A stretch of 64,000 nucleotides of DNA. Origin: Ferrovibrio terrae. Lineage in GTDB: Bacteria > Pseudomonadota > Alphaproteobacteria > Ferrovibrionales > Ferrovibrionaceae. The stretch spans positions 780,001 to 844,000 of the forward strand of contig NZ_CP041636.1 of NCBI RefSeq assembly GCF_007197755.1, in the 5' to 3' direction. Shown in pieces: positions 1 to 64,000 of the stretch. The position numbers and the translations under genes are program-made. The notes below the pieces were generated by a model. The model was not told the origin of the DNA and made no database searches. It saw only the letters and a program-made list of their open reading frames with translations. The first letter of the stretch is position 1. Each line of letters starts with the position of its first letter.

Positions 1-890
1 AAGTGAATGTCACGCGTGTTGAAAGCGGCAGTTTCCGCGCCAATGAAGTGATCCGCGAATTCAACGTCGAGCATGCGCGCGTCGGCGGCACCATCGACGA
101 CAGCCTCTATAATGCAGGCATTGCCGCGGGCCTGAACAACTCGCTGCTCAGCGAATTCATCCGCATCTTCTCATACGATGTCGACTTCCAGCGCGAAGTG
201 CAGCCGGGCGATCGCTTTGAACTGTTCTTCGAGCGTCATCACGACGATGCCGGCAAGACGATGAAGACCGGCCGCATCTCGGTGGCCGCGATGACGCTGT
301 CGGGCCGCGAGCTGCGCTACTACTTCTATCAGCCGTCCGATGGCGGCGATGCCGATTACTTCACGCCGGCAGGTTCCAGCGTGCGCAAGGCGCTGCTGCG
401 TACGCCGATCGATGGCGCGCGGCTCACCTCGGGCTTCGGCGTGCGTCGCCATCCGATCCTCGGCTACAGCCTGATGCACAAGGGCGTGGATTTCGGTGCG
501 CAGACCGGCACGCCGATCCAGGCCGCCGGCGAAGGCGTGGTGGAAATGTCTGGCTGGAATGGCGGCTATGGCCAGTATGTCCGCATCAAGCACGGCAACG
601 GCTACGCCACCGCTTATGCACATATGAGCCGACTGGGCGTGAAGACCGGCCAGCGCGTGCGCCAGGGCCAGGTCATCGGCGCTGTCGGCACCACCGGGCG
701 CTCAACCGGCCCGCATCTGCATTATGAAGTGATGCAGAACGGCAAGCAGATCAATCCGACCGGCGTGCGCTTCCCCTCGGGCCGCAAGCTGGAAGGCAAG
801 GAGTTCGATCGCTTCCGCCGCGCCTCTGAAGGGCTCGACAAGGAATTCCGCGGTACGCCGCAGCTCGCACTGCTCAATCGCGGTGAGTGA
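1..890 (+). CDS. M23 family zinc metallopeptidase, 5' end outside window
   Basis: C-terminal 296 or so residues of a peptidoglycan endopeptidase of the M23 (LytM/lysostaphin) family, which cuts peptide cross-links in the cell wall. The fragment has a linker or substrate-blocking region (residues 1-130), then the catalytic domain. The zinc ligands are visible as HKGVD (His159, Asp163) and HLH (His238, His240), so the domain should be active. The reading frame is open to base 1 without a convincing start codon or ribosome site; the GTG at base 3 is probably internal and the gene should begin upstream. It converges on the LysR gene that follows, only 15 bp away. Confidence 0.9.
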   Translation, partial: VNVTRVESGSFRANEVIREFNVEHARVGGTIDDSLYNAGIAAGLNNSLLSEFIRIFSYDVDFQREVQPGDRFELFFERHHDDAGKTMKTGRISVAAMTLSGRELRYYFYQPSDGGDADYFTPAGSSVRKALLRTPIDGARLTSGFGVRRHPILGYSLMHKGVDFGAQTGTPIQAAGEGVVEMSGWNGGYGQYVRIKHGNGYATAYAHMSRLGVKTGQRVRQGQVIGAVGTTGRSTGPHLHYEVMQNGKQINPTGVRFPSGRKLEGKEFDRFRRASEGLDKEFRGTPQLALLNRGE

Positions 891-896
891 TCAGCA

Positions 897-921
897 GGCG
901 CGCGCCTAACCGGCGCGCGCC
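897..921. terminator. Bidirectional GC hairpin between convergent genes
   Basis: A perfect 10-bp stem GGCGCGCGCC with loop TAACC sits between the stop of the M23 peptidase and the last codons of the LysR gene. It overlaps the LysR stop codon. No T-tract follows on either strand, so its termination role is inferred from position and strength only. Confidence 0.45.
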
Positions 922-1811
922 TCTTCCAGCAACCAGTCGACCAGCATCTTCACCAGCGGGCGTTTGAACTGCCCCTGCGGGCCAACGATGTAATAGCGCC
1001 AGTCCGACAGCCAGCTCTGCTCGAACAATCGGACCAGCCGGCCTTTGGCCAGATGCTCGCCCAGATGCGGTGCGCGGCCTAAAGCTACGCCCTGCCCCGC
1101 CACGGCCGCCGCCACCAGCACATTGGAATCCGTGAAGAACAGCCCGCGCTCGGCACTGTCGGCGCGCAGGCCCTGGCGTTCGAACCAGCGCGACCAGCTC
1201 ATCCACGGCTGCTCCGGATGTGCATCCATGTCATGCAGCAGCTGGTGCTGTGCCAGATCCTCGAAACGGCTGAGCGGCAGACCGCCATGCAGCAGCGCCG
1301 GGCTCGCCACCGGAAACAGCTCCTCGTCCAGCAGGTGAATGGCCTGCAGACCCTTGAACGGTCCCGCGCCGAAGCGGATCGCGAGATCGACGTCTTCGCG
1401 CGCGAAATCGACCAGCCGGCGCGAGGTGTCGATGCGCAGGTCGATGCCGGGATACTGCGCGCGGAAGCGGCCCAAGCGCGGCACCAGCCAGCCGGCGGCA
1501 AACGACGCCAGCATGGTCAGCGTGATCGTGCCGCTCGCCTGGCCCTCCTGCAGATGCGAGGTGGCCGCGGCGAGGCGGTCCAGGCCCTCGGTCAGGCCGG
1601 GCAGATAGGCGCGGCCGGCATTGGTCAGGCTCAAGCCCCGCGGCTGGCGCAGGAACAGTGCGACCTGTAACTGCGCTTCCAGCCCCTTCACCTGCTGGCT
1701 GACGGCCGCCGCCGTGACGCCGAGTTCTTCCGCCGCCAGCGCGAAGCTGCTGTGGCGGGCGGCGGCTTCGAAGGCGCGCAGGGCATTCAGGGGCGGCAGG
1801 CGGCGACGCAT
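906..1811 (-). CDS. LysR-family transcriptional regulator, GcvA-like
   Basis: A 301-residue DNA-binding regulator. The start was set at 1811, giving MRRRLPPLNALRAFEAAARH, the usual GcvA-type N-terminus, although the frame stays open upstream to 1904. The winged HTH occupies about residues 8-66 (SSFALAAEELGVTAAAVSQQ) and the effector-binding domain the rest. It is transcribed away from the rhodanese-GST pair, whose start lies about 105 bp upstream, so it may control those genes; that target is inferred from the divergent arrangement alone. The effector is unknown. Confidence 0.85.
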   Translation of the reverse strand: MRRRLPPLNALRAFEAAARHSSFALAAEELGVTAAAVSQQVKGLEAQLQVALFLRQPRGLSLTNAGRAYLPGLTEGLDRLAAATSHLQEGQASGTITLTMLASFAAGWLVPRLGRFRAQYPGIDLRIDTSRRLVDFAREDVDLAIRFGAGPFKGLQAIHLLDEELFPVASPALLHGGLPLSRFEDLAQHQLLHDMDAHPEQPWMSWSRWFERQGLRADSAERGLFFTDSNVLVAAAVAGQGVALGRAPHLGEHLAKGRLVRLFEQSWLSDWRYYIVGPQGQFKRPLVKMLVDWLLEEARAG

Positions 1812-1916
1812 GGCCTGAGTATGGCTTAGCTTTCTTAAGCCTTCCAGCGAGAAACTCTCGTTTGTGACCCAGATAAACTTGCGGCAGGTTTCAGTCATCC
1901 ACACAGGAGACCCGAC

Positions 1917-2345
1917 ATGCCCAGTTTCGTCGCCGCCACCCCCGCCGCGGCTTCAGCCGAAGCCGTCCACCATTACGCCGCCAAACTCACCTTCGAGGCC
2001 GACTGCTGGGATGTGCACCACGCGCTCAGTCACGGCCTGCACGACTTCGTGCTGCTCGATGTGCGCGGCCGCAACGCTTACGCCGACGCGCATGTGCCCG
2101 GCGCGCTCAGCCTGCCGCATGCCGACATCACGGCCGAGCGCATGGCGCGCAGCTGGCCAGCCGACACGCTGTTCGTCACCTACTGTGCCGGGCCGCATTG
2201 CAACGGTGCCGACCGGGCCGCGCTCAAACTCGCCACGCTCGGCTATGCCGTGAAGATCATGATCGGCGGCATGACCGGCTGGGCCGATGAAGGCTTCACC
2301 TTCGTCGCCGGCCGCGAGCCCGGCATGGTGGAGAAGGCCGCGTGA
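1917..2345 (+). CDS. Rhodanese-like domain protein
   Basis: A 142-residue single-domain rhodanese (sulfurtransferase fold). The core LLDVRGRNAYADAHVPGA is followed by the active-site loop YCAGPHCNGA, which keeps the catalytic cysteine and contains a second Cys. A good ribosome site (CAGGAG) lies 7 bases before the ATG. The stop codon overlaps the GTG start of the next gene, so the two are translationally coupled. It probably handles persulfide sulfur or a redox function; the substrate cannot be told from sequence. There is no signal peptide, so it should be cytoplasmic. Confidence 0.85.
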   Translation: MPSFVAATPAAASAEAVHHYAAKLTFEADCWDVHHALSHGLHDFVLLDVRGRNAYADAHVPGALSLPHADITAERMARSWPADTLFVTYCAGPHCNGADRAALKLATLGYAVKIMIGGMTGWADEGFTFVAGREPGMVEKAA

Positions 2346-2956
2346 ACATGCTGACGCTGTACGACTATCTCGATTCCGGCAACGGCTACAAATGCCGGCT
2401 GATCCTGGCGCTGCTCAATACGCCGTACACCCGCGTCGAACTCGATCTCGACAAGGGCGAAACCCGCACGCCGCAATTCCTCGCCAGGAATCCGAATGGC
2501 CGCATTCCCGCGCTGGAACTGGAGGATGGCACCGTGCTCCCCGAGTCCAACGCCATTCTCTATTACCTCGCCGACGGCACGGCCTATCTGCCCACCGAAC
2601 GCCTCGCCCGCGCGCAGGTGATGCAGTGGCTGTTCTTCGAGCAGTACAGCCACGAGCCCTATGTGGCCACGCCGCGCTGGATCATCCGACATCTCGGCCG
2701 CGACCATCCGCGCATGACCGAGATGCCCGAGCGGCTGGAAAAAGGCCGCGCGGCCTTTGCCGTGATGGAACAGCATCTGCAGCGCCACGATTACTTCGTG
2801 GGTCAACGCTACTCCATCGCCGACATCGCGCTCTACGCCTATACGCATCGCGCCCATGAGGGCGATCACGACCTGTCGCCCTGGCCGGCGTTACGCGCCT
2901 GGCTCGACCGCGTCGCGACACAGCCCGGTCACATAAAGATGCTCCCAGGAGACTGA
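2342..2956 (+). CDS. Glutathione S-transferase family protein
   Basis: A 204-residue cytosolic GST. The N-terminal thioredoxin-like domain (residues 1-78) shows the YLDSGNGYKCRLIL start, the cis-proline NPNGRIPALEL and the PESNAILYYLA glutathione-binding motif; an all-helical C-terminal domain follows, with the N-capping segment YSIADIALYAY. The start is GTG at 2342, overlapping the rhodanese stop by 4 bases; an in-frame ATG at 2348 is an alternative. Coupling with a rhodanese suggests a joint role in thiol or electrophile metabolism, which is inference. Confidence 0.88.
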   Translation: MNMLTLYDYLDSGNGYKCRLILALLNTPYTRVELDLDKGETRTPQFLARNPNGRIPALELEDGTVLPESNAILYYLADGTAYLPTERLARAQVMQWLFFEQYSHEPYVATPRWIIRHLGRDHPRMTEMPERLEKGRAAFAVMEQHLQRHDYFVGQRYSIADIALYAYTHRAHEGDHDLSPWPALRAWLDRVATQPGHIKMLPGD

Positions 2957-2997
2957 GCGGAAACGGTATGCTGGGTTCCAGAAAAGGAGCCCGGCAC

Positions 2998-4290
2998 ATG
3001 GCCAAACGCACCGAGACCAAGACCCGCAGCGGCGACCGCGACCTGCATCCCGAAACGCAGATGATGAGTTACGGCTACAATCCCTTCCTGTCGGAAGGCG
3101 CCGTGAAGCCGCCGGTCTTCCTCACCTCCACCTTCGCCTACAGGACGGCGGAAGACGGCGCCGCCTTCTTCGACCTGATGGCGGGCCGCACCAAGCTGCC
3201 GCCGGGCGAAAAGGCCGGACTGATCTACAGCCGCTTCAACCACCCCAATCTCGAGATCGTCGAGGACCGTCTGGCGCTGCTCGAAGGCGCCGAGGCGGCG
3301 GCCGTCTTTTCCAGCGGCATGGCGGCGATCGCCAGCGCCTTCCTCACATTCCTGCGCCCCGGCGACACCCTGCTGCATTCCTCGCCGCTCTATGGCGGCA
3401 CCGAGACGATGATCCGCAAGGTGCTGCCCGAATTCGGCATCTCGACGGCCGAATTCCACGACGGCCTGCATGACCGCGACATCACGGCGGCAGCGGCCTC
3501 GGCCAAGGGCCGCATTGCCATGATATTCATCGAGACGCCGGCCAACCCGAACAACGCCATGGTCGACTTCGCCATGGTGGCCAAGACCGCCGACGCCATC
3601 GCCAAGAAACAGGACGGCCAGCGCCCGCTGATCGTCTGCGACAACACCATGCTCGGGCCGATCTTCCAGAAGCCCTTGCGGCATGGCGTCGATATCGCGG
3701 TGTATTCGCTGACCAAATATGTCGGCGGCCACAGCGACCTGGTCGCCGGCAGCGCGGTCGGCGCGAAACAGCATCTCGACCGCATCCGCAGTTACCGCAA
3801 CACCTTCGGCAGCCAGCTCGACCCGCATTCGAGCTGGATGATCGCCCGCTCGCTGGAGACGCTGGTGATCCGCATGACCCGCGCCGCCGAGTCCGGCCGC
3901 AAGGTGGCGCAGTGGCTCAACACCAACCCGCATATGCCGGTCGAGGTGCATCATCCCGAATTCATCACCGACAACACCTACCAGGAGGTCTATGCCCGCC
4001 AGTGCAGCGGCCCGGGCTCGACCTTTGCCTTCACCCTGAAAGGCGCGACACGGCAACAGGCCTTCCGCGTGATCAACGCGCTGCAGCTGTTCAAGTCGGC
4101 CGTCAGCCTCGGCGGCACGGAATCGCTGATGTGCCACCCGGCCTCGACGACGCATTCGGGCGTCGGCAAGGCGATTCTGGATCAGCTCGGCGTCACCGAA
4201 GGCCTGATCCGCGTCTCGATCGGGCTGGAACATCCCGACGACCTGATCGACGACCTCGACGGCGCGTTCAAAGAGGCGCTGGGGACGTAA
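2998..4290 (+). CDS. Cystathionine gamma-synthase family PLP-dependent enzyme
   Basis: A 430-residue Cys/Met-metabolism PLP enzyme (cystathionine gamma-synthase/methionine gamma-lyase fold). Visible elements are the FSSGMAAI phosphate-binding loop, ETPANPNN, and the lysine of SLTKYVGGHSDLVAGS that forms the Schiff base. The start at 2998 is chosen because AAAAGGAG lies 9 bases upstream and the product begins MAKRTETKTR; the frame is open to 2968. It acts in trans-sulfuration or in methionine or homocysteine degradation; the family does not separate these by eye. It is probably an independent unit. Confidence 0.85.
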   Translation: MAKRTETKTRSGDRDLHPETQMMSYGYNPFLSEGAVKPPVFLTSTFAYRTAEDGAAFFDLMAGRTKLPPGEKAGLIYSRFNHPNLEIVEDRLALLEGAEAAAVFSSGMAAIASAFLTFLRPGDTLLHSSPLYGGTETMIRKVLPEFGISTAEFHDGLHDRDITAAAASAKGRIAMIFIETPANPNNAMVDFAMVAKTADAIAKKQDGQRPLIVCDNTMLGPIFQKPLRHGVDIAVYSLTKYVGGHSDLVAGSAVGAKQHLDRIRSYRNTFGSQLDPHSSWMIARSLETLVIRMTRAAESGRKVAQWLNTNPHMPVEVHHPEFITDNTYQEVYARQCSGPGSTFAFTLKGATRQQAFRVINALQLFKSAVSLGGTESLMCHPASTTHSGVGKAILDQLGVTEGLIRVSIGLEHPDDLIDDLDGAFKEALGT

Positions 4291-4316
4291 TACACCGCTA
4301 TTCATTCCAATATCCC

Positions 4317-4348
4317 TGTCATGGCCGGGCTTGTCCCGGCCATCCACG
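4317..4348 (+). repeat. Left copy of 32-bp inverted REP-like hairpin repeat
   Basis: It reads TGTC, then a 9-bp stem ATGGCCGGG, loop CTTGT, closing stem CCCGGCCAT, then CCACG. It is the exact reverse complement of 4660-4691, with no extension of identity on either side. The two copies enclose the GIY-YIG gene. The left copy ends 18 bp before the start codon. Confidence 0.95.
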
Positions 4349-4366
4349 CATGCCAGCTTTTTCCGC

Positions 4367-4654
4367 ATGGCCTATGCATGGCTTTACATCATGACCAACA
4401 AACCGAACGGCATTCTGTATGTCGGCGTGACCGGCGATATACAGCGCCGCGCATATGAACACCGTGAGGGCCTGATCGCCGGCTTCACCAAACGCTATAA
4501 TTTAAAGCGCCTCGTTTACACCGAGGCCCATGACGACATTCAACTGGCGTTGCAGCGCGAAGCGAATATGAAACACTGGCCGCGCGCCTGGAAAATCAGA
4601 CTGATACTGGCGCAGAATCCGGACTGGACTGATCTTTACGATACGCTCGTCTGA
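4367..4654 (+). CDS. Small GIY-YIG nuclease (COG2827/UPF0213-like) inside inverted repeats
   Basis: A 95-residue single-domain GIY-YIG endonuclease. The motif is seen as LYIM...GILYVGVT (residues 5-22); the catalytic Arg lies in RRAYEHREG and the metal-binding Glu in ALQREANMKHW. It is a standalone domain with no HTH or zinc finger. The start at 4367 is chosen because it gives the canonical MAYAWLYIMTNKPNG beginning; an upstream TTG lies inside the left repeat. No clear ribosome site is present. The stop codon is 5 bp from the right repeat, so gene plus repeats form a compact 375-bp unit between two unrelated housekeeping genes. Mobility by, or recognition of, these repeats is a hypothesis. 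Confidence 0.88.
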   Translation: MAYAWLYIMTNKPNGILYVGVTGDIQRRAYEHREGLIAGFTKRYNLKRLVYTEAHDDIQLALQREANMKHWPRAWKIRLILAQNPDWTDLYDTLV

Positions 4655-4659
4655 AAAGA

Positions 4660-4691
4660 CGTGGATGGCCGGGACAAGCCCGGCCATGACA
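4660..4691 (-). repeat. Right copy of 32-bp inverted REP-like hairpin repeat
   Basis: Exact reverse complement of 4317-4348, with the same internal 9-bp stem and 5-nt loop (here ACAAG). It begins 5 bp after the stop of the GIY-YIG gene. Its hairpin may also act as a transcript end. Confidence 0.95.
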
Positions 4692-4722
4692 CTGTTTGCT
4701 TTTCCTACTTCGACAAACCTGC

Positions 4723-4748
4723 AAGGGCCCCGGTCTCCCGGGGCCCTT
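4723..4748. terminator. Hairpin downstream of clpB
   Basis: An 11-bp perfect stem AAGGGCCCCGG with loop TCTC lies 6 bp beyond the clpB stop codon. T-runs are short on both strands, so this is a probable rather than textbook intrinsic terminator. Confidence 0.55.
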
Positions 4749-4753
4749 TCCGA

Positions 4754-7360
<2,607 letters not shown>

Positions 7361-7433
7361 CGCAGAACTCCTTACAGGCAGCCCGAAATGGCGATCCCCG
7401 ACAGGCGGCGGATCTTGGCTGGGCTCCGCAGGG

Positions 7434-7465
7434 AAATGTGGGAAGCCGGAGACAGCCTACAAGGG
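7434..7465 (-). promoter_or_regulatory. RpoH (sigma-32)-like promoter of clpB
   Basis: Read on the minus strand, CCCTTGTA (7458-7465) is followed, after roughly 15 bp, by CCCACATTT (7434-7442). This resembles the alphaproteobacterial heat-shock pattern CTTGAA with a C-rich, AT-ending -10. Position upstream of clpB, a classic RpoH target, supports it. Confidence 0.5.
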
Positions 7466-7482
7466 GACGCACCGCAGATTCG

Positions 7483-8271
7483 TCAAGAATCCGGTGGTCG
7501 TTCACTGCTCCCCAGCAGACCTTGCGCGCGCAGCCGCGCCAGGTCGGGACCATCCAGATCAACGACGGCGCGCGGCGGAGGTTCGGCCGGCGGCGACGGA
7601 GGACGCGGACGGGGCGCTCGTTCGGCTTCGCTGGGGTTCGTGGCGCTTCGCAGCGGTTCGCTGGTGTTCGTGGCGCTTCGCGACGGTTCGCTGGGGTTCG
7701 TGGCGGTTCGCACGGGTTCGTGGGTGTTCGTAGCGGTTCGCTGCGGTTCGGCCGCGGCTCCGCTCGCTCGGGCGGCATCCTGCGCCCGCCAGACCTCCAT
7801 CTGCTGATCCATCCGCTGCCGCTCTTCCGCCAGCCGCCGCCGGAACGCCATGTTGGGCGGCGGCTCGCCAGTCTTGCCCAGTTGCTCGATCTGCGGCGCC
7901 AGATCGCTCCCCGGTTCCTGGCGGTGCGCAGCCTCATGCAGCAACCGCAGCAGGTCGCCATCCAGATTCTCAGGATTCAGGCCACGCGACAGCAAAGCCG
8001 TCTGGCCTAACGTGGCCAGTTGCAGCCCGGCCAGCAGGCGCTGCCGCTCCATCGCCTGCTGCAGATAGAAGCGGAAGCGCAGGCTTTTGCGCAGATGGCG
8101 CCAGATGCGCTCCTCCGCCAAGCCCAGATCGGCGGCGACGGCCGCCGGCCTGGCCCCTTCGGCCAGTCGGCAGGCGATCTCGCGCCAGGGTATGGCAACC
8201 GGGGATTTGCGGGTCGGACGCGCGAGGTCAGGCTGCGGGGCACCGACCCCGTCCGGGCGAAGTGCGGACAT
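7483..8271 (-). CDS. Hypothetical protein with HTH-like N-terminus and repeat-encoded linker
   Basis: 262 residues, not recognised as a named family. Residues 27-75 (IACRLAEGARPAAVAADLGLAEERIWRHL) look like a helix-turn-helix, followed by a helical region to about 165. Residues 178-217 are four copies of a 10-residue unit (R-T/S-ATN-x-x-EP-x), encoded by a 10-bp DNA repeat, then a Pro-rich stretch (218-234) and a short C-terminal motif ending in GLLGSSERPPDS. The gene ends about 120 bp upstream of clpB. Gain or loss of one 10-bp unit would shift the frame. A role in DNA binding is only a suggestion. Confidence 0.65.
   Translation of the reverse strand: MSALRPDGVGAPQPDLARPTRKSPVAIPWREIACRLAEGARPAAVAADLGLAEERIWRHLRKSLRFRFYLQQAMERQRLLAGLQLATLGQTALLSRGLNPENLDGDLLRLLHEAAHRQEPGSDLAPQIEQLGKTGEPPPNMAFRRRLAEERQRMDQQMEVWRAQDAARASGAAAEPQRTATNTHEPVRTATNPSEPSRSATNTSEPLRSATNPSEAERAPRPRPPSPPAEPPPRAVVDLDGPDLARLRAQGLLGSSERPPDS
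7621..7750. repeat. 13-copy 10-bp tandem repeat (TTCG every 10 bp)
   Basis: Thirteen consecutive 10-bp units, each ending in TTCG on the plus strand (typical units CTGGGGTTCG, TGGCGCTTCG, CAGCGGTTCG). Three units make a 30-bp, 10-residue protein repeat in the hypothetical gene on the minus strand. The unit length is not a multiple of three. Confidence 0.9.
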
Positions 8272-8335
8272 GGCGAAAGCTCCTTGACTGAGGATAAGAA
8301 CAAATATAGTATATAGGAATAAATGTCAATAATTT

Positions 8336-8367
8336 TGTCTCGCCCGGCCTTGCGCCGGGCATCCACG
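8336..8367 (+). repeat. Diverged copy of the GIY-YIG-associated 32-bp repeat
   Basis: Aligns end to end with 4317-4348 (25 of 32 positions by eye), keeping TGTC at the start and CATCCACG at the end. Stem arms changed in a paired way: GGCCGGG/CCCGGCC became GCCCGGC/GCCGGGC, so the hairpin is preserved. Confidence 0.75.
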
Positions 8368-8383
8368 TCTTAAAACGGGACGG

Positions 8384-8415
8384 CGTGGATGGCCGGAGCG
8401 AGCCCGGCCTTGAGC
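8384..8415 (-). repeat. Inverted partner of the 8336 repeat
   Basis: Matches 26 of 32 positions of the right-hand repeat at 4660-4691, starting CGTGGATGGCCGG. Only 16 bp separate it from the copy at 8336, and no gene lies between them. A further partial hairpin (GCCCGGCCTTGAGCCGG) overlaps its end. Confidence 0.75.
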
Positions 8416-8445
8416 CGGCATTCCATTTCCTTTGCCGGCCCCGAC

Positions 8446-8479
8446 AAAAATGGGACCCTGGATCAGGTCCGGGGTGACG
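8446..8479 (-). repeat. Second palindromic repeat family, copy 1
   Basis: Read on the minus strand it is TCACCCCGG, centre ACCTGAT, CCAGGGTCCC and a T-run. The same consensus occurs at 14122-14155 and 51729-51758. It lies 17 bp downstream of the stop of the HTH gene at 8496. Confidence 0.7.
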
Positions 8480-8495
8480 ATTTTTGTAAACGGGC

Positions 8496-9056
8496 TCAGT
8501 TCTGCCCGACTGCCATCTTGTCGCCCGCGCCACCCACCAGCGCCGAGCGCCCGCCGGGGACGTAGCGATAGAGCGTGCTGGCGGCGATGCCGAGTTCGGC
8601 GGCCACGCCTTCGATGGTGCGGTTGGGCTCCGACAGCATCTTCCGCGCCGCCACCAGGCGGGCGGCATCCAGCGCCCGCGGCCGGCCGCTGCGCCGTTCG
8701 CCCGCACTGGTTTCCGCCAGCCCGGCGCGTTTGCGGAATTCGGAGCGGAATTCCGATGGCAGGCCCTGCACGGTCTTGACCGGCACATCCTGGCGCGCGC
8801 CCAGATAGACATTCTCGATCCGCACGCCGCGCACCGTCTCGATGCTATGCGGGTGTTCGGCCCCCACCTTGCCCTGCAGGGCGCTGCGGATCTTGGCCGA
8901 AGCCTTGGCCAGCCGCATGATGCGGCTGAACATGCCCTTGCCATAGGCGTCATGCGCTGCCATGGCGAGCAGGACGAGATCGGCTTCGGCCGTGCGCAGG
9001 AGATCGCCCGCCAGCATGTGCTCCTCGAAGTCGAAATGTTCTTTCTTGGCGGTCAC
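8496..9056 (-). CDS. Protein with C-terminal resolvase/invertase-type HTH and novel N-terminus
   Basis: 186 residues. The segment 124-170, beginning GRPRALDA and continuing into the helix-turn-helix (TIEGVAAELGIAASTLYRYV), matches the DNA-binding C-terminal domain of serine recombinases (Hin/resolvase HTH_7). The catalytic recombinase domain is absent. The N-terminal 120 residues (AGDLLRTAEADLVLLAMAAHDAYGKGMFSRIMRLAKASAKI) are not recognised. It may be an orphan DNA-binding regulator built from a recombinase domain. It lies in the same orientation as the HTH-repeat gene at 7483, separated by about 220 bp that hold palindromic repeats. Confidence 0.7.
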   Translation of the reverse strand: MTAKKEHFDFEEHMLAGDLLRTAEADLVLLAMAAHDAYGKGMFSRIMRLAKASAKIRSALQGKVGAEHPHSIETVRGVRIENVYLGARQDVPVKTVQGLPSEFRSEFRKRAGLAETSAGERRSGRPRALDAARLVAARKMLSEPNRTIEGVAAELGIAASTLYRYVPGGRSALVGGAGDKMAVGQN

Positions 9057-9243
9057 GGCATGCCCTTCCGAAAATTACGTCTCTAAATATATCTGATTCG
9101 CTCATTTTAAGGGGCGGATTTAGAGGAATCAACCCGTCTTGGCGGTGGAGGACCGGCCCGCGCCGCAGCTTTACCTCGTCGCACGACTCCCCTAAACACG
9201 GTTTTGCCTTCCTGGGCAGCCCTCCTGACCGGATACCTGATTC

Positions 9244-11187
9244 ATGTGCGGCATTGCCGGCTTTCTGACCTGGCGCGGAACCCCCGCCGACCTGCTGCAG
9301 CAGCAGGTGAAGGCGATGACCGATGCCATCGCCTATCGCGGCCCCGATGCCGACACCAACTGGGTGGATGCCGGCGCCGGGCTGGCGCTGGGCCATCGTC
9401 GCCTCGCCATCGTCGACCTGACGCCGACCGGCGCGCAGCCGATGCTGAGCGCCAACGAACGCTTCGTCATCTGCTACAACGGCGAGATCTTCAACGCAGC
9501 TGACGTCGCGCGCGATCTGCCCGGCATCAACTTCCGCGGCACCAGCGATACGGAAGTTTTGCTGGAAGCCTGCGTCGCCTGGGGCGTCGAGAAAGCCGTG
9601 TCGCGTTTCATCGGCATGTTCGCCTTCGCGCTGTGGGACCGCAAGGAGCGGAAAATCTGGCTGGTGCGCGACCGGCTCGGCATCAAGCCGGTCTACTGGA
9701 CAAAACAAAACACCGCGCAGGGTCCGGCCCTGCTGTTCGGTTCGGAGCTGAAGGCGCTGGCCGCTTATCCCGACTGGCAGCCGAAGCTGGATCGCGCGGC
9801 TTTGGCCGGCTATCTGCGCTACGGCTATGTGCCGGCGCCGCGTTCGATCTATGAAAATGTGCAGAAGCTGCCGCCCGGTCATATCCTCTGCGTGGAGTCC
9901 GACGGCACCGAGACGCTGACCTGCTTCTGGGACCTGCGGCAGATCGCGCGCGACGGCGTGCGCAACCGCGACACGCGGCCCGAGGCCGAACAGCTGGAAG
10001 CGCTGCACGACCTGCTGAAAGACGCCGTCAAACGCCGCATGATCGCCGATGTGCCGCTGGGCGCTTTTCTGTCGGGTGGCATCGATTCGTCCACGGTCGT
10101 TGCGCTGATGCAGGCGCAGTCGACGCAGGCGGTGAAGACCTTTTCCATCGGATTCCAGGACGAGGCCTTCAACGAGGCCGTGCATGCGCGCGCCGTGGCC
10201 AAGCATCTGGGCACCGACCATACCGAACTGGTGATCGATCCCGCCCATGCGCGCGACGTGATCCCCGACCTGCCCTTCATGTATGACGAGCCGTTCTCGG
10301 ACTCGTCGCAGATTCCCACCTACCTCGTCTCCAAGCTGGCGCGCGAAAAGGTGACGGTGTCGCTGTCGGGCGATGGCGGCGACGAAATCTTCGCCGGCTA
10401 TGTGCGCTATCTCGGCATCGACCGCGTGTGGAACGCAGTTGGCTCCGTGCCGGCCGTGGCGCGGCGCGGCGGCGGCGCGGCGCTGCAGATGCTGTCGCCC
10501 GATGCCTGGGACACCATGTTCAGCGCGGTGCCCGCCCGCTACAAGCCGAAATTCCTCGGCGACAAGATCCACAAGGGTGCAGCGATCCTGGGCGAGGCCG
10601 ACGCGGACGCGATGTATGGCGCGCTGGTGTCGCAATGGGATGGCGAATCACTCGTCAATCATGGCGTGGTGCGTCCGGCAAATGACGCAACGCTGGCCGC
10701 CGACCTGCCCGAGACGGTGGCGCGCCTGCGCTATCGCGACATGACCACCTATCTGCCCGACGACATCCTGACCAAGGTGGATCGCGCCAGCATGGCCGTG
10801 GCCCTGGAAGCGCGCGTGCCGCTGCTGGATCATCGCGTGGTGGAATATGCCTGGACCCTGCCGCCGGACCGGCTGCTCAACGGCAGCCAGGGCAAGAAGC
10901 TGCTGCGGCAGGTGCTGTACAAGTATGTGCCTCAGCACATGGTGGAGCGGCCCAAGACCGGGTTCGGCATGCCGGTCGGCGACTGGCTGCGCGGGCCGCT
11001 GCGCGACTGGGCCGAAAGCCTGCTGTCCGACGCCGCGCTGAAGCGCGACGGGCTGATCGATCCGGCCCCGGTGCGGCTGCGCTGGCAGGAGCACTTGAGC
11101 GGCCGGCGCAACTGGCAGCACAGCCTGTGGACCGTGCTGATGTTCCAGGCCTGGCGCACGCGCTGGAACGGCGTCGCCCAAGTCTGA
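9244..11187 (+). CDS. asnB: Asparagine synthase (glutamine-hydrolysing)
   Basis: 647 residues, a class II glutamine amidotransferase joined to an ATP-pyrophosphatase synthetase domain. Cys2 (MCGIAGF) is the glutaminase nucleophile; RGPDAD and NGEIFN are conserved glutaminase motifs. The PP-loop LSGGIDSS lies at residues 276-283, followed by SLSGDGGDEIFAGY. Length fits the AsnB type that includes asparagine-synthase-like enzymes of polysaccharide clusters, but no such cluster is present here, so a metabolic role in asparagine supply is likely. The 187 bp upstream holds no other gene. Confidence 0.93.
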   Translation: MCGIAGFLTWRGTPADLLQQQVKAMTDAIAYRGPDADTNWVDAGAGLALGHRRLAIVDLTPTGAQPMLSANERFVICYNGEIFNAADVARDLPGINFRGTSDTEVLLEACVAWGVEKAVSRFIGMFAFALWDRKERKIWLVRDRLGIKPVYWTKQNTAQGPALLFGSELKALAAYPDWQPKLDRAALAGYLRYGYVPAPRSIYENVQKLPPGHILCVESDGTETLTCFWDLRQIARDGVRNRDTRPEAEQLEALHDLLKDAVKRRMIADVPLGAFLSGGIDSSTVVALMQAQSTQAVKTFSIGFQDEAFNEAVHARAVAKHLGTDHTELVIDPAHARDVIPDLPFMYDEPFSDSSQIPTYLVSKLAREKVTVSLSGDGGDEIFAGYVRYLGIDRVWNAVGSVPAVARRGGGAALQMLSPDAWDTMFSAVPARYKPKFLGDKIHKGAAILGEADADAMYGALVSQWDGESLVNHGVVRPANDATLAADLPETVARLRYRDMTTYLPDDILTKVDRASMAVALEARVPLLDHRVVEYAWTLPPDRLLNGSQGKKLLRQVLYKYVPQHMVERPKTGFGMPVGDWLRGPLRDWAESLLSDAALKRDGLIDPAPVRLRWQEHLSGRRNWQHSLWTVLMFQAWRTRWNGVAQV

Positions 11188-11285
11188 GTCCGGGATTAAA
11201 TCCGGTTCGCCAAAAGCGGGAATTTCCCCTGCGGCAGAGGCACTTGGCGCATCCGCCGGAACTCTGTGGGTGGCAGGACGGTTCG

Positions 11286-11312
11286 TTGACAGCCCCCGGA
11301 GCGGGTTATAGT
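11286..11312 (+). promoter_or_regulatory. Candidate housekeeping promoter of etfBA-hbd
   Basis: TTGACA (11286-11291) and TATAGT (11307-11312) are both near consensus but separated by 15 bp, shorter than the ideal 17. It lies about 105 bp before etfB in a 230-bp gap that otherwise shows nothing recognisable. Confidence 0.45.
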
Positions 11313-11418
11313 GTGCAGCGCGAAAAAGCTGGCGCCGGGCGCTTTCTCTGGCCTGCTCCAGCCGCCAAAATCCGTTTTTCTCGCCGCTTTTATTGCTAAC
11401 AATCAGGGTTGCATGTCC

Positions 11419-12168
11419 ATGAAGGTACTGGTCGCGGTCAAGCGCGTGGTGGACTACAACGTCAAGATCCGCGTGAAGGCGGACAAGACGGGTGTCGATC
11501 TCGCCAACGTGAAGATGTCGATGAATCCGTTCGACGAGATTGCCGTCGAGGAAGCCGTGCGCCTGAAAGAGGCCGGCACGGCCACGGAAGTGATCGCCGT
11601 CTCGATCGGCACCGCGCAGTCGCAGGAGACGCTGCGCACGGCGCTGGCGATGGGCGCCGACCGCGGCATCCTGGTGAAGACCGACGCAGAGGTGCAGCCG
11701 CTGGCGGTGGCCAAGATCCTGGCGAAGATCGCGGAGGCTGAAGCCCCGCAGCTGGTGATCGTGGGCAAGCAGGCGATTGACGACGACAGCAACCAGACCG
11801 GCCAGATGATGGCCGCCCTGCTGGGCTGGGCCCAGGGCACGTTTGCCAACAAGGCAGCCCTTGCCGACGGCAAGGCGACCGTGGTGCGCGAAGTGGACGG
11901 CGGTCTTGAGACGGTGGAGCTGAAACTGCCCGCCGTGGTCACCACCGACCTGCGCCTGAACGAGCCGCGCTATGCGTCGCTGCCCAATATCATGAAGGCG
12001 AAGAAGAAGCCCATTGAAGAGAAGACGCCCGAGGATTACGGCGTCGATATCGCGCCCAGGCTGAAGACGCTGTCGGTGGACGAGCCGCCCAAGCGCAAGG
12101 CCGGCGTCAAGGTGCCGGACGTTGCCACCCTGGTGCAGAAGCTGAAGACCGAAGCGGGAGTGATCTGA
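11419..12168 (+). CDS. etfB: Electron transfer flavoprotein subunit beta
   Basis: The 249-residue small subunit of ETF, which accepts electrons from acyl-CoA dehydrogenases and passes them to ETF:ubiquinone oxidoreductase. The N-terminus [20 protein letters not shown] and the segment [17 protein letters not shown] are diagnostic; it binds AMP. The start at 11419 gives the canonical beginning; an ATG two codons earlier (11413) is possible, as the only ribosome-like site (AGGG at 11405) fits neither perfectly. etfA follows after 1 bp. Confidence 0.95.
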
Positions 12169-12169
12169 G

Positions 12170-13105
12170 ATGAGCGTGCTGGTAATCGCTGAACACGATA
12201 ACGCCTCGCTCAAGGCCGCGACGCTCAATGCCGTGACGGCCGCCCAGGCCATCGACGCCGATGTGCATGTGCTGGTCGCCGGTGAAAAGGCCGATGCGGC
12301 GGCTGCTGCGGCCGCCAAGGTCGCCGGTGTGGCCAGGGTGATCCATGTCGAGGCCGCGCATTACGCGCATGGCCTGGCCGAGCCTCTCGCCGTGCTGATC
12401 GCCGAACTGGGCAAGGGCTATGGCGCCATCGTCGCGCCGGAGACCACGTCCGGCAAGAACGTGATGCCGCGCGTGGCAGCTCTGCTCGATGTGATGCAGA
12501 TTTCCGGCATCGTCGAGGTGAAGTCTGCCGATACCTTCGTGCGTCCGATCTATGCCGGCAACGCCATGGCGACCGTGCAGTCTTCGGATGCGATCAAGGT
12601 CGTCACCGTGCGCACCACCGGTTTTGCCGCCGCCGCCGCTGACGGCGGCTCGGCCAGCGTCGAGAAGGGCACGGCCGCCAGCGATCCGGGCGTGTCGACG
12701 TTCATCGGCCAGGAGCTGCAGAAGTCGGACCGTCCGGAGCTGACGGCGGCCAAGATCATCGTCTCGGGTGGTCGCGGCATGGGCTCGGGCGAGAATTTCA
12801 AGCTGATCGAGGCCGTGGCCGACAAGCTGGGTGCCGCGGTCGGCGCCAGCCGCGCCGCCGTGGACGCCGGCTTCGTGCCGAACGACTACCAGGTCGGCCA
12901 GACCGGCAAGATCGTCGCGCCGCAGCTCTATGTCGCGGTCGGCATCTCGGGTGCGATCCAGCATCTCGCCGGCATGAAGGACTCGAAAGTCATCGTCGCC
13001 ATCAACAAGGACGAAGAGGCGCCGATCTTCCAGGTTGCCGACTACGGCCTGGTCGGCGATCTGTTCAAGATCCTCCCCGAACTCGAAGCCGAGCTCGGCA
13101 AGTAA
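12170..13105 (+). CDS. etfA: Electron transfer flavoprotein subunit alpha
   Basis: The 311-residue FAD-binding large subunit of ETF. The N-terminal domain resembles EtfB; the C-terminal FAD domain carries [48 protein letters not shown] in parts, and SGAIQH. It starts 1 bp after etfB and is followed 18 bp later by hbd, giving a compact fatty-acid or butyryl-CoA oxidation operon. The subunits form a heterodimer in the cytoplasm. Confidence 0.96.
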
Positions 13106-13123
13106 CCGGAGACGGTAGACCGC

Positions 13124-13996
13124 ATGATCAAGACCATTGGGGTGATCGGCGCAGGCCAGATGGGCAACGGTATCGCCCATGTCTGTGCGCTGGCCGGTTA
13201 CGATGTCGTGCTGCAGGACATCAATGCCGCGCAGCTCGACAAGGCGCTGGAAACCATCGGCGGCAACATGGCCCGCCAGGTGGCGCGCGGCAAGATCACC
13301 GAGGCCGACAAGGCCAAGGCGCTGACGCATATCCGCACCTCGAACGACATCCGCGCCTTCGCCGAGACCGACTTCATCGTCGAGGCCGCCACCGAGAACG
13401 AGGGCCTGAAGAAGAAGATCTTCGCCGACCTCTGCCCGGTGCTGAAGCCGGATGCCATTCTGGCCACCAACACCTCGTCGATCTCGGTGACCCGCCTGGC
13501 CTCCTCGACCGACCGGCCGGAAAAGTTCATGGGCATGCATTTCATGAACCCGGTGCCGGTGATGCAGCTGGTCGAGCTGATCCGCGGCATCGCCACCGAT
13601 GAAACCACCTTCAGGATGGTGCGCGAACTCACCGTCAAGCTGAACAAGACGCCGGCCAATTCGGAAGATTTCCCCGCCTTCATCGTCAACCGCATCCTGC
13701 TGCCGATGATCAACGAGGCGATCTACACGCTGTATGAAGGCGTGGGTTCGGTCGAAGCGATCGACACCGCCATGAAGCTGGGCGCCAACCATCCGATGGG
13801 GCCGCTCCAGCTCGCCGACTTCATCGGCCTCGACACCTGCCTCTCGATCATGCAGGTGCTCTACGAGGGCCTGGCCGACAGCAAGTATCGCCCGTGTCCG
13901 CTGCTGGTGAAATATGTCGAGGCCGGCTGGCTGGGTCGCAAGACCAACCGCGGCTTCTACGACTATCGCGGCGAACATCCGACCCCCACTCGTTAA
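13124..13996 (+). CDS. 3-hydroxybutyryl-CoA dehydrogenase
   Basis: 290 residues, oxidising 3-hydroxyacyl-CoA to acetoacetyl-CoA with NAD(P). The Rossmann motif [13 protein letters not shown] lies at residues 6-18; [21 protein letters not shown] contains the catalytic His; the C-terminal dimerisation domain has [17 protein letters not shown]. It matches the Hbd/PaaH type in length. Its place directly behind etfBA fits short-chain beta-oxidation or polyhydroxybutyrate-related metabolism. A strong terminator follows. Confidence 0.93.
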
Positions 13997-14036
13997 GAGG
14001 GGCCGACGCGGTAAAATCCGCGACGCACGAACGACA

Positions 14037-14064
14037 AAGGGGCCTCACGGCCCCTTTTCTTTTT
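14037..14064 (+). terminator. Intrinsic terminator after hbd
   Basis: Stem AAGGGGCC, loop TCAC, stem GGCCCCTT, followed by TTCTTTTT. It ends the etfB-etfA-hbd transcript about 40 bp after the last stop codon. Confidence 0.85.
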
Positions 14065-14072
14065 ACTAAACG

Positions 14073-14107
14073 GGATCCCGGCTCGCGCTTCGCCTGGCCG
14101 GGATGAC
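14073..14107 (-). repeat. Palindromic intergenic repeat, third type
   Basis: On the minus strand: GTCATCCCGGCC, a centre of AGGCGAAGCGCGA, then GCCGGGATCC. The arms pair (ATCCCGGC with GCCGGGAT). It differs from the two other repeat families in its longer, purine-rich centre. Confidence 0.65.
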
Positions 14108-14121
14108 GACCTGTGATGTCA

Positions 14122-14155
14122 TGTCACTCCGGGCTTGACCCGGGGTCCCATTTTT
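14122..14155 (+). repeat. Second palindromic repeat family, copy 2
   Basis: TGTCACTCCGGG, centre CTTGA, CCCGGGGTCCC, then ATTTTT. It lies just past the stop codon of the tlpA-like gene (which ends at 14161 on the minus strand) and may double as a terminator for it. Confidence 0.7.
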
Positions 14156-14160
14156 CCTGC

Positions 14161-14715
14161 CTATTTCTCCGCGATCGCCGCGTCGATCAGCCTGAGCGCA
14201 TCGGCCTGGTCCCATTCGGCGGCGCCGATCAGGCGCCCGATCTCGCGGCCCTGGCGGTCGATCAGGATGCTGGTCGGCAGGCCGATGGTGCCCCAGGCGC
14301 GGCCCGATTTCATGCTGGTGTCGAGATAGGAGGCCAGATGACGCGCACCGATCTGGCCGAGGAATATCTCCACCTTGGCCCGGCCGCTGCGATCCTGCGC
14401 AACCGCCACCACGGCGAAATCCTTCGATCCGCGCTTGGCCTGCAGCCGATCCAGCGCCGGCATCTCCTCGCGGCAGGGCACGCACCAGGTGGCCCAGAGA
14501 TTGAGCAGCACGACCTTGCCGCGGAAAGCCTCCAGCGTCACCGGCCGGTCATTCGGGTCGAGGAATTCGGCCAGTGCGGCTGGCTTCCGCTCGGCCGAGA
14601 CGCTAAATTTCTGCATCTCGCCCAGCCTGGGCAATTCTTGGCGCGGCAGATCGGCTGCCATGGCAGACCCTGCCATCGCGCAAACCGCCGCCAGAACCGT
14701 CAGAAACCGTTTCAT
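14161..14715 (-). CDS. TlpA-like periplasmic thiol-disulfide oxidoreductase
   Basis: 184 residues with a signal peptide ([23 protein letters not shown], cleavage after AMA) and a thioredoxin-fold domain. The redox centre is WATWCVPC (Cys78, Cys81) and the cis-Pro loop is [10 protein letters not shown]. The family (TlpA/ResA) keeps apocytochromes or copper-site cysteines reduced in the periplasm. The start at 14715 is chosen because it begins a clean signal peptide; the frame is open to 14844. It diverges from argH with only 19 bp between start codons, so the two promoters must overlap the opposite gene. Confidence 0.9.
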
Positions 14716-14734
14716 ACCCGAAGCCATCCCGATC

Positions 14735-16201
14735 ATGTCCGCCAAGAAGAAATCAGATAAGTCCCCCACCAAGCCTAAGCAAGCCAACAGCATGTGGGGC
14801 GGACGCTTTGCCGCAGGCCCGGCGGCGATCATGACCGAGATCAATGCCTCGATCCGCTTCGATCAGAAGCTGTACCGCCAGGATATCCGCGGCTCGAAAG
14901 CGCATTGCGCCATGCTGGTGCGACAGGGCCTCATTTCCGCCGCCGAGGGCAAGAAGATCCAGGGCGGTCTGGACACAATTCTGCGTGAGATCGAGGCCGG
15001 CAAGTTCAAGATCGATCCGGCGCTGGAAGACATCCACATGCATGTGGAGGCGCGGCTGTCCGACCTGATCGGCAAGCCGGCCGGACGCCTGCACACCGCG
15101 CGCTCGCGCAACGACCAGGTGGCGACCGATTTCCGCCTCTGGGTGCGCGATGCCATCGACAAGATCGATGCGGGCCTGAAAGACCTGCAGCTCACGCTGC
15201 TGCGCCGCGCCGAGGACTATGCCGACACGGTGATGCCGGGCTTCACCCATCTGCAGGCCGCGCAGCCGGTCACCTTCGGCCATCACCTGATGGCCTATGT
15301 CGAGATGGTGGGCCGCGACCGCTCGCGGCTGAATGACGCCCGCGCGCGCCTGAATGAAAGCCCGCTGGGCGCCGCGGCTCTGGCCGGCACGTCATTGCCG
15401 ATCGACCGCGACAGCACGGCGAAGGAACTGGGTTTCGCCCGCCCGATGGCCAATTCGCTCGATGCCGTGGCCGACCGCGACTATGCGCTGGAATTCCTCT
15501 CGGCGGCCTCGATCTGCGCCGTGCATCTGTCGCGTCTCGCCGAAGAGATCGTGATCTGGACGTCTGCTCAATTCCGTTTTGTCTCGCTCAGCGATGCCTT
15601 CACCACCGGCTCGTCGATCATGCCGCAGAAGCGCAATCCCGATGCCGCCGAACTGGTGCGCGGCAAGGTCGGCCGTATCGTGGGCAGCCTGAATGCGCTG
15701 CTGATCACGATGAAGGGCCTGCCGATGACCTACGGCAAGGACATGCAGGAAGACAAGGAGCCCACCTTCGACGCGGTGGAAAACCTGGAACTCTGCATCG
15801 CCGCCACCGCGGGTATGATCGCCGACCTCAAGGCCAACAAGCCGCGCATGCAGGATGCCGCCGGCGAAGGTTATACCACCGCCACCGACCTGGCCGACTG
15901 GTGCGTGCGCAAGCTGGATATGCCGTTCCGCCAGGCGCATCACGTGGCCGGCAGCCTGGTGCGGCTGGCCGAGACGCAGGACAAACCGCTGGAAGCGCTG
16001 ACGCTGGCCGAGATGCAGAGCGTGGAAAAGCGCATCAGCAAGGATGTGTTCGCCGTGCTGGGCGTGCAGAATTCGGTGAAGAGCCGCGTGTCCTATGGCG
16101 GCACCGCACCGGCCAACGTGAAGAAACAGGTCGCGCGCTGGCGCAAGTTGCTTGACGCCGAAAAGCTTGCAGGAAAGAAGAAAACGCGGGACAAGGCGTG
16201 A
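14735..16201 (+). CDS. argH: Argininosuccinate lyase
   Basis: 488 residues, the last step of arginine synthesis (argininosuccinate to arginine and fumarate). The N-terminal core [10 protein letters not shown] starts at residue 20, [19 protein letters not shown] carries conserved residues, and the superfamily signature [12 protein letters not shown] sits near residues 292-303. A Lys-rich 19-residue leader precedes the core. The stop TGA overlaps the ATG of the lipoprotein gene by one base. Order argH-lipoprotein-lysA is conserved in many Proteobacteria. Confidence 0.97.
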
Positions 16202-16356
16202 TGCGCTCCAGGATCGTCCTTTTGCTGCTGATTCTCGCACTGCCGGCGCTGGCCGCCTGCGGCCGCAAGGATGTGCCGGATTATCCTAAGGATGCCATCG
16301 ACCGGCCGGGTGCGTTCGACCGCACCCAGCGCAACCAGAATCCCCGCTATTACTGA
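16201..16356 (+). CDS. lptM: Small lipoprotein, LptM (YifL)-like
   Basis: A 51-residue lipoprotein, short enough to be missed by a length cutoff. The signal peptide [20 protein letters not shown] ends in a lipobox LAAC (Cys20), followed by GRKDVPDYPKDAIDRPG and a polar tail. Its position between argH and lysA and its short Pro-rich mature part match LptM, which in Enterobacteria assists assembly of the LptD LPS translocon. Function here is inferred from synteny and shape; the lipobox is seen directly. It starts on the last base of the argH stop. Confidence 0.85.
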   Translation: MRSRIVLLLLILALPALAACGRKDVPDYPKDAIDRPGAFDRTQRNQNPRYY

Positions 16357-16365
16357 GATACTCCG

Positions 16366-17658
16366 ATGACTGGACTGCCCTGGTTCGCCTATCGCAATGG
16401 CGTGCTGCATGCCGAAAACGTGCCGCTGGATCATATCGCCGCCGAAGTCGGCACGCCGGTCTATGTCTACAGCACCGCGGCGCTGACCGATCGCTACACC
16501 AGCCTGGCCGAGGCCTTTGCCGGACTGCCGGTGCTGATCGCCTATGCGATGAAGGCCAATGCCAATATGGCGCTGATCCGCCATCTGGGTAGCTTAGGCG
16601 CCGGCGCCGATGTGGTGTCGGCCGGCGAATTGCAGATCGCCATGAAGGCCGGCATCGCGCCGGGCAAGATCATCTTCGCCGGCGTCGGCAAGACCAGAGC
16701 CGAAATGGCGATTGCGCTGAAGGCCGGCAATACCGGCATCGCGCAGTTCAATGTCGAATCCGAACCTGAACTCGATGCGCTGTCGGCGGTCTCGGCTTCG
16801 CTCGGCGTCAAGGCGCCGGTGGCGATCCGCATCAACCCCGATGTCGATGCCAAGACGCACAAGAAGATCACCACGGGGAAAGCTGAAAACAAGTTCGGTA
16901 TTTCCTACACCCGCGCCCGCGAAGTCTATGCCCATGCAGCGAAGCTGCCCGGCATCAGGATCACCGGCGTGCATGTGCATATCGGCAGCCAGCTGACCGA
17001 CCTCGCGCCCTATGAGGCCACCTTCATCAAGCTGGCCGAACTGGTGAAGGATCTCCGCGCCGACGGCCACGACATCCAGCGCATCGACCTGGGCGGCGGC
17101 ATCGGTATTACCTACGACGACGAGACGCCGCCGGACCCCAGGGCCTATGCCGATCTGGTGCGCAAATACATTGCCCCGCTGGGCTGCGAGATCGCGCTGG
17201 AGCCGGGCCGCTACATCGTCGGCAATGCCGGACTGCTGCTGACCGCCGTCACATTCGTCAAGCCGGCCGAGGGCAAGACCTTCCTGATCCTCGATTCCGG
17301 CATGAACGACCTGATCCGCCCGGCGATGTATGAGGCGTTCCATCGCATCGTGCCCGTAAAAGCGCCAAATCCCGAAGCTGAGCTGGCGCCGGTCGATGTC
17401 GTCGGCCCGGTCTGCGAAAGCGGCGACACCTTTGCCGAAGACCGTCCGATGCCGCCGGTCGATGACGGAGATTTGCTCGCCATCCTTTCGGCGGGTGCTT
17501 ATAGTTCTTCCATGGCCTCGACCTACAACGCACGGCCGCTGGCCCCGGAGGTTCTGGTTGATGGCGACAGGTTTGCCATTGTCCGGCGCCGCCCTAGCAT
17601 CGATGAAATGACGGCCCTGGAGACCCAGCCGGCATGGCTCAGCAAGGCGAAGGCGTAA
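16366..17658 (+). CDS. lysA: Diaminopimelate decarboxylase
   Basis: 430 residues, converting meso-diaminopimelate to lysine in the last step of lysine synthesis. Fold III PLP enzyme: Lys63 in YAMKANAN holds PLP, VHIGSQ and DLGGGIGI form the phosphate site, EPGRYIVGNAG and CESGDTFAED are the substrate motifs, including the active-site Cys of the second subunit. It starts 9 bp after lptM. Its 3' end overlaps the next gene by 25 bp in another frame. Confidence 0.97.
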   Translation: MTGLPWFAYRNGVLHAENVPLDHIAAEVGTPVYVYSTAALTDRYTSLAEAFAGLPVLIAYAMKANANMALIRHLGSLGAGADVVSAGELQIAMKAGIAPGKIIFAGVGKTRAEMAIALKAGNTGIAQFNVESEPELDALSAVSASLGVKAPVAIRINPDVDAKTHKKITTGKAENKFGISYTRAREVYAHAAKLPGIRITGVHVHIGSQLTDLAPYEATFIKLAELVKDLRADGHDIQRIDLGGGIGITYDDETPPDPRAYADLVRKYIAPLGCEIALEPGRYIVGNAGLLLTAVTFVKPAEGKTFLILDSGMNDLIRPAMYEAFHRIVPVKAPNPEAELAPVDVVGPVCESGDTFAEDRPMPPVDDGDLLAILSAGAYSSSMASTYNARPLAPEVLVDGDRFAIVRRRPSIDEMTALETQPAWLSKAKA

Positions 17659-20195
17659 ATCCACCCGATACCACCCGGCCGGCCCAGGCAGCCCTGGCGC
17701 CGGGCCTGACGCCTTATCCCCGGATGCTTGCGGAGCCGCTCGAACGCCGCCTCGCCTTTGCCCGCGCCGCCCTGTTCTGGGAACGCTTCTGGCCCGCGCT
17801 CATGCCGGCCGCGGCCGTCGTCGCCGTCTTCTTCATCCTCGCCGGTTTCGACATCTGGCGCTTCACGCCGGTCTGGCTGCACTGGCTGCTGCTGGCAGGT
17901 TTCGCGGGTGCCTTCGGCATTGCGCTGTGGCGCGAACTGCGCGCAGTCCTCCGCTGGCCCGACCGCGCCGCCGCCATGCGCCGGCTGGAGCGCGTCAACC
18001 TGCTGCAGCATCGCCCGCTCGAAGCCGCCGCCGACACGCTGTCGGCCGAGCAGCAGGACCCGATTGCGCGTGCGCTGTGGTCGATCCATCGCGAACGCGC
18101 GCTGGCCCAGCTGGCGAAAGTGCGCGTCGGCACGCCGGAAGCCGGCTGGTGGCGCAAGGATGTCTGGGGTTTCCGCGCAGCACTTGGCCTGCTGCTGATC
18201 GTGGCCTGGGCCAGCCCCGGCGAGGATCGCGCGCAACGCCTGTCGGATACGCTCAATCCCGGCACCGCGATGGCGCCGGGCACTTTGCTGGCGATGGAAG
18301 CCTGGATCACGCCGCCGCCTTACACAGGCAAGGCGCCGCTGTTCCTGACCCGCGACGGCAAACCCGTACCGGGCAATGCCGCAGCCCCTCTCACCGTGCC
18401 GACCGGCAGCCTGCTCAAGCTGCGGCTCGCGGCGCCGCCGTCGGGCTTCGCGCTCAAATTCGGCAAGAGCGAACAGGCCTTGCAGGCGATCGACGACCGC
18501 AACGGCGAGATCGACCTGGCGCTGGACCTGACGCAGGGCGCCGCGCCGGTGCTCAGCCTGGTGCGTCGCGACAAGGTGGTGGCGGAATGGCCGCTGCAGG
18601 TAATCCCGGACCTGCCGCCGCAGATCGAGATGGCCGGCGAGCCCAAGACGCTGCGCCGCACGGAACTGGAAATCGGCTTCACCGGGCATGACGATTACGG
18701 CATGCAGCAGGTGCGCATCGAGATGGCGCGCGACGGCGCCGAGCAGACTGTCAGCGTCGACTGGCCCACGCCGCCGGCCGGTGCCGGCGAAATCCAGGAC
18801 AAGCAAAGCTTCGATTTCAGCGAGCATCCCTGGGCCGGCCTGCAGGTGCAGATGACCTTGGTGGCCACCGATGCGCTGGGCCAGACCGGCCGCAGTGCGC
18901 CCGCGACCGTGACGATCCCGGCGCGCCGCTTCATCCATCCCGTGGCCAAGGCGATTGTCGAGCAGCGCCGCGACCTGGCGCTCAGGCCCGGCCAGTGGCA
19001 GCGCGTGGTGACGGCCCTGCACGGTCTGAGCCTGGCGCCGGAACGCTATCGCGGCGACGCCACCGCGCATCTCGGCCTGCGCATGTCGGCCGCGCGGCTG
19101 AAACTGAACCGTTCGCCGGATTCCGTTGCCGCCGTGCAGACTCTGCTGTGGCAGACCGCCGTGCATATCGAGGAAGGCCGCAAGACGCAGACCGATCGCG
19201 ACTTCCAGGCGCTGATGGACAAGCTGCAGGATGCGCTGGATCGCAATGCCGATGATTCGGAGATCCAGAAGCTGATGCAGGAGATGCGGGAAGCGATGAA
19301 CCGCATGCTGGAACAGCTGATGCAGGACGCGATGGAGCGTCTGGCGCGCGGCGAGGAGCCGGAGGAGTTGGGCGAAGACGAAGAGGCCATGAGCGGCGAC
19401 GACCTGCAGGACATGATGGACCAGGCGCAGGACATGGCGCAGATGGGCGACCGCGATGCGGCGCGCGACATGCTGCAGCAGATGCAGCGCATGATGGAGG
19501 CCCTGAAGAACGGCCGCATCGCGCGCATGCCGGAAGGCCGCCAGCAGCAGGGCCAGCGCGGGCAGCGGGGTCAGCGCGGCCAGGGCCAGCAGGGCCAGAT
19601 GATGCAGGAATTCGGCGAGATGCTGCGCCAGCAGCAGCAATTGCTCGACCGCAGCTTCCGCCGCAACCAGCAGGGCCAGCGTGGCGAAGGCCAGCCCGGC
19701 AGCCAGCAGCGCGGCGAGAACGAGGCCGATGCGCGCCAGCAGGAAGAACTGCGCCGCCGTCTCGGCGAGATGATGAACCGGCTGGGCGAGCGCGGCGGCC
19801 AGCTGCCCGACCAGCTCGGCAAGGCCGACCGCGCCATGCGTGATGCGCGTGAAGCACTGCGGCGCGGCGAGCCCGGCGAGGCGATGCAGGGCCAAGCCGA
19901 TGCGATGGACCAGCTGCGCCAGGGCCTGAACCAGATGCAGCAGGCGCAGCGCGGCAATCCCGACGGCCAGGCGCGCGAGGCCGATTCACGGCAGAACGGC
20001 CGCAATCCGCAGCGCGATCCATTGGGGCGCAACACCACCGGCTACGAGAATGCCGGCGAAGCGACACAGGTGCCCGACCTGGCGCCGGTGGAACGCGCGC
20101 GCCGCATCCTGGAAGAGCTGCAGCGCCGCGCCGGCAACCGCGAGCGCGCCCCGCTCGAACTCGACTACCTGGACCGCCTGCTGCGGCGGTTCTGA
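17634..20195 (+). CDS. TIGR02302/DUF4175 family membrane protein
   Basis: 853 residues. Two adjacent transmembrane segments (about 53-72 and 79-98) and a third near 178-193 anchor an otherwise soluble protein. The middle resembles Ig-like or beta-rich repeats; the C-terminal 250 residues are low complexity, rich in Gln, Met, Gly, Arg and acidic residues (QQGQRGQRGQRGQGQQGQ), probably extended or coiled. The family is largely confined to Alphaproteobacteria and commonly follows lysA. Its function is not established. The start overlaps lysA, indicating coupled translation. Confidence 0.88.
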   Translation: MAQQGEGVNPPDTTRPAQAALAPGLTPYPRMLAEPLERRLAFARAALFWERFWPALMPAAAVVAVFFILAGFDIWRFTPVWLHWLLLAGFAGAFGIALWRELRAVLRWPDRAAAMRRLERVNLLQHRPLEAAADTLSAEQQDPIARALWSIHRERALAQLAKVRVGTPEAGWWRKDVWGFRAALGLLLIVAWASPGEDRAQRLSDTLNPGTAMAPGTLLAMEAWITPPPYTGKAPLFLTRDGKPVPGNAAAPLTVPTGSLLKLRLAAPPSGFALKFGKSEQALQAIDDRNGEIDLALDLTQGAAPVLSLVRRDKVVAEWPLQVIPDLPPQIEMAGEPKTLRRTELEIGFTGHDDYGMQQVRIEMARDGAEQTVSVDWPTPPAGAGEIQDKQSFDFSEHPWAGLQVQMTLVATDALGQTGRSAPATVTIPARRFIHPVAKAIVEQRRDLALRPGQWQRVVTALHGLSLAPERYRGDATAHLGLRMSAARLKLNRSPDSVAAVQTLLWQTAVHIEEGRKTQTDRDFQALMDKLQDALDRNADDSEIQKLMQEMREAMNRMLEQLMQDAMERLARGEEPEELGEDEEAMSGDDLQDMMDQAQDMAQMGDRDAARDMLQQMQRMMEALKNGRIARMPEGRQQQGQRGQRGQRGQGQQGQMMQEFGEMLRQQQQLLDRSFRRNQQGQRGEGQPGSQQRGENEADARQQEELRRRLGEMMNRLGERGGQLPDQLGKADRAMRDAREALRRGEPGEAMQGQADAMDQLRQGLNQMQQAQRGNPDGQAREADSRQNGRNPQRDPLGRNTTGYENAGEATQVPDLAPVERARRILEELQRRAGNRERAPLELDYLDRLLRRF

Positions 20196-20210
20196 GTCCA
20201 GATTTCATCG

Positions 20211-20609
20211 ATGATCGACAGCCTGGATCACCTGGTACTCACCGTGCGCGACATCGATGTCACGCTGCGTTTCTATGAAAGCGCGCTCGGCATGCAGGCA
20301 ATCCGCTTCACGGCGAAAGATGGCGGCACGCGCGTGGCGCTCGGTTTCGGCCAGCAGAAAATCAACCTGCATCGCCACGGCCGTGAATTCGAGCCCAAGG
20401 CTGAGCAGCCAATGCCAGGCAGCGCCGATCTGTGCTTTCTCACGGCACGGCCGGTGGAGGACGTGATCGCGCATCTGGCGGCGCAGGGTATCGCAATCCT
20501 GGAAGGACCGGTGCAGCGCACCGGTGCAACCGGGCCGATCCTCTCGGTCTACATCCGCGATCCTGACGGAAACCTGATCGAGATCAGCAACAGGCTGACC
20601 GGACGCTGA
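20211..20609 (+). CDS. VOC family protein (glyoxalase/dioxygenase fold)
   Basis: A 132-residue vicinal-oxygen-chelate protein. Two beta-alpha-beta-beta-beta modules are evident: DHLVLTVRDIDVTLRFYESALGM at the start and the terminal YIRDPDGNLIEISN. The metal ligands likely include His7 and Glu126. It resembles the GLOD5-type lineage of short VOC proteins with unassigned substrate. It follows the TIGR02302 gene by 15 bp and converges directly on the receiver gene at 20610. Confidence 0.85.
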   Translation: MIDSLDHLVLTVRDIDVTLRFYESALGMQAIRFTAKDGGTRVALGFGQQKINLHRHGREFEPKAEQPMPGSADLCFLTARPVEDVIAHLAAQGIAILEGPVQRTGATGPILSVYIRDPDGNLIEISNRLTGR

Positions 20610-20996
20610 TCAATCCGCCGGCTGCCCGGCGGCAACAGCATTGACGCCCAGCGCGCGCTCGACGGCATCGTTGAGCGCGACCATGGTGAAGGGGCGCTGC
20701 AGGATCACGATCAGGTTTTCGATGTCATGCGAGCGGCGGCGCTGGATGGTGTCGCTCGACATCATCAGCATCGGCAGGTCGGGGAAGTCGCGCGCTACCT
20801 TCAGCGACAGTTCGACGCCATCCATGTTCGGCATCGCCACATCGGCCAGCAGCAGGTCGAACGGCAGGCGAGCGAGCTTGACCACGGCTTCGGCGCCGTC
20901 ATTGACGACAACGACCTCGTGGCCGCGCTGCAGCAGCACACGCCGGATGAATTCGCGCACCGGCACATCCGTTTCCGCGACCAGTATTCGCGCCAT
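20610..20996 (-). CDS. Single-domain response regulator, CpdR-like but degenerate
   Basis: A 128-residue stand-alone receiver. The start at 20996 gives MARILVAETD, as in CpdR-type proteins. The phosphoacceptor Asp52 is kept (LLLADVAMPNMDG). However, the acidic pair is E8-T9 instead of two acidic residues, and the invariant Lys is Arg101 (ILQRPF). The signalling Thr/Ser is within MMSSD. Phosphorylation chemistry may therefore be altered. No kinase is adjacent. The gene stops exactly beside the convergent VOC gene. Confidence 0.85.
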   Translation of the reverse strand: MARILVAETDVPVREFIRRVLLQRGHEVVVVNDGAEAVVKLARLPFDLLLADVAMPNMDGVELSLKVARDFPDLPMLMMSSDTIQRRRSHDIENLIVILQRPFTMVALNDAVERALGVNAVAAGQPAD

Positions 20997-21196
20997 CCAC
21001 TCCTCGCCGACGGCAGTCGCACGGCGTGGGCAGTTCTGCCCGGCGACAGCCACCTATTCTGGAATCAGCTTGGTCAAGCTATGGGTACTGAAGCCGGCGA
21101 ATCCGCCCGAACCGGCATGCCGCGAATCCTACCCCAACGGGTGATGAATGAAAACGTGCATTCTGGGCCCTGCGCAACCAATGGGTGCTGCCGTAC

Positions 21197-21223
21197 ATCC
21201 CCGGATCAGGCCGGGGAATGACA
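21197..21223 (-). repeat. Palindromic intergenic repeat, related to the second family
   Basis: Minus-strand reading TGTCATTCCCCGG, CCTGAT, CCGGGGAT. The 6-bp CCCCGG/CCGGGG arms form a hairpin around ATCAGG. It lies in the 260-bp gap between the receiver and DUF3426 genes, which holds nothing else recognisable. Confidence 0.6.
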
Positions 21224-21257
21224 AACCTGGTTTGGGTATTGCGGCGTTTACGTCGCC

Positions 21258-22226
21258 TTACGGCGTGGCCGCCTGGCTGGCGAAGGCGACTTCGAGATCG
21301 GTGACCTCGTCCCTGGGCGCCGGCAGCTGGACATTGAAGCTGAGCTTTTCATCGGCCTCGATGCTGGTCTGCTCCAGCTTGACCGTGAAGGCGCCGAGAT
21401 CCTGGCCATTGGCGCCACGCATGGCGATGCGGACAGCCGGCAGGAGGCGCTCGGTCCCGCTGACATTCACCACATCGCCCGACACCGTCACCTTGGTGGT
21501 GCCGCCATCCAGCACGGTGGCGGATTTCAGGTTGTGCAGCTCCAGCCCGAGCCACTGCGCCGCATCGACCGGGATGCCGAGCTGTTCGTAAAGCTTGGAC
21601 AGCGGCGGGTAGAAGGCGACCAGTTCGATCCGCTTCTCGTAGCCGCCGCCGACCACGCCGCCGAGCAGGCCCAGCAGCAGCAGCCAGCCCAGCCAGGCCC
21701 AGGAAAACGGCTTTTTCGGCTTGGCCGCGGCACGCTGGACCCCGGCTTCGGCCAGGCGGGCGCGGCGGCGCTTGATCGCCTCGTCGGGGTCGTCATCCAG
21801 GTCGCCCCCGCTGATCGGCTCGTCCAGCGGCGGGTGCAGCGGCGGGCGGTCCAGCTCGGCATCCAGCAGGTCGTCGTCGAAACCGCTGATTCGCGGTACC
21901 GGCGGCGGGCTCAGATCGTCCGCAGGCGACAGGTCGAGATCGGGCAGGTCAGGCAGGGAGGGCGGGGGCACCACGGCCGAGGCCGGCGGCGGCTTGCCGC
22001 CGGGCGGCGGGGGCGGCACCCACTCGTCTTCATCAGCCTGGGCAGCGGCAGCCGCCATCTGCGCCAGCACCGGGGGCACAGCCGGTTCAGGCGGCAATTC
22101 GGGTTCCGGCCGCTCCTGGCGCCAGACGTTGCGGCAGACCGAACAGCGCACCTTGCGCGGCGCGTCGCCGAATGCGTTGGGGTCGACCTGGAAGCGGGTC
22201 GCACAGGCTGGGCAATTGAGGATCAT
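21258..22226 (-). CDS. MJ0042 zinc-ribbon and DUF3426 membrane protein
   Basis: 322 residues. An N-terminal zinc ribbon (Cys5, Cys8, Cys28, Cys31 in CPAC and CSVC) of the MJ0042 type is followed by a Pro- and acid-rich linker (about 40-160), a single transmembrane helix at about 176-195 (AWLGWLLLLGLLGGVVGGGY) and a periplasmic DUF3426 domain of immunoglobulin-like character. The topology places zinc ribbon inside and DUF3426 outside. Function is unknown. It is transcribed divergently from ftsE, with 164 bp between. Confidence 0.88.
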   Translation of the reverse strand: MILNCPACATRFQVDPNAFGDAPRKVRCSVCRNVWRQERPEPELPPEPAVPPVLAQMAAAAAQADEDEWVPPPPPGGKPPPASAVVPPPSLPDLPDLDLSPADDLSPPPVPRISGFDDDLLDAELDRPPLHPPLDEPISGGDLDDDPDEAIKRRRARLAEAGVQRAAAKPKKPFSWAWLGWLLLLGLLGGVVGGGYEKRIELVAFYPPLSKLYEQLGIPVDAAQWLGLELHNLKSATVLDGGTTKVTVSGDVVNVSGTERLLPAVRIAMRGANGQDLGAFTVKLEQTSIEADEKLSFNVQLPAPRDEVTDLEVAFASQAATP

Positions 22227-22390
22227 GCCAAATCTGCCTGGTGCCAGCCCTTTTGCGTTTCCGGATGCTTTCCCTTATAGGACGGACAGGGCTGCGGAAG
22301 CAACCCCACTGCCTCGCAAGATATTGAAGTCATTGGCGGGCAAGGTCTTAGACGAAGCAAGGCCTTAGACGAATCGGAGGAAGCCGGGAC

Positions 22391-23059
22391 GTGGTGCGAT
22401 TCCAGAACGTCGGGATGCGATATGGCCCCGGGCCGGAGGTGCTGCGCGACGTCAGCTTCGAGCTGGCGACGGGCTCCTTCCATTTCCTGGCCGGTCCCAG
22501 CGGCGCGGGCAAGACCTCGCTGCTCAAGCTTCTGTACCTGGCGCAGCGCCCGAGCCGCGGCCTGATCAGCATGTTCGGCCAGGACGTGTCCACCGCCAGC
22601 CGCGCCGCCCTGCCGATGCTGCGCCGGCGCATCGGCGTGGTGTACCAGGATTTCCGCCTGCTCGATCACCTGAGCGCGCTCGACAACGTGGCGCTGCCTT
22701 TGCGCATCGCCGGCGCCGACGAGAAGCGCACGCGCGAACATGTCGTCGAACTGCTGACCTGGGTCGGGCTGGGCGACCGGCTGGAGGCGCGGCCGGCGAC
22801 GCTGTCGGGCGGCGAGAAGCAGCGCGTGGCGATCGCGCGCGCCGTCATTGCCAGACCAAGCCTCTTGCTGGCGGATGAACCGACCGGCAACGTCGATCCC
22901 GATATGGCGCAGCGCCTGATGTATCTGTTCGTCGAGCTGAACAAACTCGGCACGGCAATCGTGCTGGCGACGCATGACACGCATCTGCTGGAGCAGTTCC
23001 GCTTTCCGGTGATGCGCCTGCGCGCCGGCGCGCTCATGATCGACAGGAATGCAGCGTGA
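22391..23059 (+). CDS. ftsE: Cell division ATP-binding protein FtsE
   Basis: The 222-residue ABC ATPase of the FtsEX complex, which couples cytokinesis to periplasmic peptidoglycan hydrolase activation. Walker A GPSGAGKTS lies near residue 36, signature LSGGEKQRVAIARA near 138, Walker B LLLADEPTGNVD near 161. The start is GTG with GGAGGA 9 bases upstream. The stop overlaps the start of ftsX by four bases. Confidence 0.96.
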   Translation: MVRFQNVGMRYGPGPEVLRDVSFELATGSFHFLAGPSGAGKTSLLKLLYLAQRPSRGLISMFGQDVSTASRAALPMLRRRIGVVYQDFRLLDHLSALDNVALPLRIAGADEKRTREHVVELLTWVGLGDRLEARPATLSGGEKQRVAIARAVIARPSLLLADEPTGNVDPDMAQRLMYLFVELNKLGTAIVLATHDTHLLEQFRFPVMRLRAGALMIDRNAA

Positions 23060-23949
23060 GCAAGCCGCGTAAAAAAGCTCCGGTCTCTGACCTGCAGCTC
23101 GAAGCCGACAAGTCGGCGCGTTTCCTGCCCTGGGCGCTGGCGGTGATGGTGTTCCTCGCCGCATTGGCGCTCAGCGGCGCGCTGGCGCTGGATGGCACCA
23201 TCGAAGGCTGGCGCCGCGGCGTGTCGTCGAAACTCACCGTGCAGATCGCCGACCGTCCGGGCCAGCCGATGGCGCCGCGCCTGCAGGCCGCCGCCGATAT
23301 CCTGCGCGCCGTGCCCGGCATCGCCGAGGTGCGGATCGTGGAACGCTCGGCCGTCGAAGCCCTGCTGCAGCCCTGGCTCGGCAGCGCCGCCCTGCAGGCC
23401 GATCTGCCGCTGCCCGGCATGATCGACGTGACGCTGCAGGACAATGCCGCGCTGTCGGTGGATGCGGTGAATGCGCAGCTGCAGGCCGCCGTGCCCGGCG
23501 CGCGCCTCGACGATCCCAAGCCCTGGCTCGATCGCCTCGTTCAGCTCGGCCGCCTGTTGCAGTCGCTGGGCGGCAGCATCGTGCTGCTGGTCGGCATCGC
23601 CGCCGCCGCGATGGTGATCTTCGCGACACGGGCCGGGCTTGCGGACCGGCGCGACACCATCGAGCTGCTGCATCTGATCGGCGCGGAAGACGGCTATATC
23701 GCCCGGCAGTTCCAGCGCCATGTGGCGGCGCAGGCCCTGCGCGGCGGCATCCTCGGCGCCGGCCTTGCGGCGGCGCTGCTGGTGGGTATCCAGCTGCTGG
23801 CCGGCGGCATCGGCACCGGCCTGCTGCCGGGATTGCAGCTGCTGTGGTGGCACTGGCTGATGCTGCCGATATTGCCTCTTGGGGCTGCCGCTCTCGCCAT
23901 CGTCACCGCGCGCTGGACGGTGCTCGGCGAACTGCGTGCGATGCTCTAG
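23056..23949 (+). CDS. ftsX: Cell division protein FtsX
   Basis: The 297-residue membrane subunit of FtsEX. A cytoplasmic N-terminus (about 1-28) precedes transmembrane helix 1 (RFLPWALAVMVFLAALALSGALAL), a periplasmic loop (about 55-165), and three further helices, the last ending near residue 285. Low sequence conservation is normal for FtsX; identity rests on topology and on coupling to ftsE. The periplasmic loop would contact a hydrolase activator. Confidence 0.93.
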   Translation: MSKPRKKAPVSDLQLEADKSARFLPWALAVMVFLAALALSGALALDGTIEGWRRGVSSKLTVQIADRPGQPMAPRLQAAADILRAVPGIAEVRIVERSAVEALLQPWLGSAALQADLPLPGMIDVTLQDNAALSVDAVNAQLQAAVPGARLDDPKPWLDRLVQLGRLLQSLGGSIVLLVGIAAAAMVIFATRAGLADRRDTIELLHLIGAEDGYIARQFQRHVAAQALRGGILGAGLAAALLVGIQLLAGGIGTGLLPGLQLLWWHWLMLPILPLGAAALAIVTARWTVLGELRAML

Positions 23950-23958
23950 AGTCGTGCC

Positions 23959-24513
23959 ATGCTGATTCTGCTCGACCGCGACGGCGTTCTGAACCGCGAC
24001 TACCCCGACGATTACGTGAAATCGCCGGACGAACTGGTCATGCTGCCCAATGTCGGCAAGGCCGTGGCGCAACTGAACGCGCGCGGCTGGCCGGTGGCGA
24101 TCTGCACCAACCAGGCCTGTGTCGGCAAGAGCATTATCGACGAGGCGATGCTGGGCCGCATTCACGAGAAGCTGTTCGACGCACTGGCGCGCGACAATGC
24201 CAGGATCGACGCGCTGTTCTTCGCCCCCGATCCGCCCTGGGCGCAGACCGACCGGCGCAAGCCCGGCCCCGGCATGCTGCGCGAGGCGATGCAGCGCTTT
24301 CGCAAAAGCCCGGCCGAGACCGTGTTCATCGGCGACAGCCTGACCGACCTGCAGGCCGGCGTGACGGCCGGGGTGCGGCGGATTCTGGTGCGCAGCGGCA
24401 AGGGTGCGCAGACCCAGGCGAAAGGCCTGCCGCAGGATGTGCTGCCGGTGACGGTGGCGGAAGACTTGCCGGATGCCGTGAACCGGCTGTTAAGTAACGT
24501 GCATGTTGATTGA
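23959..24513 (+). CDS. HAD-IIIA phosphatase, GmhB/HisB-N-like, lacking zinc cysteines
   Basis: 184 residues of the histidinol-phosphatase/heptose-bisphosphatase group. The catalytic motif DRDGVLN carries the nucleophile and acid Asp; TNQACVGKS is motif II, RRKPGPGML motif III, and FIGDSLTDLQAG motif IV. Known GmhB enzymes have a Cys/His zinc loop just before the RKPxPGM motif; here that region (APDPPWAQTDRRKPGPGM) has no Cys or His, so zinc binding is lost. The substrate is therefore uncertain. It begins 9 bp after ftsX in the same operon. Confidence 0.82.
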   Translation: MLILLDRDGVLNRDYPDDYVKSPDELVMLPNVGKAVAQLNARGWPVAICTNQACVGKSIIDEAMLGRIHEKLFDALARDNARIDALFFAPDPPWAQTDRRKPGPGMLREAMQRFRKSPAETVFIGDSLTDLQAGVTAGVRRILVRSGKGAQTQAKGLPQDVLPVTVAEDLPDAVNRLLSNVHVD

Positions 24514-24537
24514 AGTGACAGAGCCTACGGATCAGTG

Positions 24538-25305
24538 ATGGCCCGCAAAGACCGCGACGACGAAGAGTCGACCCCGTTTTTCACCCGGATCAGCCGCTGG
24601 CTGATGCTGCTGGCCACCATTGGCCTGCTCTGGCTCGGCGGCGGCATCGCCTATGTCGAGCGCGTGGAATCGATTCCGGCCCCGGCCGAGACCAAGACGG
24701 ATGCGATCGTTGTGCTGACCGGCGGCGCCGCGCGGCTGGCCACGGCGCTGCGGCTGCTGAATGAAAACAAGGCTGACCGCCTGCTGGTGTCGGGCGTGGC
24801 GCAGACCGCCACCAAAGCCACGCTGCTGCAGGCCGTGCTGCCGACCATGCCGGATGCAGCACAGGCCAGCAGCAACTGGCAGGGCATCGACCTGCAGCTT
24901 TTGTTCGACTGCTGCGTCGATCTCGGCTTCGAGGCCGACGACACCGCCGGCAATGCCGCCGAAACCGCCAGCTGGGCCGCGGCACGCGGCTACAGGACCA
25001 TCCGGCTGGTGACGGCGAATTACCACATGCCGCGCGCGCAGGTCGAGTTCGGCCGCTATCTGTCGGGCATGACCATCGTGCCGCATCCGGTGCGCTCGGA
25101 TGCCATGCGGGTGGAAGACTGGTGGCAGCGCCGGGCCGCGACCGTGTTCCTGCTCGGCGAATACAGCAAATACCTGGCAGCCCTGCTGCGCGCCCGTCTC
25201 GGCACCCAGCTGACCGCCACGCTGGAACAGAAACCGCAGACTGTACCGGTACAGCCGGCCGCTGCGCCGACCCAAGAGAAACCGACTGAAGAGAAGCCGC
25301 AGTAA
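24538..25305 (+). CDS. YdcF/ElyC (DUF218) family protein
   Basis: 255 residues with one N-terminal transmembrane helix (about 20-40) and a DUF218 domain. Diagnostic parts are DAIVVLTGGAARLATALRLL, ADRLLVSGV, NAAETASWAAARGYRTIRLVTANYHMPRA. Family members ElyC and SanA affect envelope integrity and lipid-linked precursor use. The ATG at 24538 is preferred over the overlapping GTG at 24535. It shares its final base with the start of plsC. The location with ftsEX and plsC suits an envelope role. Confidence 0.88.
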   Translation: MARKDRDDEESTPFFTRISRWLMLLATIGLLWLGGGIAYVERVESIPAPAETKTDAIVVLTGGAARLATALRLLNENKADRLLVSGVAQTATKATLLQAVLPTMPDAAQASSNWQGIDLQLLFDCCVDLGFEADDTAGNAAETASWAAARGYRTIRLVTANYHMPRAQVEFGRYLSGMTIVPHPVRSDAMRVEDWWQRRAATVFLLGEYSKYLAALLRARLGTQLTATLEQKPQTVPVQPAAAPTQEKPTEEKPQ

Positions 25306-26033
25306 TGCTGCTGCTGCGCTCCCTTCTCTTCCAGGTTGCCTTCCTGTCGTGGAGCACGCTGGTCGCGCTCTATGGCCTGATCCCCCTGGCGCTGGGCAAC
25401 CGCCAGCATCTGTTCACCATCGGCGCCGTCTGGTCGGACAGCATCAATTTTCTGCTGCGCGTGATCTGCAATATCCATGTGCGCATCGAGGGCACCGAGC
25501 ATATCCCGCAGGGCGCCGCGATGGTCGCGGCCAAACACCAGTCGCTGTGGGACACCGCCATCGTGCTGCGGCTGTTCCGTGGCCCGGCCATCGTGATGAA
25601 GCAGGAACTGCTGAGCATTCCGGTCTATGGCGCGCTGTGCCGCGCGCAGGGCATGATCGCGGTCGACCGCGAGGGCGGCGCGAAAGCCCTGAAGCAGATG
25701 CTGAAGGATGCGCGCACTGCTGCCGCAGACGGCCGCAAGATCCTGATCTTCCCGCAAGGCACGCGCACGCTGCCCGGCGAAAGCGCGCCCTATCAGCCGG
25801 GCGTGGTGGCGCTGTATCGCGACCTCAAGCTGCCGGTCGTGCCGGTGACGCTCAATTCAGGCTTCTTCTGGCCCAAGCGCGGCGTCCTGCGCAAGCCCGG
25901 CACCATCGTGCTGCGCTTCCTGCCGCCGATCCCCGCTGGCCTTGATCGCGACACCTTCATGGCTGAACTGGAAACCCGCATCGAAAGCGCCAATGCGGCG
26001 CTGGAGGCGGAGACGCGGGCGACGCTGTCGTGA
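25305..26033 (+). CDS. 1-acyl-sn-glycerol-3-phosphate acyltransferase (PlsC family)
   Basis: 242 residues; it transfers an acyl chain to lysophosphatidic acid or a related lysolipid at the inner membrane. The HX4D motif is His78-Asp83 (KHQSLWDTA), the substrate motif FPQGTRTLPG is present, and an N-terminal hydrophobic segment (1-30) anchors it. The start ATG overlaps the previous stop by one base and its own stop overlaps the GTG of the following gene. Confidence 0.9.
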   Translation: MLLLRSLLFQVAFLSWSTLVALYGLIPLALGNRQHLFTIGAVWSDSINFLLRVICNIHVRIEGTEHIPQGAAMVAAKHQSLWDTAIVLRLFRGPAIVMKQELLSIPVYGALCRAQGMIAVDREGGAKALKQMLKDARTAAADGRKILIFPQGTRTLPGESAPYQPGVVALYRDLKLPVVPVTLNSGFFWPKRGVLRKPGTIVLRFLPPIPAGLDRDTFMAELETRIESANAALEAETRATLS

Positions 26034-26536
26034 GCGCGACCCCGACGACCTATGCCTTCGCCATCCAGTATGGCCTGGGCGAATTGCAGTTCGATCTGCA
26101 GCTGGCCGAAGCGCTGATGTTCTCCAACATGGCGAACCGCATGATGGCCGGCGAAGGCCTGCCGTTTGCGGACTTCCGCCTGCAGATGTGGGACATGCTG
26201 GCCAACAGTATCGAGGCCGGCGACCATCTGAAGGGCGGTGCCGAGGCCAATGCGATGGCGATGGGCGCAGCCTGGCTGGCGCTGACCTCCGCGATGCACC
26301 GCGACCATCCCGCGCGCGACTGTTTCGTGCTGAAGCTGGGCGCGCGGGCCGGCGAGATCGGCGTCGAGATCGCAGCGGACAATCCCTATGCCGAGCCACA
26401 TGACGAGCGGGGACAGATTTTCGCCGTGGCGAATGTCACGCGCGAGCTGTTCGACCAGGACACACAGATGTTCCGCGACTGGGCGAGCGGGATTCAGGCG
26501 GAGATGGCGAAGGCGTCGAACGATTTTGGCCACTAA
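26030..26536 (+). CDS. Hypothetical protein at end of ftsEX operon
   Basis: 168 residues, not recognised. Mostly helical, without signal peptide or transmembrane segment. Notable stretches are LQLAEALMFSNMANRMMAGEGLPFADF and HLKGGAEANAMAMGAAWLALTSAMH. The GTG start overlaps the plsC stop, so it is co-translated, which argues that it is a real gene. It is the last gene before base composition drops at about 26540. Confidence 0.65.
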   Translation: MSATPTTYAFAIQYGLGELQFDLQLAEALMFSNMANRMMAGEGLPFADFRLQMWDMLANSIEAGDHLKGGAEANAMAMGAAWLALTSAMHRDHPARDCFVLKLGARAGEIGVEIAADNPYAEPHDERGQIFAVANVTRELFDQDTQMFRDWASGIQAEMAKASNDFGH

Positions 26537-26612
26537 TTGTCTAGAAAAGAGGACAAAACTGGCGCTGGCCTTCAAAAACACCAATTAGGAGAACCGGAAT
26601 GCAGGAATAATC

Positions 26613-26642
26613 TCACAATAATGACTCGGTTCGAGATTGTGA
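26613..26642. promoter_or_regulatory. Candidate operator upstream of the Panacea gene
   Basis: Inverted repeat TCACAAT (26613-26619) and ATTGTGA (26636-26642) with a 16-bp spacer, about 60 bp before the probable start. Autoregulatory operators of this spacing are common in toxin-antitoxin operons; this one is a suggestion from symmetry only. A few bases earlier (26599) lies a strong ribosome site AGGAG before an ATG that is stopped after three codons. Confidence 0.3.
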
Positions 26643-26700
26643 TTTGAGTCAAATTTAAAGTGCGTTAGAGAAATGAGTGGGGAAAGTTTTGGGCAGCATA

Positions 26701-27234
26701 ATGAGTGAAGAAAAGCTGCAAAATATAGATAGGCCATACGATGCAAGAGCAGTCGCAAACTTGCTTCTTGATATTGCCGACTCCAGAAATTTAAAGCTCA
26801 CCCAATTATCACTTCTAAAACTGCTATATTTTGCCCAAGGCTGGTACTTGGCGAAAAACCGCACTCCTTTAATAAAGCAGGACTTTGAAGCTTGGGAATA
26901 TGGTCCAGTAATCAAAGTAGTACGAGACGAATTTAAAGTTTTTGGTAAAAAGCCGATCACTGCCCGCGCGCATAAACTAGACCTCTATAAGAATGAACGA
27001 GTTCTAGTAGAACCGGTGCTTTCAAATCACGACACTAACTTTGTTAACGAAATTTTCGATGCGTATCATGTATATGATGCATGGCGATTATCCGGCATGA
27101 CGCATGAAAAAGGCTCTCCTTGGGATTTATTATGGAATGCGACGGAGCCCACCGGACGACTCGCACTTAGAATTCGCAATGACGATATAAAGCGTCACTT
27201 TGATGGTCTTGGGGCCAGATTCCGGGTATCTTAA
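26701..27234 (+). CDS. Panacea (DUF4065, SocA-like) domain protein
   Basis: 177 residues. The Panacea domain is visible as YDARAVANLLLDIA, LTQLSLLKLLYFAQGWYLAK, PLIKQDFEAWEYGPVIKVVRDEF, then the C-terminal FVNEIFDAYHVYDAWRLSGMTHEKGSPW. These are the hallmark segments of SocA and other Panacea antitoxins; SocA of Caulobacter delivers toxin SocB to ClpXP. The start MSEEKLQNIDRP at 26701 is preferred; a GTG at 26677 is possible. Codon use is AT-rich, unlike all neighbours, a sign of transfer. The gene 30 bp downstream is the likely partner. Confidence 0.88.
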   Translation: MSEEKLQNIDRPYDARAVANLLLDIADSRNLKLTQLSLLKLLYFAQGWYLAKNRTPLIKQDFEAWEYGPVIKVVRDEFKVFGKKPITARAHKLDLYKNERVLVEPVLSNHDTNFVNEIFDAYHVYDAWRLSGMTHEKGSPWDLLWNATEPTGRLALRIRNDDIKRHFDGLGARFRVS

Positions 27235-27264
27235 ACTGTCACGACTCGGTGGAGGCATACCGGA

Positions 27265-27999
27265 ATGAGTAGTGCGCTTCTCCTTAACGTTATCGATGTC
27301 GCCCGATCTCTTGGGGTTCAACCAACTCGCGCCACACCTGTTTCGGTGGCTGATTGGCTGTTGGCCGAATACATTCGGCGCCGCGCAGGTGGTTTTAACT
27401 ACAATCGAGCAATCGACTGCACTTTCGACTTGATGAATGGCACTTGCACCGCCGCTCAGGCCGAACTGAAGTGTTTGTCCACTGGCCCTGCGGCTGGGCG
27501 ACAGCAGAATGCCGAAGCTGTCAAAACTATTTCTGCATATGCTCTGGCTAATATTTCCAAATGCTACCGCATCGGTTTTGCAGCTGTTGCTGCTGGCAGG
27601 GTGAAGGGATACACGGCGTATATCGGCATCAAAGCACCAATCCTTCGCATGGCACCGGATCGGCCCGTTGTGGTCATGCCGGGCTATCGAATGTCTTACC
27701 GACCTGTCGAGACCGAGATCGACGTCGCATGCTCGATTGCTTTGGCAAACTTGGCCCGTGATGACTATTCCGACGCCGACTTTGAGTATTTGTATGCGGG
27801 CCCCGGGCATGATGGCACACGGGAGTTCCGCGCCATTCGTGGGCGCGATCGGAAGGTCTTCGATAAAGATGCGGTCGACGCCCTACTCGACGTTTACATT
27901 AAAGGTTTAGCGTTAGCGGCCGAGAGCGGTATCGCTCTTCGGGCTCCCCATCTTCATGGGTATAAGATTTTCGACCCTCGCGAGCCGGGCCTTTTCTGA
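27265..27999 (+). CDS. Unknown protein paired with the Panacea gene; candidate toxin
   Basis: 244 residues, not recognised. No signal peptide or clear transmembrane helix. The middle is Ala-rich and contains CSIALANLARDDYSDADFEYLYAGPG and REFRAIRGRDRKVFDKDAVDALLDVY. The last five residues are EPGLF, loosely like the QxxLF sliding-clamp-binding motif used by SocB, though with Glu instead of Gln. A good GGAGG site lies 10 bases before the ATG. GC content is intermediate between the Panacea gene and the chromosome. Toxin function is inferred from position only. Confidence 0.6.
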   Translation: MSSALLLNVIDVARSLGVQPTRATPVSVADWLLAEYIRRRAGGFNYNRAIDCTFDLMNGTCTAAQAELKCLSTGPAAGRQQNAEAVKTISAYALANISKCYRIGFAAVAAGRVKGYTAYIGIKAPILRMAPDRPVVVMPGYRMSYRPVETEIDVACSIALANLARDDYSDADFEYLYAGPGHDGTREFRAIRGRDRKVFDKDAVDALLDVYIKGLALAAESGIALRAPHLHGYKIFDPREPGLF

Positions 28000-28241
28000 C
28001 CTGTGTATAACCTGGGATAACTTTGCCGCAGCCCCTTGCGGATCACGGGGATAAGCCCGATTTTCCAAGCCTTACAACATATTGATTGACCCACCCCGGT
28101 TGATCAATCTGTAGAAACATTAAGAGAACAATTGACTCGACTCACCGCAGCCCCGCGTTAGAGTCAGGGTGACAATTTCCAGCGGCGCCGGCCTGTCCTG
28201 CGCCGCTTTCCGTCTTTAGCGCTGTTTTCAGGATTTAACCC

Positions 28242-30590
28242 ATGTCGCCCATCGCGCCGATTTCCCAGCAGATCTGGGACATGAAATACCGCCTGAAAGG
28301 CCCGGATGGCGCGCCGGTCGACCAGACGATTCCAGATACCTGGCAGCGTATCGCCAGGGCGCTCGCCGTGGCCGAGAAAGATCCGGCCGCGCACGAGCCC
28401 GGCTTCTTCGAGGCCTTGAAAGACTTCCGCTTCCTGCCGGCGGGCCGCATCGTGGCCGGCGCGGGCACCGCGCGCAAGGTCACGCTGTTCAACTGCTTCG
28501 TCATGGGCACGGTGCCCGACGACATGGCCGGCATCTTCGAGCATCTGAAGGAAGCCGCCCTCACGATGCAGCAGGGCGGCGGCATCGGCTATGACTTCTC
28601 GACGCTGCGCCCGCGCGGCGCGCCGGTGAAGGGCGTCGGCGCCGATGCGTCTGGCCCGCTGTCGTTCATGGATGTGTGGGACGCGATGTGCCGCACCATC
28701 ATGTCGGCCGGCAGCCGGCGCGGCGCCATGATGGCGACGCTGCGCTGCGACCATCCCGATATCGAGGCCTTCATCGAGGCCAAGCGCGAGGCCAATCGCC
28801 TGCGCATGTTCAATCTCTCGGTGCTGGTGACCGACGCCTTCATGCAGGCGGTGAAGCAGAACCAGGCCTGGGAGCTGAAATTCAACGGCACGGCCTATCG
28901 CACCGTGCAGGCCCGCGACCTGTGGGACAAGATCATGCGGGCGACCTATGCCTATGCCGAACCCGGCGTGATTTTCATCGACCGCATCAACCAGCGCAAC
29001 AACCTGCATTACTGCGAGACGATCAGCGCCACCAACCCTTGCGGCGAACAGCCCTTGCCGCCCTATGGCGCCTGCCTGCTTGGGTCTGTCAACCTCGCAA
29101 AGCTGGTGCGGAAGCCGTTCGAGGCCGATGCCGCGCTCGACCTGGAAGAACTCGACCGCCTGACCCGCGCCGCCGTGCGCATGATGGACAACACCATCGA
29201 CGTCTCCAACTTCCCGCTGGAACAACAGGCGCATGAGGCGCGCAACAAGCGCCGCGTCGGGCTCGGCATCACCGGCCTGGCCGATGCGCTGATCATGGTC
29301 GGCGCGCGCTATGGCTCGGCCGCCTCGATCACGTTGATCGAGGCCTGGATGAAGCGGCTGCAGCGCGCCGCCTATCTCGCCTCTGTCGATCTGGCCCGCG
29401 AAAAAGGCGCCTTCCCGCTGTTCGACCGCGACGCCTATCTGGCTGGCGAGTCGATTCGCGAACTCGACGCCGACGTGCGGGACGCCATCGCGCAGCACGG
29501 CATCCGCAACGCGCTGCTGACCTCGATCGCGCCGACCGGCACCATCTCGTTGCTCGCCGACAACATCTCCTCGGGGCTGGAGCCGGTGTTCAGCTTCACC
29601 TACATGCGCACCGTGCTGATGCCCGATGGCACGCGCCGGCAGGAGGAAGTCAGCGACTACGCCTATCGCCTGTACAAGCAGCTGAAGGGCGAGAACATCC
29701 CGCTGACCGAGGCCTTCGTCGATGCGCAGGGCCTGGCGCCCGCCGACCATGTGCGCGTGCAGGCGGCGGTGCAGAAATACATCGACAGCTCGATCTCCAA
29801 GACCATCAACGTCCCCGAAGACATCGATTTCGAGAGCTTCAAGGACATCTACCTGATGGCCTACGAGCAGGGCTGCAAGGGCTGCACGACCTATCGCCCG
29901 AATGACATCACCGGCTCGGTGCTGACCATCAAGAAGGACGAGAAGAAAGCCGGGCCCGCCCCGCAGCAGCAGGCCGAACTGCCACTGGTGGCTGTGGCCA
30001 AGCCGGTGCAGGTGATGAAGCCGCGGGACCCTCTTGCAGCCGGCGGCGTGATCTACATGACCAAGCCGCTGGACCGCCCGGAAGCGCTGCCCGGCAGCAC
30101 CTACAAGATCACCTGGCCGGATTCCGAACACGCGATGTACATCACGCTGAACGACATCCTGCAGGATGGCCGCCTGCGGCCGTTCGAGGTGTTCATCAAT
30201 TCCAAGAATACCGAGCATTACGCCTGGACGGTGGCGCTCACCCGCATGATCTCGGCGGTGTTCCGTCGCGGCGGCGACGTGTCCTTCGTGGTGGACGAGC
30301 TGAAGGCGGTGTTCGATCCGCGCGGCGGCCACTGGATGGGCGGCAAATATGTGCCCTCGCTGCTGGCGGCGATCGGCGGCGTGATCGAGCAGCATCTGAT
30401 CAGGATCGGCTTCATGACCGGGCCGGACGATCTGCGCGAGGAAAAGGCCATGCTGGCGCTGGCCGCCAATGCGGAAACGCCGAAGCCGCTGTCCGGTCTG
30501 CGCCAGTGTCCGAAATGCGGCCAGCCCGGCCTGATCAAGTCCGAGGGTTGCGATACCTGCACCTCCTGCGGCTATAGTAAGTGCGGATAA
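28242..30590 (+). CDS. nrdJ: Adenosylcobalamin-dependent ribonucleotide reductase (class II)
   Basis: 782 residues, reducing ribonucleotides to deoxyribonucleotides using B12 for radical generation. Visible motifs are LFNCFVMG, GGGIGYDFSTLRPRGAPV, the active-site NPCGEQPLPPYGACLLGSVNL, and the P-loop-like APTGTISLLADNISSGLEP. The C-terminus has a Zn-type CPKCGQPG...CDTCTSCGYSKCG redox tail. A linker of about 30 residues with KPVQVMKPRDPL precedes the last domain. The 240 bp upstream holds no other gene; I see neither a cobalamin riboswitch nor a convincing NrdR box. Confidence 0.95.
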   Translation: MSPIAPISQQIWDMKYRLKGPDGAPVDQTIPDTWQRIARALAVAEKDPAAHEPGFFEALKDFRFLPAGRIVAGAGTARKVTLFNCFVMGTVPDDMAGIFEHLKEAALTMQQGGGIGYDFSTLRPRGAPVKGVGADASGPLSFMDVWDAMCRTIMSAGSRRGAMMATLRCDHPDIEAFIEAKREANRLRMFNLSVLVTDAFMQAVKQNQAWELKFNGTAYRTVQARDLWDKIMRATYAYAEPGVIFIDRINQRNNLHYCETISATNPCGEQPLPPYGACLLGSVNLAKLVRKPFEADAALDLEELDRLTRAAVRMMDNTIDVSNFPLEQQAHEARNKRRVGLGITGLADALIMVGARYGSAASITLIEAWMKRLQRAAYLASVDLAREKGAFPLFDRDAYLAGESIRELDADVRDAIAQHGIRNALLTSIAPTGTISLLADNISSGLEPVFSFTYMRTVLMPDGTRRQEEVSDYAYRLYKQLKGENIPLTEAFVDAQGLAPADHVRVQAAVQKYIDSSISKTINVPEDIDFESFKDIYLMAYEQGCKGCTTYRPNDITGSVLTIKKDEKKAGPAPQQQAELPLVAVAKPVQVMKPRDPLAAGGVIYMTKPLDRPEALPGSTYKITWPDSEHAMYITLNDILQDGRLRPFEVFINSKNTEHYAWTVALTRMISAVFRRGGDVSFVVDELKAVFDPRGGHWMGGKYVPSLLAAIGGVIEQHLIRIGFMTGPDDLREEKAMLALAANAETPKPLSGLRQCPKCGQPGLIKSEGCDTCTSCGYSKCG

Positions 30591-30653
30591 GGCAAGGCTT
30601 TACGCGCACGTAAGGCGTTGCCGCTAGGGAAACGCCTTGCATAGAAAAAGCCG

Positions 30654-31307
30654 ATGAGTGCCAATCCGGCGATCAAAGCCGTCCTGTGGGATTTCGGCGG
30701 GGTGATCAGCACCTCGCCCTTCGATGCCTTTCGCCGCTTCGAGGCAGAGCGCGGCCTGCCGCGCGATTTCCTGCGCCGGGTCAACAGCACCAATCCGCAC
30801 AGCAATGCCTGGGCCTGTTTCGAACGCGGCGAGATCGATTCCGTTGTCTTCGGCGAGCGTTTTCTGACCGAGAGCACGGCGCTGGGCACGGCCATTCATG
30901 GCCGCGAGATTCTGGCGCTGATCTCGGGCGACATCCGCCCGCGCATGGTGGCCGCACTCAAGGCCGTGAAGACACGCTACAAGATCGCCTGCCTGACCAA
31001 CAACATGCCGCATGGCCATGGCCCGTCGATGACCGGCTCACCCGAACGCGCCCGACAGGTCGCCGAGGTGATCGCGCTGTTCGAGGTCGTGGTGGAGTCG
31101 AGCAAGGTCGGCGTGCGCAAGCCCGAACCGGCTTTCTACGAACGCGCCTGCAGCCTGCTCGGCATCCAGCCCGGTGAGGCCGTCTTCCTCGACGATCTCG
31201 GCATCAACCTGAAACCTGCCGCCGCCATGGGCATGACCACGATCAAGGTGACCGATCCGGACGCCGCGCTGGCCGAACTGGGCCGCATCATCGGTATGGA
31301 GCTGTAA
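30654..31307 (+). CDS. HAD-IA hydrolase, epoxide-hydrolase N-domain type
   Basis: 217 residues. Motif I is WDFGGVIS with the nucleophile Asp, motif II CLTNNM, motif III Lys in SSKVGVRKPEP, motif IV FLDDLGINLKPA. The GGVI form and LDDLGINLKPA are typical of the phosphatase domain of soluble epoxide hydrolase and ACAD10. It is followed 4 bp later by an AMP-binding enzyme gene, suggesting joint use in acyl or organic-acid metabolism. Confidence 0.88.
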   Translation: MSANPAIKAVLWDFGGVISTSPFDAFRRFEAERGLPRDFLRRVNSTNPHSNAWACFERGEIDSVVFGERFLTESTALGTAIHGREILALISGDIRPRMVAALKAVKTRYKIACLTNNMPHGHGPSMTGSPERARQVAEVIALFEVVVESSKVGVRKPEPAFYERACSLLGIQPGEAVFLDDLGINLKPAAAMGMTTIKVTDPDAALAELGRIIGMEL

Positions 31308-31311
31308 GAGA

Positions 31312-32856
31312 ATGAAGCCCGCAGACGCTTTGCTTGCCGGAAATTATGCCACGCTGCCCGACCTGGTGCGCGCCTATGCCGAGGAGCGGCCCGACCATCC
31401 GGCCGTGATCGACGGAGACGGCATGCTGACCTACGGCCAGCTCGACGCCCGTGCCGATCGTGTCGCCGCCGCCCTGCAGCGCGACAATGCCACCAAAGCC
31501 GTCAGCATCGTCAGCACTTCGCGCAACGACTATGTCACGGTCTATCTCGGCGCCTTGCGCGCCGGCCTGGCCGTGGCGCCGCTGGCGCCGTCGTCGCTGC
31601 CGGAACAGATCGTCGCCATGGCGCAGGATGCCGATGCGCAGCATCTGTTCCTCGATGCCGACAACGAACAGGCGCTCCGCGCCGTGCTGTCAGACCTGCC
31701 GCCGCGCCGCATCCGGCTCGATACGCCGCAATTCGAGCAGTGGCTGGCGCCGGAGGGCAGCAAGCCGGCACCGGCCGAGCTGAAACCGGAGATGCCGTTC
31801 AACATCATCTATTCCTCGGGCACCACCGGCACGCCGAAGGGCATCGTGCAGTCGCATGGCATGCGCTGGCTGCACATGCAGCGCGCCAATCTCTACGGCT
31901 ATGACCGCGATGCCGTCACGCTGCTCTCCACGCCGCTCTATTCCAATACGACCCTGGTCAGCCTGTTTCCCACCATGGCCGGCGGTGGCACGGCCGTGCT
32001 GATGGCGAAATTCGATGTGGCGAAGTACCTGGAGCTGGCGCAGGCCCATCATGTGACCCATACGATGCTGGTGCCGGTGCAGTACAGCCGTGTCATGGCG
32101 CATGCTGACTTTGACAAATACGACCTGAGCAACTTCCGCGCCAAATTCTGCACCAGCGCGCCCTTCAGTGGCGTCCTCAAAGCCGATATCCTGAAACGCT
32201 GGCCCGGCAAGCTGATCGAGTATTACGGCATGACCGAGGGCGGCGGCACCTGCATTCTGGTGGCCGACGAATTCCCGACCAAGCTGCACACCGTGGGCCG
32301 GCCGGCCGAAGGCCACGATATTCGCCTGATCACCGAGGACGGCAAACCGGCGGCGCCCGGCGAGATCGGCGAGATCGTCGGCCATTCCGGCGCGATCATG
32401 ACGCATTACCACAAGCAGCCGGGCAAGACCGCCGAAGCCGAATGGTTCGACGAGACCGGCAAGCGCTTCATCCGCACCGGCGACATGGGACGGTTCGACG
32501 CAGACGGCTTCATGCAGCTGATGGACCGCCGCAAGGACATGGTGATTTCCGGCGGCTTCAACATCTATCCAAGCGACCTGGAAGCCGTGCTGCGCGGCCA
32601 TGACGCGGTGGCCGATGTCGCCGTGGTCGGCGTGGCCAGCGAACAATGGGGCGAGACGCCGGTGGCTTTCGTCGTGGTGCGGCCGGGCACGGCCGTCACT
32701 GCGCCCGAGTTATTGCTGTGGGCCAATGCGAAACTCGGCAAGATGCAGCGCATCTCGGCGATCGAGTTCCGCGACCAGCTGCCGCGCAGCGCCATCGGCA
32801 AAGTGCTGAAGCGCGAATTGCGCGATGAGTATGGCAAGGCGGCGACGCGACCCTAA
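31312..32856 (+). CDS. Class I adenylate-forming enzyme (acyl-CoA synthetase family)
   Basis: 514 residues. The ATP-binding motif YSSGTTGTPKGIVQSH, the YYGMTEGG motif, the TGDMGRFDADGF hinge region and the C-terminal lysine of PRSAIGKVLKREL are all present, so the enzyme should activate a carboxylic acid as an adenylate and join it to CoA. It is close in layout to medium- or long-chain acyl-CoA ligases; the substrate cannot be assigned. Its last codons overlap the convergent ChaC-like gene by 4 bp. Confidence 0.9.
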   Translation: MKPADALLAGNYATLPDLVRAYAEERPDHPAVIDGDGMLTYGQLDARADRVAAALQRDNATKAVSIVSTSRNDYVTVYLGALRAGLAVAPLAPSSLPEQIVAMAQDADAQHLFLDADNEQALRAVLSDLPPRRIRLDTPQFEQWLAPEGSKPAPAELKPEMPFNIIYSSGTTGTPKGIVQSHGMRWLHMQRANLYGYDRDAVTLLSTPLYSNTTLVSLFPTMAGGGTAVLMAKFDVAKYLELAQAHHVTHTMLVPVQYSRVMAHADFDKYDLSNFRAKFCTSAPFSGVLKADILKRWPGKLIEYYGMTEGGGTCILVADEFPTKLHTVGRPAEGHDIRLITEDGKPAAPGEIGEIVGHSGAIMTHYHKQPGKTAEAEWFDETGKRFIRTGDMGRFDADGFMQLMDRRKDMVISGGFNIYPSDLEAVLRGHDAVADVAVVGVASEQWGETPVAFVVVRPGTAVTAPELLLWANAKLGKMQRISAIEFRDQLPRSAIGKVLKRELRDEYGKAATRP

Positions 32857-33479
32857 ATCTCAGGGCAGCGCTTCTTTACTTCCATGAGCAGCTTGTGCAG
32901 CGGGCCATCGGCGATGCCGAGCGCATCGAGATGCTGCACGGTATTGGCCAGATAGACCGCATTCGGTCCGCGCTGGCCGCAGCAGGTCGCGATCGTGTCG
33001 ATCACCTGCCGCTCGCTTAAGTATCCGGCATACTGCTTGTGATGCGGGTCAGCCACGAAGGCCAGCACCGGAATACGCTCGCCGCCCTCGATCTCGGCGC
33101 GATGGAAGCCGGGGCGGTAAACACCCGTCACCATCTCGCGCCGATAGAGATAGTCGATCACGGCGGCCTCGTCGCCGCGCCGCACGCGAAAGGCGCGGCC
33201 GGTGCAGGAGCCGCCCGGCATCAGGCCGAGCACCAGCCCGGGCTGCTCCGGCGTGCCGCGATAGCGGTGCGACCAGACGCAGAAGCCGCGATGGAAACCC
33301 CAGAGCCGCGCATTGACCTGCCGGGTGAAGGGAAAGCCCGGGTCCCACATCAGCGAGCCATAACCGAACACCCAGAGCGGCTGGCCGCGTGCGACCTGGA
33401 TCTGCGGAAACGGCGGCGCTGCCTCGCCGGGCAGCGGCTCCTCATGGTCGAAGGGAATATGCCGCTTCGTTTTTTTCAT
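32853..33479 (-). CDS. ChaC-like gamma-glutamylcyclotransferase
   Basis: 208 residues, breaking down glutathione or gamma-glutamyl peptides to 5-oxoproline. The substrate-binding motif is WVFGYGSLMWDPGF, followed by RGTPEQPGLVLGL and the catalytic Glu region of the ChaC type (YLYRREMV). The start at 33479 overlaps the EamA stop as ATGA. A longer frame upstream exists but runs through the EamA gene in another frame, so it is not the real N-terminus. Confidence 0.9.
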   Translation of the reverse strand: MKKTKRHIPFDHEEPLPGEAAPPFPQIQVARGQPLWVFGYGSLMWDPGFPFTRQVNARLWGFHRGFCVWSHRYRGTPEQPGLVLGLMPGGSCTGRAFRVRRGDEAAVIDYLYRREMVTGVYRPGFHRAEIEGGERIPVLAFVADPHHKQYAGYLSERQVIDTIATCCGQRGPNAVYLANTVQHLDALGIADGPLHKLLMEVKKRCPEI

Positions 33480-34381
33480 TTCTTCGGGCTGATATTGACC
33501 AGCGCCACGCCCGCCATCGTGGCCACCATGCCAAAGAGCGCCAGCGGGCTGAGCTGCTCGCCGAACAAGGGCCAGGCCACCAGCGCCGTGCAGGGCGGCA
33601 CCAGGAAGAACAGGCTGGAGACTTTCGCCGCCGCGCCGCGCCTGATCAATATGAACAGCAGCGTGATGGCGCCGAGCGACAGCACGATGCAGAGCCAGCC
33701 GAGCGCGAAGATGAATTCGCCGGTCCACTGCACCTGCCGCGTTTCGAACAGCAGCGCCAGCGGTGTCAGCGCCACGGTGGTGGCAGCAAACTGGATCGCC
33801 GTGCCCGAGCGCAGATCGATCTGCGGGCAGTAGCGTTTCTGATACAGCGTGCCGACCGTGATGCCGACCAGCGCGATCACCGAAAGCGCATAGCCCCACG
33901 GCGTGCCGACGCCGAGATCGAGCTTGGTCCAGACCACCAGGATCACGCCGCTCAAGCCCAGCATCAGACCGACCCACTGCCGCGGCGTGACGCGTTCGCC
34001 CAGCACAGGCCCGGCAGCGGCAGCGACCAGCAGCGGCTGAATCCCGACGATCAGCGCCGAGATGCCGGCCGGCACGCCATGGAAGATCGAGGCAAACACG
34101 CCGCCGAGATAAACTGCCTGCAGCAGCAGGCCGGCCACCGCGATATGCCCGGCCTCGGTCCAGCTTTTGGGCCAGGGCGCACCGGTCAGGCCGGCGAAGA
34201 CGCAGAGCAGCACAGTGACGGCGGCGAAGCGCAGCGCCAGGAAGGTCATCGGCTCGGCATAGGGCAGGCCGAATTTCGCGCCGATGAAGCCGGTCGACCA
34301 CAGCAGCACGAAGACACCGGGCATCGCGGCGATAGCCCAGGTGCTGAACTGTGGCGCCGGGCGTGAAACGGAATCGGTCAT
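33476..34381 (-). CDS. EamA family (DMT) transporter
   Basis: 301 residues with ten predicted transmembrane helices in two EamA repeats, for example AAMPGVFVLLWSTGFIGAKFGLPYAEPMTFLALRFAAVT in segments and the C-terminal GMVATMAGVALVN. Family members export metabolites or amino acids; the substrate is unknown. Coupling with a gamma-glutamylcyclotransferase gene downstream might hint at an amino-acid or peptide link, which is inference. Confidence 0.88.
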   Translation of the reverse strand: MTDSVSRPAPQFSTWAIAAMPGVFVLLWSTGFIGAKFGLPYAEPMTFLALRFAAVTVLLCVFAGLTGAPWPKSWTEAGHIAVAGLLLQAVYLGGVFASIFHGVPAGISALIVGIQPLLVAAAAGPVLGERVTPRQWVGLMLGLSGVILVVWTKLDLGVGTPWGYALSVIALVGITVGTLYQKRYCPQIDLRSGTAIQFAATTVALTPLALLFETRQVQWTGEFIFALGWLCIVLSLGAITLLFILIRRGAAAKVSSLFFLVPPCTALVAWPLFGEQLSPLALFGMVATMAGVALVNISPKK

Positions 34382-34511
34382 GGCGTGTGGGACAGGATGT
34401 CGCGGGAGGTGGATTTCCAGTCAATATTGACCGGATAACCAACTATGGCAAGGCAGGCAGCCTGACAAGCCGGCCCCTGACAATTCGCACCGGGGCTGCT
34501 ATACGGAGGCC

Positions 34512-35543
34512 ATGCGCTATCTGGTTCTGACTGGTCTGATTCTTGGCGGCCTGCTTGGCTATTACGTCTTGTGGTCGCATCTTGCCGACCAGGTCGCTGC
34601 ACAGGCCGACGCCTGGATCGAAGGCCAGCGCCGCCAGGGCCGCGAGGTCAGTTACGAAAGCCGCCGCCTCTGGGGCTTCCCGTATCGGCTGTCGCTCACG
34701 CTGACCAAGGCAAAGTGGGACGATCCGCGCCAGCCGCTGGCGCCCCGCCTGGAAGCCGAGGAAATCACCGCGCATCTGCAATTGTGGCAGCGCGAGCATG
34801 TCATCTTCGACCTGCCCGGCCGGCAGACAGCGATCTGGGGCAGCGCAGACGGTGCGGAACGCCGGGTCAGCCTGAACGCCGAACGTTTCCGCGCCAGCCT
34901 GGTGATCGATGGTGCCGGTAACTGGCTGCGCGTCGCTGCCGACCTGACCAAGCCGCGGCTGCAGGGCCCCGGCGATGGCGTCGTGCGTGGCGAATGGACG
35001 GCGGGCAAGCTGCTGCTGCATGCGCGCCGCGCCGAGAACGTGCCGCCAAGCCTGGACCTGGCAATGCAGGCCGAGCAGGTGATGATGCCGGAACAGGCGG
35101 AAAAGCCCTTTGGCCGCGCGGTACAGAGCCTGCGCCTGACCGGGAATCTGCGTGGTGGTTTCTACGGCAATACGACAGACGATCTGCTGGCCAGCTGGCG
35201 CGATGGCGGCGGCGTGATCGATTTCAGCACGATGGCGCTGACCTGGGGCAACCTGCGCCTCGCCGGCACCGGCTCGCTGGCGCTGGATCGCGACTTCCGC
35301 CCGCTCGGGGCGATGAGCGGCAAAATGTCAGGCGCCATCAAGGTCATCGAACTGCTGGAGGCCAATGGCCTGACTACGCCGCAACAGGCCAGCGCGGCGA
35401 AGACATCCCTGCTCACAACGGACGAGCAACCCGACAACAACGGTCTGCTGATCCGTCACATCGCACTGACGGCGCAGGATGGCCGGCTGTCGCTCGGCGA
35501 CGACCCGCTGCTCAGCCTGCCTTCGGTTTTGCCGGGTCGGTGA
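34512..35543 (+). CDS. DUF2125 domain protein
   Basis: 343 residues with an N-terminal membrane anchor or uncleaved signal (LVLTGLILGGLLGYYVLW) and a largely beta-rich periplasmic domain. The segment RRLWGFPYRLSLTL is typical of DUF2125, an alphaproteobacterial family related in fold to periplasmic lipid-binding AsmA-like proteins. A GGAGG site precedes the ATG. Its 3' end overlaps the convergent tyrA gene by 32 bp. Function is unknown. Confidence 0.85.
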   Translation: MRYLVLTGLILGGLLGYYVLWSHLADQVAAQADAWIEGQRRQGREVSYESRRLWGFPYRLSLTLTKAKWDDPRQPLAPRLEAEEITAHLQLWQREHVIFDLPGRQTAIWGSADGAERRVSLNAERFRASLVIDGAGNWLRVAADLTKPRLQGPGDGVVRGEWTAGKLLLHARRAENVPPSLDLAMQAEQVMMPEQAEKPFGRAVQSLRLTGNLRGGFYGNTTDDLLASWRDGGGVIDFSTMALTWGNLRLAGTGSLALDRDFRPLGAMSGKMSGAIKVIELLEANGLTTPQQASAAKTSLLTTDEQPDNNGLLIRHIALTAQDGRLSLGDDPLLSLPSVLPGR

Positions 35544-36489
35544 TTTCAGCACCCTGATCCGGGCTCTGGCGGCCGAAATCAGGCGCGGCGGTTTCCTGGC
35601 CGGCATCGATGATGGCGCGGCGAATGGTGCGCGTGCGCGTGAACAGGTTGAACAACTCCTCGCCCTCGCCCCAGCGGATCGAACGCTGCAGCGCGATCAG
35701 ATCCTCGGTGAAGCGGCCGAGCATTTCCAGCACGGCTTCCTTGTTGTTGAGGAAGACATCGCGCCACATTGTGGGATCTGACGCCGCGATCCGCGTGAAG
35801 TCGCGGAAACCGCCGGCGGAATATTTGATCACTTCCGATTCCGTCACGGCTTCGAGATCATCTGCCGTGCCGACGATATTATAGGCGATCAGGTGCGGCA
35901 CATGGCTGGTGATCGCCAGCACCAGATCATGGTGCCGCGGCTCCATCAGTTCGACCTTGCTGCCGAACGCGCCCCAGAAGGCCTTCATCTTCTCGACAGC
36001 AGTCGCATCCGTGCCGGCTTCCGGCGTCAGGATGCACCAGCGATTGCGGAACAGCGCGGCAAAGCCAGCCTTCGGCCCCGAATGCTCGGTACCGGCGACC
36101 GGATGGCCGGGCACCAGATGCACGCCGGCAGGCAGATGCGGCGCGACATCGCGGATCACCGCCTGTTTGCACGAGCCGACATCGGAAACAATGGCGCCTT
36201 TTTTCAGCGCGGCCGAGATATGCCCGGCCACGGCGGCATTGGCGCCAAGCGGCACGCAGAGCATCACCAGATCGGCGTCGCGCACCGCTTCGGCCGCATC
36301 GCCATGCACGGACTCGCCTAAACCAAATTCCTGTGCCTGGGCGCGATGCGCCTCGGAGGCATCGGCAATCGCAATGTGGCGCGCGAGGCTGTTTTCGCGC
36401 ACGGCACGCGCAATCGACGAACCGATCAGGCCGATGCCGATGATGGCAACCCGGTCGAAGAGCGGCTCGTCTTTCTGCGACCCGGCCAT
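35512..36489 (-). CDS. tyrA: Prephenate/arogenate dehydrogenase
   Basis: 325 residues, oxidative decarboxylation of prephenate (or arogenate) on the tyrosine pathway. The Rossmann motif AIIGIGLIGSSIAR begins near residue 13; HPVAGTEHSGP contains the catalytic His; SHVPHLIAYNIVG lies in the helical dimer domain. The start MAGSQKDEP at 36489 is chosen for length. It lies 9 bp downstream of hisC in an aromatic amino-acid operon. About 30 C-terminal residues (after TIRRAIIDAGQ) are extra. Confidence 0.93.
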   Translation of the reverse strand: MAGSQKDEPLFDRVAIIGIGLIGSSIARAVRENSLARHIAIADASEAHRAQAQEFGLGESVHGDAAEAVRDADLVMLCVPLGANAAVAGHISAALKKGAIVSDVGSCKQAVIRDVAPHLPAGVHLVPGHPVAGTEHSGPKAGFAALFRNRWCILTPEAGTDATAVEKMKAFWGAFGSKVELMEPRHHDLVLAITSHVPHLIAYNIVGTADDLEAVTESEVIKYSAGGFRDFTRIAASDPTMWRDVFLNNKEAVLEMLGRFTEDLIALQRSIRWGEGEELFNLFTRTRTIRRAIIDAGQETAAPDFGRQSPDQGAEITDPAKPKAG

Positions 36490-36497
36490 GTTGCGGA

Positions 36498-37586
36498 TCA
36501 GCCCTTGATGAACTTGGTGAGTGTGGCGATCACCTTGTCGTCTTCTTCCACCGTGCCGATGGACAGACGCAGGCAATCGGTCAGGCCATAACCGCCCATG
36601 CCGCGCAGAATCAGGCCGGCCTGGCGCAACGCCGCATCCGCGCCCTTGACCTGTTCGGCACCGCCGGGAAAACGCATCAGCAGGAAATTCGCCACGCTGG
36701 GCACCACCTCGATGCCGAGGCCCTTGAGCGCCGCGCCGACGCGCGCCAGTTCGGCGTCGTTATGGTCGCGGCTCTTCTGCAGCCAGGCGGTGTCGTCCAG
36801 CGCCGCGGCGCCGGCGGCCTGCGCCGCAGCATTGACGTTGAACGGTCCGCGCACGCGATTAAGCACCGCCACGATATTGGCCGGCGCATAGGCCCAGCCC
36901 AGACGCAGCGCAGCCAGGCCGAAAATCTTGGAGAATGTGCGCAGCACCAGGGTGTCGTCGCGGCCCGCCACCATTTCCATGCCGTTGGAATAGTCGTTGC
37001 GACTGACATATTCGGCATAGGCGGCGTCGATCACCAGCAGCACGCCGGCCGGCAGGCCGTCGCGCAGGCGCTTGAGTTCGCTGCCCGAAATATACGTGCC
37101 GGTCGGATTGTTCGGATTGGTGAGGAACACAACCCGGGTCTTCGGCGTGACGGCCGCGAGCAGCGCATCCACGTCGGAGGTGAAGTTCTTTTCCTTCGCC
37201 ATCACCGGCGTCGCACCGCGCGCCTGCGTGGCGATCGGATACATCATGAAGCCGTATTGCGAATAGACCACCTCGTCGCCGACGCCCACATAGGACGCGC
37301 AGATCAGCGAGATCATCTCGTCGGAGCCATTCGAGCAAACGATATTCTCGGCCGGAATGCCGTAGTGTTTCGCCAGCGCGTTGCGCAGAACATCGACACT
37401 GCCATCGGGATAGCGATGCAGTTCGCCGGCCAGCTGGCGGAAGGCTTCCATGCCCTTCGGGCTCGGGCCCATCGGCGTCTCGTTCGACGACAGCTTATGC
37501 ACCTTGGTCACGCCCGGTACGGCAGCCTCGCCGCCCTTGTAGGGCGCGATATCGAGAATTCCGGGTTGCGGCTTCGGTGCAGTCAC
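36498..37586 (-). CDS. hisC: Histidinol-phosphate/aromatic aminotransferase
   Basis: 362 residues, fold-I PLP aminotransferase. SSNETPMGPSP at the N-terminus, SNGSDEMISL, FLTNPNNPTGTYIS, and the lysine motif TFSKIFGLAALRLGW are visible. Placed between chorismate mutase and tyrA, it could serve both histidine synthesis and transamination of prephenate or hydroxyphenylpyruvate, as known for HisC paralogues. No other his genes are nearby, which favours the aromatic role. Confidence 0.92.
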   Translation of the reverse strand: MTAPKPQPGILDIAPYKGGEAAVPGVTKVHKLSSNETPMGPSPKGMEAFRQLAGELHRYPDGSVDVLRNALAKHYGIPAENIVCSNGSDEMISLICASYVGVGDEVVYSQYGFMMYPIATQARGATPVMAKEKNFTSDVDALLAAVTPKTRVVFLTNPNNPTGTYISGSELKRLRDGLPAGVLLVIDAAYAEYVSRNDYSNGMEMVAGRDDTLVLRTFSKIFGLAALRLGWAYAPANIVAVLNRVRGPFNVNAAAQAAGAAALDDTAWLQKSRDHNDAELARVGAALKGLGIEVVPSVANFLLMRFPGGAEQVKGADAALRQAGLILRGMGGYGLTDCLRLSIGTVEEDDKVIATLTKFIKG

Positions 37587-37622
37587 GACGCAGACTCCTT
37601 CAGGCTTATTCAGTTTCCCTGT

Positions 37623-38495
37623 TTAATCGGCAGCCAGCGGCACGGCATAGGCGCCGATCACCACGGCATCGAAAATCTGGGCCGGATCGGCCGCCGCCAG
37701 CGCGGCGAGTCGCGAATCTTCGGCGGCGACGAAACCGGGCAGCTCGAGCAGCACCCGGGCGCCATCTTCACCGCGACGATACTGCGCCACCGCCTGCCCC
37801 GCCAGCCCGACCTGGGCCAGCAGGCTGGACAGCCGCGCCATGCTGGGCGAAGCCTCGCTCATCTGCAGCACCAGCAGGGTCATGTCGTCGCCCGATTCCT
37901 CGGGCTGCGCGTTGGCCAGCACATAGGCGCCCAGTTCGGCAAAGCGTCCGCTCGGATTCGGCGCGAACGGCAGACGCGCCACGATACGCGGCGTATCGGC
38001 GGAGCGACTGGCCAGCAGCGGCCACCAGCATTCCTTCTCGCCGTCTTCGGGCAGCGCCATGATGCCGAGCGTGGCCGGATCGGCCAGGGCGCGGAACACG
38101 GCGCTGGCCGTGGTGCAGAGCTGCATCGGCGTGGTGGAGCCGTAGAAATCGCGCGCCAGATCCCAGCGCCCGGCCGACTTGTTGGGCGCATGCACCGCCA
38201 CCTTGACCGGAGCCTGGTAGCGATAGAGTGCCGAGATCAGTTCGCGCCAGATGCGGGTGACTGCGGCCACCGGCAGACCGCCGCGCGCACGGCCGGCCAG
38301 ACGACGCAGAATCTGCGCCTCGCGACCGATACGCAGGAAGCCGTCCGGCTGCCCGGCGGCGGCCGGCTCGCGACTTTTGGCATCGGTGATGCGCTGCACG
38401 GTTTCGGCGCGGCGACGCAACAGATCGAGGATCTGGTCATCCAGCACATCGATGTCGTGCCGCAGGTCGGCCAGGCTCGGAATATGGTCGCTCAT
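37623..38495 (-). CDS. Chorismate mutase (AroQ) with extra C-terminal domain
   Basis: 290 residues. Residues 1-95 are an AroQ-type helical chorismate mutase (LADLRHDIDVLDDQILDLLRRRAETVQRI, then LISALYRYQ). Residues 100-195 hold a diverged region in the position of prephenate dehydratase, and 200-285 resemble an ACT regulatory domain (DMTLLVLQMSEASPSMARLSSLLAQVGL). I do not see the dehydratase TRF signature, so second activity is doubtful. Together with hisC and tyrA it channels chorismate to tyrosine or phenylalanine. Confidence 0.87.
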   Translation of the reverse strand: MSDHIPSLADLRHDIDVLDDQILDLLRRRAETVQRITDAKSREPAAAGQPDGFLRIGREAQILRRLAGRARGGLPVAAVTRIWRELISALYRYQAPVKVAVHAPNKSAGRWDLARDFYGSTTPMQLCTTASAVFRALADPATLGIMALPEDGEKECWWPLLASRSADTPRIVARLPFAPNPSGRFAELGAYVLANAQPEESGDDMTLLVLQMSEASPSMARLSSLLAQVGLAGQAVAQYRRGEDGARVLLELPGFVAAEDSRLAALAAADPAQIFDAVVIGAYAVPLAAD

Positions 38496-38625
38496 GGGGA
38501 TGCTGATCTTTAAAAAAATGCCGCATAGTCATAGGGTCAGCCGGTCCGGCCCGCAAGGCCGAGCCGCCATCGGACCCCACAGTCCCGGGGGTGTCACGGA
38601 AGCGTCAGGGTTACAATTCAGCCGT

Positions 38626-38654
38626 TGACAGGGCGGCCGGGGGTTCGTAATCAC
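38626..38654 (+). promoter_or_regulatory. Promoter of metX-metW
   Basis: TTGACA (38626-38631), 17-bp spacer, TAATCA (38649-38654). It gives an untranslated leader of about 72 nt. Confidence 0.55.
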
Positions 38655-38656
38655 GG

Positions 38657-38683
38657 GGTCCCCGCGCCGGACAGGGCCCGGCG
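38657..38683 (+). promoter_or_regulatory. GC-rich stem-loop in metX leader
   Basis: A hairpin of the CCCCG-CGCCGG and CCGGCGGGG arms around ACAGGGC lies in the transcribed leader just before a stretch CCTTCCTTTTCAAG. It could be an attenuator-type control element. It does not match SAM-II, the usual leader of this gene in Alphaproteobacteria. Confidence 0.3.
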
Positions 38684-38732
38684 GGGGGTTCGAACCTTCC
38701 TTTTCAAGCCCTGTAGGACATATCGGCTGCCT

Positions 38733-39923
38733 ATGAGTGCCGCACTCCCCCCTTTACACAGCCTCGATCCCATCGGCCCCGGCCACCGCGTCACGCTCGG
38801 CGAGACGCTGCCGCTCAAGCTGGATTGCGGCCTCGATCTCGGCCCCTACCAGATCGCCTACACGACCTACGGCAAGCTGAATGCCGACAGGTCGAATGCG
38901 GTGCTGGTCTGCCATGCGCTGACCGGCGACCAGCATGTCGCCAACGTCAATCCGATCACCGGCAAGCCCGGCTGGTGGACCACCATGATCGGTCCCGGCA
39001 AGGTGATCGACACCGACCGGTTTTTCGTGATCTGCAGCAACGTGCTGGGCGGCTGTCTCGGCTCGTCTGGTCCAAAGGATAGCGACCCCTCCACCGGCAA
39101 GCCCTACGGCCTGCGCTTCCCCGTCATCACCATCCGCGACATGGTGAATGCCCAGGCCATGCTGCTAGATCACCTCGGCATCCAGCAGCTGTTCTGCGCC
39201 ATCGGCGGCTCGATGGGCGGCATGCAGGTGCTGCAATGGGCGGCGAGCTATCCCGAACGCGTCTTCGCGGCGATTCCGATCGCCTGCGCCGCCAAGCATT
39301 CAGCACAGAATATCGCCTTCCATGAAGTGGGCCGCCAGGCGATCTACGCCGATCCGCAATGGCACAAGGGTGACTATTTCGAGCATAACACCATTCCGCG
39401 CGCCGGCCTGGCCGTCGCCCGCATGGCGGCGCATATCACCTATCTCTCGGAAGCCGCATTGCACCGCAAATTCGGCCGCAACCTGCAGAACCGCGAACGC
39501 ATCACCTATGGCTTCGAGACCGAATTCCAGGTCGAAAGCTACCTGCTGCACCAGGGTTCCAGCTTCGTGGAGCGGTTCGACGCCAATTCCTATCTCTATA
39601 TCACGCGCGCAATGGACTATTTCGATCTCGCCGGCCAGGCGGGTGGCGTGCTGGCCAATGTGTTCCAGGGCACGAAGACCAGGTTCTGCGTGGTGTCGTT
39701 CACCTCTGACTGGCTGTTCCCCACCACGGAGAACAAGGAAATCGTGCGCGCGCTGAATGCCGCCGCCGCCAATGTCAGCTTCGTGGAAATCGAGACCGAC
39801 AAGGGCCACGATGCCTTCCTGCTGGATGAGCCGGTGATGTTCGCCACCCTGCAGGGCTTCATTGACGGCTGCGCTGAGCAGCGCGGCCTGAATGGCCGCT
39901 CTGAGAAAGGCGGCCGGGCATGA
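38733..39923 (+). CDS. metX: Homoserine O-acetyltransferase
   Basis: 396 residues, acylating homoserine as the first committed step of methionine synthesis. Alpha/beta-hydrolase fold: nucleophile Ser160 in [13 protein letters not shown], the Asp in SDWLFPT and the His in [17 protein letters not shown] forms the oxyanion region. The start MSAALPPL at 38733 is preferred over the earlier frame start inside the promoter. Whether acetyl- or succinyl-CoA is used cannot be read by eye. metW overlaps as ATGA. Confidence 0.94.
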
Positions 39924-40549
39924 ACCAGACCCGCGCCCTCGTGACAACCACTCACCGTGACATCCGCCGCGACCTGCTGCTGATCGCCGAGATGGTGACG
40001 CCGGGCAGCCGCCTGCTCGATGTCGGCTGCGGCGACGGCTCGCTGCTGGAGTATCTGGCGAGCGAAAAGCAGGTCGACGGCCGCGGCATCGAAATCCGCC
40101 AGAGCGGCGTGAATGCCTGTGTCGCGCGCGGCCTGAGCGTCATTCAGGGCGATGCCGACAGCGACCTGCCGGACTATCCCGACGCCGCCTTCGATTATGT
40201 GGTGCTGAGCCTCACCCTGCAGGCCACCCGTAATCCACGAAAAGTCCTGCACGAGATGCTGCGCATCGGCCAGCGGGCCATCGTGTCCTTTCCCAATTTC
40301 GCCTACTGGCGCGTGCGGCTGCAATTGCTGCTGGACGGCAGAATGCCGATGACCGCAGCGCTGGACGATCCCTGGTACGAGACGCAGAACATCCATCTGT
40401 GCACGATCAAGGATTTCGACCAGCTCTGTGCCCGCGACGGCATCGTGGTGGAACAGCGCATCGCCGTGGACGGCCAGGGCAAGCGGCTGGGCGGCGCACC
40501 GGCCAACTGGTTCGGCGCGCAGGCTGTGTATTTACTGCACCGCCGTTAA
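39920..40549 (+). CDS. metW: Methionine biosynthesis protein MetW
   Basis: A 209-residue class I methyltransferase-fold protein that stabilises or activates MetX in the homoserine acylation step. The SAM-binding motif is [15 protein letters not shown]; the characteristic [24 protein letters not shown] and [21 protein letters not shown] are MetW hallmarks. The start overlaps the metX stop. Its end overlaps the convergent methyltransferase gene by 4 bp. Confidence 0.94.
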
Positions 40550-41313
40550 TCTGCCGGCGTCTTTTCGCTCCGGTGCGCGCCATTCGTCAGCGCCGGCTGT
40601 GAGGCCGGCTTGAGCAGGAAGTGGCGCCTGGTCTTCATGGCCTTGACCGGCATGCCGGCATAGACCTGCTTCTCGGCCTCGACCAGCAGCACGCCGGAAA
40701 AGCGCTTCCACAGCAGCTCGCCCGCCTTTTCCCAGGCATTCACCGCCTTGATCACGAAGGCGCCATCGGAAGGCGGCAGCCACAGCGCGGCCTGCGACTG
40801 CGTGGGCGAGAACAGGGAATCACGCATCAGCCGGGTCAGTTGCGGCGGCGTATAGGGATGGCCCTGGCCAAACGGCGTGGCGTCGATATGCGCCCAGAGC
40901 CCGCGGCGATTGGGCACCACGGCGAGCAGCCGCCCCTGCGGCGTCAGCACACGCCAGACTTCGCGCAGCAGCAGACGGGTGTTTTCCGAATTCTCCAGCG
41001 CATGCATCAGCAGCAGGCGATCCACGCTCGCATCCGGCAGCGGCAGGTCGTCCTCGTCCACCAGCATGACGCGGCCGGGCAGGCCGCGCGGCCAGCGCAC
41101 CACCCCTTGCGGCCCCGGCATGGCCGCCAGCACGCGGTCGGCCTCGCCCTCGAAAATGCGCAGGTAAGGCGTGGCATAGCCAAGGCCCAGCACCGTCAGG
41201 CCATGAACATCGGGCCAGAAATCGCGCAACCGCTGGCGCAGCAGGCGGCGTACCGCCCGACCCAGCGGGTTGGCGTAGAATTCGCGCAGATCAATGATGT
41301 CCGGGCGCAGCAT
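40546..41313 (-). CDS. Class I SAM-dependent methyltransferase
   Basis: 255 residues. The SAM-binding beginning is LTVLGLGYATPYLRIF; ASVDRLLLMHALENSENTRLLLREVWRVLTPQGRLLAVVPNR is a clear methyltransferase_11-type core, with slightly non-standard glycine loop GLGYA. The C-terminal 60 residues are a Lys- and Arg-containing tail. In Alphaproteobacteria this gene is often divergent from gloB, as here (43 bp apart). The substrate is unknown. Confidence 0.87.
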   Translation of the reverse strand: MLRPDIIDLREFYANPLGRAVRRLLRQRLRDFWPDVHGLTVLGLGYATPYLRIFEGEADRVLAAMPGPQGVVRWPRGLPGRVMLVDEDDLPLPDASVDRLLLMHALENSENTRLLLREVWRVLTPQGRLLAVVPNRRGLWAHIDATPFGQGHPYTPPQLTRLMRDSLFSPTQSQAALWLPPSDGAFVIKAVNAWEKAGELLWKRFSGVLLVEAEKQVYAGMPVKAMKTRRHFLLKPASQPALTNGAHRSEKTPAD

Positions 41314-41356
41314 CGCGCTATATTAGCCCTTTCCACGGTCCAGCATAGAGTGCGAC

Positions 41357-42130
41357 ATGCCCCTCGAGATCGTCCAGATTCCGGTGCTGAATGACAACTA
41401 CGTCTATCTTGCGCGCGAGCCGCAATCCGGCGCGGTCGGCGTGGTCGACCCGGCCGTGCACGAACCGGTGCTGGCCGAGCTGAAGCGCCGCGACTGGGTG
41501 CTGACGCATATCCTCAACACCCACCATCATCCCGATCATGTGGGCGGCAATATGGCGCTGAAGCAGGCCACCGGCTGCAAGATCATCGGCCCCGAAGCCG
41601 ATGCCGACCGTATCCCGGGCCTGGACATCGCCGTGGGCGACAACGAGGGGATCAATCTGGGAAATGAGACCGCCCGGGTGTTCGATGTGCCAGGCCACAC
41701 CAAAGGCCATATCGCTTACTGGTTCGCCGACAGCCAGGCGCTGTTCTGCGGGGATACGCTGTTCGCGCTGGGCTGCGGCCGGCTGTTCGAAGGCACGCCG
41801 GCGCAGATGTGGTCGAGTTTGAGCAAACTGCGCCGCCTGCCCGACGAAACACGCATCTATTGTGCACATGAATACACCGAATCGAATGCGCGCTTCGCCG
41901 TCACCGTCGAACCCGGCAACGCGACGCTGCAGCAGCGCTACGACCGCATCCGGGAACTGCGCGCTGCCGGACAGCCGACCGTGCCGTCGACGCTGGGCGA
42001 GGAGAAGGCGACCAATCCGTTCCTCAGGCCGATGAGCGACAATATCCGGCTGCAGCTGAACATGGCCGGCGCCGACGATGTCGCCGTCTTCGCCGAAGTC
42101 CGCAAACGGAAAGACACGTTCAGGGGCTAA
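41357..42130 (+). CDS. gloB: Hydroxyacylglutathione hydrolase (glyoxalase II)
   Basis: 257 residues, hydrolysing S-lactoylglutathione in methylglyoxal detoxification. The metallo-beta-lactamase motif THHHPDHVGGN, the bridging Asp in FCGDTLFALGCGR and the C-terminal glutathione-binding residues around CAHEYTESNARFA, and KATNPFLR are all typical. Length matches the family. It converges on the solute-binding gene with a 4-bp overlap. Confidence 0.95.
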   Translation: MPLEIVQIPVLNDNYVYLAREPQSGAVGVVDPAVHEPVLAELKRRDWVLTHILNTHHHPDHVGGNMALKQATGCKIIGPEADADRIPGLDIAVGDNEGINLGNETARVFDVPGHTKGHIAYWFADSQALFCGDTLFALGCGRLFEGTPAQMWSSLSKLRRLPDETRIYCAHEYTESNARFAVTVEPGNATLQQRYDRIRELRAAGQPTVPSTLGEEKATNPFLRPMSDNIRLQLNMAGADDVAVFAEVRKRKDTFRG

Positions 42131-42897
42131 AAGAGATAGCTCGGCGTCAGTTCGGCATAGGTGGCGTCGCGCAGGTCACCCAGCGCCTGCCAGAAGCGTT
42201 CGGCCAGCTCGCGGTTCGCGGCATAGAAGGCCTTCGAGACCGGGACGTAGAATTCCTCCACCACCAAAGGCGGCGACAGCTTCTCGATCTGGCTATAGCC
42301 CTGGACGGGCAGCAGGCGGTCGGCCATCGCATCCAGCGTGACGACGGCGTCAACGCGATACATCGCCAGCATGCCGAACATCTGCGTACCGGTATCGCTG
42401 CGCACGATCTGCGCGCCGAGCGACTTCACGCGCTTGGAAATGAGCGGCGAACCGCCGACCGCGACGGGGCCCTGCAGTCCGGTCAGGCGCGTGCCATCCC
42501 AGGCGACGGAGTTGTCCCGGCGCTTGTAGAAAGAATAAGAGAGCCGCGCGACATGACGATCAGGATCGGGCCGGCCGGCGCGCAGCGGAAACACCAGATC
42601 AGCGGTGCGGTCGGCGGAGTAGCGCAGGCTGAGCACGCCATCCTGGCGACCGGCGCGCACTTCCTCGATCAGGCGGGGCAGCGGCATGCGGGTGAGCTGC
42701 AGCCGGGCGCCCACTTTGGCGGCGGCGCGCTGCGCCAGCTCGATGGTCACGCCGGGACGTGCGGGAATTTCCGGCCCGTCGCCGATCAGGAAGGGCCTGA
42801 GGTCCTGATCGATATAGCCGAGCCGCAAATCGGCCGCGACCGCCGGCTGAGCCAGCGCGGCAACGAAGCACAGAGCGAGCAGTCGGGCGATCCTCAT
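42127..42897 (-). CDS. Periplasmic solute-binding protein (SBP family 3)
   Basis: 256 residues with a signal peptide (MRIARLLALCFVAALAQPAVAA). The mature part has the type-II binding-protein fold seen in amino-acid receptors: GVTIELAQRAAAKVGARLQLTRMPLPRLIEEVRAGRQDGVLS. No permease or ATPase gene is adjacent, so it may act as a stand-alone sensor, or partner a distant transporter. The start at 42897 is chosen for the signal peptide. Confidence 0.8.
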   Translation of the reverse strand: MRIARLLALCFVAALAQPAVAADLRLGYIDQDLRPFLIGDGPEIPARPGVTIELAQRAAAKVGARLQLTRMPLPRLIEEVRAGRQDGVLSLRYSADRTADLVFPLRAGRPDPDRHVARLSYSFYKRRDNSVAWDGTRLTGLQGPVAVGGSPLISKRVKSLGAQIVRSDTGTQMFGMLAMYRVDAVVTLDAMADRLLPVQGYSQIEKLSPPLVVEEFYVPVSKAFYAANRELAERFWQALGDLRDATYAELTPSYLF

Positions 42898-43052
42898 TGC
42901 CGGTATTCTACCCTCGGTCACTGCCACGCCCCAGTTACCTTTCGGTTAGGCTGCGCTGCTAAATCGCTGAAACGATTACGGCTGTGCGGGGTTTTTTATT
43001 TGTACAGGGTCAAAGAAGGCGGCGCGCTTTCAGTGCGGCGCCCAATCTTCGG

Positions 43053-43646
43053 CTAAAGCGGGCGACGCGCTTTCAGCGCGGCGCCCAGGGTGCCGTCATC
43101 GAGGTAATCCAGTTCGCCGCCGACCGGGACACCATGCGCGAGCCGGCTGATCTGCACATTCTGGCTGGCGAGCCGGTCGGTGATGTAATGCGCCGTGGTC
43201 TGCCCCTCGACGGTGGCATTGGTGGCGATGATCACTTCGCGAACTTTTCCGCTTTGCATACGCGCGATCAGACCATCGACATTGAGATCGTCCGGTCCGA
43301 CACCGTCCAAAGCAGACAGCGTGCCGCCAAGAACATGGTACCGGCCACGGAACACGCCGGCGCGTTCCAGCGCCCAGAGATCAGCCACACTTTCCACCAC
43401 GCACAGCAAAGCTTCGTCACGGCGCGAATCCGTGCAGATGCCACAGGGATTCCGGCTGTCGAGATTGCCGCAGGTGTCGCAGGCATGCACTGTCTCGCCG
43501 ACCTCGCGCAAGGTCGCGGCCAGCGGCACCAGCAGCGTGTCTTTTTTCTTGAGCAGATGCAGCACGGCTCGTCGTGCAGACCTCGGACCAAGTCCGGGTA
43601 AACGCGCCAGCAGCTGGATCAGCCGCTCGATTTCCGGTCCGGCCAT
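43053..43646 (-). CDS. recR: Recombination mediator RecR
   Basis: 197 residues, works with RecF/RecO to load RecA at gaps. The HhH motif [18 protein letters not shown] is at residues 15-32, the zinc finger is CDTC...CGIC (about 56-72), and the Toprim domain carries [13 protein letters not shown] and [18 protein letters not shown]. It is third in the ffs-dnaX-ybaB-recR cluster. Its stop is followed by an imperfect repeat of its last bases at 43021. Confidence 0.96.
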
Positions 43647-43656
43647 CGCGGAAGAC

Positions 43657-43980
43657 TCAGAAGGGCAGTTTCATGCCCGGCGGCAGCGGCATGCCGGCGG
43701 TCAGCTTCTGCATCTGCTCGGCCATTTCGCGTTCGACGCGGGTCTTGGCATCAGCATGGGCGGCCTTGATCAGGTCTTCCAGCACCTCGCGCTCGTCTTC
43801 CTTCATCAGCGCGGGATCGATGGTGATGCTTTTCAGCTCGCTCTTGCCGTTCAGCGTCACGGTCACCATGCCGCCGCCGGCTGCGCCCTGTACTTCGCGC
43901 GCTTCCAGCTCGGCCTGCATTTCCTGCATCTTGGCCTGCATCTGCTGGGCCTGCTTCAGCATGTTGCCGAGATTCTTCAT
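43657..43980 (-). CDS. YbaB/EbfC family nucleoid-associated protein
   Basis: 107 residues, a small dimeric DNA-binding protein. The N-terminal coiled coil is [30 protein letters not shown]; the core [25 protein letters not shown] is conserved. Typically lies between dnaX and recR, as here; its role is thought to be nucleoid organisation. Confidence 0.95.
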
Positions 43981-44001
43981 GGCCGGCTCCTCAGAATAAA
44001 A

Positions 44002-45768
44002 TCAGTCGAGTTCGTCGAGCGGATCGACGTCGTCGGTGGCATAACCGTCGGCGACGTCTTCCGCAGCCGGATCGGTGTCTTCCACCGCCGGCACGGCCTC
44101 GCGCACCTCGCCCAGCATCGCGCCGGGAAACGCGATCAGCACCGCCTGCACCAGCGGATGCGCCTGGGCATGCGCGCGGCGCGCGGTGTCTTCGGCCTGT
44201 TCCTGCTCGGCCAGAGTGGGCTCGCCCGGCAGCTTGCTCAAGCTTACGACCCAGCGCTGCCCGGTCCACAATTTAAGCTTTTCGGTCAGGCGACCCGGCA
44301 GGTCATGCGGCGCGCCCGGATTGAGGCGCAGCTCGATGCGGCCGAGCTCGAAACTGACCAGATGCACGTCGTTGACCAGTTCGCCGGCGAGCAGGCCTTC
44401 GCGCATGTCCTTGGCCAGCGCGACCACGGCGGGGAAATTCACCGGCATGGTCGCCAGCGCAACCGTCTCGCCGGGCTGCGGCGCAGGCTGCACGCTCATC
44501 GCACGCGGCTGGGCGGAAACGGCGAGGCCGGCGGAAGCTCCACCGCCACCGCCTGTACTATTGGCGCCCCCTGTCGGACGCGGACCCGGCGCAGGCACGC
44601 CCGGGCCGCCCTTCTCTTTCCATTCCTTGGCCAGATCGGCCGGGCTGGGCAGATCGGCAGCGTAAGCAAAACGCACCAGCACCATTTCGGCTGCCGCTAA
44701 AGGAACGGGCGCGCCGCGCACTTCCTGCAGTCCCTTGAGCAGCATCTGCCAGCTGCGCGCCAGCACCGGCATGCCGAGCTTGGCCGCAAGGTCGCGGCCG
44801 CGATTGCGCTGGGCTTCCGGCAGAGTCACATCGTCGGGCGTGCCGCCGATGACTTTCACGCGCGTCAGCCAGTGGGTGAGATCGAGCAGGTCCTGCAGCA
44901 CCACGGCCGGATCTGCGCCGACGCGATACTGGGCCTGCAAGTTATCGAGGGCTTCGGGCAGCCGCCCGTGCAACAGGTCATCGAGCAGCGCAAACACCTG
45001 GCCGCGGTCGGCCAGTCCCAGCATGTCGCGCACCAGTTCGGCATTCACGCTGCCGGCACCATGGGCAATCGCCTGGTCGAGCAGCGACAGGCCGTCGCGT
45101 ACCGAACCTTCGGCGGCGCGCGAAATCAGCGTCAGCGCGTCGTCATCGATCTGCGCGGCTTCCGTTTCGGCGATGCGCTTGAAATGCGCGTTCAGCACGG
45201 CGATCTCGACGCGCTTGAGATCGAAGCGCTGGCAGCGCGACAGCACCGTGACCGGGACCTTGCGGATTTCGGTGGTGGCGAAAACGAATTTCACATGCGG
45301 CGGCGGCTCTTCCAGCGTCTTGAGCAGGCCGTTGAAAGCCGCCGTGGAGAGCATGTGCACTTCGTCGATGATGTAAATCTTGTAGCGCGCCATCGACGGC
45401 GCATAGCGCACGGCTTCGATGATCTCGCGAATGTCGCCGATGCCGGTGCGCGAGGCAGCGTCCATCTCGAAGACGTCCGGGTGCCGGTCTTCAGCAATGG
45501 CTTTGCAATTGTCGCAGACGCCGCAGGGCGAAATGGTCGGGCCGCCGGTGCCATCGGCGCCGGTGCAGTTCAGCGCGCGCGCGATAATACGGGCGGTGGT
45601 GGTCTTGCCCACGCCGCGTACGCCGGTGAGGATGAAAGCCTGGGCGATACGCCCGGTGGCGATGGCGTTGGTCAGGGTGCGCACCAGCGCATCCTGGCCG
45701 ATCATCTCGGCAAAGTTGCTCGGGCGGTATTTGCGGGCAAGAACGCGATAAGGCGCCGGCTGATTCAT
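44002..45768 (-). CDS. dnaX: DNA polymerase III subunit tau/gamma
   Basis: 588 residues, clamp-loader ATPase. Walker A is GVRGVGKTTTARIIARAL; a zinc-binding module follows (CTGADG...CGVCDNC), then DEVHMLSTAAFNGLLKTLEEPP and the sensor region SRCQRFDLKR. After residue 380 a Gly/Pro-rich linker joins a C-terminal tau domain and an acidic tail ending in DDVDPLDELD. No obvious programmed frameshift slippery stretch (A-rich) is seen. It lies just downstream of the SRP RNA gene. Confidence 0.96.
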   Translation of the reverse strand: MNQPAPYRVLARKYRPSNFAEMIGQDALVRTLTNAIATGRIAQAFILTGVRGVGKTTTARIIARALNCTGADGTGGPTISPCGVCDNCKAIAEDRHPDVFEMDAASRTGIGDIREIIEAVRYAPSMARYKIYIIDEVHMLSTAAFNGLLKTLEEPPPHVKFVFATTEIRKVPVTVLSRCQRFDLKRVEIAVLNAHFKRIAETEAAQIDDDALTLISRAAEGSVRDGLSLLDQAIAHGAGSVNAELVRDMLGLADRGQVFALLDDLLHGRLPEALDNLQAQYRVGADPAVVLQDLLDLTHWLTRVKVIGGTPDDVTLPEAQRNRGRDLAAKLGMPVLARSWQMLLKGLQEVRGAPVPLAAAEMVLVRFAYAADLPSPADLAKEWKEKGGPGVPAPGPRPTGGANSTGGGGGASAGLAVSAQPRAMSVQPAPQPGETVALATMPVNFPAVVALAKDMREGLLAGELVNDVHLVSFELGRIELRLNPGAPHDLPGRLTEKLKLWTGQRWVVSLSKLPGEPTLAEQEQAEDTARRAHAQAHPLVQAVLIAFPGAMLGEVREAVPAVEDTDPAAEDVADGYATDDVDPLDELD

Positions 45769-45806
45769 GTGCTTACCATGCCGCGCGCGGGCTCAAATTT
45801 AAAGAG

Positions 45807-45905
45807 GTGGGAGGCTGACAACGACCCGAACGGGAACTCGTTACGGCTGCTTCCTTCCGGATCTGACCGGGTTGGCGAGACGCTCGTCCACCGCCAACCT
45901 CCCGG
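45807..45905 (-). ncRNA. ffs: Signal recognition particle 4.5S RNA
   Basis: On the minus strand the SRP Alu-less RNA of about 99 nt is recognisable from the core motif GGTCAGATCC, GGAA tetraloop and GGAAGCAGCC, which makes helix 8, the Ffh binding site. The ends pair (GGGAGGTT with AGCCTCCC). It lies 40 bp upstream of dnaX in the same direction, the conserved alphaproteobacterial place. The boundaries are set by pairing and are accurate to a few bases. Its partner Ffh is encoded at 51979. Confidence 0.93.
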
Positions 45906-46019
45906 GGCCTTATATCAAGCATCGGCCCCGGCATTTCAATGGGTAGCAGGCCCGATTCCCGAGCGATTCGCCGGGCCAGCGGCCGGCATATCCGAACCAT
46001 TATTTTACAATGGGGGGCG

Positions 46020-47096
46020 ATGGACGGGGCGCGGCGGATATGCCAGCGTTTCGCTATGGTTAGCCCCGAGCCCCCAACTCCGCCACAAGACCGCCGCAGC
46101 GAAGCGCGCCCCACGCGCCCGATCGGCTTCACCGGATCGCACCTCGACCGTGCCGGCAATCCGCGCCGCAAGCCGGAATGGCTGACCGGCCAGCGCCAGC
46201 GCCCGGACGCCCGCTTCCTGCTGCTGCGCGAATTGAAGGCCCTGGTCACGATTACAAGCAAACCAGCTGCGATCCGCTGGCTCGACCTGGCCTGGGCCGA
46301 TGCGCATGCGGCGCTGCCCTGCATCTTCCTCGGCCTGGATGAAAACGACATTCCGCATTTCGCGCTGGATGGCGATGCCGCCGCTGGCGACGAGAGTGTC
46401 GCCGGCATGCATGGCGAGACCGACAAGTTCATCGACGTGCGCTCGATTGCAGCTCTGCTGATCCCCGAGGAAGCCGCGATCCTGGCGCAGGCGCGCAGCG
46501 TGATCGACTGGCACCAGCGCCACCGCTTCTGCGCCCAGTGCGGCAGCCAGACCGAGATGGCCGAGGCCGGCTATACCCGGCGCTGCCTCAACACCGATTG
46601 CAACGCCGCGCATTTCCCGCGCACCGATCCGGTCGTGATCATGCTGGCCGTGCATCGCGACGCAAAGACCGGTGAAGAAAAAGTGCTGCTCGGCCGCCAG
46701 GGCCGCATGCCGCCCGGCATGTATTCGGCGCTGGCCGGCTTCATGGAGCCGGGCGAAAGCATCGAGGAAGCCGTGCGCCGCGAGATCATGGAAGAATCCG
46801 GCGTGATCACCGGCGCGGTGCGCTATCTGGTGTCGCAGCCCTGGCCCTTCCCGTCGTCGCTGATGATCGGCTGCATCGCCGAGGCGCTCGACGACCGGAT
46901 CACGGTCGACCAGGACGAGCTGGAAGACGCGCGCTGGTTCAGCCGCGCGCAGGCCGCCGAAATGCTGGAGCGCGGCAAGCAGCGGCTGGCGCCGACCGAT
47001 CCGCCGCCGGCCGACAATCCGCAGAACGAGCCCTGGATGCCGCCGCCGCTCAGTCTGGCGCACCAGATCGCCAAGCGCTGGTTGCGAGGCGAATAG
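46020..47096 (+). CDS. nudC: NAD+ diphosphatase (NudC)
   Basis: About 358 residues, hydrolysing NAD(H) or removing NAD caps from RNA. The zinc ribbon CAQCGSQTEMAEAGYTRRC...C precedes the Nudix box GFMEPGESIEEAVRREIMEESG, and SQPWPFPSSLMIG is the NudC-specific SQPWPFPxS motif. The start is uncertain: ATG at 46020 has a G-run just before it, ATG at 46056 is an alternative. It is transcribed divergently from the SRP RNA and overlaps the next gene by one base. Confidence 0.92.
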   Translation: MDGARRICQRFAMVSPEPPTPPQDRRSEARPTRPIGFTGSHLDRAGNPRRKPEWLTGQRQRPDARFLLLRELKALVTITSKPAAIRWLDLAWADAHAALPCIFLGLDENDIPHFALDGDAAAGDESVAGMHGETDKFIDVRSIAALLIPEEAAILAQARSVIDWHQRHRFCAQCGSQTEMAEAGYTRRCLNTDCNAAHFPRTDPVVIMLAVHRDAKTGEEKVLLGRQGRMPPGMYSALAGFMEPGESIEEAVRREIMEESGVITGAVRYLVSQPWPFPSSLMIGCIAEALDDRITVDQDELEDARWFSRAQAAEMLERGKQRLAPTDPPPADNPQNEPWMPPPLSLAHQIAKRWLRGE

Positions 47097-47512
47097 TGGA
47101 GGCCCGCAAGCTGGCCGAGATCGCCAGCTACCACGCCCATATCTATTTCGATGGGCCGGCGCAGCGCGTGATTGCCGAATGGATCCGCGAGCGTGTGGCC
47201 GAGCGCTTTTCCGTTCAGCTGGGGCGCTGGCACGACAGGCTGGTCGGGCCGCATCACATGCCGATGTACCAGATCGCCTTCGATGTGGCGGTGTTCCCGC
47301 AGCTGGTGCCCTGGCTGATGATCAACCGGCAGGGCCTCTCCGTGCTGGTGCATCCCAACACCGACAGCCCCTACGACGATCACCTTGTGCATGCGCTGTG
47401 GCTGGGCGAGGCGCTGGCGCTCAATCCCGATGTGCTGCCGCGCAAGCTGAAAGCCGGCGAAGAGCTGATCGATCCGGTGGTGCCGAATACGGCGCCAGTG
47501 ATGCAGGCCTAA
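47096..47512 (+). CDS. DOPA 4,5-dioxygenase family protein
   Basis: 138 residues. ASYHAHIYFD at the N-terminus carries conserved His residues; HDRLVGPHHMPMYQIAF and HPNTDSPYDDHLVHALWLG complete the family pattern. Named after fungal and plant betalain enzymes, bacterial members have unknown substrates. The GTG start overlaps the nudC stop. It ends 4 bp into the convergent hydrolase gene. Confidence 0.87.
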   Translation: MEARKLAEIASYHAHIYFDGPAQRVIAEWIRERVAERFSVQLGRWHDRLVGPHHMPMYQIAFDVAVFPQLVPWLMINRQGLSVLVHPNTDSPYDDHLVHALWLGEALALNPDVLPRKLKAGEELIDPVVPNTAPVMQA

Positions 47513-48519
47513 GCCAGCCAGCGTCGCACATTCACCTTGATGAACTCCGCGTCTTCCGGGTTCATCACCGGGTTGCCGGCACGATGGCCCCAGATACTGG
47601 GGATCGGCAGCAGGTCCGCCGTTTGCAGATGCGGCAGTTCGGCCTCGTTGTCGGCGACGCGGAAATAGAGATCGGTCACGCCCGGCATCAGCAGCACGCG
47701 GGCCCTGATGGCAGTCAGCGCTTTGGTCAGGTCGCCGTTGTAGAGCGCGTTGTCGCTGATATCGCCGGCATCCCAGGTGCGCAGCTGGGCGTAGAGATCG
47801 GCGGCGTTACGCCGCGCATAGCGCTCTTCCCAGTCGGTGCGGTAATAGGTTTCGAGATCCGGCGCCTTCAGCGCGGTCGTGTGCAGGTTGGCGCGGTAGA
47901 AATCCTGACTGAGCGCCCAGCTCGCATAGATGCGGCCAAACGCGCGGATCGCCGCTTTCGGCGGCGCGCTGAACCGCCCGCCGCCGATATGCTCGGGTGC
48001 TGCCTCCAGCGTGGCCATCAGGCTGGCGAGAAAAATCCGGTTATGCACGGCGGTACGCGCGCTGCCGCAATTCACGATGATGCGTGACACGACATCGGGG
48101 AACAAAGCCGCCCAGTGATAGGCCTGCTGCGCGCCCATCGACCAGCCATAAACGGCATGAAGCGTCTCGATGCCGAACTGCTGTTGCAGCAAACGCCGCT
48201 GGGCCTGCACGTTGTCAAAGGCGCGCACCAGCTTGGGATAATCTGGCGTATTGGACGGGCTGGACGACAGGCCGTTGCCGAACATATCCGGGATGACGAT
48301 GAACCACCGCGCCGGATCGAGTACGCCGTCCGGCCCGATCAGCCATTCCAGATCGGGATGCTGCGCCGAATAGCTGGTGGGATAGAGCACGACATTGTCG
48401 CGCGCGGCATTCAGCGTGCCATGCGTCTTCCAGCTGAGGAAGGCGCCCCTTATCGTCTCGCCCGATTGCGTTGTGAGATCGCCCAGATCGAAACGTCCGG
48501 ATTGCATGGGCCAATTCAT
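47509..48519 (-). CDS. Alpha/beta hydrolase, homoserine acetyltransferase-like
   Basis: 336 residues. The nucleophile elbow YGWSMGAQQAYHWA, PSSYSAQHPDLEWLIGPD-like region and DLYFRVADNEAE show the MetX-related fold. Unlike metX at 38733, the GGSMGG signature is GWSMGA. It could be an acyltransferase or esterase of unknown substrate. The start at 48519 is chosen because it follows immediately after the meaB stop codon (48525). Confidence 0.83.
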   Translation of the reverse strand: MNWPMQSGRFDLGDLTTQSGETIRGAFLSWKTHGTLNAARDNVVLYPTSYSAQHPDLEWLIGPDGVLDPARWFIVIPDMFGNGLSSSPSNTPDYPKLVRAFDNVQAQRRLLQQQFGIETLHAVYGWSMGAQQAYHWAALFPDVVSRIIVNCGSARTAVHNRIFLASLMATLEAAPEHIGGGRFSAPPKAAIRAFGRIYASWALSQDFYRANLHTTALKAPDLETYYRTDWEERYARRNAADLYAQLRTWDAGDISDNALYNGDLTKALTAIRARVLLMPGVTDLYFRVADNEAELPHLQTADLLPIPSIWGHRAGNPVMNPEDAEFIKVNVRRWLA

Positions 48520-48524
48520 CTCTG

Positions 48525-49514
48525 TCACTTCCCCAGCAATCCCAGAATCTTCTTTGCCGCCGCATGCGGCGTGGCCTTGCCGGCACCGACCGCCTTCTGC
48601 AGCTTGGGCAGTTCGCTGGCGACAGCCGCATCCTGCTTCAGCCAGTCGAGCAGGCCGTCCTGCAATTCGCGCCACAGCCAGCCTTCGGCCTGGTGCCGGC
48701 GCTGCGCCTGCAGGGCGCCGCTCTTTTCCAGCTTGCTGCGGAAATCCTCAATCGTGGTCCAGACCGCGTCGATACCCTCGTTCAGCAGCGCCGAGGCCAT
48801 CTGCACCTGCGGCTGCCAGTCGGTATGGCGCGGCCGCATCAGGTGCAACGCCATGCGGTAGTCGGCCGCCGCCAGCCGCGCCTTGGGCAGCAGGTCGCCA
48901 TCGGCCTTGTTGATCACGACCACATCGGCCAGTTCCATGATGCCGCGCTTGATGCCCTGCAGGTCGTCGCCGCCACCCGGCGCCAGCAGCAGCAGGAAGA
49001 TATCGACCATCTCGGCCACCGTGGTTTCCGACTGGCCGACGCCGACGGTTTCCACCAGCACGACATCGAAGCCGGCGGCCTCGGCCAGCAGCATGGCCTC
49101 GCGCGTGCGCCGGGCCACGCCGCCGAGCGAACCGCTGGAGGGCGAGGGCCGGATGAAGGCATTGGGGTCGCGGACGAGCTGCTCCATGCGCGTCTTGTCG
49201 CCGAGGATCGAGCCGCCCGACAGCGTGGAGGACGGATCGATGGCGAGCACCGCGACCTTTTTCTTCTGCGCGGTGAGATAGAGGCCGAAGCGTTCGATGA
49301 AACTGGATTTTCCGACACCGGGCGTACCCGAAATGCCGATGCGGATCGCCTTGCCGGTATGGGGAAGAATCTTCTGCAGCAGCGTGTCGGCGGCGGCGCG
49401 GTCGGCCTCGTGGCGCGATTCCACCAGGGTGATGGCGCGGGCCAGCGCGCGACGGTCGCCGCTGAGCAGCTGCTCGGCAAGCTGGTCGGGATCAACGGTG
49501 CGGCGCGCGGACAT
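48525..49514 (-). CDS. meaB: Methylmalonyl-CoA mutase-associated GTPase MeaB
   Basis: 329 residues, a G3E-family GTPase that protects and reloads B12 on methylmalonyl-CoA mutase. Walker A GTPGVGKSSFIE, the DPSS switch, GVGQSE and NKAD motifs are present. The mutase itself is not in this window. It is followed closely by the MetX-like hydrolase. Presence beside another B12 enzyme (nrdJ) elsewhere in the window suggests good cobalamin supply. Confidence 0.93.
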   Translation of the reverse strand: MSARRTVDPDQLAEQLLSGDRRALARAITLVESRHEADRAAADTLLQKILPHTGKAIRIGISGTPGVGKSSFIERFGLYLTAQKKKVAVLAIDPSSTLSGGSILGDKTRMEQLVRDPNAFIRPSPSSGSLGGVARRTREAMLLAEAAGFDVVLVETVGVGQSETTVAEMVDIFLLLLAPGGGDDLQGIKRGIMELADVVVINKADGDLLPKARLAAADYRMALHLMRPRHTDWQPQVQMASALLNEGIDAVWTTIEDFRSKLEKSGALQAQRRHQAEGWLWRELQDGLLDWLKQDAAVASELPKLQKAVGAGKATPHAAAKKILGLLGK

Positions 49515-49665
49515 GCCGCGACCTTACCCAAGCCGCTGCAGGTTCGCCACCGGGAGGAAAATACCGGGAGAGTCCCAAGATGAGTCCCGGGGGCGTTGCC
49601 CGGCACGTCATCACGAATCCCGCAAACCGGGCAAGGACTCGATATCTGGCGAAATTGTCAGCGGT

Positions 49666-50250
49666 ATGACCTCGAACCACATTGACAGCGACTCCCCGGG
49701 ATTCGTATTTCCAGTAGCAGCCATGGCGAATCACCCTGACGATCTGCCGATCCCCTCGCTGTCCCAGCAGGCGCAGTCCCGCGCCCAGGCCCGGCTGGAG
49801 CAGGCGCGCGCCGATCTGTCGCGCATGGCCCGCTCCACAACGCCGCAGCCGGATACCGAGGCAGCGGCGCCCGCGCCCGTCACCTACGATCCCGCCGCCG
49901 TGGCGGCGCGCATCGACCTGATGCGCGGCCGTTTCGGCAAGGCCCGCGAGGACGCCGTCTCCGCGCTGCTGTTCCTGAGCGACGCGCAGCAGGATTGCGA
50001 TGCGCTGTCGGAGGCCGCCGCCCTCAACCGCTGGCCGCTGATGTCTGCTGGCATCGACCTGCTGCACCAGTCGCTGCGCCGGGCGATGCCGGGCGAGGCC
50101 AAGCATCTCGACCTGATCGGCCTGCTGATCGACGCGCTGTATGCGCTGCGCCGCGCCGAGACCCGGCCGGATATGGGCCGCGCCGGCGAGGACCTGCTGC
50201 GCGGCCTGCGGCTGGCGGCTGCCCGGGAATTGCCGGCCACGGACGCCTGA
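49666..50250 (+). CDS. Hypothetical protein
   Basis: About 194 residues (start at 49666; ATG at 49723 is also plausible), not recognised. The N-terminal 90 residues look disordered (Gln-, Ala-, Pro-rich); the C-terminal half is helical, with LMRGRFGKAREDAVSALLFLSDAQQDCDALSEAA and LLIDALYALRRAE. No membrane segment. Divergent from meaB. Confidence 0.55.
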   Translation: MTSNHIDSDSPGFVFPVAAMANHPDDLPIPSLSQQAQSRAQARLEQARADLSRMARSTTPQPDTEAAAPAPVTYDPAAVAARIDLMRGRFGKAREDAVSALLFLSDAQQDCDALSEAAALNRWPLMSAGIDLLHQSLRRAMPGEAKHLDLIGLLIDALYALRRAETRPDMGRAGEDLLRGLRLAAARELPATDA

Positions 50251-50377
50251 TCCACCCCCCCAAACACCGGCTGAGCGGCATATCCGGGTCATCAACCCTC
50301 CGTTTACTGCCAAATTCCTGTTTTTCCGGCGTGATTTTGGTCTCGGAAAAGCCGTGGTACAGGCTTAGACTTTAGTC

Positions 50378-51292
50378 ATGCGCATCGTTGTCGCCGTCCT
50401 TGCCGGACCGCTGCTGCTGTTGCCCGCGACATTGGCGCTGGCGCAGCCGGGCACGGTTGCGCCGCTGTCTCCGATCGCACCCCCGAGAGCCGATGTCAGC
50501 CGCGCCGAAATCGGCTTCGGCCTTTATGCGCTGGGCGCCAAGGGGCTGGACATGCAGCTCACGATGCGGCGCGACGCTGAAGATTTACAGGTCGAACTGG
50601 CGATGCGCACCGCCGGCATGGTCGACTGGGCCATGCGCATGGTGATGACCGGCCAGTCGGCCGCGCGCATTACCCAGGACGGCCGCGTGATGCCGGTGCG
50701 CTATACCACCGACAGCGACGGCACCTGGTCGAAGCGGCTGACGCGCATGAGCTGGGGCGCCGATGGCCTGCCGGTGGCCGAGGTGTTTCCCCCCAATGAC
50801 GAGGACGATCGCGAAGAGGTGCCCGACCTGCTCAAGCGCGATACGCTCGATCCGACCATGGCGCTGGTGTCGCGCGTGCTGCGCGGCGGACCGGATGCTG
50901 CGTCTGCGCCGCCCTGCGAGGGCAGCGACGCGATCTATGACGGCCGGCGCCGCTATAACCTGCATTTCTCGCCGCTCGGGCCGGAAACACTCAAGCCGCA
51001 TAACCGCACGTCCTTCAGCGGCACGGCCTTCAAATGCATGGTGAAACTGGAGCCCGTCGCCGGCTACAGCCGCAAATACATGGCAGAGTGGAGCGAGAAG
51101 GACGAGCAGCCGACGTATATCTGGCTGGCCCAGCCGCCGGGTTTCAGCGCCTGGCTGCCGGTGCAGATGGAAGGCAGCTCGCGCATGGCCGCCGCCAAGA
51201 CCTGGATCAACAGCGCAAAGCTGAACGGGCAGGACTGGCTGAAGCCGGTGGGTTTCGTCCGGGCCGATGTTCCGAATACCGTGACCCAGTGA
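50378..51292 (+). CDS. DUF3108 domain protein, secreted
   Basis: 304 residues with a signal peptide MRIVVAVLAGPLLLLPATLALAQ. The mature domain, beginning YALGAKGLDMQLTMR and continuing DYLNLHFSPLGPETL-like to PTYIWLAQPPGFSAWLPVQME, fits DUF3108, beta-rich periplasmic proteins of unknown function. It is followed 20 bp later by a receiver gene. Confidence 0.8.
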   Translation: MRIVVAVLAGPLLLLPATLALAQPGTVAPLSPIAPPRADVSRAEIGFGLYALGAKGLDMQLTMRRDAEDLQVELAMRTAGMVDWAMRMVMTGQSAARITQDGRVMPVRYTTDSDGTWSKRLTRMSWGADGLPVAEVFPPNDEDDREEVPDLLKRDTLDPTMALVSRVLRGGPDAASAPPCEGSDAIYDGRRRYNLHFSPLGPETLKPHNRTSFSGTAFKCMVKLEPVAGYSRKYMAEWSEKDEQPTYIWLAQPPGFSAWLPVQMEGSSRMAAAKTWINSAKLNGQDWLKPVGFVRADVPNTVTQ

Positions 51293-51312
51293 TGCGCTGA
51301 CCACGCGATATC

Positions 51313-51699
51313 GTGACCAAGACCGGGCCCCGCAAGATTCTGGTCGCCGACGATGCCACGGTGGGGCGCGCGGTCTTTGAAAAGCTGCTGACCGCGCTGG
51401 GCTACGCGCCGGTCTTTGCCCGCGACGGCCGCGACGCCATCAACCTGTTCATCGAAATGCCCGACATCGCCGCCATCCTGATGGATGTGCGCATGCCCGG
51501 CCTGAACGGGATCAAGGCGACCCACGAAATCCGCTATTCCGGCGGCCCGCGCGGCATGAGCGTGCCGATCATCGGGATTACGGCCGCCGACGGCCCCGAG
51601 GTGCGGCGGGAATGCCTGGCGACCGGCATGAACGAGGTGCTGGTCAAACCGCTCGATCCCCGGGCGCTGGTCGAGGCGCTGCGGCGATTAGTACATTAA
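51313..51699 (+). CDS. CheY-like single-domain response regulator
   Basis: A 128-residue receiver with complete catalytic set: ILVADDATV acidic pair, phosphoacceptor Asp in AILMDVRMPGLNG, Thr in GITAADG and Lys in VLVKPLDPRALVEAL. The start is GTG at 51313. No output domain, no adjacent kinase. It contrasts with the degenerate receiver at 20610. Confidence 0.9.
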   Translation: MTKTGPRKILVADDATVGRAVFEKLLTALGYAPVFARDGRDAINLFIEMPDIAAILMDVRMPGLNGIKATHEIRYSGGPRGMSVPIIGITAADGPEVRRECLATGMNEVLVKPLDPRALVEALRRLVH

Positions 51700-51728
51700 G
51701 TAATTGATTTCGTTATGATAAAAAGCGC

Positions 51729-51758
51729 CACCCCGGCCTTTCGATCCGGGGTCCCATT
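51729..51758 (+). repeat. Second palindromic repeat family, copy 3
   Basis: CACCCCGG, centre CCTTTCGAT, CCGGGGTCCC, ATT. It is followed at 51766-51803 by a separate imperfect hairpin (ATGCCGGCC and GGGCCCGGCAT). Lies after the receiver gene, in the 280-bp gap before ffh. Confidence 0.65.
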
Positions 51759-51832
51759 AAAACTGGGATGCCGGCCAAGAAAACCTTCCTGGGCCCGGCA
51801 TGACGGGTAATGGGCGCTGCAACCCTCCCGCC

Positions 51833-51861
51833 TTGACTTCCAGCCCCCAAAGGGCTTTATT
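51833..51861 (+). promoter_or_regulatory. Promoter of the ffh-rpsP-rimM-trmD-rplS operon
   Basis: TTGACT (51833-51838), 17-bp spacer, TTTATT (51856-51861). It leaves about 110 nt of leader that holds a perfect 12-bp palindrome CCTTACGTAAGG (51953-51964) just before the ribosome-binding region. Confidence 0.55.
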
Positions 51862-51978
51862 CCGCCCGCTTTCTGAAGCTTTGGAAGCAATCCGGTCCGA
51901 GGACCGCCGTCCGTCCGCGAGTGTCGCGCACGGGCGTCGTTTTGCTTTTGGCCTTACGTAAGGATTTTCAGGGTCGAC

Positions 51979-53364
51979 ATGTTCGAAACTCTGAGCGGCA
52001 AACTGGGAGACGTCTTCGAGCGGCTGCGCAAGCGCGGCGCGCTGACGGAGTCCGATGTCTCCGAGGCGCTGCGCGAGGTCCGTGTCGCCCTGCTGGAAGC
52101 CGACGTCGCGCTTCCCGTGGTCAAGACCTTCATCGACGGCGTGAAGTCCAGGGCCGTCGGCCAGGACGTGCTGCGGTCGGTCACGCCGGGCCAGCAGGTC
52201 ATCAAGATCGTCCACGATCATCTCGTGGAAATGCTCGGCGGCGAAGCCGGCGCCGAGGATGAGTCCGGCATCAACCTGAATGCCGTGCCGCCCGTGCCCG
52301 TCCTCATGGTCGGTCTGCAGGGTTCGGGCAAGACCACCTCGACGGCGAAGATCGCGCTGCGCCTGATGAATAAAGAGCGCAAGAAGGTGCTGATGGCGTC
52401 GCTCGACGTCTATCGCCCGGCCGCGCAGGAACAGCTGAAAATTCTCGGCGAGCAGAACAGCATCCCGGTGCTTCCCATAGTCGCTGGCCAGATGCCGGTC
52501 GATATCGCCAAGCGCGCGCTGCAGGCCGCCAAACTCGGCGGCTACGACGTGGTGATGCTGGATACCGCCGGCCGGCTTCACGTTGATGAAACGCTGATGC
52601 TGGAAGTCGCCGCGGTGCGCGACGCCGTGCAGCCGCATGAGACGCTGCTGGTCGCCGACAGCCTGACCGGCCAGGATGCCGTGAACGTCGCCAAGAGTTT
52701 CAACGAGCGCGTCGGCGTCACCGGTATCGTGCTGACCCGTGTCGACGGCGATGGCCGCGGCGGTGCGGCGCTCTCCATGCGCGCCGTCACCGGCAAGCCG
52801 ATCAAGCTCATTGGCGTTGGCGAAAAGGTCGACGCCCTCGAGCCGTTCCATCCGCAGCGTATCGCGCAGCGCATCCTCGGCATGGGCGACATCGTCAGCC
52901 TGGTCGAGAAGGCCGCCGAGACGATCGAGAAGGAAGAGGCCGAGCGCCTGGCGGCCCGCGTACAGAAGGGCCAGTTCGACCTGAACGACATGGCCAGCCA
53001 GCTGAAGCAGCTGCGCAAGATGGGCGGCATGTCGGGCGTGATGAACCTGCTGCCCGGCGTGGGCAAGGTGAAGCAGCAGATGGCCGCCGCCAATGTCGAT
53101 GAGAGCGTGCTGAAGCGTCAGGAAGCCATCATCGGCTCGATGACCAAGGACGAACGCAGCAATCCCAAGGTGATCCACGCCTCGCGCAAGAAGCGCATCG
53201 CGGCGGGATCGGGCACTTCGGTGCAGGACGTCAACAAGCTGCTGAAGCAGCATCTGCAGATGGCCGACATGATGAAGCGCATGTCGAAGCTGGGGCAGAA
53301 AGGTTTCATGCGCAGCATGGGCGCAATGCTGCCGGGGATGCCCGGCATGCCCAAGCTGCACTGA
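51979..53364 (+). CDS. ffh: Signal recognition particle protein Ffh
   Basis: 461 residues, GTPase that targets membrane proteins with 4.5S RNA. The N and G domains contain [20 protein letters not shown], and [12 protein letters not shown]; the C-terminal M domain is Met-rich ([31 protein letters not shown]). Length is normal. It is first in the translation operon. Confidence 0.97.
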
Positions 53365-53425
53365 TAGAGTTTCGTATTCGCGTATTCGGTATTCAGAGTT
53401 TCAACAGTTCGAAGAAAGGAAGACC

Positions 53426-53800
53426 ATGTCAGTCAAGATCCGCATGACCCGCGGCGGCGCCAAGAAGCGCCCTTACTACCGCATCGTGGTGGCCGACTCG
53501 CGCAGCCCGCGCGATGGCCGCTTCATCGAGAAGATCGGTTCGTATGATCCGATGCTGCCGAAGGACCGCGAGCGCGTGCAGCTCGACGTCGAGCGCTGCA
53601 AGTACTGGCTGAGCCAGGGCGCCCAGCCGTCCGACCGCGTCGCCCGCTTCTTCGACAAGGCCGGCCTTGTGAAATGGGCCCACGGCACCAACCCGGAAAA
53701 GGGCAAGCCGAAGGCGAAGGCCCAGGAGCGTATCAAGGCTGCTGAAGAAGCCGCCAAGGCCGCCGCTGCCAAGCCGGCTGAAGAAGCCGCCGCTTCCTAA
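53426..53800 (+). CDS. rpsP: 30S ribosomal protein S16
   Basis: 124 residues. Core [42 protein letters not shown] is identical in style to bacterial S16; an Ala/Lys/Glu-rich tail of about 40 residues extends beyond the usual 80-85, as often in Alphaproteobacteria. A good ribosome site GAAAGGAAGA precedes it. Confidence 0.97.
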
Positions 53801-53803
53801 GGC

Positions 53804-54382
53804 ATGAGCGGCACTCTTCTGCTGGGCGTCGTGATCGGCGCGCAGGGCATCCAGGGCGAGGTGAAGGTGAAGACCTTCACCGGCGAGCCCGAAGCGGTGG
53901 GGGACTATGGCCCCCTGCAGGATGCCACTGCGGCGCGGACGTTCCAGCTGAAGGTGCTGCGCCTGTCGAAAGGCGATGTGGTGATTGCGCGTATCAAGGG
54001 CGTCGAGGACCGCAATGCGGCCGAGGCGCTGAAGGGGACGGAGCTCTACGTGTTGCGCTCCGCCCTGCCCCAGGCCGACGAAGGCGAGTTCTACTTCGCA
54101 GACCTGGTGGGCCTGACGGCGATGATGTCGGGCCGGGTTCTGGGCAGCGTCAGCGCGGTCCATAACTACGGCGCCGGCGACATGCTGGAGGTGAAAACCG
54201 ACAGCGGCCGTTCGGCGATGGTACCCTTTACCGACGACGCGGTCCCCGTTGTGGACCTCGCCGCGGGCACGGTGACGGTGGAACCCGCCTTCTGGCTGGG
54301 CGCGCCGGAAACCGAGGAGGACCGCAAGGACCGGGCTGAACAGCTCGCAGCCGAGCGGGCGGCCGAACAGGCCGGAGGGTGA
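53804..54382 (+). CDS. rimM: Ribosome maturation factor RimM
   Basis: 192 residues, binds S19 and helps 30S maturation. [19 protein letters not shown] is the N-terminal domain; [12 protein letters not shown] and [23 protein letters not shown] form the PRC barrel. It lies 3 bp after rpsP. The C-terminal tail is Glu/Ala-rich. Confidence 0.96.
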
Positions 54383-54383
54383 G

Positions 54384-55130
54384 TTGAGTACGGTCCCGGC
54401 TGCGCTGCCGTGGAATGCGCGGATACTGACGCTGTATCCTGCGATGTTCCCCGGTCCGCTGGGACAGAGTCTGGCCGGGCGCGCTCTCGCAGAGGGCCGC
54501 TGGTCGCTGACGGTGGTGGATATTCGCGACTTCGCGCGCGACAAACACCGCACCGTCGACGACACGCCGTTTGGCGGCGGGCCGGGCATGGTGATGCGGC
54601 CCGATGTTTTGGCCAATGCGCTGGATGCGACATTGGCTGATGCTGAGGGAGAGGTCGGCGGGCAGCCGCTGATCTATTTCTCGCCGCGCGGCCGGCGCCT
54701 GGATCAGGCGCTGGTACACGAGGTGAAGGCGGCAGGTGGAGCAACATTGCTCTGCGGTCGCTTCGAGGGGGTGGATGAGCGCCTGTTGCAGGCGCGCCCC
54801 GTTGTCGAGGTCAGCCTCGGCGACTTCGTCCTGTCGGGTGGCGAGATCGCCGCATATGCGCTGCTGGATGCAGTCGTGCGGTTGCTGCCCGGGGTGATGG
54901 GTGCCGAAGAGTCCGGCACCGAGGAGAGTTTCGCGGACGGTTTGCTGGAATATCCCCAGTATACCCGACCGCAGGAGTGGGGAGGCCTGGCAGTGCCCGA
55001 TGTGCTGCTGTCCGGCCACCACGAGAAGATCGCAGCCTGGCGGCGCGAGATGGCGGAAAAGATCACCGCCGAGCGCCGGCCGGACCTGTGGGAGAGTTAC
55101 CGTCGGCGCAAGCCGGCGGGGAAGAATTGA
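54384..55130 (+). CDS. trmD: tRNA (guanine-37-N1)-methyltransferase
   Basis: 248 residues, makes m1G37 and prevents frameshifting. The SPOUT knot is visible as [28 protein letters not shown], and [26 protein letters not shown]. The start is a TTG at 54384, one base after the rimM stop, preceded by GGAGG; the nearest in-frame ATG would remove conserved N-terminal residues. Confidence 0.95.
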
Positions 55131-55171
55131 AACGCGTTTTGGACTTACAGAAGACAGAAAGGCTGAGTGCC

Positions 55172-55570
55172 ATGAACCTGATGCAGCAGATCGAGAAAGA
55201 GCAGTCGGACGCCCTGAAGGCAGCGCGCGCCGTGCCGGATTTCGGCCCGGGCGACACGCTGATCGTCAACGTGAAGGTGGTCGAAGGCGGCCGCGAGCGC
55301 GTGCAGGCCTATGAAGGCGTGTGCATCGCCCGCTCGAACCGCGACGTGAACTCGTCCTTCACCGTGCGCAAGATTTCGTATGGCGAAGGCGTCGAGCGTG
55401 TCTTCCCGCTGTACAGCCCGCGCATCGAGTCGATCGTCGTGGTCCGCCGCGGCGACGTGCGTCGCGCCAAGCTGTACTACCTGCGTGGTCGCACCGGTAA
55501 GTCGGCGCGCATCACCGAGAAGCGCGACCTGGCACCGGGCGCCAAGAAGGCCGCCGCCGCCAAGGAGTAA
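55172..55570 (+). CDS. rplS: 50S ribosomal protein L19
   Basis: 132 residues. [38 protein letters not shown] and [18 protein letters not shown] are the L19 core; a short Lys/Ala tail follows. The start ATG at 55172 is chosen; the frame is open far upstream but that part overlaps trmD. Last gene of the operon, followed by a strong terminator. Confidence 0.97.
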
Positions 55571-55623
55571 AGGCTGGCGCCGGCTCAGTCCCTGACTGAC
55601 GCCGGCCCATCCACCTGACCTGA

Positions 55624-55667
55624 GCCGCCTGCCGGAAAAGTTCCGGCGGGCGGCTTTTGTTTTTTTC
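55624..55667 (+). terminator. Intrinsic terminator after rplS
   Basis: A 12-bp stem (GCCGCCTGCCGG with CCGGCGGGCGGC, one G-T wobble), loop AAAAGTT and a long T-run (TTTTGTTTTTTT). A textbook Rho-independent end. Confidence 0.92.
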
Positions 55668-55719
55668 ATATTGTTCTGGCGAAAATTTCTGGCCGACAGC
55701 CGTTGGATACGCTGTACTG

Positions 55720-58700
55720 ATGCCAAGGCAGGCATCGGGTAGCGGAGCTTTTTCGACCGTGAACGATGTCACACTAAAAACCGCTTCGGCCGCCAATACC
55801 GCCTGGGGACTGGATTTTCTCGCCGGGGGCGGCGAGATGGGCGCAAAAATGCGGGCTTATGACTGGGCGGGCTCCCCGCTCGGCCCGGCCCATCTTTGGC
55901 CGCAGAGCCTCAAGACCGCCATCCGCATCCTGCTGTCGTCGCGCTACGCCATGTGGATGGCCTGGGGGCCCGGGCTCACCTTCTTCTGCAACGATGCCTA
56001 TCTGCCCACGCTCGGCGTGAAGGCGAAATGGGCGCTCGGCAGTTCGGCGCGCAAGGTCTGGTCGGAGGTCTGGGAATTCGCCGGGCCGCGCATCGAGCAG
56101 GTGCTGACCACCGGCACGGCGACCTGGGACGAAAACCTGCTGCTGTATCTGGAGCGCAGCGGGTTCCCGGAAGAGACCTACCACACCTTCTCCTACAGCC
56201 CGCTGCCCGACGACGCCGGCAATATCGTCGGCATGCTCTGCGTGGTGACCGAAACCACCGCGCGCGTGATCGCCGAACGGCGCATGACGCTGCTGCGCGA
56301 CCTGGCCACCGAACTGACGCTGACACGGCGGCTGGAAGATGTCGGGCCGGCACTGAACAGGATTCTCGGCAACCAGCCCGACCTGCCCTTCGTCTCGATG
56401 TACCTGTTCGACACGCCGGGCGAACACCATGCCATCCGGCTGTGCTTTATCGGCACGACGGCGGACGACGCGCTGTTCCCGCGGTTCATACAGCTGGACG
56501 CGCAGGCGCCGCTGCCGGTGGAGGGCATGCTGGCCGGCAACCGCGACATCGCCATGGCCGACCTGGCCACGCGGCTGGGCGGCACACCGGGCCCGGCTGG
56601 CGCGGCGGGCGATCAGGCCCGCCTTGTGCCATTGATGCAGGGGCCGGACCGCTGCATCGGCTTTGCCGTGGTCGGCCTCGCGCCCTATCGCCGCTCCGAC
56701 CCCGACTACATCGGCTTCATCGACCTGCTGGCACGCCAAATCGAAGCCAACCTCGCCAGCGTCAGCGCCTATGAGGAAGAGCGCCGCCGCGCCGAGGCGC
56801 TGGCCGAACTCGACCGCGTCAAGACGGCGTTCTTCTCCAATGTCAGCCACGAATTCCGCACACCGCTGACGCTGATGCTCGGCCCGCTGGAAGAACTGAT
56901 CGAAAAGCGGCCACCGGATATCCGGCCGGAAAACCTGGCGTTGGCCGAAACCGCGCAGCGCAACGGCCTGCGGCTGCTCAAGCTGGTCAACTCGCTGCTG
57001 GATTTCTCGCGGCTCGAAGCCGGCCGGGCGCAGGCGCAGTTCCGGCCCACTGATCTTTCCGCCTACACCGCCGAGCTCGCCGCCAGTTTCGAATCCCTGC
57101 TGGACCGGGCCGGACTTGTCTACCGTATCGACTGTCCTCCATTGCCACAGCCCGTGCATGTCGATCACGACATGTGGGAAAAGATCGTTCTCAACCTGCT
57201 GTCCAATGCTTTCAAGTTCACCATGGTCGGAGAGGTTGCCGTCGCGCTGCGCCCGTCTGCGGATGGCCAGCAGGTGCAGCTGATCGTCAGCGACACCGGC
57301 ACCGGCATTTCGCCGGAGGACCAGGCCCGGCTGTTCCAGCGCTTCTATCGCGTGGCCGGTGCGCAGGGCCGCAGCTTCGAGGGCAGCGGCATCGGCCTCG
57401 CCCTCGTGCAGGAACTGGTGCGCCAGCATGGCGGCGACATCACGGTGGACAGCGAACCCGGCAAGGGCAGCCGCTTTATCGTCACGCTCCCGGTCGGCAC
57501 CGCGCATCTGCCCGACGGGCAGATCCTGAACGATACGGCGGCGACGCAGTCATCGCAGGCCGACAGCTTCGTGTCCGAAGCGATGACCTGGCTGGAGGAC
57601 GGCGCAACAGAGACCCGCAACCAGCCCGACCAGACCGGCGCGCCGGACTACGGCAGCCGGACTGCCGCGCAGGCCGGCCGCCGCGTCCTGCTGGCCGACG
57701 ACAACCGCGACATGCGCGAGTACATCCACCGCCTGCTGTTGGCCGAAGGCTACGTTGTCGAGGCCGTGGAAAACGGTGTCGAGGCGCTCGAGGCGATCCG
57801 GCGCAATCCGGCAGACCTGATCCTCTCCGATATCATGATGCCGCAGCTGGATGGCTATGGCCTGCTGCGCGCCATTCGCACGGATCCGCTGCTGCGCCAT
57901 ACGCCGGTGATCTTCCTCTCTGCCCGCGCCGGCGACGAATCCCGCCTGGACGGCATCGATGCCGGCGCCGACGATTACCTGGTCAAGCCCTTCTCCGCCC
58001 GCGAACTGGTGGTGCGGGTGGCGCGCAACCTGGAAATCACCCGTCTGCATCGCGAAACCGAACAGGCCCTGGTGGAGGAAGCCACCACGCTGGAAATCCT
58101 CAGCCGCGTCGGCGCCATGGTGACGGCGCAGCTCGATCTCGACTCGGTCGTGCAGGCGGTGACGGATGCGGCCACCCGTCTGACCGGCGCTGCCTTCGGC
58201 TCATTCTTCTACAATGTCGAGAACGAGGCCGGCGAAAGCTACATGCTCTATGCGCTGTCCGGCGTGTCGCGCGACGCCTTCGCGAAATTCCCGATGCCGC
58301 GCAACACCGCTGTCTTCGCTCCGACCTTCCAGGGCGAAGGCATCGTGCGCTCGGACGACATCACCAGAGACCCGCGCTACGGCCACAATGAACCGCATCA
58401 CGGCATGCCGGATGGCCATCTGCCGGTGCGGAGCTACCTGGCCAGTTCAGTGGTGTCGCGCAGCGGCGACGTGCTGGGCGGGCTGTTCTTTGGCCATCCA
58501 AACGCCGGCGTGTTTGACGAACGCAGTGAACGCCTGCTGGAAGGCATCGCCGCGCAGGCCTCGATCGCCATCGACAATGCGCGGCTTTACAAGGCGGCGC
58601 AGGCCGAGATCGCCGAGCGCAGGAAAACCGAAACCGCCCTGCGTGAAAGCGAGGCGCGATTCCGCAACATGGCAGACAACGCGCCGGTGATCATCTGGAT

Positions 58701-60738
58701 CACCGAGGCGAACGGCAACTGCACCTATATCAACCCGCGCTGGACCGAACTGACCGGCCTGACAGCGCAGCAGACCCTGGGCTTCGGCGGCCTGGAGGCG
58801 ATCCATCCCGAAGACCGCCAGCGCTGCCGCGACATGTTCCTGGCGGCGCATGCCAGTCACGACGCCTTCCGCATGGAATACCAGCTGCGCGGCGCCGGCG
58901 GGCAGTATCACTGGGTGATGTCGGCCGCTTTACCGCGCTTCGATGGCGAGACTTTCCTCGGCTTCATCGGTTCGGTGGTCGACCTGACCGACCGCAAGCG
59001 GCTGGAGGAACAGCAGGAGCTGCTGCTGGCCATTGCCCGCGACGTCAATGCCACGCTGGAAAAGAAGGTGGATGAGCGCACGCGCGAGCTGACCGCCACC
59101 AATGCGCGGTTGCGCAACGAGATCAGCGAACGCGCCCGCGCCGAAGAGGCGCTGGGCCATGCGCAGAAGATGGAAGCCATCGGCCAGCTGACTGGCGGCG
59201 TGGCACATGACTTCAATAACCTGCTCACCGTGATCGTCGGCAATATCGAAACCCTGCAGCGCCAGATTCGCCGCGAGACGCCCGACCGGGCCCGCATGCT
59301 GCGCGCCATCGACAATGCCGCCAAGGGCGCCGAGCGCGGGGCTGCGCTGACCCAGCGGCTGCTGTCCTTCTCGCGCCGCGCGCCGCTGGAGCCGCAGCCG
59401 GTGGATGTGAATACGCTGGTGGCCGGCATGTCGGACCTGATGCGCCGCAGCCTGGGCGAGCAGGTGACGATCGCCACCGAACTGGAAGCCGGCCTCTGGA
59501 CGGTCAACGCCGATCCGAACCAGCTGGAGAATGTGCTGCTCAACCTGGCTGTGAATGGCCGCGACGCCATGCCTGAAGGCGGCACGCTGACCATCCTCAC
59601 GCGCAATGTCAGCTTCGCCGAAAGCAGCCACGACCTCGCAGGCGACCATGTCCTGATCAGCGTGCGCGATACCGGCACCGGCATGCCGCAGGAAGTGATG
59701 GAGCAGGCCTTCGAGCCCTTCTTCACCACCAAGGATATCGGTCATGGCACCGGCCTGGGCCTGAGCCAGGCCTATGGCTTCGTCAAGCAGAGCGGCGGCC
59801 ATGTGAAGCTTGACAGCGTGCTGCAGCAGGGCACCACCGTCAGCATTTACCTGCCGCGTCTGGCCCAGGCGGATGCACCAGGAACTGATGCGCCGGCAAC
59901 GAGGACGCGGCCGCAGGATTCCGGCCATATCCCACGCGGCAACGAAACCATCCTGGTGGTGGAAGACGATCCCGATGTGCGCAGACATTCCTGCGACATC
60001 CTCAACGATCTGGGCTATCGCGTGCTGCAGGCCGAAACCGGCGCGGCGGCACTGGCCATGCTGGAGCGCCATCCGGAAATCGCCTTGCTGTTCACCGATA
60101 TCGGCCTGCCCGGCGGCATGAACGGCCGGCAGTTGAGCGAGGCCGCGCGCCGGCGCTGGCCAGCGCTGAAGGTGCTGTTCACCAGCGGCTATGCTCAGCA
60201 TGCGGTGGTGCATGACGGCCGCCTCGATCCGGGCGTGCAGCTGCTGTCTAAGCCATTCACCTATCTGGCGCTGGCGCGCAAATGCCGCGCGGTGCTGGAC
60301 AGTATCGGCAGCGCACGCGTCGGTCCGGATGTGGGCGCCACCGCGAAACCGGCCGCTGCCGCGGGCAGTCGCCGCCTGCTGCTGGTCGAGGACGATCCGC
60401 TGATGGTGTCCGTGCTGGCCGAGGGGCTGGACGACGCCGGCTATACGCATGTCGAAACCGCCACCAGTGGCAACGCAGCGCTGACGGCGATGCAGGAGAA
60501 CCCGGATATCGCCATCGTGGTGATGGATATGGGCCTGCCTGACATGCGCGGCGACCAGCTGCTGCTGGCGCTGCGGACGGCACGTCCGGAATTGCCGGTG
60601 GTAATCGCCAGCGGCTATGGCCGCACCATGCTGGAAAAGCGCATGGCCGGCATTCCCAACCTGAATTTCATCGACAAGCCATTCCTGGCCGCCGAACTGG
60701 CCGAACTGCTGACCAGGATCGGTTTCGGGCCGGACTGA
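55720..60738 (+). CDS. Hybrid sensor kinase with two kinase modules and three receivers
   Basis: 1672 residues. Order: PAS-like input (30-150), GAF-like (190-350), HisKA-1 with His377 (VSHEFRTPL), HATPase-1 to about 600, REC-1 (Asp704), GAF-2 (about 787-957), PAS (about 973-1093), coiled coil, HisKA-2 with His1163 (GGVAHDFNN), HATPase-2 to about 1380, REC-2 (Asp1460) and REC-3 (Asp1603). There is no transmembrane helix, so it is cytoplasmic. HisKA-1 has the classic HEFRTP form; HisKA-2 has the HDFNN form of a different histidine kinase group. Start at 55720 avoids the preceding terminator; GTG at 55759 is possible. No DNA-binding output is present. Confidence 0.9.
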
Positions 60739-60744
60739 GGCCAG

Positions 60745-60786
60745 ACCCTCACCCTCCCATCGCGTCAGCGATGGGAGGGTGAGGGT
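60745..60786. terminator. 19-bp perfect palindrome between convergent genes
   Basis: ACCCTCACCCTCCCATCGC pairs perfectly with its reverse complement around loop GTCA. It lies between the sensor kinase stop and the hemerythrin stop and can stop transcription from both sides. No T-run follows on the plus strand beyond TTT. Confidence 0.6.
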
Positions 60787-60794
60787 TTCAAGCC

Positions 60795-61460
60795 TTATGC
60801 CCGACCGCCCATCTGCCCAAGCAGCTCGACCTTGCGCTGCATCAGCTGTTCGCCCAGCTTCCGCAAGTCGATGCCGCTGCTGCGCAGCTGCGGGAACATC
60901 TCGTCCTGCTCTTCCTTGACGTGGTGCTTGATGTATTCGCTGAGCACCTTCACCTTGGCGTCGTAAAGATGCTCGCTCGGCTTCATCGCCTCAATTTCGG
61001 CGATCAGCTGCTTGGCGCCGTTATGCTCGACGATCGCCTCGTCGACCAGATCATGCTCGATCTTCTTATGCGCCGGCGGATAGAGGATCTCTTCCTCGAT
61101 CATCGTATGCACGGTGAGCGCCGTGCAGATTTTCGCGGCCAGCTGGCCTTTCTCGGCCTTGCTCTCGAGCTTTTCGAATTTCTCGAACATCGCCTCCACC
61201 TCGCGGTGGTCCTTTTCGAGCAGGGCGATGGCATCCGACGGCGCCGACTGGCCCTCCATCAACTTGCTCATTTCACGTGCCGCCTTGGCGATGGCAGGCG
61301 GTACTGCGCGCCGCGATGCCGCCGACTTGCGCTGTGTGGTTTTGCGGGTCGCGCTCTTGCGACCGGCTGCAGCGCGTTTCGCCGTGGTGCTGCGCCGCGT
61401 CGTTGACGCGGCTTTCTTGCGGCTGCTGGTCCGTGATTTGGTTTTGGTACGCTCTGCCAT
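60795..61460 (-). CDS. Hemerythrin domain protein with histone-like N-terminal tail
   Basis: 221 residues. Residues 1-50 are Lys/Arg/Ser/Thr/Ala-rich (KSRTSSRKKAASTTRRS and similar), resembling histone H1 or AlgP tails. Residues about 70-200 are a hemerythrin-type HHE domain: LLEKDHREVEAMF, HTMIEEEILYP, EHNGAKQLI, and HHVKEEQDEMFP supply the His/Glu di-iron ligands. It likely senses or stores O2/NO or protects from oxidative stress. GGAGG precedes the ATG at 61460. Confidence 0.88.
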   Translation of the reverse strand: MAERTKTKSRTSSRKKAASTTRRSTTAKRAAAGRKSATRKTTQRKSAASRRAVPPAIAKAAREMSKLMEGQSAPSDAIALLEKDHREVEAMFEKFEKLESKAEKGQLAAKICTALTVHTMIEEEILYPPAHKKIEHDLVDEAIVEHNGAKQLIAEIEAMKPSEHLYDAKVKVLSEYIKHHVKEEQDEMFPQLRSSGIDLRKLGEQLMQRKVELLGQMGGRA

Positions 61461-61618
61461 GGTTCCTCCGGGGGCGTGGGGCATGGCAGCGGAACAGTGC
61501 GTGACAGAGCTTTGTTCCGCACGGCAGTGACTTGCTATGGATTTGTCAGAGGCTGTGACCGCGTCGGCAATCAGCAAATGATGTCTAATGAGTAGGCCGC
61601 TTTGCCGAAAAGGGCGCG

Positions 61619-62068
61619 CTATTCCGCCGCTTCCTGACGCGCGGAGTCAGCCTGCTTGGAATTGGGGCGCGCGAGACGCGGGCCGTTCTTCGCCGCCCAT
61701 TTGCCGAGTTCGTCCAGCACCGGGCGCAGCGACAGTCCGAGATCGGTCAGCCAGTATTCCACCTTCGGCGGCACGGCGGCATGCACGCGGCGGCCGACCA
61801 GGCCTGCGGTCTCCAGCGCACGCAGCTGCTTGGTCAGCTCCTTCTGCGTGATCAGCGGAATGGCGCGCGACAGTTCCGAGAACCGCAACGGCGGCACTCC
61901 GTTCGGGGCCGGCGAGGCGGCACGGGCGCGGGCCAGCGTCAGGATGATCGGCACCGCCCATTTGTTGGCGATCAGGTCGAGCGTCGCGCAGATCATGCGT
62001 GCGCAGAGCGGCTGCCCGTCTGCAGTCAGCGCGTGGCGGAAATCGAGGTCGTCGTTGTCACTAGCCAT
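61619..62068 (-). CDS. HxlR-family transcriptional regulator
   Basis: 149 residues. The winged HTH is seen in LIANKWAVPIILTLAR, RFSELSRAIPLITQKELTKQLRALETAGLVGRRVHAAVPPKVEYWLTDLG. HxlR members often respond to reactive electrophiles and control neighbouring genes; here the divergent GST is the likely target. The start MASDND at 62068 lies almost at the predicted transcription start. Confidence 0.9.
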   Translation of the reverse strand: MASDNDDLDFRHALTADGQPLCARMICATLDLIANKWAVPIILTLARARAASPAPNGVPPLRFSELSRAIPLITQKELTKQLRALETAGLVGRRVHAAVPPKVEYWLTDLGLSLRPVLDELGKWAAKNGPRLARPNSKQADSARQEAAE

Positions 62069-62074
62069 TTGGTA

Positions 62075-62104
62075 AGTATAGAGGGTTTGGGTGCCTGCTT
62101 GCAA
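62075..62104 (-). promoter_or_regulatory. Promoter of hxlR, probably leaderless
   Basis: On the minus strand TTGCAA (62099-62104), 18-bp spacer, TATACT (62075-62080). Transcription would start near 62068, the A of the chosen start codon. Confidence 0.5.
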
Positions 62105-62178
62105 ATTGATACTACATATGGCTTAAGCCTAGGGTCCGGCGCCCGCAATGGCCGGACAGTAACCGGAGGAATTCCCGC

Positions 62179-62832
62179 ATGGCCAATCTCGACTTCTATT
62201 TCTCGCCTGGCGCCTGCTCGCTGGCGACCCATATCGCGCTGGAGGAAACCGGCGCCGCCTTCAATCCGAAGCCGACCTACACCCGCAAGGGCCAGACCCG
62301 CACGCCGGAATACCTGGCGCTGAATCCGAAGGGCAAGGTTCCGGTGCTGGTGATCGATGGCAAGGTGCTGACCGAGAATACCGCGATCCTGACCTGGCTG
62401 AACCGCACCTACCCGAATGCCAAGCTGCTGCCGGCCGGCGACGCGCTGAAGGAAGCCGAGGCGCTCGCCTTCGTCGCCTGGTGTGCCTCGGGTGTGCATC
62501 CGGTGCTCGGCCGCTTCTTTGGCCCGCAGAATTTCACCGACCTGCCCGACAGCGCTGACAACGTGAAAACGCTGGCGACCAAGGCCAATGCCGCCAATTT
62601 CGCAATCATCGAAAAGGCCCTGAGCGGCGGCAAGGACTGGCTGTTCGGCGACTGGTCGGTGGCCGACGGCTATATCTTCGTCTTCTTCAACTGGGCGACC
62701 AAGCTCGGCCTCGATGTCTCGGCCTATCCGAACTATGCCAAGCATTTCGAGCGCATGCAGAAGCGTGCGGCGGTGCAGCGCGCCACGGCCCGCGAGGCCG
62801 AGGCGCTGGCGGCCATGGACAAGGCAGCCTGA
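62179..62832 (+). CDS. Glutathione S-transferase
   Basis: 217 residues, beta-class-like GST. N-terminal domain: LDFYFSPGACSLATHIALEETGAAF with the conserved Ser/Cys pair of bacterial GSTs, NPKGKVPVLVIDG and ENTAILTWL; the helical domain ends at 210. AGGAGG lies upstream of the ATG. Divergent from HxlR, its probable regulator. Confidence 0.9.
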   Translation: MANLDFYFSPGACSLATHIALEETGAAFNPKPTYTRKGQTRTPEYLALNPKGKVPVLVIDGKVLTENTAILTWLNRTYPNAKLLPAGDALKEAEALAFVAWCASGVHPVLGRFFGPQNFTDLPDSADNVKTLATKANAANFAIIEKALSGGKDWLFGDWSVADGYIFVFFNWATKLGLDVSAYPNYAKHFERMQKRAAVQRATAREAEALAAMDKAA

Positions 62833-62842
62833 TCACGCGATT

Positions 62843-62931
62843 CGGATAACACGAAGGTGTTATCCGGATATCTGTAAGGATTGTTGGACCTTGGGGACGG
62901 TGCGATAGACTTGCACCGTCCCATCCAACAC
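62843..62931 (+). promoter_or_regulatory. Two-hairpin structured leader upstream of doxX
   Basis: Hairpin 1: CGGATAACAC, loop GAAG, GTGTTATCCG (62843-62866). Hairpin 2: outer arms TGTTGGA (62882-62888) and TCCAACA (62924-62930), inner arms GGGACGGTGC (62894-62903) and GCACCGTCCC (62913-62922). No T-run follows either. Could be the end of the GST transcript or a leader element for DoxX. Confidence 0.45.
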
Positions 62932-62974
62932 AACGACAACAACACGATCCCATAAACTGAAGGACGCAACTCCC

Positions 62975-63376
62975 ATGGCTCTTGTAGAAAAATTCGGCCC
63001 GCTGCTCGGCCGCATCCTGATCGCCTACCTGTTCATTCCGGCCGGCATCAGCAAGATCACCGGCTTCGGCGGCACGGTCGGCTACATCGCTTCCAAGGGG
63101 CTGCCGATGCCGGAAGTCGGCGCCGTCATCGCCATCGTCGTCGAGACGCTGGTGGCCCTCGCCTTCCTGGTCGGCTTCAAGGCCCGCTATGCCGCATTGA
63201 TCCTCGCCGCCTTCACGCTGGGCGCCAGCATCTTCTTCCATAACTTCTGGGCCCTGCCGGAAGCGCAGGTGATGATGCAGAAGCTGATGTTCACCAAGAA
63301 CCTCGCCGTGATCGGCGGCCTGCTGGCCTTCGCCGCCTTCGGTGCCGGCCCGCTCAGCGTCGATAATCGCCGCTGA
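62975..63376 (+). CDS. DoxX family membrane protein
   Basis: 133 residues with four transmembrane helices (about 10-28, 48-66, 71-90, 108-124). ILIAYLFIPAGISKITGF and the central VIAIVVETLVALAFLVGFKARYAALILAAFTLGASIFFHNFW are typical of DoxX/DoxD-like membrane proteins, subunits or partners of thiosulfate or redox enzymes in some lineages; role here unknown. GAAGGACG upstream of the ATG. Confidence 0.88.
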   Translation: MALVEKFGPLLGRILIAYLFIPAGISKITGFGGTVGYIASKGLPMPEVGAVIAIVVETLVALAFLVGFKARYAALILAAFTLGASIFFHNFWALPEAQVMMQKLMFTKNLAVIGGLLAFAAFGAGPLSVDNRR

Positions 63377-63399
63377 TCTTTAGCGTCATCAAAGAACGC

Positions 63400-63426
63400 C
63401 GCCGGTGTAAAAACCGGCGGCTTTTT
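63400..63426 (+). terminator. Intrinsic terminator after doxX
   Basis: GCCGCCGGT, loop GTAAAA, ACCGGCGGC followed by TTTTTTG, between convergent genes. It also faces the 3' end of the LysR gene. Confidence 0.85.
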
Positions 63427-63429
63427 TGT

Positions 63430-64000
63430 TTACTGATCGGCGCGAATGGCCGACGCGATCTCGCGCAATGCCCGCGACAGCACCGGATCGCTGACGCGTG
63501 ACTGCAGCAGGATGGCGGTCTCGGGCAACTCCGGCAGGCGCTGCCTTTTCGTCCATTCCGTCATGCCCGGCAACCGCGCGCGGCGACCCAGCACGGCCAC
63601 ACCCAGTCCCGCCGCGACAGCCGCGGTGAGCGCGCCAACGCCGCCGCCGGTGAAACTCTCCGACCAGCGGATTTTCGCGCTGTCTAATGCTTTGATGGCG
63701 GATGCCCGCACGGTGCAGGGCGCAGCGAGCGCCAGCAGCGGCAGCGGCTCACCCGCACGCCATTCGAAACCGGGAGCCGCAAACCAGCCGAGCCGGTCGC
63801 GCAGCAGCAGCTCCGCGCCGCGCGGTGTTGTCTTGCCGACATGATGCAGGATCGCCGCGTCGATCTTTCCGGTGTCAAACGCCTCCGACAGATCGCGCGA
63901 CAGGCCGATGCGGACTTCAAGCCGCAGGCCGGGCAGCCGGCCGCGCAACTGCGCCAGCAGGCCGGGCAGCTGCGCCCCCACGGCCTGATCGCTGATGCCG
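63430..64000 (-). CDS. LysR-family regulator, C-terminal part; 5' end beyond window
   Basis: About 190 residues of effector-binding domain reach the window edge in an open frame. LSRDLSEAFDTGKIDAAILHH and SESFTGGGVGALTAAVAAGLGVAVLG are the characteristic segments of the LysR substrate-binding fold; the DNA-binding domain would lie beyond base 64000. The apparent start at 63981 is internal. Convergent with doxX. Confidence 0.85.
   Translation of the reverse strand, partial: GISDQAVGAQLPGLLAQLRGRLPGLRLEVRIGLSRDLSEAFDTGKIDAAILHHVGKTTPRGAELLLRDRLGWFAAPGFEWRAGEPLPLLALAAPCTVRASAIKALDSAKIRWSESFTGGGVGALTAAVAAGLGVAVLGRRARLPGMTEWTKRQRLPELPETAILLQSRVSDPVLSRALREIASAIRADQ

Follow-up and report, generated by a model that had tools for sequence, protein, structure and literature searches.

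In Neisseria, GIY-YIG nucleases of the Ssn family reportedly cleave single-stranded DNA at the NTS repeat, as a 2025 paper on the family is said to describe, and the Ssn nuclease of Neisseria is said to modulate transformation through its repeat. GIY-YIG enzymes hydrolyse DNA and neither form a covalent link to it nor join it. Slx1 and UvrC, which share the fold, act on branched or damaged DNA. In the RAYT (TnpA-REP) systems, also called REPtrons, the gene copies within a genome are rarely recent duplicates, and the repeats turn over faster than the gene.

CGTC-tagged REPs have been described by Di Nocera (2013; PMC3733652). The main text of that paper reports them mainly from Alphaproteobacteria and without a dedicated transposase, equates dRS3 with CGTC-1, describes RAYT genes as flanked by GTAG REPs and does not contain the string “giy”. 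A literature search returned no published pairing of a GIY-YIG gene with a REP among the matches listed. Our analysis of a 64-kb stretch of alphaproteobacterial DNA (the window) points to such a pairing.

Locus, repeat and protein

The nuclease gene of the window lies between two inverted arms of 32 nt each, which are 100% complementary and 311 nt apart (Table 1). Pairing breaks just outside the arms at 4316/4692 (C, C) and just inside them at 4349/4659 (C, A), and folding as single-stranded DNA gives each arm a 9-bp stem and a 5-nt loop (-11.4 and -11.8 kcal/mol; z -5.38 and -4.31). Between the left arm and the ATG at 4367 there are 18 bp, and the stop at 4654 is followed after 5 bp by the right arm. 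A preliminary description of the locus had named exact 32-bp ends with sharply ending identity, the same stem and loop in each end, and a GIY-YIG gene filling the interior at these distances; our data agree with it in all these points.

Table 1. Coordinates of the unit and of related sites in the window.
Feature	Position	Strand	Description	Basis
Left CGTC-type REP	4317..4348	+	TGTC tag, 9-bp stem ATGGCCGGG, 5-nt loop CTTGT, CCACG tail; tag outward	Arm match, folding; family description in the main text of PMC3733652
GIY-YIG nuclease gene	4367..4654	+	95 aa	PF01541, conserved residues, fold model
Codons 63-72 (QREANMKHWP)	4553..4582	+	End of E65 helix; Q63, N67, H70, P72 = 5-nt-loop signature, fits flanking REPs	
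Right CGTC-type REP	4660..4691	-	Exact reverse complement of left REP	
Intergenic interval holding the unit	4291..4753	.	From Cys/Met PLP-enzyme gene (PF01053, ends 4290) to ClpB-like gene (4754-7360, named from sequence)	
Third 26-nt core match	8384..8409	-	3 mismatches; missed by a control-free third variant of the hairpin finder	
Site of REP dimer in relative G010	32834..32852	.	Dimer of 74 bp, outward-facing, + 20 unaligned bases in G010; window has 19 bp	

Allowing up to 3 mismatches, a 26-nt core of the repeat matches the window at 3 places and none of 100 shuffles, and a 28-nt core has 18 matches genome-wide and 0 in a backwards control; the repeat is therefore not a product of chance. 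Sixteen of the 18 copies lie away from the sole nuclease gene of this family in the genome. The repeat carries the features by which the main text of PMC3733652 defines the CGTC superfamily (CGTC/TGTC tag, 8-9 bp stem starting with AT, 4-5 nt loop, CCA tail, dispersed copies), and judged by its sequence it is a CGTC-tagged REP of the TGTC variant. With CGTC families 3-4 of the same text it shares the TGTC tag variant, the AT stem base, the 9-bp stem, the 5-nt loop, the CCA tail and the outward (HH) dimers; those families are presented there without a dedicated transposase, whereas the repeat of the window is paired with a GIY-YIG gene. Broader patterns find 46 REPs with a 5-nt loop and 18 with a 4-nt loop in the same genome. 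The latter appear to be orphans, as the sole family nuclease carries the 5-nt signature.

The protein matches Pfam in GIY-YIG only (PF01541, E 3.8e-14), and its predicted structure (pLDDT 95.4) has the GIY-YIG fold. Comparison with PDB structures gave 1zg2 (UPF0213) as the sole match below E 0.001, followed at weaker E-values by 1ywl, Slx1 and UvrC N-domains; the fold is common to all of these, and 1zg2 and 1ywl are structural-genomics entries with no function given. In an alignment of the window protein with 76 of its 80 best relatives (L044 and L078 were left out for an in-frame stop, L082 and L095 for shortness), there is no variation at Y7, R28, H32 and E65 and almost none at Y18 and N84; E65 is presumably the catalytic glutamate. 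Against the ortholog in relative G010 the gene shows dN 0.026 and dS 0.252, and this low ratio indicates that the nuclease gene is kept. The genome has two further GIY-YIG matches, whose ORFs measure 637 and 220 aa.

The homolog in Neisseria gonorrhoeae, which we take to be Ssn itself, is 45.6% identical over 95% of the query (E 2e-20) and sits among hairpins of the CGTC-1/dRS3 type, whose 4-nt loop class is as predicted from the protein. Both this system and the window combine a single-domain GIY-YIG protein with a repeat in many genomic copies, and at both the loop class is predicted from the protein sequence. The window enzyme is likely a REP-cognate hairpin nuclease of the Ssn kind. The window differs in its 9-bp stem and 5-nt loop, in the nesting of the gene within an exact outward pair, in its alphaproteobacterial host and in that cleavage is here a predicted activity.

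Other assignments fared poorly. A group I intron or phage homing endonuclease is not supported (TIGR01453, 20.2 bits against a cut-off of 56.05), and a search of 50,697 phage records for relatives of the nuclease gave 1 weak match at E 1e-6. With the RAYT systems the window shares a gene flanked by REPs, as described for RAYTs in PMC3733652, as well as dispersed dimers and, in its gene family, the rarity of recent duplicates within a genome, but its protein is GIY-YIG instead of HUH/Y1 and its tag CGTC/TGTC instead of GTAG. No match to the Y1 transposase domain (PF01797) was found in the window's genome, and the unit does not belong to RAYT/IS200-IS605.

Flanking REPs and loop class among relatives

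Flanks were examined in two samples. Sample 1 comprised the best 80 of at least 575 confirmed relatives, among whose records other phyla and classes were also represented; for sample 2, 385 genomes of the host's class were scanned, 138 of them gave 284 matches, and the 111 with the highest scores were taken. A strict hairpin finder required (G/C)TCAT or GTCAT before the stem within a flank limit of 250 bp, and a laxer finder, with its own ORF control (n=137), required GTC only.

With the strict finder, 48 of the 80 relatives carry REPs on both sides, 19 on one side and 13 on neither, as compared with 2, 16 and 107 of 125 control ORFs from the same loci, which were unmatched for gene size or dispensability. 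The laxer finder gave 51, 21 and 8 relatives against 1, 16 and 120 control ORFs, likewise unmatched. Of 11131 random positions, 0.57% had a hairpin to each side within the same 250 bp. Among the 48 both-flanked relatives the pair faces outward in 42. In sample 2 the strict finder placed REPs on both sides of 32 genes, on one side of 41 and on neither side of 38; some of these 38 have repeats with stems that do not start with AT (e.g. L162, L221, L227). Relatives lacking the flanking repeats, which the preliminary description had named as a refutation of its reading, thus exist by the strict definition (13/80, 38/111), but 48 of 80 are flanked on both sides. A motif-free test for matched inverted flanks (score >=20) was positive in 53 of 111 genes, in 11 of 591 cross-genome mispairings and in 15 of 120 same-genome mispairings.

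The two sides also match each other. After removal of duplicates, 185 genes were available, of which the laxer finder showed 98 with hairpins on both sides, 53 on one and 34 on none. Left and right loop class was the same in 88 of the 98 (5000 shuffles: mean 54, maximum 69) and the stems were identical in 44 (mean 3.6, maximum 13); the best hairpin per side faced outward in 67 pairs. The matched inverted flanks that the preliminary description had proposed looking for in relatives are thus found, and flanking REPs are a family trait of this nuclease.

Several single loci deserve mention in their own right. Five of the 111 genes of sample 2 have an in-frame stop; over both samples such copies are L148, L170, L172, L218, L221, L044 and L078, some of them still flanked by REPs, and L078 and L148 look like one gene from two collections. 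At L217 and L201 matched inverted flanks of more than 80 bp surround the gene; these are composite repeats exceeding one REP in length. A homolog on a Planktothrix agardhii plasmid (L253, 1501-1785) has an MmeI-type restriction enzyme as one neighbour and DISARM drmA as the other, with another GTC-tagged repeat on both sides. When Rhizobium plasmids were examined for a strain-level empty site, the 8 records containing most of the query all had the nuclease gene, and the Rhizobium plasmid gene L249 has no matched flanks (motif-free score 7).

Loop class goes with the protein. On a tree of 88 both-flanked genes it changes 10 times, against a mean of 22.6 and a minimum of 18 in 200 shuffles. With both samples pooled, the residues most closely tied to loop class were window positions 72, 67, 70 and 63, around E65. 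The favoured residues in genes with 5-nt loops are Q at 63, T/N at 67, H/R at 70 and P/S at 72, and in genes with 4-nt loops Q/R/A at 67 and K/N at 72. Both samples had contributed to this first choice of residues 63, 67, 70 and 72; in the out-of-sample test, residues and weights were chosen on one sample and applied to genes of the other with less than 70% identity. Loop class was predicted correctly for 29 of 32 genes (residues 70, 72, 93, 67; nearest neighbour 21, majority 17) and, in the other sample, for 22 of 23 (residues 72, 67, 63, 70; nearest neighbour 19, majority 14). Five of 6 further genes fit the rule, including those of Neisseria gonorrhoeae and Aeromonas caviae. Loop class was assigned by eye for these six, two of which are 85% and 98% identical to training genes. 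The failures are thus 3/32, 1/23 and, among the further genes, that of Sphingobium. Of 8 plasmid-collection loci, 6 entered the residue test; L249 was left out for its lack of matched flanks and L253 because its repeat had not been assigned a class.

The rule also holds away from the gene. With weights taken from the flanks of the first sample and part of the gene copies covered, residues 63, 67, 70 and 72 agree with the dominant REP class genome-wide in 23 of 27 and in 12 of 14 unmixed genomes (p 1.6e-5; 10 further genomes were mixed); the prediction is wrong in G163, G167, G255, G027, G132 and G210. G006 and G354 each have two paralogs with REPs of different loop class and residue scores of matching sign. 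An independent-pairs test on the tree of these short proteins yielded 1 pair on supported branches, so the link between residues and loop rests on prediction across samples. That the loop class of the repeats co-varies with the nuclease, a kind of link that the preliminary description had suggested checking, is indicated by these predictions.

Role of the enzyme and turnover of the repeats

Taken as a whole, the best explanation is a single-domain GIY-YIG endonuclease that targets the CGTC-tagged REP hairpin flanking its own gene, to which we assign a probability of roughly 0.78; that nuclease and flanking REP are cognate partners is, taken separately, highly probable. The gene sits between two REPs that face outward, much as RAYT genes lie between GTAG REPs. 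The protein would recognise the REP as a single-stranded hairpin, at the replication fork, during DNA uptake or in conjugation, and would nick at or near it, cutting of the hairpin being the obvious predicted activity of such a nuclease. Less surely, the nick together with host repair or copying may seed and homogenise REP dimers and the gene-bearing version. Because GIY-YIG enzymes make no covalent link, such spreading would need host ligation or recombination, unlike that by HUH RAYTs. That the enzyme spreads the repeats is a tentative part of the proposal, and we would lean against it; spread or control of the REPs may equally be its outcome.

Across the 385 genomes the gene goes with the repeats. 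Of 138 genomes that carry the gene, 51 have at least 10 REPs of either pattern, as do 14 of the 247 that lack it (OR 9.8), and at least 1 REP is present in 86 of 138 and 44 of 247 (OR 7.6), genome size, GC and relatedness being uncontrolled in both comparisons. For Y1 transposases the corresponding figures are 13 of 72 and 52 of 313 (OR 1.1, p 0.73) and, in a weak association, 34 of 72 and 96 of 313 (OR 2.0, p 0.009). The gene is thus a better predictor of REP abundance than Y1 transposases, and the Y1 comparison guards partially against confounding. RAYT/Y1 enzymes are rejected as the agent: besides giving no match in the window's genome, they are a weak general correlate, and only when single REPs are counted. 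Neither REP pattern was found in 52 of the 138 gene-bearing genomes.

The alternative that survives best is a gatekeeper role: acting on single-stranded DNA, either incoming or of the lagging strand, the nuclease would cut REP hairpins and thereby limit or shape DNA uptake and clear hairpins, the REPs multiplying by another route. The cognate pairing is common to this reading and to the best explanation, and the consequence alone sets the two apart. It would be in keeping with what is reported of Ssn in Neisseria and with hydrolysis that never joins DNA. Of the 14 REP-rich genomes in which no gene was found at E 1e-10, 12 keep their REPs with no gene detected even at E 1e-3. Some of these 14 genomes have congeners with the gene (G251 and G332, congener G151; G059, G185; G121, G392), which fits gene loss with the repeats left behind. 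Against this reading stands the rise of REP abundance with the gene, and the turnover described below leaves its agent unnamed; overall, we rate this reading just short of even. A separate case is G283, a 1.7-Mb genome with 120 5-nt-loop REPs and no homolog at E 1e-3, where the REPs may be orphans or serve another agent.

Comparison with close relatives reveals this turnover. Relative G010 has the same gene at the same locus plus an extra REP; G008 has the same neighbours, no gene between them and a 69-bp dimer of 4-nt-loop REPs in its place. A comparison of empty and filled sites, as proposed in the preliminary description, thus does turn up an orthologous site that lacks the gene, so that the absence of empty sites, named there as a refutation, does not apply; the difference may reflect loss in G008 or gain in the other two. 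Of five REP clusters of G010 compared with the window, one gave a comparable site (Table 1). A control-free variant of the finder gave strongly differing REP densities, with 2 hairpins for the window (64 kb), 9 for G008 (77.6 kb) and 13 for G010 (46.5 kb). Such differences in REP content show turnover and not its agent. Together with the age of same-genome gene copies, the differing REP density suggests that the repeats turn over faster than the gene.

A compact self-mobile element of the insertion-sequence kind, with the 32-bp arms as terminal inverted repeats and a nuclease that moves its own gene, is unlikely. It could draw on the exact inverted ends, on presence and absence of the gene at the orthologous site (G010, G008), on the several nuclease genes found in 78 of 138 genomes and on a gene tree partly mixed with respect to taxonomy (14 changes of order; minimum 6, shuffled mean 22). 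An insertion sequence should leave near-identical copies at several sites, however, and same-genome copies are rarely recent duplicates: the host has one family copy, and among 79 same-genome paralog pairs, from the fetched copies of 27 genomes, a single pair is at least 90% identical. That pair, L032/L036 (G012 C71; 95% identical, ~400 bp apart), is tandem and the sole recent-looking duplication. Moreover, 16 of the 18 repeat copies lie away from the gene. The site in G008 that would serve to judge a target-site duplication is occupied by another REP dimer. On the counts of copies the compact mobile unit of the preliminary description is weakened, while its REP-maintaining unit paralleling RAYTs stands as a partnership well supported by flanks, residues and REP abundance. 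A mere coincidence of neighbourhood, with REPs accumulating in intergenic DNA next to small dispensable genes and a nuclease that serves some other purpose, is improbable as well: some of these genomes are rich in REPs and some relatives lack them at the flanks, but the unmatched control ORFs are rarely flanked (2/125; 1/137), and the prediction of loop class from residues, at flanks and genome-wide, would be left unexplained.

Significance for CGTC-tagged REPs

A nuclease matched to its repeat makes the origin and turnover of CGTC REPs testable. The residue-loop rule yields specificity predictions for hundreds of homologs (at least 575 confirmed relatives) and could be of use for tools designed to cleave single-stranded DNA at selected hairpins. 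In its boldest form, which we consider an even proposition, our proposal is that the GIY-YIG nucleases of this family may be the missing dedicated enzymes of the CGTC REPs and form, beside RAYT/GTAG, a second REP-enzyme partnership of independent evolutionary origin, that the short helix with residues 63, 67, 70 and 72 around the presumed catalytic glutamate would be a readable code for loop size, and that these enzymes would drive the turnover of REP dimers. If this is true, two unrelated nuclease folds would have reached the same kind of coexistence with hairpin repeats.
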